Positions 1-22,991 of a stretch of DNA of 22,991 bases are shown piece after piece (the stretch's first letter is position 1; each line of letters opens with the position of its first letter). Source of the stretch: a virus. A program made the position numbers and the translations under genes. The notes under the pieces are model-generated. The model searched no databases and was not told the origin of the DNA. It saw nothing but the letters and a program-made list of their open reading frames with translations. The stretch covers positions 1-22,991 of IMG/VR virus record IMGVR_UViG_3300025276_000226. One strand, written 5' to 3'.

Positions 1-612
1 ATACCTAAATTTATTCTTTTTTGAAAACAATTTTCTTTTACTTACTACTTTGTACTTGTTTTTAGATTTTTTATCTTTTGATTTTTCACTATCTATATTA
101 GTTTCTTCAACAACATCTGTTTTGTTGTTAACATCTGTAGGGACACTATAATCAATAACTTCTTCTTCAATTGGATCGAAAAGACCATCTGAGTCATCGT
201 TTTCAGTAGGAAGTAAAGAAGTGTCTTCAACAGGATTATTTATGTTATCATTGTTGAAATTATCGTTTTCAGTAGTATTTTCGTTATTTTTTTCTTTATT
301 TTTCTTTTTTTTCTTTTTTTGTTTAGGGTTTATAATACCTTTAGACAAACCACCAACAGCAGTTCTAGCCATCATTTTAGTAGCATCGTCAAAGTCAATT
401 TCAGGAGCTCTTGTTCCTCCACCAGTTCTAGTGTATTTGTTTACACCTTTGTAGTTTTCTATTAAAGCTTGATTGATCTGCAAAGGACTAGGTGTTTTTG
501 GTTTTTTATGACCCCAACCTTTTTTCTTTAATTTTAAATGCTCTGCGTTAGTGTCAGCCATCTCTGACTTACCATCACCATACATCATGTGTTTTTCAAA
601 TTTCTTTGCCAT
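1..612 (-). CDS. Lys-rich, largely disordered phage protein (C-terminus beyond window)
   Basis: An open frame starts at ATG 612-610 and stays open to base 1, giving 204 visible residues; the stop lies outside the window. The N-terminal ~50 residues (MAKKFEKHMMYGDGKSEMAD, then a Leu/Lys/Gly stretch ending KKGWGHKKPK) resemble a short basic module I have seen in small proteins of marine phages. About residues 50-85 look folded, with a TRTGGGTRAPEIDFDDATK stretch. After that comes a poly-lysine run near residue 105, an Asn/Glu/Asp-rich acidic stretch, and a basic tail. This low-complexity, charged make-up suggests intrinsic disorder. It follows the putative ejection protein by 12 bases, so a virion-internal or DNA-bound role is possible but is inference only. 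Function unknown. Confidence 0.75.
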   Translation of the reverse strand, partial: MAKKFEKHMMYGDGKSEMADTNAEHLKLKKKGWGHKKPKTPSPLQINQALIENYKGVNKYTRTGGGTRAPEIDFDDATKMMARTAVGGLSKGIINPKQKKKKKKNKEKNNENTTENDNFNNDNINNPVEDTSLLPTENDDSDGLFDPIEEEVIDYSVPTDVNNKTDVVEETNIDSEKSKDKKSKNKYKVVSKRKLFSKKNKFRY

Positions 613-624
613 AGTTATATTGTT

Positions 625-1263
625 TTATTGAGGTCCTTGAAAAAATGTTTGAGCTTTTGATCCAAATGCTCCAGCTTGACCAGCACCTATACCTGCACTG
701 GCTAAATCACCAACACCACTTGCAATTTGTTGACCTGCTCTTTGTCTAGCTTCGTCTGATTCTTTTGATCTTTGCATTGACATACCAAACAAAGTTTCTG
801 CTTTGTCTTTTTTTAAACCTCTAGAATACACCTCACCTCGTCTTTCTAGTCCTTGAATTCTACCAGCTTCTTTTTGTTTTGATTTTTCATTTTGCGATTC
901 TTGCATACCTATACTGGAAGAAGCACCTCTTGCTTGATTAGCTCCAGCGTTTACCATAGCTTGTATATTACCAGCATTAAAATTACCACCTTGCTGCATA
1001 CTACCTAACATATTAGATTGCTGCTGTTGTGCCATGTCTTTTTCAAAGTTAGCTTGCTGAGTGTTTACCGTAAGATCTTCCATAGTGTTCTCCATGTTTG
1101 AATAAGGATTACTAGTGTCTAAGCTTTCGTAAGCATCTCTTCTTTGCTGAAGCTCTGCATTTGCACTTTTTTGCTCTTGTATTCTTTTTTTACGACCAGC
1201 TAACGCCATGCCTATTTTTGTTGCTCCAGATACAGCAGCTATTCCTACTAGTAAAAAACTCAT
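625..1263 (-). CDS. Putative internal virion / ejection protein (T7 gp14-like architecture)
   Basis: This 212-residue protein begins with a hydrophobic segment (about residues 3-23, FLLVGIAAVSGATKIGMALAG). A basic stretch and a long Gln/Ala/Glu/Met-rich region follow, probably helical or coiled-coil, and then a Gly/Ala-rich C-terminus (GVGDLASAGIGAGQAGAFG). The size, the single N-terminal membrane-like helix and the Ala/Gln-rich helix match the build of T7 gp14-type internal core proteins, which are ejected to form a channel in the host envelope. I see no specific sequence motif that proves this. It lies 3 bases after the cupin-like gene and 12 before the Lys-rich gene, downstream of the tail genes, where such proteins are common in podoviruses. 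It could instead be a minor structural protein. Confidence 0.8.
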   Translation of the reverse strand: MSFLLVGIAAVSGATKIGMALAGRKKRIQEQKSANAELQQRRDAYESLDTSNPYSNMENTMEDLTVNTQQANFEKDMAQQQQSNMLGSMQQGGNFNAGNIQAMVNAGANQARGASSSIGMQESQNEKSKQKEAGRIQGLERRGEVYSRGLKKDKAETLFGMSMQRSKESDEARQRAGQQIASGVGDLASAGIGAGQAGAFGSKAQTFFQGPQ

Positions 1264-1266
1264 ATC

Positions 1267-1728
1267 TTATTTTTTTTGATTAATATATTCTTCATATTCT
1301 TTGTAATTTTTAGAAACTATTTCAGCTTCTAACTCGTCTAAATTTTGTGTGTTTGAAGGGTTTTTGTGTATATTTACAAATATACTTTCCTCAACGGCGC
1401 ATATAACTCTTTTAACACCTGGCGTTGAAACAACGTAGCAAGGTGATATAAACTCTTCTTCTTTGTCCTCTGTTATAACAATAATTTTTCCTGTTAATAA
1501 AAACCAAGCATGCAAATGATTATGTATAGCACCAACAACAACAGAATCTTTTTTCATACCCATTTGTCTAATATATATTCCATCGGCAAACGAATGTTTT
1601 AATGGAAACTCTTCACACCTAACAATGTTTCCTTTGTCACTAATTATATTAACACCATCTGTATTGCTAATTAGCATATTTTCTAACTCTAATATTTTTT
1701 TTCTAGAAACTAAACCGTTTGTTGACAT
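1267..1728 (-). CDS. Cupin-like conserved phage protein
   Basis: This 153-residue protein has a core that reads as a small double-stranded beta-helix (cupin). The first motif is VVVGAIHNHLHAWFLLTGK (residues 63-81), with His69, His71 and His73 before the usual Gly turn. The second motif is STPGVKRVICAVEESIFVNIH (101-121), which has the cupin Pro-Gly turn but Lys/Arg where the metal-binding His is expected. The conserved Glu of motif 1 is also missing, so canonical metal binding is doubtful. The C-terminal ~30 residues are an acidic helix. Similar proteins occur among tail and structural genes of marine phages, usually without a known role. The ATG follows the leader TTAAATTATATT, which resembles the leaders of the scaffold and 280-residue genes. 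A structural or carbohydrate-binding role would be a guess. Confidence 0.85.
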   Translation of the reverse strand: MSTNGLVSRKKILELENMLISNTDGVNIISDKGNIVRCEEFPLKHSFADGIYIRQMGMKKDSVVVGAIHNHLHAWFLLTGKIIVITEDKEEEFISPCYVVSTPGVKRVICAVEESIFVNIHKNPSNTQNLDELEAEIVSKNYKEYEEYINQKK

Positions 1729-1769
1729 AATATAATTTAAGTATATATTATAGTTACACTTTTTATAGT

Positions 1770-2141
1770 TTATTTACTACTTTCAAAGTAATCAGAGCCA
1801 ACACTAAACAACTCTGACTTAATATAAGAAGTGTTTACTAGCTTTGCCTCGCTGTAGTAACCTAAAACACCTGTTAGGTTAACCGTGTTGTCTTTAGAAA
1901 AGCTTATAAAATCAGAAGAGGTTGGTTGCTGCCCGTTTATAAGGTTTGTTTCACAAATCAAAACCCATTTATTACTTGTATACGCTATAGAAATTATTTT
2001 ACCTATTTCTACAATTGTTGATTGAGCAGATGTAGCAAAACCAGCTATAGATATTGTTGGGCTAAAGTAAGCAGTATCTCCTACTTGGCATGATACGTTT
2101 AAGTCTACTATTAAAGGAAATGTTAGTGTTATTTGTGGCAT
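1770..2141 (-). CDS. Small conserved marine-phage beta protein, unknown function
   Basis: This 123-residue protein is predicted mostly beta: alternating hydrophobic residues, few charges, and the strands MPQITLTFPL, VGDTAYFSPT, TIVEIGKIISIAY and KWVLICETN. The C-terminus, GYYSEAKLVNTSYIKSELFSVGSDYFESSK in outline, is a block I recall as conserved in uncultured marine phage proteins of similar size found beside the giant tail protein. It has no signal peptide, membrane helix or catalytic motif. It starts 3 bases after the stop of the 658-residue adhesin-like gene, so it is probably co-translated with the tail proteins. A small virion component, such as a tail-tip or fibre-attachment factor, is plausible. 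No function can be assigned from the sequence. Confidence 0.8.
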   Translation of the reverse strand: MPQITLTFPLIVDLNVSCQVGDTAYFSPTISIAGFATSAQSTIVEIGKIISIAYTSNKWVLICETNLINGQQPTSSDFISFSKDNTVNLTGVLGYYSEAKLVNTSYIKSELFSVGSDYFESSK

Positions 2142-2144
2142 GTT

Positions 2145-4121
2145 TTATGATATATTAGTTAGTTCACCAAGTCTAAGCTTGTATTTCACGCTTGCAGCAC
2201 CAACTGTTGTTACAATAATTGTGCCTTTAACTGTTATTCTATCTTTATTAGTTTTAGCATCAACTTCATGTGCTCTAATAGCAAAACCCGTCATAGAAAA
2301 CTCCCAGCCAGTAGCATCTCCAGAAGCCACAGCCATTGCTGCAAACGCTAAACCACTAGGATTTTCTGCTAAAGCACTAACAGCTGTAAACACCTCACCT
2401 TCATCACCGTCAACAGTAACTTCAAATTCATTACGGTAATTTTGATTAGTTAGTTCTGTAAAATTGTAAACTATATCAGCAGGAGGAGACTGTGTAGTGG
2501 CATTAAATGCAAGAGTTCCATTAACAACATTACCAGTGGTTGTGCTTGCTGATAATTCAAAAGCTGTGTCACTAGTTCTTGTTACAACAGTTGCGCCTGA
2601 TGGTATACCAGTACCAGTTACCGCCATGCCTACTTGTATTTTACCATTGTCATCGTTGTGCGCTATGGTAGGATCGTTGTTATAATCACATGTGGCATCT
2701 ATAAACTCGTTTGAAAACTCTAAAGTAAACGTTCTGTTTATGTTAGACGTCATTATTGCAATGTTGCCAATCTCTCCATTTTCTATATTTTCAGGTAGCT
2801 TTGTGCCAAGAGTACTGCTAATAGTTAAACTGTATATTTTTTTTGTTGAAGCTTGTGGAAATACTATTACGTGAGTTTTGTTACCGCTGCTACCAATTTC
2901 TGCGTTTATTTGTGTTGTTGAAGAAGTAAAAGTGTCACTAGATTCATCGTAAGTTAAAAACGTTGAGTCGTCATTCTTAATACTTATAACATAAGAAGCT
3001 CCTTCATCTCCAAAAACAGAAATAGTTCTTTCGTCACCTCCAACAGCGTTTAACGCAACAGATTTATTAAAAACAACACTTGATATTGATTTGAAAAAAG
3101 TTGTTTGTCTTTTAGAAGTTACTTTAGGAGTTGCTACAACTGCATTGCCTAGCTCTTCACTAGACGTAGATATTGTTTCATTGTTTCTAGGAAACCCAAC
3201 ATTTAAAGGAGCAACTCCATCTTGTGAAGTTTCTTCAAAAGCAATAACATTATAATCATAAAAAAACCCAAGACTAGCGCCTAAAGCTGGATCTAAACCA
3301 GAAGTTATAGGGTCAGGTGAAGTGTAGTAGTACTCGTAAGTTCTAGAAGTAAGTTGACCACTATTATTGAAAACCTCTGCCGTTTGTTGTATGTCAAAGT
3401 AAGGCAGCCAATCTGCCAAACCGTAAGATGTTAACCACTCTGTTTCATTAATAGAATCAATATAGAAATTATTTGTAGCGGTAAAAACCGTGGACATTAT
3501 ATGAGTGCTAACACCTGCGTCTACTAAGCCATTGGCTTGATTTTCTAAAAATTGAGAGTTAGATGAAGTAGTGACGGTGCCATCAGTCCAAGATGACGGG
3601 GCTGTTGATAGCGCTGAAATAGAACTGTATATAGGGCCAATAAAAGTAGTGAGAAGTATTGGGTGCTGTATGTTGTTAGCTGCTGCAGGTTTTCCATCTA
3701 TGTCTATGTTTAAAGTTAAATTATAAGAAGGCATTACAAAACCATTTACAAAATACACGTAAACCAAAATATTGTTAGTTGGATCTCCTGTTGGTGATCC
3801 AGCAACAGTATTAACTAAAACAACATAATCTACTTCGGCTGGCAATGTGTTTATACCGGTAGTTCCAGATGGAAGAAGTGAACTACTAACGCTGTGATAA
3901 AAATAACTCACGTATTGAGTTGCACCACTACCAACTGTTGTTGTGCTTGTTGGTGTGAAATTACTTATAGTAAAGTTTTCACTAGCAACAGCGAAACCAG
4001 CGTTTGGTGCTATAGTTAAAGTTACGTTGCTTGGCAGTAAACCATTCACAATTGAATCACCGTTTTGTTCGGTAGTTACGCTTGAGCTTATTGTATAGTT
4101 TGTTGATGAACTGTGTCCCAT
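2145..4121 (-). CDS. Beta-rich adhesin-like tail / fibre protein
   Basis: This 658-residue protein is Ser/Thr/Val/Asn-rich, almost certainly beta throughout, and lacks a signal peptide. Residues ~1-135 form a domain with an APNAGFAVASENFTISNF block and a VMPSYNLTLNIDID block; both recur in the last ~110 residues of the upstream giant protein. The middle (about 345-450) holds a GGDERTISVFGDEGASYVI module. Around 490-535 is a GMAVTGTGIPSGATVV...FELS repeat, a type common in bacterial and phage adhesins, and the C-terminus has another GDEG module. These features suggest a virion-surface or host-contact protein attached to the tail nozzle, which is inferred from composition and position. It starts 9 bases after the giant gene. 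No enzyme motif was seen. Confidence 0.85.
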   Translation of the reverse strand: MGHSSSTNYTISSSVTTEQNGDSIVNGLLPSNVTLTIAPNAGFAVASENFTISNFTPTSTTTVGSGATQYVSYFYHSVSSSLLPSGTTGINTLPAEVDYVVLVNTVAGSPTGDPTNNILVYVYFVNGFVMPSYNLTLNIDIDGKPAAANNIQHPILLTTFIGPIYSSISALSTAPSSWTDGTVTTSSNSQFLENQANGLVDAGVSTHIMSTVFTATNNFYIDSINETEWLTSYGLADWLPYFDIQQTAEVFNNSGQLTSRTYEYYYTSPDPITSGLDPALGASLGFFYDYNVIAFEETSQDGVAPLNVGFPRNNETISTSSEELGNAVVATPKVTSKRQTTFFKSISSVVFNKSVALNAVGGDERTISVFGDEGASYVISIKNDDSTFLTYDESSDTFTSSTTQINAEIGSSGNKTHVIVFPQASTKKIYSLTISSTLGTKLPENIENGEIGNIAIMTSNINRTFTLEFSNEFIDATCDYNNDPTIAHNDDNGKIQVGMAVTGTGIPSGATVVTRTSDTAFELSASTTTGNVVNGTLAFNATTQSPPADIVYNFTELTNQNYRNEFEVTVDGDEGEVFTAVSALAENPSGLAFAAMAVASGDATGWEFSMTGFAIRAHEVDAKTNKDRITVKGTIIVTTVGAASVKYKLRLGELTNIS

Positions 4122-4130
4122 AGTTATTTA

Positions 4131-7100
4131 TTAATGATCAGTTGGATCGTCTTGTACTGTTAGAGTAAAGTTGCTAGTGTTTGTTGTTGGTATTAATACT
4201 GTGCAAACATCCCAAATAATGTCATCGTTAACACTCATTGCAGAACTAGGCATAGTAAACGATATAGTAAACGTTGCACTAATTAAATTTTGATTAGCGT
4301 CATAAACAAGATTTGTTTGCTGCACATTGTAGTTTGTTAAACTAGAATTAGCATTGTTTATAGTTATAGCAAACGATGGTGTAGAGCTAAACATGTAACC
4401 AGCGTTAGCAGCAATTACTTTAGTATAAACAGGGTTTATATAAGTTCCAGATATAGTTTCGCCTGAAACATTATTTGTAGTTTGGCTGTTAACAGTGTTA
4501 AACGAATTATTTGATATAGTAGTACTTGATGTTGGTGCAGGTATATTTGCCAAAGTATTAGACCAAGTAAAGTCATAGTTTAATTCACTGTCCCAATCTG
4601 GACTTGGTTTACAAGGTGATATAATGTCTTGCCACATAAATCTAATTGTAGTTGGTTGTTCAATAAGTATACAGCTACCGTTATCAATAGTTGCTAGTGA
4701 GTTGTAATTAAGAGCTGAAGAATTAGTACATCCGTAAACAGGTGATGGACCGTTGTGAGAAATTGACTCAGCCATACCAATACCTTGGTAAGAAAACTCT
4801 TTACTATCAAGATTACTAAGCGTTGTAGCTTCTCCGTATATATAATTAAACCATTTACCTTCTTTGTCCATAAACTCTTTAACTCTTCCTGTCTGCAGAT
4901 CAGTTGTTAAAGAATCTACGTACCATCCTTTTTTAGCGTCTAAGTTGTAAAATTCTCCATCATTATAACTAACACCTCCAACTGTTACTGTTTGAAATAA
5001 GTCAATTTTTGATTGCGTTCCTTCATAGTTTAAAGTGTTAAATCTTTTAACAGAACCTGGTTGTTCGTTTAAAACCACAGTTACACTTGAAAATGCACTG
5101 TTAAGATCTGTTGCGGAGATTCCATAAAAGTTATTTATTTCTTGGTTATTATGGTGAAGATATATATTGCCTTTTTTAAAAGTATAATACTCGTTGTCTA
5201 AACTTAAACCGCTTTCTGGAATAAAAGATTTAAAAGAAGTCCATCCGTTTGATGTTTCACTAAAACTAACTGTTGAATTTATTTTAGGCGTGTAAGTTAC
5301 CTCTGCACTTGTAAAGCCGTCTGTAGTAGTTCCTCTATCATGTAACGTTAAATTATATAGGTTTTTTCTTTTATCATAACTACCTATTAAGTCGGTTGCT
5401 AAGTGTAAATTGTCTCTAAAGTAATCTTTCATACCTTGAGAAGACACAACCGTTAAACCATCTTTTGATAATCTTAAAACCGCGCCTCTAGCTTGGTCAG
5501 CAAAATAAACTCTAAAGTTTTCTTGAGCAAAAGATTCTGGGTGATTTGATATACCATACTCACCACTATAAGGTTCTGCAGTTCCTAAAACTCTATTTGT
5601 TGAAACCAAGTTTACATTACCATCGGCATTGTATAAAGCGTCTTTTTTTGAATATATTTTTAAAACTTTATCTTCACAAAAAGCTATAATGTTATTGTTT
5701 CTAGTAAATAGCTTTTGTATAGCTCCATATTGATTGTTTAAATCTTTAGTTATACCATTTGAACTTATAAATTGATTTAAATTGTTAACGCTATTTTTAC
5801 CGTTATAAATACCTGAAAATATTAATCCAGAAGATCTTTTTTCTTCTTTGTATTGTCCAGATAAAACTGTAGATGCTTTAACACCTTTACCTAAAGTTGT
5901 TTGGTTAAAATCATCTCTTATTCTATCGGATTCTATTCCTTGAGGAAAAGCAAAACAGTTGCTGTACTCAAGAGTCATTTTTTGATTACTAACATCTTCG
6001 TAAAAAGAAATGCTAGTAGCAACGTAAGATCCACTTGAATTAATTGTTGAGGCTGTTATTTCTTTTAACATTGCTCTAACTTTACCACCATCAGCTCTTG
6101 TAAATGTAATTATTTCATTTTGAACAAGACCAGTTATTGTTCCTGTTAAAGTAACAATATTGTCACTCCAACTTAAAATGGCACAAGAAGCTGAAACAAC
6201 AGCTACAGAAGACGAGCTATCTATAGATACTGCTGAACCTATTGAAGCAAACATTTCATTTGTGTTTGAATTTAATCTTGTAGGAAAAGTTACGCTAGCC
6301 TCGTAGTAAACATCCAAACCAACATCTTCTCTTGGTTCTGTTTCAAAAACAGCTGGATTTGTAGTTGAAAACTCTCCAGACTCGTCAGAATGATTTCTAA
6401 TTAATTCTATTAAAGAATTTTGCTTACCGTCATGTTTTATATCTAAAGGGTAAAATCCACTAGAAGTTCTTTGTATTGGCGGGTCAACTTTTAAACTCCA
6501 TTTGTCTCTAAAAGATCTTCCGTTCCATCTTTTAGATGTAAAAATACTAGAAGTTGGAGATAAAGTTGTAAAATTTCTAATACCAGACTCATGTTTATAA
6601 TCTAAAATCGTATATGCTGTTTCATCAGGATCACTTGCAAACCTAAATACGGTACCTATTGCAAAAAATTCTTTAGAAAAACTATAATCTTCAGGCTGAA
6701 TATCTCTTCCATGTGTGCTCCATAAAGTTGGAACTCCATCTATACTTTTAGGCCTGTATACTTCGTCATTAAAACCAACCCAAGATATATCTATTCTTGT
6801 TCCAGGCACTTCGTTGTTGTGGTAATATATACCTTTTGAAGCGGTTGCAATTATTCCTGAAGATCCGTAACCACTCATATGCTGGCCGTGTTTTTCAACC
6901 AAAGTCTTTCCTCCAAGCGCCACAGAGTAATCTCCCCACTGTTTGTTTGCGTGAGTACCATTTCCAAGATTTGATATATCGTAATTAGTAGTGTCGTCGT
7001 CTATAAAAAAGCCACTGCCGTTACCGTTTCTGTTTTCCATTATAAAACCATTCCAGTAATCATAACCTTCATTGTTGTTTTTATAAATTTCATCAAAGTC

Positions 7101-10031
7101 TTTATTAGCAAAGCCTATCCAATCGTATTGGTAGTTAGCGTGTCCACTGGCTTGGTTAGCGTATCCAGGGTGTTGATCAACAGCTTTTATATATCTTACG
7201 TTTCTTGCTGAATAAGTAACTTTTTTTTCATCAGCAGTTTTACCAATAATTTTTTCTCTAACAATTGTATCATGCTCTATTTTAACAAAAAATCTTCCGT
7301 CAAAAAATGGTTTGTTTTCTACAGGGTACACTATAAGCTCTATACGTAAACCAGAAATTCTATTAGCGTAAGTACCGTCAGTGGTTGTAAATTCAACGTC
7401 ATCACCAAAAGGCTTGTCTAGTTCAAAATGATAATTACCACCTTGCCCAGTGTTGGTGATAGAGTTTACTTGATACTCAACACTTGATTTGCTTGTGCTA
7501 TGTATTTTTAAATACAAATCATCTTTAAGGTGAGGTGATTTTGCGTTTACAGTACCACTAGCGTCTATATCTACTAAGTTACTGTCGTTAAGAGCTCCGT
7601 AAGGTATTTCTAAATAGTTAAAGCCTGGAAAAGGAAATCCATCACCACCGTTTCCTATATGTGTTTTATCCGAGTTGTCTTGCATAAAACCTAAAGACCT
7701 TCTATTTCTTTTAATAAAATCTGGAGCTTCGTTGTCTATAGCAAGTATTTTAAATCTAGCTAACTCATCTTGAACTGCCGCAGAACTATCGTGTTGTTTT
7801 TTTAATATTAAAAAAGTTTGTTCGTCAACTTTGTTTCTTTCAGAGGAAGGAAAAGAAATCCAAATATTTCCATCTTCAGCGTTGAACCATCTGTCCATTG
7901 CTAGGTTGTAGTATTCGTTTGAAGGTTCTTTAACATAAAACTTAAAGCTTTCAGCCCAAGTTGGTGGTGTATTTAAAGCTCTTGCTTCTATTTGTGTGTT
8001 GTTATTACAAAAAACTTTATCAACTTTAACAAAACCTTTATCTGCACCAACTAAAACAGGAGTTTCTCTACCGTATTTGTCTAAATAAACAATACCAACT
8101 TGATAATTACGTATAGATTTAACTGATTTTCTACCAGAATCAATATACCTATCAAAAGAACCAACGTTTAGCGATGTTTGAATTTCAACAGCTGTGTCGT
8201 AATTGTAATTCTCAGTATAGTTACCATAAAGCAATCTGTTAGCTGCTATTTCTTGAGATTTAGCTTTTTTAGGCACCGCATCAAACGGTCTTAAAAATTG
8301 ATCAGAAGGAAGAACCGCATGTATCATTTCACTGTCAATACTTATCTCACCTCTATCATATTGATTGTTGTAAACGTCGGGCCAAACAGGATGCGGGTCT
8401 GTGTTTTTAATTGTTTTTACAGTGTATATATTAGTTGAATTTGACTCTTTATATAAAATATCTATTTCAACTACATCAGCAAGCCTAGCTCCAACGTTGT
8501 CACCTTCTATACCTGGCTCTGGTGCATATTTTTTTAATTTTAATTCTTTCAAGTCGTTGGACATACCAAGGTTATAGCCTTTTTTAGGTTCGTAATCAAA
8601 AGCTCCTGGTAAAAAAGCAACTTCAGACCAAGGTGAAAAAGCCGAATACTCTCCGTCTGTATACTTGTATCTATAACCAAACTTAGGGAACTTAAACTCA
8701 AATATAGATTTTTCTTGCTGTAGCAGACAAAAGAAATTTTCTCCACTTGCACTGTAAAGTAGTTCTGTACTTATTGATAATATTTCTATTTCAAATAAAC
8801 CTAAAAATAAGTTGTTACGATTATGTCCTTGTGGTACTTGGGTTATTCTAGCTCTAACCTCGTGATCTGTAAACTCTGTTGGCACAGCAGAAGTTTCATT
8901 TGTAAATATTAAAACATCACCAATTCTATAGTCTGGTGCTTGATTAAATGTAAGCAGCAAGGTTGTTCCTGCTGCAAAAGATGGGCCTGTTGAAGAAGGG
9001 AAAAATTGTATTGTGGTTTGAGCGTCGATTCTATTAGATACTCCGGTAATAGAATTTGTTCTTATAAAAGAAGTTCTTGACATGTCTAGCTCTAGCGGAG
9101 TTTGAGGCGCTGTTTTAAGAACTGTTAAGTGTTTTTCCTCTGTAAATATAGGATAATTTTGTAATCTGTTTGTTGCAACAGCGTAACCTGAAGCGGTAGT
9201 GGCATTATGTATAACTAATCTAGTGTGGTAGTTAAAGTTATTTCCACCAAAAACAAGGTTTGGACTAGAATTTATAGTTACAGAACCTCCAGTACCTCTA
9301 AAAGATCTATTTATATTTATTTTTTTAGGCTCTGAGTTACCATCAGTCCAAAATAGCATATCGTCAACAATGTTTATACCCGTTACAAGATAGTCTCTAT
9401 TAAAGTTTAACGTTCTGTCAATTAAAAATGTAATAGTTTCTGAAACTAAAGTTTGCAAAGCTTTGTTTAATGTTATCTTCCACCCAGTAGTTGCAGAGTC
9501 GTAAGCAATGTTTACAACGTAATAATTATCAGAAGCAGTTACGTTGACACTATTAAAAGTTCCTACTATTTGCATGCCTTTTCTAATACCAGTTTGATTG
9601 TCAGTGCTGCTTCCACTCCCTAAAGGTATATATAAATACTTAACAGCACTACCACTTGCTGTTCCAATTTTATTAATAACTTTATATATATCAACAAACA
9701 CGTATTTAACAGCATCTAATTTTGCGTCGTATTCAACAATCATGTCTCTAGTCACACCAGTCTTTGCGGTGTGCTTAGGATCGTTGTAAAGCATCCAATA
9801 TATTTTATTTGTAGTTGTGTTTGCTATAGAACCTACTGTGAAAGATTTTGATAGGCTAGTGGCTGATTTTGAAGTATTTCCTAAAGTAGTTTGCACAGCA
9901 CCAATATTAGAATCTTCTGAAGCTGAAACTTCAATGTTCATAGCATCTCTGTACTCACCGTTAGGAACTAATCTTTCATCCAGGTCTTTGTTCATTTTAC
10001 CTGCACGAAAATCGTGTTTTAACTCAGCCAT
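4131..10031 (-). CDS. Giant tail nozzle ('muzzle'/tail tubular B-like) protein
   Basis: This 1966-residue protein is the largest in the window. Its N-terminus (MAELKHDFRAGKMNKDLDER followed by LVPNGEYRDAMNIEV) is the signature of a large tail protein found in many marine podovirus contigs. The body is beta-rich. About residues 1485-1560 contain the conserved GEYGISNHPESFAQENFRVY and ARGAVLRLSKDGLTVVSSQG stretch, which resembles the propeller-like tail nozzle proteins of crAss-like phages (muzzle) and, functionally, T7 gp12 or P22 gp10. Residues 1766-1788 form a Cys-flanked motif (GCT...ALNYN...DNGSC) typical of Bacteroidetes surface proteins. The last ~110 residues form a beta domain like the N-terminus of the next gene. 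It is much longer than T7 gp12, so the extra domains probably do more than close the tube. It begins 3 bases after the connector gene. Confidence 0.9.
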   Translation of the reverse strand: MAELKHDFRAGKMNKDLDERLVPNGEYRDAMNIEVSASEDSNIGAVQTTLGNTSKSATSLSKSFTVGSIANTTTNKIYWMLYNDPKHTAKTGVTRDMIVEYDAKLDAVKYVFVDIYKVINKIGTASGSAVKYLYIPLGSGSSTDNQTGIRKGMQIVGTFNSVNVTASDNYYVVNIAYDSATTGWKITLNKALQTLVSETITFLIDRTLNFNRDYLVTGINIVDDMLFWTDGNSEPKKININRSFRGTGGSVTINSSPNLVFGGNNFNYHTRLVIHNATTASGYAVATNRLQNYPIFTEEKHLTVLKTAPQTPLELDMSRTSFIRTNSITGVSNRIDAQTTIQFFPSSTGPSFAAGTTLLLTFNQAPDYRIGDVLIFTNETSAVPTEFTDHEVRARITQVPQGHNRNNLFLGLFEIEILSISTELLYSASGENFFCLLQQEKSIFEFKFPKFGYRYKYTDGEYSAFSPWSEVAFLPGAFDYEPKKGYNLGMSNDLKELKLKKYAPEPGIEGDNVGARLADVVEIDILYKESNSTNIYTVKTIKNTDPHPVWPDVYNNQYDRGEISIDSEMIHAVLPSDQFLRPFDAVPKKAKSQEIAANRLLYGNYTENYNYDTAVEIQTSLNVGSFDRYIDSGRKSVKSIRNYQVGIVYLDKYGRETPVLVGADKGFVKVDKVFCNNNTQIEARALNTPPTWAESFKFYVKEPSNEYYNLAMDRWFNAEDGNIWISFPSSERNKVDEQTFLILKKQHDSSAAVQDELARFKILAIDNEAPDFIKRNRRSLGFMQDNSDKTHIGNGGDGFPFPGFNYLEIPYGALNDSNLVDIDASGTVNAKSPHLKDDLYLKIHSTSKSSVEYQVNSITNTGQGGNYHFELDKPFGDDVEFTTTDGTYANRISGLRIELIVYPVENKPFFDGRFFVKIEHDTIVREKIIGKTADEKKVTYSARNVRYIKAVDQHPGYANQASGHANYQYDWIGFANKDFDEIYKNNNEGYDYWNGFIMENRNGNGSGFFIDDDTTNYDISNLGNGTHANKQWGDYSVALGGKTLVEKHGQHMSGYGSSGIIATASKGIYYHNNEVPGTRIDISWVGFNDEVYRPKSIDGVPTLWSTHGRDIQPEDYSFSKEFFAIGTVFRFASDPDETAYTILDYKHESGIRNFTTLSPTSSIFTSKRWNGRSFRDKWSLKVDPPIQRTSSGFYPLDIKHDGKQNSLIELIRNHSDESGEFSTTNPAVFETEPREDVGLDVYYEASVTFPTRLNSNTNEMFASIGSAVSIDSSSSVAVVSASCAILSWSDNIVTLTGTITGLVQNEIITFTRADGGKVRAMLKEITASTINSSGSYVATSISFYEDVSNQKMTLEYSNCFAFPQGIESDRIRDDFNQTTLGKGVKASTVLSGQYKEEKRSSGLIFSGIYNGKNSVNNLNQFISSNGITKDLNNQYGAIQKLFTRNNNIIAFCEDKVLKIYSKKDALYNADGNVNLVSTNRVLGTAEPYSGEYGISNHPESFAQENFRVYFADQARGAVLRLSKDGLTVVSSQGMKDYFRDNLHLATDLIGSYDKRKNLYNLTLHDRGTTTDGFTSAEVTYTPKINSTVSFSETSNGWTSFKSFIPESGLSLDNEYYTFKKGNIYLHHNNQEINNFYGISATDLNSAFSSVTVVLNEQPGSVKRFNTLNYEGTQSKIDLFQTVTVGGVSYNDGEFYNLDAKKGWYVDSLTTDLQTGRVKEFMDKEGKWFNYIYGEATTLSNLDSKEFSYQGIGMAESISHNGPSPVYGCTNSSALNYNSLATIDNGSCILIEQPTTIRFMWQDIISPCKPSPDWDSELNYDFTWSNTLANIPAPTSSTTISNNSFNTVNSQTTNNVSGETISGTYINPVYTKVIAANAGYMFSSTPSFAITINNANSSLTNYNVQQTNLVYDANQNLISATFTISFTMPSSAMSVNDDIIWDVCTVLIPTTNTSNFTLTVQDDPTDH

Positions 10032-10034
10032 ATT

Positions 10035-10907
10035 TTAGTGTTTGATTTGTTTAGATTTACCTCTCATTACCTGAGCGATTTCTTCTAATTTTATATTTGA
10101 TAGTCTTAATTTAGCTTGTCTTGTTGCTGCGAACTTTTCTTTTTTAAACCTTCTAACAACGTGCTCTTGAATTGTAGGTGAAGTTGACACTATAGAGTAA
10201 GCTATAAATTTATACATAGCTTCTTCAGCAAACTTATGCACAACTTGATCTCCATCTGTACCTAAATTATCACTAACATATTTCAAAGTAACTGTTTTTC
10301 CATTAATATTAGAGCTAAAATGTATGTAACCGTCAACATTGTCTATAAAAAAACTACCATTCATCTGTGCTTGTTGTGGAGACAAACCAAATCTACCACT
10401 ATGAATATTATCAATAGCATCTGTATCAGAGTCAAGATTTGAAAGCTCGCTAGGAGAGTTTGATTTAAACGCAGCCCAAGTGTCTGACTCGGCTTGATAC
10501 TGAAGTTCATTGTTGCTTAGAGTATAAGAACCATCGGCTGCTTGTACTATAGCTTTAGGATTGCTAGTGTGCTGCGCTGGATACAAAACTCGCTCTACAC
10601 CTCTTCCATCAACCCAAGTTAATTTAACATAGTTAACGTAATCTTGAGGTAGCATCATTTTTAAAGATGGTGGTACTTCTATTTCTTGGGATTTTTTAGA
10701 TCTCAAAGTATCATAGCTTAACTCAGCTAAAGCTCTTTGAGCATAAAAAGCAACGTCTGTTCTTTTTACTTTACCTATTAATTTATTTTCTCCAACGTAA
10801 GCAATTAAAAAATTATTAATTATGTCGTTAAGAGAAGTGTATTGGTAACCTCCAAGATTTCCACTTGATTGATAAGCTGATTGAGTTTGATTGTCTAGTA
10901 ATCCCAT
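10035..10907 (-). CDS. Head-to-tail connector / ring protein (Gp4-like adaptor candidate)
   Basis: This 290-residue soluble protein has helices at both ends around a beta insert. The N-terminal part (LNDIINNFLIAYVGENKLIG, then KRTDVAFYAQRALAELSYDTL) and the Pro-rich turn before LPQDYVNYVKLTWVDGRGVE are typical of the adaptor or stabilisation proteins that bind under the portal in P22-like and crAss-like phages. The C-terminus is a basic helical tail (HVVRRFKKEKFAATRQAKLR), suited to lining or touching the DNA channel. It lies 3 bases after the 244-residue ring candidate and 3 before the nozzle gene, the position expected for a connector. The fold assignment is by pattern and synteny; the exact ring number is unknown. 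Confidence 0.85.
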   Translation of the reverse strand: MGLLDNQTQSAYQSSGNLGGYQYTSLNDIINNFLIAYVGENKLIGKVKRTDVAFYAQRALAELSYDTLRSKKSQEIEVPPSLKMMLPQDYVNYVKLTWVDGRGVERVLYPAQHTSNPKAIVQAADGSYTLSNNELQYQAESDTWAAFKSNSPSELSNLDSDTDAIDNIHSGRFGLSPQQAQMNGSFFIDNVDGYIHFSSNINGKTVTLKYVSDNLGTDGDQVVHKFAEEAMYKFIAYSIVSTSPTIQEHVVRRFKKEKFAATRQAKLRLSNIKLEEIAQVMRGKSKQIKH

Positions 10908-10910
10908 TTA

Positions 10911-11645
10911 TTATTGTTTTTCTTGTTGTTGGTTTTTAGCCTCCATGTTAGACGCTACTTGTACTAAACCTACTTTGTTTATAGTTATACCTGCTAGCTC
11001 TAATATGTTTATCACCAAACTTTCTTCTTCTGAATCATGAAGCTCAAAATCAACAGAAAGATTAGAATTGTGTAATGCTTTTTCATTAACCACAACATAA
11101 GCCCACTCTACTTTTGCTGGTTTTTTAATATAGTTGACACTAACGTTATCCATACGGTTACTTGCAGACATAGTTGTTGGATATATTTCTATTGTCAATG
11201 TTGGGCTATTTGCGGCTCTTACATACACTGGTCTTGTTAATGTTGGTGCTGTTAAATTAGAGTTTAATAATAAATTTATTTCGTTAGTGTTAACTTTTTC
11301 AACAACAACAGCAGTGTCATAGCTGTTACCAAACTGTAATTGACCTAATCTATAAAGATCAAGTGGTAGTTGTGCTGAATTACTATTTACAGTAGCTAAT
11401 TCTTGACCCCATTTTTCAAACAAACTTATTTTTTCTTCTAATATGCTTATCATGTCAGAATAAACAGTACTGTTTCCTTTTTGTGTGGCTTGAAACTGAT
11501 GTATATCGTAAAAGTATTGCTCAAATATATTCATCTGAGCCTGATTGGCGTGAAGATTAAACTCTTGTGGAGTTATATAACCTCTTTGCTCTTTGTTAGC
11601 TAAAGCTAAAACTCTTTGATATACTGTATCTATGTTTACCGCCAT
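10911..11645 (-). CDS. Ring / head-tail connector structural protein
   Basis: This 244-residue protein starts with a helical segment (MAVNIDTVYQRVLALANKEQ, then RGYITPQEFNLHANQAQMNIF) that I recall as strongly conserved in marine phages and in crAss-like ring proteins. The middle is beta-rich (LPLDLYRLGQLQFG, VYVRAANSPTLTIEIYPT). The C-terminus has an acidic helix (LHDSEEESLVINILELAGIT) and a Gln/Lys tail. It follows the capsid-associated gene and comes before the Gp4-like adaptor and the nozzle, so a role as one of the stacked rings between portal and tail is likely. The start codon lies 15 bases downstream of a stable UUCG hairpin, after an A-rich leader (AAAACAAAAAGAAAT) of the kind used for initiation in Bacteroidetes. 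Function is inferred from order and similarity, not from a catalytic motif. Confidence 0.85.
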   Translation of the reverse strand: MAVNIDTVYQRVLALANKEQRGYITPQEFNLHANQAQMNIFEQYFYDIHQFQATQKGNSTVYSDMISILEEKISLFEKWGQELATVNSNSAQLPLDLYRLGQLQFGNSYDTAVVVEKVNTNEINLLLNSNLTAPTLTRPVYVRAANSPTLTIEIYPTTMSASNRMDNVSVNYIKKPAKVEWAYVVVNEKALHNSNLSVDFELHDSEEESLVINILELAGITINKVGLVQVASNMEAKNQQQEKQ

Positions 11646-11660
11646 ATTTCTTTTTGTTTT

Positions 11661-11697
11661 GTAGTTTGCAATCGCCCCGAAGAGCGACTGCTTCTAC
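11661..11697 (-). promoter_or_regulatory. Stable UUCG-capped RNA hairpin in the 280-aa / ring gene gap
   Basis: On the minus strand, GCAGTCGCTC pairs with GGGCGATTGC around a TTCG loop. This gives a ten-pair stem with two G-U pairs, closed by C-G as in the hyperstable C(UUCG)G tetraloop. Outer GTAG/CTAC arms add four pairs across a small internal loop. It sits alone in the 59-base gap between the 280-residue gene and the ring gene. The sequence after it on the transcribed strand is A-rich, not U-rich, so it is not a standard intrinsic terminator. A role in mRNA processing, 3'-end protection or translation control of the ring gene fits the position, but this is inference. Confidence 0.75.
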
Positions 11698-11704
11698 AAG
11701 GTTT

Positions 11705-12547
11705 TTACTTTAATTGTTTTTCTATGTTTGCATATATATCCATACCTTCATCAGTTTTAAACCAAGCTGCTAAAGCTGAATATGGATGTTCATCAAACGG
11801 TACATTCATTAGTTTTCTATCGTTAGATCCCCAAATAAACGTTCTTTGGTCTGCTGATAGTTTTAATATTCCCATTTCTGTTGCTTTAATACCAAAGTTT
11901 CTAAGAACAACATTTTCATCGCCAACTAACTCTAAGAATAATCCAGGATTTCTTTTAGCATATAATAGTAAATCTCTCTTAAGTTCTTTAGAACTCATCT
12001 CTGATACTTTAGAACCAACCTCAACACGCATTATTGCTTCTGCCATATCAATGTCCATGTTCATAGCTTCGTTTAAAGCTTCTATTTCTGTTTCTAAAAA
12101 CGCTACTTGATCAACAGCAATATCTTGAGGCTTGTGTTCATAATAAACCTGCCCTTTATGTGGATGGTATAAAGAAAGCAGTTGTTGTAAAACTGTTTTT
12201 TCTCTTTCTACAAATAAAACACCATCTCTAAATATAACGTGATCTGGTCTTTTGTCTCCTTTCATTTCGTCTACAAAATTTGTTCTTTGATTAGTTGTAC
12301 ATTTTAACTCTCTTTCAAAGCCTTTTTCTTCATCAAAATAATAAATGTTTGATGTTTTTAAAACATAAGACAAAGGTTTTATTTCTCCTGATAGCTTATA
12401 CAGTCTGTCTTTTATTTCCCAAGTTGGTTTTTTAGGTTCAACTTTTACTTTTGGTTTTGGTGTTTCCATTACCGGTGCTACGTTTTCTATATGCTCATCT
12501 CCAGGATCTCCCTGGTATGAAGCTTTTGTTTTTGCTTTTTTAGCCAT
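11705..12547 (-). CDS. Conserved capsid-associated protein of marine phages (unknown role)
   Basis: This 280-residue protein has a Lys/Pro-rich, probably flexible N-terminus (residues 1-42). It continues with a conserved core: WEIKDRLYKLSGEIKPLSYV, then DHVIFRDGVLFVEREKTVLQ and LLSLYHPHKGQVYYE. The helical C-terminal half includes MRVEVGSKVSEMSSKELKRD, LLLYAKRNPGLFLELVGDEN and FIWGSNDRKLMNVPFDEHPY. I recall these blocks as widely shared in uncultured marine phages, always next to the capsid gene. It comes after the capsid gene, separated by an intrinsic terminator. A head-decoration, auxiliary-capsid or portal-proximal role is likely; no enzyme motif is visible. The start follows a TTATATTATATT leader also found before the scaffold gene. 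Confidence 0.85.
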   Translation of the reverse strand: MAKKAKTKASYQGDPGDEHIENVAPVMETPKPKVKVEPKKPTWEIKDRLYKLSGEIKPLSYVLKTSNIYYFDEEKGFERELKCTTNQRTNFVDEMKGDKRPDHVIFRDGVLFVEREKTVLQQLLSLYHPHKGQVYYEHKPQDIAVDQVAFLETEIEALNEAMNMDIDMAEAIMRVEVGSKVSEMSSKELKRDLLLYAKRNPGLFLELVGDENVVLRNFGIKATEMGILKLSADQRTFIWGSNDRKLMNVPFDEHPYSALAAWFKTDEGMDIYANIEKQLK

Positions 12548-12559
12548 AATATAATATAA
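12545..12559 (-). promoter_or_regulatory. AT-repeat translation leader (TTATATTATATTATG)
   Basis: The 280-residue gene start is preceded by TTATATTATATT directly abutting the ATG, with no Shine-Dalgarno sequence. The same 15-base string, start codon included, precedes the scaffold gene. An 11-base version precedes the cupin-like gene. The repetition suggests a preferred initiation context in this phage, in line with SD-independent initiation in Bacteroidetes. Confidence 0.5.
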
Positions 12560-12577
12560 TATAAATTAATAAAAATA

Positions 12578-12607
12578 AAAGGACCGAGGCCGAAGCCCCG
12601 GTTCTTT
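12578..12607 (-). terminator. Intrinsic terminator after the major capsid gene, UUCG loop
   Basis: On the minus strand, AAAGAACCGGGGC pairs with GCCTCGGTCCTTT around a TTCG loop. Of thirteen positions only one is mismatched (A-C) and one is G-U, and the loop-closing pair is C-G. The stem is followed at once by TTTTATTTTTATT, a good U-rich tail. It begins 14 bases after the capsid stop codon and ends before the 280-residue gene. This is a textbook Rho-independent terminator in an otherwise AT-rich, tightly packed operon. It likely raises capsid-protein message relative to downstream tail genes by stopping a fraction of transcripts. Confidence 0.93.
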
Positions 12608-12621
12608 AATATAAATAATGC

Positions 12622-14088
12622 TTATTTCATCATCATGAAATTGTTAGCACCTTGTACAATAAGACATCTTTCTGATAAGAAGTGTATTCCCATCTTGTCA
12701 ATATCAGTAGTAGCAGCTCCAACAGATCCAGTAGTCCAAGTTTTCATTTTTCTACTTTCTAAATTAGAAGCTCTATATCTAACATGTAAGAATGGTCTTT
12801 TTAGGTTTTTACCTAATTGTTGATCGTAAACAGAAGATACACCAGCTGGGATAATAACACCTCTAACAGCTCCAACAGTGTCTTTATCATTGATAGATCC
12901 TCTAGTTCCTTTGTCGTTTAGATATTTCCAGTCAGACTTGTAAAAATCGTAAGAACCTCTTCTAAAACCAGAGAAACCTAAATTTAAAGCCATGTCTTCT
13001 GAATTGTCAAATACACCAAAAGAACTACCACCAGCGTAACCACCGTTAATAGCAGCCAACATATCGTCAAAAGCAAGTGATGTTTTTCTGTTTAAGAATA
13101 ACATATTTTCTTCAATAGAACCTTGCTTGTCAAATTCAGCTAGTATTAAATCAAACTCAGCTAAATCAGTAGTAGTATCAGTTCCATCAACTCCAGTAGT
13201 AATATTACCTCTATTTTCAATAGCAGCAAACATACCTTCAGTACCTACCGCTTGATCGGCTACAGCACCCATGTGAGAACTACTGTCTATAACGTTATCG
13301 TTAGAACCTTTAACTGATTCAATCATTGACATTTCTAAGTAGTCGTTAAAACGAGCTCTAGTATCACCTTCAGCTTTTAAGTACCATAAGTAACCATTTT
13401 GTCCTTGCTCGCCTGAAACTTCAACCCAACCGATTTTAGATGTATCAGAACCTGACACTTCGTAGTAATCTTTAATTATAATTGGCTTGTTGCTGTAAGA
13501 TTTGAAAGAAGGCTCATTAGCTGTAGTTTGACCAGCAGTTCCTTTTGCATATTCAGAACCATAAACCATAATAACGGCAGTATCTCCATCAGCCATACCA
13601 ATCCTAGTATCAGCTAAGTCATTAGAGTTATAAGGAGCAACAGTTAATGTGTTAATTGCAGTAGCAGCCAAGTCCACAGTAACCATACCTTTAACAGTTT
13701 TAGTTGCTGTTGATAAAATAACCGTATCACCAACTCTAATACCGTGAGACCCATTAGCGTAAACAGCGTTAGTGTCAATATGATCGTTAATTGTTATTAA
13801 ATTACTTGCAGCAGTTGTAACTGTACATGTGTAAGTCAAGTGTAATCTACCTTGTTCAGACCATACAACTTGATCAGCTGCCATGCTCTCTTCAGCTCCT
13901 ACTTGTGAAAGAAATCCTGAAATTGTTCTGTTACCGAAAACTTCAGCTTCTTTTTCCATAAGATCTGGTAAATATTGTTGAGCCCACGTTGTATCCGTAG
14001 TACCCGTAAAATCTAGATAGTTTGTATTTAACGTCGCTTTTATTGAAGCTGGTGTTAAATTTAAACTACCTCCTGGTGTTAATGCCAT
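12622..14088 (-). CDS. Major capsid protein (HK97-fold, marine podovirus / crAss-like type)
   Basis: This 488-residue protein is by position and composition the main shell protein. It starts MALTPGGSLNLTPASIKATL, followed by an N-arm with TWAQQYLPDLMEKEAEVFGN, a pattern I associate with capsid proteins of large-genome podoviruses. The middle is Gly/Ala/Thr-rich beta (a probable surface insertion around residues 85-170). The C-terminal part has ENMLFLNRKTSLAFDDMLAA and HVRYRASNLESRKMKTW, consistent with the P and A domains of an HK97 fold. It follows the scaffold gene by 21 bases and is followed by a strong terminator, a usual arrangement for the most abundant structural protein. The fold is inferred; the assignment as major capsid is well supported by context. 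Confidence 0.92.
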   Translation of the reverse strand: MALTPGGSLNLTPASIKATLNTNYLDFTGTTDTTWAQQYLPDLMEKEAEVFGNRTISGFLSQVGAEESMAADQVVWSEQGRLHLTYTCTVTTAASNLITINDHIDTNAVYANGSHGIRVGDTVILSTATKTVKGMVTVDLAATAINTLTVAPYNSNDLADTRIGMADGDTAVIMVYGSEYAKGTAGQTTANEPSFKSYSNKPIIIKDYYEVSGSDTSKIGWVEVSGEQGQNGYLWYLKAEGDTRARFNDYLEMSMIESVKGSNDNVIDSSSHMGAVADQAVGTEGMFAAIENRGNITTGVDGTDTTTDLAEFDLILAEFDKQGSIEENMLFLNRKTSLAFDDMLAAINGGYAGGSSFGVFDNSEDMALNLGFSGFRRGSYDFYKSDWKYLNDKGTRGSINDKDTVGAVRGVIIPAGVSSVYDQQLGKNLKRPFLHVRYRASNLESRKMKTWTTGSVGAATTDIDKMGIHFLSERCLIVQGANNFMMMK

Positions 14089-14109
14089 TTGTTTTTATTT
14101 TTAAATTTA

Positions 14110-15318
14110 TTATTTATTTTTGTTTTTGAACTTAAACTTAAAGTTAGGCGCTCCATCGTCTAGTGCTCTTACCTTTAAACCATCCGTTTCACTTGTATTG
14201 AATGATTGTCTAGGTGCCATGCTTACGTTTTTAGATCTAGCAACACTGCTTTTTAAAGCATCTGCTTTACCTTGCTCGTAAAAATGACTTGCAAGAGCGT
14301 CTGGATTCATAGCTGCGTATAAGGATTTATGATAACCTTTAGCATCACTCATTAAACCATTCTCTTTATTAGTGAATTTAGAAACAAAATTGTTAATATC
14401 ACTTTGAGAAGTTTTAACTTGTTCAACATTTTTTACATTAAATCTAAACGTTTTATCTGAAACCTTGAAGTCAAAACCTTTGAATTCATTTCCAAATACG
14501 TCATTTGTTTTTTGTAAAAATACAGATTTACCTTTTTCGGCAACTTTGTTGTTTGCTTCCGACTCTTCGTTGTAGTTGTTAAAGAAACTTATAGCATCTT
14601 GTTGATCTGGCGTTAGCCTTGATCCAGCTTTTATTTCTTCATAGTATTTGGACTTTTGCCCGTCCAGGTGGCGAGTAGCATTGGCAACTTGCTCTTTTAA
14701 TGCTAATTTTTTTCTTTTTATTTCTCTTTCGTTGTCACTTTCTTCATCATAAGAAAATTGATCTTCCATTAAGAAACTAATTTCTTCACTATCTAAATGA
14801 GGTTTTGTTTGTTGGTAAAACTCTCTTAACAATGTATCATTGTCTAATTTAGAATAGTCTTGATTAATATTTACATAATCTTCTAAAGTACCACCAGTTT
14901 CTTGCATAAAATCTACAGCTTTTTGTAAATTTTCAGGCAAAGGTGTTCCAGTCTCTTGCTTTTCTATGGTAGCGTCTATTAAGTTTTCAGTTAAAGTTTC
15001 TGCTTCGTCTTTAACTTCTTCATTAGTTACATCTACTAATACTGGACCTTCTTCTTGTGTTTGTTCTTGCGGTTGTACTTCTTCTTGTTTTTCTGTGGGC
15101 TCGGCATTATCAGGCTCTGCAACCACTCCCTTGTCGTCAAGGTTATCTTCTTTAATTTCATCGGTTGTTGGTGTTTGTGGTTTGTTTAAATCTACTTTGT
15201 AATCTTCTTCTGGAGTAAATTTTTTAATTTTCTTTTTTATTTTTATCTTGTCAACTTTATCGTCAACAATAGGTTGTTGCTTTGTAGTTTCTTCAACTAC
15301 TTCGTTTTTTTCTTCCAT
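14110..15318 (-). CDS. Probable scaffolding protein
   Basis: This 402-residue, very hydrophilic protein lies between the portal and capsid genes. Residues 1-110 are acidic, Glu/Gln/Pro/Asp-rich and surely disordered. The middle (about 125-270) is charged and helical (LPENLQKAVDFMQETGGTLE, SEEISFLMEDQFSYDEESDN). The C-terminus ends in a helical segment (DALASHFYEQGKADALKSSV) and a basic FKFKFKNKNK tail. Acidic flexible body, helices and a basic C-terminal end that could bind the shell are classic for phage scaffolds, as is the location just before the capsid gene. No protease motif was seen, so a scaffold-protease fusion is unlikely. The ATG follows the TTATATTATATT leader. Confidence 0.85.
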   Translation of the reverse strand: MEEKNEVVEETTKQQPIVDDKVDKIKIKKKIKKFTPEEDYKVDLNKPQTPTTDEIKEDNLDDKGVVAEPDNAEPTEKQEEVQPQEQTQEEGPVLVDVTNEEVKDEAETLTENLIDATIEKQETGTPLPENLQKAVDFMQETGGTLEDYVNINQDYSKLDNDTLLREFYQQTKPHLDSEEISFLMEDQFSYDEESDNEREIKRKKLALKEQVANATRHLDGQKSKYYEEIKAGSRLTPDQQDAISFFNNYNEESEANNKVAEKGKSVFLQKTNDVFGNEFKGFDFKVSDKTFRFNVKNVEQVKTSQSDINNFVSKFTNKENGLMSDAKGYHKSLYAAMNPDALASHFYEQGKADALKSSVARSKNVSMAPRQSFNTSETDGLKVRALDDGAPNFKFKFKNKNK

Positions 15319-15330
15319 AATATAATATAA
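15316..15330 (-). promoter_or_regulatory. AT-repeat translation leader before scaffold gene
   Basis: TTATATTATATT directly abuts the scaffold ATG, identical over 15 bases to the leader of the 280-residue gene about 2.8 kb away. No Shine-Dalgarno sequence is present. It may be a start-site context or a shared regulatory element. Confidence 0.5.
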
Positions 15331-15346
15331 TAATAGTTAATAATTT

Positions 15347-17749
15347 TTAAATACCTAAACCGCCTAAGTTATCATTACTTGCTTGCTCAAAGTTTTTAGG
15401 TGGTTTTTGGTTATTTCTTTGATCAATCATCTCACTTTGTTGAGTTGCTTGAATTTTTGTTCTTTGGTCTTTACGATCTTCTTTGCTAGAGTCTTTTGAA
15501 TTTGTAACTTCAGTCTCCATTCTCTTCAATTGCATGTTAAGTTTAAACTCATGGTCCATCAAGTCTTTCTTTATAGCCGCTTCTTGCTCTAAAGCTTTAG
15601 ATGCTAAACCTGCTTTAGCTTCTTCAAGCTGCATTTGACTCATTGTAACAGCTTCGTTTTTCTTAACCTCCATCATTGCAGCTGCATTTTGAGCATTGAT
15701 ATTTGCTTCTGATTGTGCTTGTATGTTTTCTTGCTGTATTTTTTGGTCTTCTAGTTTTTTCTTTTTACGTCTTATTTTTAATAATTGATTAGCTAACTTA
15801 ACGTTTTTAATTTCTCTAAGATCTATTGCGTCCTCTAAATCTATAGCTTGTTGAGCAACTGCAGCTTGTATGTTGTTTTCTAGCATTGCTTTTTGTTCAT
15901 CATCAGGACTTAGTTCTATAAATATACCAAAATCATATAAGTAAAGTTCTGACATTTCTTTTAACGTTGCTACATTGTGAGCGCCAACTTGTTGTATAAA
16001 AGCGTTTTTTGTTGGTGAGTATTCTAGAATGTCTGATATTCTTAATGACAAACAGTTACAAACTTCTTTTGTTAAAAACAATCCTGACTGTAATATGTGC
16101 CTTGTTGCTGTGTTTGAATTAGCAGCTGCAAGTTTTTGTACTCCAACTAAAGCGTTTTTATCAGGTGTACTACCGTCTCTAGCTTCATTTAAACCAGTTA
16201 CATCTCTTATCATTTGTAGATAATAGTTGTAAGTTTGTATTAAACTTTGCATTTTACCACTACCAGATCCTGATTGTATTTCTTGTATAGGTATTTTACC
16301 TGGATTCATATCACCTTCAGAAGTAAAACTTCTACCAATAACAGATCCTGTTTGAAAGAACATGTTCAGTGCTTCTTGAGGATTGTAGTTTGTTCCATTA
16401 CCTAAATCTATTTCAGCCAAACCATCAGCATCTAAATAAATACCATCTGGTACCATGCGTGACAGTACTTGTTGTAGTTTTAAGTGAGTCAACTGTATCA
16501 TATCAGCAAAACCAGTTATTCTACCAACTAATGACTCTATGTTTCCATTGTAAATTCTTGGAGCAGTAATAGCGTAATTCATTTTTACTTTTGTAAAATC
16601 ACTTTTAGGACGCATCATGTTTTTAGACATTTCCCATTGAAGTAATTTTTCACTACCTAATATCATAGCTCCTTCATACAAACACTCTACTGATCTTTCT
16701 AGTTTTTCGTAATCTCCATCTAAGTTTTGAGGAGGATTAAATGTATCGTTTTTTTCTATAGCTTTTTCACCACCAGCACCAGTTTGTTTTACTTTATAAA
16801 CCTCGTTCATATAGGTTTTATAATTAAAATATAAAACTTGAACTTTATTATTATCTTCTTCGTTTAAATTATGGTTAGTGTTGTGATAGTTAGTTTTGTG
16901 ATGGTTTTTGTTTTTAACTATATCTTTTAAATCTTCTTGGGAAAGTTTAGGGAATTGTTTTACTAATTCATTTATAGGTATCATTTTTACTTCACCTACA
17001 TAATATATGTCATCAAAATAAGGTGACTCAGTATAAGAATATACTAAATCTGCTGGATCAACATAGTCAATAGTTACTCCTTCAGATGTATTAAAGTTTG
17101 TTTTAACAGCACCAATACCTAGTACAGCCAAATCGTAATAAAATCTTTTCTTTGTTAATTCGTAATCATTACCTTCTAGCAAAACATTTAAAGCTTGTTC
17201 TTCTGCTATTTCAACAGCCTGCTTATATGTTAAAGACATATGTAAATCTAACTCTTCTTTTGAATCTGGCAATTCTTCTTTGTCATTATTAAGTAAAGAC
17301 ATACCAAACGCTTGTTCAGCAAATTCACTAATTTTTTTAGTTCTCATGTCATTCAATAAAGAATCCATGTATTCAGTTCTTTTACTAACTCCAAAAGGAT
17401 CTTGAGAATAAGCTCTTACATCATAAGTTCTGTCTGCAATACCATTCACAACAATATCAACAAACTTAGGTATTATTGGTACTGGTTTCCAGTCTAAATT
17501 AAGATAAGATAAATCACCATTTATAGATAGTTCATCTTTGTATTTCTGTATAGGTTGTTCTCCTCTAGCGTACAATCTTAATTTGTGAAAATTAGTTTGA
17601 TTTGTTCTTGCTCTGTTAGAACCTCTATCTGAATAAAACCATTCATTCTCAATAGCTTTAGCAACTTTTAAGCCATAATCATAGCTCATTTTCTCCAAAT
17701 CACTAACGACTTGGCTTGGGAAATAATTGTTCATAAACGACTCAGCCAT
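15347..17749 (-). CDS. Portal protein
   Basis: This 800-residue protein would form the dodecameric portal at the packaging vertex. The order is an N-terminal helical and wing region (SDRGSNRARTNQTNFHKLRL, IIPKFVDIVVNGIADRTYDV), a beta clip-like part (KTNFNTSEGVTIDYVDPADL), then a stem/crown region with the conserved RDVTGLNEARDGSTPDKNAL block. A long charged coiled coil follows (about 655-750), ending in a Gln/Asn-rich tail. The length and the C-terminal coiled coil fit the large portals of P22-like and crAss-like podoviruses. It begins 2 bases after the large terminase stop, the standard neighbour. An unusual His/Asn-rich patch (NHHKTNYHNTNHNLN) lies near residue 285 and is probably a surface loop. 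Confidence 0.93.
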   Translation of the reverse strand: MAESFMNNYFPSQVVSDLEKMSYDYGLKVAKAIENEWFYSDRGSNRARTNQTNFHKLRLYARGEQPIQKYKDELSINGDLSYLNLDWKPVPIIPKFVDIVVNGIADRTYDVRAYSQDPFGVSKRTEYMDSLLNDMRTKKISEFAEQAFGMSLLNNDKEELPDSKEELDLHMSLTYKQAVEIAEEQALNVLLEGNDYELTKKRFYYDLAVLGIGAVKTNFNTSEGVTIDYVDPADLVYSYTESPYFDDIYYVGEVKMIPINELVKQFPKLSQEDLKDIVKNKNHHKTNYHNTNHNLNEEDNNKVQVLYFNYKTYMNEVYKVKQTGAGGEKAIEKNDTFNPPQNLDGDYEKLERSVECLYEGAMILGSEKLLQWEMSKNMMRPKSDFTKVKMNYAITAPRIYNGNIESLVGRITGFADMIQLTHLKLQQVLSRMVPDGIYLDADGLAEIDLGNGTNYNPQEALNMFFQTGSVIGRSFTSEGDMNPGKIPIQEIQSGSGSGKMQSLIQTYNYYLQMIRDVTGLNEARDGSTPDKNALVGVQKLAAANSNTATRHILQSGLFLTKEVCNCLSLRISDILEYSPTKNAFIQQVGAHNVATLKEMSELYLYDFGIFIELSPDDEQKAMLENNIQAAVAQQAIDLEDAIDLREIKNVKLANQLLKIRRKKKKLEDQKIQQENIQAQSEANINAQNAAAMMEVKKNEAVTMSQMQLEEAKAGLASKALEQEAAIKKDLMDHEFKLNMQLKRMETEVTNSKDSSKEDRKDQRTKIQATQQSEMIDQRNNQKPPKNFEQASNDNLGGLGI

Positions 17750-17751
17750 AT

Positions 17752-19965
17752 TTATTCTTTGATTAATTTAGATGCATTGCCGTTATTTGAATACTTAGCA
17801 ATACTTATATTTAGTTTTGGTTTTTCTACAGTTGCGTTTGGCGCGTATAAATGCCTGTTGTTAGCCATGATAGCTAGACCAGAGCTAATAGACGCATCGT
17901 GCTTTGTTCTTTTATTTATATCAAATCTTGACCAATCATTTAACAACTCATTAAAGTAACAGTCTCCAAATGATCCGTCTTGCCTTATGCCAACGTGGCT
18001 TTGAATATACATCTCAATAGCGGCAGCATGAGCTTGTTTTATATCCTCACTTGAGTTAGGTATTCCACCAACTTCTTTTTCAGCCACAGATAGTTTGTTC
18101 CATATTTTATCAGGTCTGTTCATGCTAAAACCTCTATAACCTCGTCTTCTAAAGTAGTACAACAAACGAGGTTTGTTATTCTCTGCTAGTATTGGCATTC
18201 CATAAAACACACAAGCCATTAACACATCTTCAAAAAATATTTCAGCGGTTTGTGGTCTTGCAAGATATTCTAAGAAAAAACTATTAGCCGGGGCGTCTTC
18301 CATAGAAAATTTAGTTAATCCATGTAGTGCACCTTTAGATCCTTTACCATCTACTGTTCCTGATATATCATAGCTATCACAACCAAAAGCCCCCATGTGT
18401 TCGTTGCCCGGATGTTTGATTCCGTTTTTTATTACAACTTTGTTTTGAATATGTGTTGGTGGCACCCAGCTTACTTTAAATCTACCTTTTTTATCTGGAT
18501 AAAATATAACAGTAGAATCTTTTATACCGTTAACCCACTGAAAATTACCTTGAGTTATTCCTAAAGTTCTAGTCATTTCTTCGTTGTAATCTATTTGCTC
18601 GTATATTTTGACTAGGTTAAATATACTTCCAGCAGCTTCATCTCTAAATGCATGCTCTGTTGTTCTTGGAAACTGTCGGTAAAATTCATTTAAAGCATCT
18701 TGATCTCCTTTTAAACCATCGGCTTCATTCTGCCAGTTCTCTACAACTCCTATGTCTATTAACTCTCCGTGTGGATCGAAGACATCATGGTCCGGATTAT
18801 CAAAGACTGGAATTCCGTGTTCATCAATGAATCCTTCATAATTCCATTCCATTGGAATAAAAAGAGAGTATAAACCAGACGCTGTTTGTCCATTACGATT
18901 TCTTTTCGTGACGTCTGAAGCATTGTATAATTTTTTAAAGTTCTCACCTCCTTTGTCTAAAGAGTTTGACGTTGATCCCATCATACACTTACCTATAATT
19001 CTACTACCTAGTCTAAGGCATGTCTTTGTAACTCTCCAGTTGTTTAAGATATTGTCTGGTCTTTCCCACTTACCACTTTCATCATGAACTAGTAGTTTTA
19101 GTTTTTCACCATCATAACTATTATCACCTGTATTCTTCCAATCTATAGTTGTATCAAGACCTTCTATTTCTTCAAGCTTCTCGTTTGTTGTGATTTTCTT
19201 TCTAGTAAACTTAGACGCAGGTACTCTATAGGCAAGTTCGGATTTAGGCCGATCCATACCATCTTGAATAGGACTAAAGAAAAACGGGTAGTTAATTGAT
19301 ATAGGTACAATCTTGTCGGTAAACATTTTCTTAGCATCTGATCCTGTTTTAGATAACACACCAAATCTTGCATCTGTAGATATTGTAGCTTGATTAACTG
19401 TTTCTGCTGATGACATAAAAGAAAATCCAGATCTTCTGTTTTTAAGATAACACATACCGTAGCATCTCTTATCTGCTTTGCACGCTTCCCAGAATATATA
19501 GAACAATCTATTAGCTTCTCTAAAGTCTGGTGCACCTACATCAATCTTACTCCATTGCAAGTACATGTAATGAGTGCCAGTAATATAGGTATCCGTCCCA
19601 TTATTATTGAACCAAAAACCTTCATCTCTTCGTTTAAATTCCTCGTCAATATAGTCGTGCCATTGTTCTTTGTTTTCTTCTGGATAAGCTTTCCAGTCAA
19701 ATATACTTTTAAGTCTTGATAATGCTTTAGGATATTCAAACTGCTTCCATTTTTTTTCTTTACTAGCATATACGTTGGTAGTTTTAGGTAAAGCTATTTT
19801 AAAATTTTGTATTTCGTATATATCACCTATTTGACCGGTTCTGCTAATAACAACAATATCATGTTCTTTATTATAGCCATACACCCATTTCTTACCTTTG
19901 TTAAGTCTACTTATAGTAGTTTTCTTAATAGGTTCAACAATCTTATATAAGCTTTGCTCGTACAT
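17752..19965 (-). CDS. terL: Terminase large subunit (packaging ATPase-nuclease)
   Basis: This 737-residue motor protein pumps DNA into the prohead and cuts it. The ATPase domain has a Walker A-like KNRRSGFS (175-182), a deviant form comparable to the K/R-rich loops of other phage terminases. Walker B is LLVHDE (291-296) and the coupling motif is GSTSN (330-334). The C-terminal RNase H-like nuclease has its first acid in GAFGCDSYD (Asp530) and a late one in KRTKHDASI (Asp690); the middle acid is probably Glu580 or Asp581. The length is slightly above most TerL proteins and similar to crAss-like ones. The gene overlaps the putative small subunit by one base (TAATG), implying coupled translation, and precedes the portal. 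Confidence 0.95.
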   Translation of the reverse strand: MYEQSLYKIVEPIKKTTISRLNKGKKWVYGYNKEHDIVVISRTGQIGDIYEIQNFKIALPKTTNVYASKEKKWKQFEYPKALSRLKSIFDWKAYPEENKEQWHDYIDEEFKRRDEGFWFNNNGTDTYITGTHYMYLQWSKIDVGAPDFREANRLFYIFWEACKADKRCYGMCYLKNRRSGFSFMSSAETVNQATISTDARFGVLSKTGSDAKKMFTDKIVPISINYPFFFSPIQDGMDRPKSELAYRVPASKFTRKKITTNEKLEEIEGLDTTIDWKNTGDNSYDGEKLKLLVHDESGKWERPDNILNNWRVTKTCLRLGSRIIGKCMMGSTSNSLDKGGENFKKLYNASDVTKRNRNGQTASGLYSLFIPMEWNYEGFIDEHGIPVFDNPDHDVFDPHGELIDIGVVENWQNEADGLKGDQDALNEFYRQFPRTTEHAFRDEAAGSIFNLVKIYEQIDYNEEMTRTLGITQGNFQWVNGIKDSTVIFYPDKKGRFKVSWVPPTHIQNKVVIKNGIKHPGNEHMGAFGCDSYDISGTVDGKGSKGALHGLTKFSMEDAPANSFFLEYLARPQTAEIFFEDVLMACVFYGMPILAENNKPRLLYYFRRRGYRGFSMNRPDKIWNKLSVAEKEVGGIPNSSEDIKQAHAAAIEMYIQSHVGIRQDGSFGDCYFNELLNDWSRFDINKRTKHDASISSGLAIMANNRHLYAPNATVEKPKLNISIAKYSNNGNASKLIKE

Positions 19966-20237
19966 TATTTAGACCTTCCTTCTGCAAAACCTTTAAATGC
20001 TTTCTTCTCTACTTCTTTAGGTTTGTTGTTCAACAAGTCTTCTTCTTCTTGTATTCTGTTTAATATTTCAAATGCATCAAATATAGCTAGTTTTTTAGTT
20101 GCTGCAGCATTTTTTAATTTGTCTGCAGATAAATCATCATCTGAATCAACAATAGCTTCTTTGGCAACTTTAATAAGTTCTTCTACAGCTTTATGCCCAG
20201 CTTGGATTATACTCTTCTTCGTTTCCTTGATATTCAT
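19965..20237 (-). CDS. Putative terminase small subunit
   Basis: This 90-residue, mainly helical, charged protein (HKAVEELIKVAKEAIVDSDD, then DLSADKLKNAAATKKLAIFD, AFEILNRIQEEEDLLNN) lies directly upstream of terL, sharing TAATG. Location, size and helical make-up match small terminase subunits, which recognise phage DNA and feed it to the large subunit. The coiled-coil-like middle would be the oligomerisation part. I see no clear helix-turn-helix, so the call is mainly synteny. The chosen ATG overlaps the end of the GroES-like gene by 47 bases. No later in-frame Met exists, so this start or an upstream alternative must be used. Confidence 0.75.
   Translation of the reverse strand: MNIKETKKSIIQAGHKAVEELIKVAKEAIVDSDDDLSADKLKNAAATKKLAIFDAFEILNRIQEEEDLLNNKPKEVEKKAFKGFAEGRSK
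19974..19981 (-). promoter_or_regulatory. Shine-Dalgarno-like site of terL
   Basis: AAGGAAGG lies 8 bases before the terL ATG, inside the last codons of the upstream gene. It is the only convincing SD-like sequence I found at a start in this window, and it sits at a TAATG coupling point. The match to the anti-SD is interrupted by one extra A. Confidence 0.4.
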
Positions 20238-20772
20238 ATTTGATTGTAATTAAATTAGATAAAACTCTATATAATTTTTGACCATCAATAATAAATTCGT
20301 ATTCAGAACCTGGTCTAAAACCTATTAAATCACCTTTGTTAACAGTGCCATCGGTGTATTCAACTATAGCGGTTAAAGGTTTTTCTTTATCCATACTATA
20401 ATTATTTTCAGAAACTATTGGTTTTACAAAGCAATAACCTTTTTGCGCTTTCCAAACATTGTTTGTTTTATATAAAAATATTTGATCATTAGAAATTAAA
20501 TAAGTTTGCTCGTCGAAATAACTTCTACTATTTTTTTCTTCACCTTTAACGTTGTGCCATCTTCTAAAAACGTTGTGATGAACAATAACTTTGTCTCCTA
20601 TTTTTATGTCAGTGCTACCAACACTTGGTATTGCTTTTACTATAGCTTCTCTATTTACATATTGATGATTAAATATCTCAGTATTAATGATAAGTTCTTT
20701 TTCACCTATTTTTTTAGTATTATTATATCTAGAATTAACAGGTGTCACAACAAAGTTGTAAACACTTTTCAT
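20191..20772 (-). CDS. Tandem GroES-like protein (putative phage co-chaperonin)
   Basis: This 193-residue protein reads as two successive GroES-like barrels. Half one (about 4-102) has REAIVKAIPSVG, IKIGDKVIVHHN and DQIFLYK. Half two (about 112-180) has KGYCFVKPI, AIVEY, then VNKGDLIGFRPGSEYEFIID and GQKLYRVLSNLITIKYE. These match the GroES pattern of a GDxV strand followed by a final D/N-I-x-I/L-Y/V strand. GroES is a ~95-residue cap for GroEL; phages such as T4 (gp31) supply their own to fold capsid protein. Here the two halves are fused. The stretch between 70 and 85 replaces part of the usual mobile loop, so GroEL binding is not certain. No GroEL is present in the window. It is coupled by TAATG to the upstream 73-residue gene. 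Confidence 0.8.
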   Translation of the reverse strand: MKSVYNFVVTPVNSRYNNTKKIGEKELIINTEIFNHQYVNREAIVKAIPSVGSTDIKIGDKVIVHHNVFRRWHNVKGEEKNSRSYFDEQTYLISNDQIFLYKTNNVWKAQKGYCFVKPIVSENNYSMDKEKPLTAIVEYTDGTVNKGDLIGFRPGSEYEFIIDGQKLYRVLSNLITIKYEYQGNEEEYNPSWA

Positions 20773-20993
20773 TAGTAGTTTAAATTATACTCTACCGAAA
20801 CTGCCATGTTTTTATTAAAATCTTTCCATGGAATAACATCTTTGTTTTTCTTTATATATATAGAAAACTTATAATCTTCTTCTATTATATTGCAAATAGT
20901 ATGACCACCATACACTTCTTGCCCCACGGCATAGTGCATGGCGTCATTCTTATAGTCTTTTCCTATACTAATCTTTCGTATCAGCTTCGACAT
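20772..20993 (-). CDS. Small conserved phage protein, unknown function
   Basis: This 73-residue protein starts MSKLIRKISIGKDYKNDAMH and continues with VGQEVYGGHTICNIIEEDYK and a C-terminal beta segment (NMAVSVEYNLNY). It is basic at the N-terminus and probably a small alpha/beta or all-beta fold. I recall similar short proteins in marine phage packaging modules but know no role. It overlaps the 88-residue gene by 26 bases and shares TAATG with the GroES-like gene, so translation is coupled in a chain. A purine run (GAGAGAAG) lies before its ATG but too close to be a proper SD. Confidence 0.75.
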   Translation of the reverse strand: MSKLIRKISIGKDYKNDAMHYAVGQEVYGGHTICNIIEEDYKFSIYIKKNKDVIPWKDFNKNMAVSVEYNLNY

Positions 20994-21234
20994 CTTCTCT
21001 CACGTTTATTGTTCCATCCTGTATGTTTACATCTACTTTTCCATAAGCTGCTTCTAACTCACCCTGAAGTTTCATTAGATCAGTTCTCATTAGAGATAGA
21101 TCATGAAGCACCATATGTTTCTGTGTTTCAATTTGACCAACTCTAGTAGTTGCACCATTCATTGAGCTTACAATTTCTTGTAAAGATTTTAATTCGTCTT
21201 CTGTTACTTTTAATACTTCTTCTTTTTTAGCCAT
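20968..21234 (-). CDS. Small coiled-coil phage protein, unknown function
   Basis: This 88-residue protein is mostly one long helix, about residues 8-68 (VTEDELKSLQEIVSSMNGAT, then VGQIETQKHMVLHDLSLMRT and DLMKLQGELEAAYG), with regular hydrophobic spacing that suggests a coiled coil. It ends in a short beta-like KVDVNIQDGTINV segment and an acidic tail. Related proteins are common in marine phages, always uncharacterised. Such short helical proteins can be assembly chaperones or packaging accessories, but nothing here selects one. The start follows an A/T-only leader with repeated TTAAATTAA strings. Confidence 0.75.
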   Translation of the reverse strand: MAKKEEVLKVTEDELKSLQEIVSSMNGATTRVGQIETQKHMVLHDLSLMRTDLMKLQGELEAAYGKVDVNIQDGTINVREDVEADTKD

Positions 21235-21259
21235 TTTATTTAATTTAAGTTAATTTAAT

Positions 21260-21478
21260 TTATAGAGATACTTCAAGCGCCTCTATTTGCGCTTTTTGTT
21301 CTGCAGTTAATGCGTTTACAAATGCGCTGTGTTGCATCTTAAGAGCTAAGTGTCTTTCGTTTCTACCTAACGTAGCAGTTTGCTCGTCAGTAGGATCAGC
21401 TTCTGTTCTTAAAGATACTACTATAGCGTAAGAGTCCATTGAAGCTGGTACATCTGCCGCGTAATTGTGTTCTACCAT
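21260..21478 (-). CDS. Small hypothetical protein
   Basis: This 72-residue protein begins MVEHNYAADVPASMDSYAIV and ends in a predicted helix (TAEQKAQIEALEVSL). Its composition is ordinary for the phage and it has its own A-rich leader (AAAAACAAAAAA), so I take it as real. I recognise no family. It lies between the fibre gene and the coiled-coil gene. A fibre-related or assembly-chaperone role is possible from position only. Confidence 0.7.
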   Translation of the reverse strand: MVEHNYAADVPASMDSYAIVVSLRTEADPTDEQTATLGRNERHLALKMQHSAFVNALTAEQKAQIEALEVSL

Positions 21479-21534
21479 TTTTTTTGTTTTTAATTGTTAT
21501 TATATAATTACTTGTTTTCTAGCTGTTTTACTTA

Positions 21535-22991
21535 TTAGTTCCAAGGACTAGCTACGCTTCCAGAACAAAGAATTGTACCTTCAACAAACCAAAGGTCTAC
21601 TGCTATGTTTGTGCATTTAATGTAAGAACCTTTTATACCACCTTGAGTACTACCATTCATTTGTATTTCTACATAATCATCACCAATTAAAGCAGGGTCA
21701 GCAGAGATAGCATCGCTACTGTCTGTAGCTATTCTCATTAAATTTCCTATAAATCTTTCATTAGAATCGTCTGTTAAAGTAATTTGATGCCTGTTACTAG
21801 TTGCTGTTGCAGTAGTTATAAACTCATAGCTTTTACCTATTTGTGATCCATCACCAGAATCTGGTAGAGTTACAACAGCTCCATCTGCGTCACTAAAGTT
21901 AAATATACTGTTAGGAAAAGCAGCGGCAGCAGCTACATTTGCGCTTGCTGCTATAACAGGTTGTTTTAATCCATGAACCAAAGCACTTGTTGTAGCTGTT
22001 GTACCAACTACTGTTGTATTATCAACACCTACAGCAGAAGCTGCAGCAATAGCACCTATTATAATATTGTTATCACCAGTAGTAAGAGCATCACCAGCTT
22101 GACTACCAATTAAAGTATTATTAGCGCCTGTTGTTACTGCAAAACCAGATGCGTACCCTAAAGCTGTATTACTATTATTACCATCGTTATCTAAAACAGA
22201 TAAAGCACTCCAACCAATTGCAGTATTTCTTGATTCACTACCGTTTGCAGCCCCTAAAGCACCGTGACCCATAATAACGTTTCTTTCACCTGTTAGTAAA
22301 GCATCACCAGTGTTACCACCTATTAAAACATTTTGAACACCTGTTGACACTAGATTACCGGCTGAATACCCAACGGCCACATTGTAAGCATCGCCATTAA
22401 AATTTTGACTAGCTAAAGTGGCTCTACCAACTGCAACACTTTTACTACCAGTATCTTCCCCTGATAAAGCTTGATAACCTAAAGCTACATTTCCAGTACC
22501 AGTTGTAAAAGCGTCACCAGCAAGTGAACCCATTATAACGTTTTGAATACCTGTTGTCATTGCACTACCAGCATCGCTACCAACAGCCGTGTTATGTCCT
22601 TGATGTCCAGAATTAAGAAGCTGTAAAGCGGAAGCTCCAATAGCTGTATTTTTACCACGATTAGTTTCAGTTGTTAAAGCATTCTTACCTACAGCTGTAT
22701 TATGAGTACCAGTTGTCAAAGCATCACCAGCGTTAGCCCCCACAAGTGTGTTCTCCGTACCTGAAGTTAAAGCAAGACCAGCTGAATAACCAACAGCAAC
22801 ATTGCTATCTCCGGTTGTAACGCCTGCTCCCATACTTAAACTACCAAGTGAAGTATTAAATTCTCCAGTTGAAGCATTAAGTTGTGAACTATTACCTACA
22901 GCAGTGTTATGCCCGTTACCGTCTCCATCTTCATAACTCTCTAACGCACTAGAACCAATCGCTGTATTGAAATCACCATCTACAGAACTAC
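21535..22991 (-). CDS. Trimeric-autotransporter-like fibre with YadA-head repeats (N-terminus beyond window)
   Basis: The frame is open from the stop at 21535 to the right edge. The ATG at 22833 is internal, because the same repeat continues upstream of it (NTAIGSSAL, NTAVGNSSQ), so the true start lies outside; 484 residues are visible. At least 18 tandem units of 16-20 residues follow the consensus N-T/V-x-h-G-x-x-A-G/L...T-T-G, the left-handed beta-roll repeat of YadA/Hep_Hag heads. These build trimeric fibre shafts. After the repeats come an Ala-rich link, a beta domain (VTLPDSGDGSQIGKSYEFIT, QITLTDDSNERFIG) and a compact C-terminus ending SVASPWN, probably the receptor-facing or trimer-locking end. 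Unlike an autotransporter it has no visible membrane anchor. A tail or head fibre for host contact is likely. Confidence 0.9.
   Translation of the reverse strand, partial: SSVDGDFNTAIGSSALESYEDGDGNGHNTAVGNSSQLNASTGEFNTSLGSLSMGAGVTTGDSNVAVGYSAGLALTSGTENTLVGANAGDALTTGTHNTAVGKNALTTETNRGKNTAIGASALQLLNSGHQGHNTAVGSDAGSAMTTGIQNVIMGSLAGDAFTTGTGNVALGYQALSGEDTGSKSVAVGRATLASQNFNGDAYNVAVGYSAGNLVSTGVQNVLIGGNTGDALLTGERNVIMGHGALGAANGSESRNTAIGWSALSVLDNDGNNSNTALGYASGFAVTTGANNTLIGSQAGDALTTGDNNIIIGAIAAASAVGVDNTTVVGTTATTSALVHGLKQPVIAASANVAAAAAFPNSIFNFSDADGAVVTLPDSGDGSQIGKSYEFITTATATSNRHQITLTDDSNERFIGNLMRIATDSSDAISADPALIGDDYVEIQMNGSTQGGIKGSYIKCTNIAVDLWFVEGTILCSGSVASPWN
22021..22991 (-). repeat. Coding tandem repeats of the fibre (about 51-nt unit, 70-residue super-repeat)
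   Basis: The units of 16-20 residues are grouped in fours: slot 1 (GYSAG-like), slot 2 (AGDALTTG), slot 3 (AL) and slot 4 (a 19-residue AL unit). Three full sets of 70, 70 and 71 residues follow one another, then a partial fourth. The slot order is visible from residues such as NTLVGANAGDALTTG, NVLIGGNTGDALLTG and NTLIGSQAGDALTTG in slot 2. Confidence 0.85.

Follow-up and report, generated by a model that had tools for sequence, protein, structure and literature searches.

The window, i.e. the whole stretch of 22,991 nucleotides that was analysed, encodes on its minus strand a set of structural genes in the order terminase, portal, scaffold-like protein, major capsid protein, a 280-residue protein, a 244-residue protein and tail genes. 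The element described below lies between the 280-residue and the 244-residue genes. The 280-residue gene (11705..12547, minus strand), directly upstream of it, belongs to phrog_34748, a family of unknown function (4e-17). The predicted fold of this protein had no significant fold match in the PDB, and sequence searches of solved structures gave no match for it or for its 244-residue neighbour. The 244-residue gene (10911..11645, minus strand), directly downstream of the element, falls into a virion structural protein family (phrog_14543, 1e-38), and the phicrAss001 tail-barrel ring chains 7qoj_E/D/F match its predicted fold with E values of 4e-8 to 7e-8 (Foldseek, probability 1.00, TM about 0.5, model pLDDT 74). 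The name "ring gene", given to it in an earlier, sequence-only reading of this DNA, is supported by both the family and the fold match to the phicrAss001 ring proteins, and by its predicted fold the product would be a crAss-type tail-barrel (adaptor) ring protein. After two ring-side genes, a 1966-residue protein is encoded in one frame (window 4131-10031, minus strand).

By capsid protein, the nearest annotated relatives are the uncultured record MW202828, Maribacter phage Panino, the Flavobacterium elemo phages and the Cellulophaga phages, and one relative lies within a Bacteroidetes metagenome bin. The phage group therefore most likely infects Bacteroidota. Ribosomes of these bacteria make no use of Shine-Dalgarno sequences and prefer A-rich, unstructured leaders (PMC6847099), so that the A-rich leader without Shine-Dalgarno found before the ring ATG (11646..11658, minus strand) is ordinary for such hosts.

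The major capsid gene is followed by an intrinsic terminator with a UUCG loop and a U-rich tail (CCTTTTATTTTTATT, 12583..12602, minus strand), and relatives likewise have hairpins with U-rich tails in the post-capsid gap. Motif counts and conservation revealed a promoter-like motif, TTATATTATATTATATTATG, which ends in the ATG of the 280-residue gene (12545..12564, minus strand). Its form TTATATTATATTATG has four matches in the window versus 0.35 expected; minus-strand copies at 12545-12564, 15316-15330 and 1726-1740 end in the ATG of the 280-residue, scaffold-like and 153-residue genes, respectively, the last one with one mismatch. The first two places are those conserved in relatives: TTATATTATATT-ATG recurs in nearly all of them, in the DNA examined at the 280 and scaffold starts only, its conserved form being TTATATTATAT(T/C)-ATG. 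The motif is a candidate phage late promoter with a very short leader or none, and before the 280-residue gene it looks like a promoter by its position and conservation.

In cultured relatives, the gap between the 280-residue and ring genes contains a U-tailed terminator. In an elemo phage, MW202828 and phi38:1, a host-type promoter-like TAnnTTTG follows the gap terminator, and in Panino the two are separated by extra genes. Four annotated relatives (L082, L083, L084 and L313) combine U-tailed terminators with Bacteroidota-type TAnnTTTG elements in the gaps around the 280-residue gene. Among 165 gaps of the window's group, TAnnTTTG was found in one, and given this absence transcription of the ring genes probably depends on read-through. 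This suggests that the transcription strategy changed between these four annotated relatives and the window's group. With a terminator and a conserved motif before the 280-residue gene and no promoter in the ring gap, the most likely start of the transcription unit is just ahead of the 280-residue gene, from where it would run through the hairpin and the ring gene into further tail genes. The earlier proposal that the 280-residue gene has a transcription unit of its own thus gains support from the upstream terminator and from the conserved motif.

A conserved RNA hairpin behind the 280-residue gene

From the stop codon of the 280-residue gene (TAA, 11707-11705) to the ring ATG at 11645, the gap measures 59 bases, which fold into a main hairpin, H2, the ground state (11659..11699, minus strand). 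Along the minus strand, the order is TAA, AAACC, UUGUAG, AA, GCAGUCGCUC, UUCG, GGGCGAUUGC, AAA, CUACAA, AACAAAAAGAAAU and AUG. The outer arm P1 joins UUGUAG (11699-11694) to CUACAA (11664-11659) by six pairs, the inner stem P2 joins GCAGUCGCUC (11691-11682) to GGGCGAUUGC (11677-11668) by ten pairs, two of which are G-U, and the loop UUCG occupies 11681-11678. The minimum free energy (MFE) of the gap is -22.1 kcal/mol, versus -10.4 (sd 2.6) in dinucleotide shuffles (z -4.5), and none of 200 shuffles was as stable. The hairpin is real, and beyond chance. The sequence-only reading had described it correctly as to its ten-pair inner stem; the outer arm that it reported is also present, with six pairs rather than four, the interval 11661-11697 spanning the inner four only. 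It was right as well that H2 is not a standard terminator. A GC-rich hairpin is there, with its ten-pair stem, and in this phage the U-rich tract that should directly adjoin it is missing: no U-run follows the stem, which continues into AAACUACAAAACAAAAAG.

Relatives were gathered by four ring-protein scans of viral contigs, to which a few annotated records were added. The 312 loci gave 165 distinct comparable gaps, most of them 50-64 nt long, and nearly all contain a strong hairpin. RNAalifold on a single MAFFT alignment of 89 gaps returned no structure, because the stems of different clades are out of register; the problem was solved by aligning clade by clade. Alignment A2 covers a single clade with 34 sequences; its inner stem is paired in 100% of cells, with both-sided changes in 7 of the 10 pairs. 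In alignment A4 (the window clade, 24 sequences), pairing is 99.6%, and 4 of 10 pairs show both-sided changes. Covariation across relatives had been proposed as a check on the hairpin, and compensatory changes indeed proved abundant in the H2 stem. The UUCG tetraloop, also pointed out at the start, does occur in both H2 and the post-capsid terminator; it is not the conserved part of H2, since close relatives mostly have UACG, and others UGCG, UUUG, UAUG or longer loops.

The strand on which selection acts can be read from the mismatches that are tolerated. In fixed alignment columns, G-U combinations outnumber A-C combinations by 85 to 0 in the mRNA sense, a count restricted to such columns because a tally on MFE structures is partly circular. 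As G-U is tolerated and A-C never, selection acts on the mRNA in the coding sense, and not on the DNA. What the sequence analysis establishes is that this gap specifies a conserved RNA element that acts in cis and in the late-mRNA sense.

A covariance model whose clade alignment left out the window also recovered H2, matching positions 11648-11710 with 46.3 bits (E 1.9e-7), versus 14.2 bits for the runner-up site within the window. Scanning 84 loci (637 kb) with this model gave no further sense-strand site beyond this gap, and weaker antisense echoes at the gap sites themselves. Rfam had no gathering-level match for the window or nine relatives (best scores 13-17 bits, at chance level), and in the literature we found no structured RNA element described for crAss-like or marine Bacteroidota phages.

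U-runs of at least 5 occur in only 11 of the 165 gaps. The clades of L024 and L248 type have a U-tailed H2, which ends in seven U in the L024 type. A second hairpin (UAGUAGUAU...AUACUACUA) was observed between the U-tailed element and the ring ATG in L024, L029, L031 and L248.

H2 ends at a narrow distance from the ring ATG (median 13 nt, 5-95% range 10-24 nt). However, some relatives have an extra small ORF between the two genes, and in these the hairpin stays directly behind the stop codon of the 280-residue gene, no hairpin being found at the start of the ring gene. The element is thus tied to the 3' end of the 280-residue gene. The inserted ORF, which was seen in L038, L049, L052, L055, L070, L073, L221, L234, L236 and L312, encodes about 50-68 residues with a conserved KATG..DCGC..NKKFPY.

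An early alternative hairpin in register with the stop codon

The description of a single hairpin overlooked an alternative one, H1, located more 5' (11675..11701, minus strand; 5' arm 11701-11690, 3' arm 11685-11675), as well as its register with the stop codon. H1 was detected as the MFE structure of nascent prefixes, which in the window are those ending 27-37 nt from the stop codon. In H1, the 5' flank (A) pairs with the loop and the top of the main stem (A'); its 3' half is common to P2, and its 5' half to P1. Folding of growing prefixes passed through H1 in 156 of the 165 gaps. In most relatives, H1 and H2 can thus form as mutually exclusive structures: H1 is complete first, and the more stable H2 can form only once the second half of the gap is available. 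Examples are UCACUUAUAGAGGU-AGUC-AUCUCUAUgAGGUGA in L048 and UCACCUUUAUAGU pairing with GCUGUAAAAGGUGG in L285. A compensatory change is seen between L064 (CACCAUU/AAUGGUG) and L077 (CACCUUU/AAAGGUG).

The A of a cluster paired better with its own A' than with the A' of other clusters, none of 20,000 permutations being as good (65, 49 or 31 cluster representatives); these tests treat clusters as exchangeable despite their common ancestry, so that p-values are indicative only. The specificity also holds for those bases of the 5' flank that H2 leaves unpaired. Pairing of A' with the 3' flank, which served as a negative control, was not specific. H1 was more stable than in H2-preserving shuffles, at 0.05, in 35 of 49 clusters. 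In roughly one cluster in four it was weak or absent, and most of these clusters have a simple hairpin that resembles a terminator.

The H1 of the window is among the weaker ones. It reaches -9.3 kcal/mol versus -5.3 in H2-preserving shuffles (fraction 0.03) for a prefix that ends before H2 can form, and for a longer prefix, in which part of H2 can form, the difference was not significant (0.65). In near relatives of the window (L001, L006 and L061), H1 reaches -14. It may be that in the window H2 acts almost alone. The two mutually exclusive, conserved structures of an attenuator are present in the family, and weakly so in the window, and the terminator of an attenuator would correspond to the U-tailed H2 of the L024/L248-type clades, the H2 of the window having no U tail.

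In the window, the 5' arm of H1 starts 3 nt, and P2 13 nt, past the stop codon. Over the 165 gaps, the 5' arm of H1 starts at -2 to +5 (median 1 nt), its A part ends at about +13 nt, and P2 starts at +14 (11-17). The barrier for conversion of H1 into H2 is about 16 kcal/mol, an upper bound obtained by a path heuristic. An H-type pseudoknot joining the two hairpins was set aside, as the strand between the helices is too short and the 3' arm of H1 overlaps that of H2. Separately, many relatives, not all (e.g. L016, L064, L101), have a mini-hairpin of 4-6 pairs spanning the stop codon of the 280-residue gene (GAUU..AAUC or GACU..AGUC), in which a Leu codon and the bases at UAA/UAG vary together. 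Intercistronic hairpins and attenuators are of an already known kind; what is new is the conservation of two alternative states, kept in register with the stop codon.

Possible roles of the element

We favour, tentatively and as something less than a probable explanation, a boundary element within the late operon, perhaps a folding switch sensitive to ribosomes, that lowers the output of the ring gene. The element would lower or tune expression of the low-copy ring gene relative to the 280-residue gene, part of the transcripts ending, pausing or being cut at H2. On reaching a stop codon, a ribosome shields some 10 nt of mRNA past its A site and represses nearby terminators (PMC4824070). Given this footprint and the register of the hairpins, a ribosome parked on the stop codon of the 280-residue gene would cover the 5' arm of H1 and spare the main stem, so that H2 would form. 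With no ribosome close by, H1 would form first and delay H2. In the minority clades with a U-run (e.g. the L024 type), H1 would serve as an antiterminator. Elsewhere, including in the window, the U-run is missing from H2, whose likelier modes of action would be transcript processing, pausing or protection of the 3' end. As most copies have no U-run, termination at these would be no more than a possibility. Whatever the route, the ring message would be less abundant than the 280 message, in keeping with dodecameric rings (PMC10172136), and with stem-loops that set stoichiometry (PMC9045158).

Rather than being a switch, the element could be a plain intercistronic stem-loop: H2 alone would protect or define the 3' end of the 280 message, or be an RNase III-type site, H1 being a by-product of the evolution of H2. 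This is a serious possibility, if a somewhat less plausible one. It accounts well for a near-universal, strongly covarying H2 beside an H1 that is missing from some copies and weak in the window, and for an element that remains with the 280-residue gene when an ORF is inserted downstream; moreover, operons whose stoichiometry is set by intercistronic stem-loops are known (PMC9045158). What it does not predict is that H1 pairing is specific beyond the constraints of H2, including in flank bases that are unpaired in H2.

The element could also control translation of the ring gene, initiation being set by H2 at about 13 nt before the ATG, or by a phage protein bound to H2. The narrow spacing between H2 and the ATG would fit, as would the dependence of Bacteroidota initiation on structure around the start codon (PMC6847099). 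However, the conserved A-rich leader itself stays open, and with an inserted ORF the hairpin goes with the 280-residue gene, leaving the ring start without one. The tuning of ring-gene initiation that had been suggested from the sequence is weakened by this, and we consider it improbable.

That H2 is the relic of a former terminator, whose U-run decayed and which has no present function, would agree with the U-tailed terminators that cultured relatives have in the same gap; yet a relic would decay, whereas the U-less stem has been kept by compensatory changes over large divergence, which makes this explanation very improbable. Template switching can yield perfect inverted repeats, so a DNA hairpin, or palindrome correction by this route, would produce such a stem, but it is hardly credible when G-U is common, A-C is absent in the mRNA sense, and this gap alone is affected.

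Returning to the boundary element, its most far-reaching form is a family-wide RNA folding switch that senses the ribosome finishing the upstream gene, and so gates the tail-ring message. We regard this form as unlikely, though not fanciful. If true, ring production would be tied to capsid-side translation with no need for a ligand, a leader peptide or a regulatory protein. A strongly covarying, bistable element of about 55 nt, at one place in the structural operon, would be a handle on the proportion of capsid to tail, in marine Bacteroidota phages of a kind that is abundant in the sea. The H1/H2 design predicts folding steered by ribosomes, which can be tested clearly and cheaply.

Comparison with known systems

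In phage T7, a post-capsid terminator is followed by the tail genes. The window would share with T7 a break at the transcript level between capsid and connector or tail genes; in the window, however, the terminator behind the capsid gene is a true one, and one further gene separates it from the U-less hairpin.

In type I toxin mRNAs, metastable hairpins form early in the nascent RNA and yield to a more stable one (PMC6733600), as H1 would to H2. The phage element differs in lying between two structural genes of an operon, with no toxin or antisense RNA.

The ribosome-dependent tR2 constructs and the pyrBI attenuator (PMC4824070) resemble it in having a structure a few nt past a stop codon, with the ribosome deciding which part of the RNA folds. 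There, however, a close ribosome blocks the terminator, whereas in the phage it would block H1 and spare the main stem, and the phage element has no evident sensed metabolite or leader peptide.

In clostridial ABC importer operons (PMC9045158), a stem-loop of similar strength lies after the first, highly needed gene and before its lower-copy partners, and many of these stem-loops have a poor U-run or none. They terminate in tests, whereas the phage element is known from its sequence, and most of its copies add the mutually exclusive H1.
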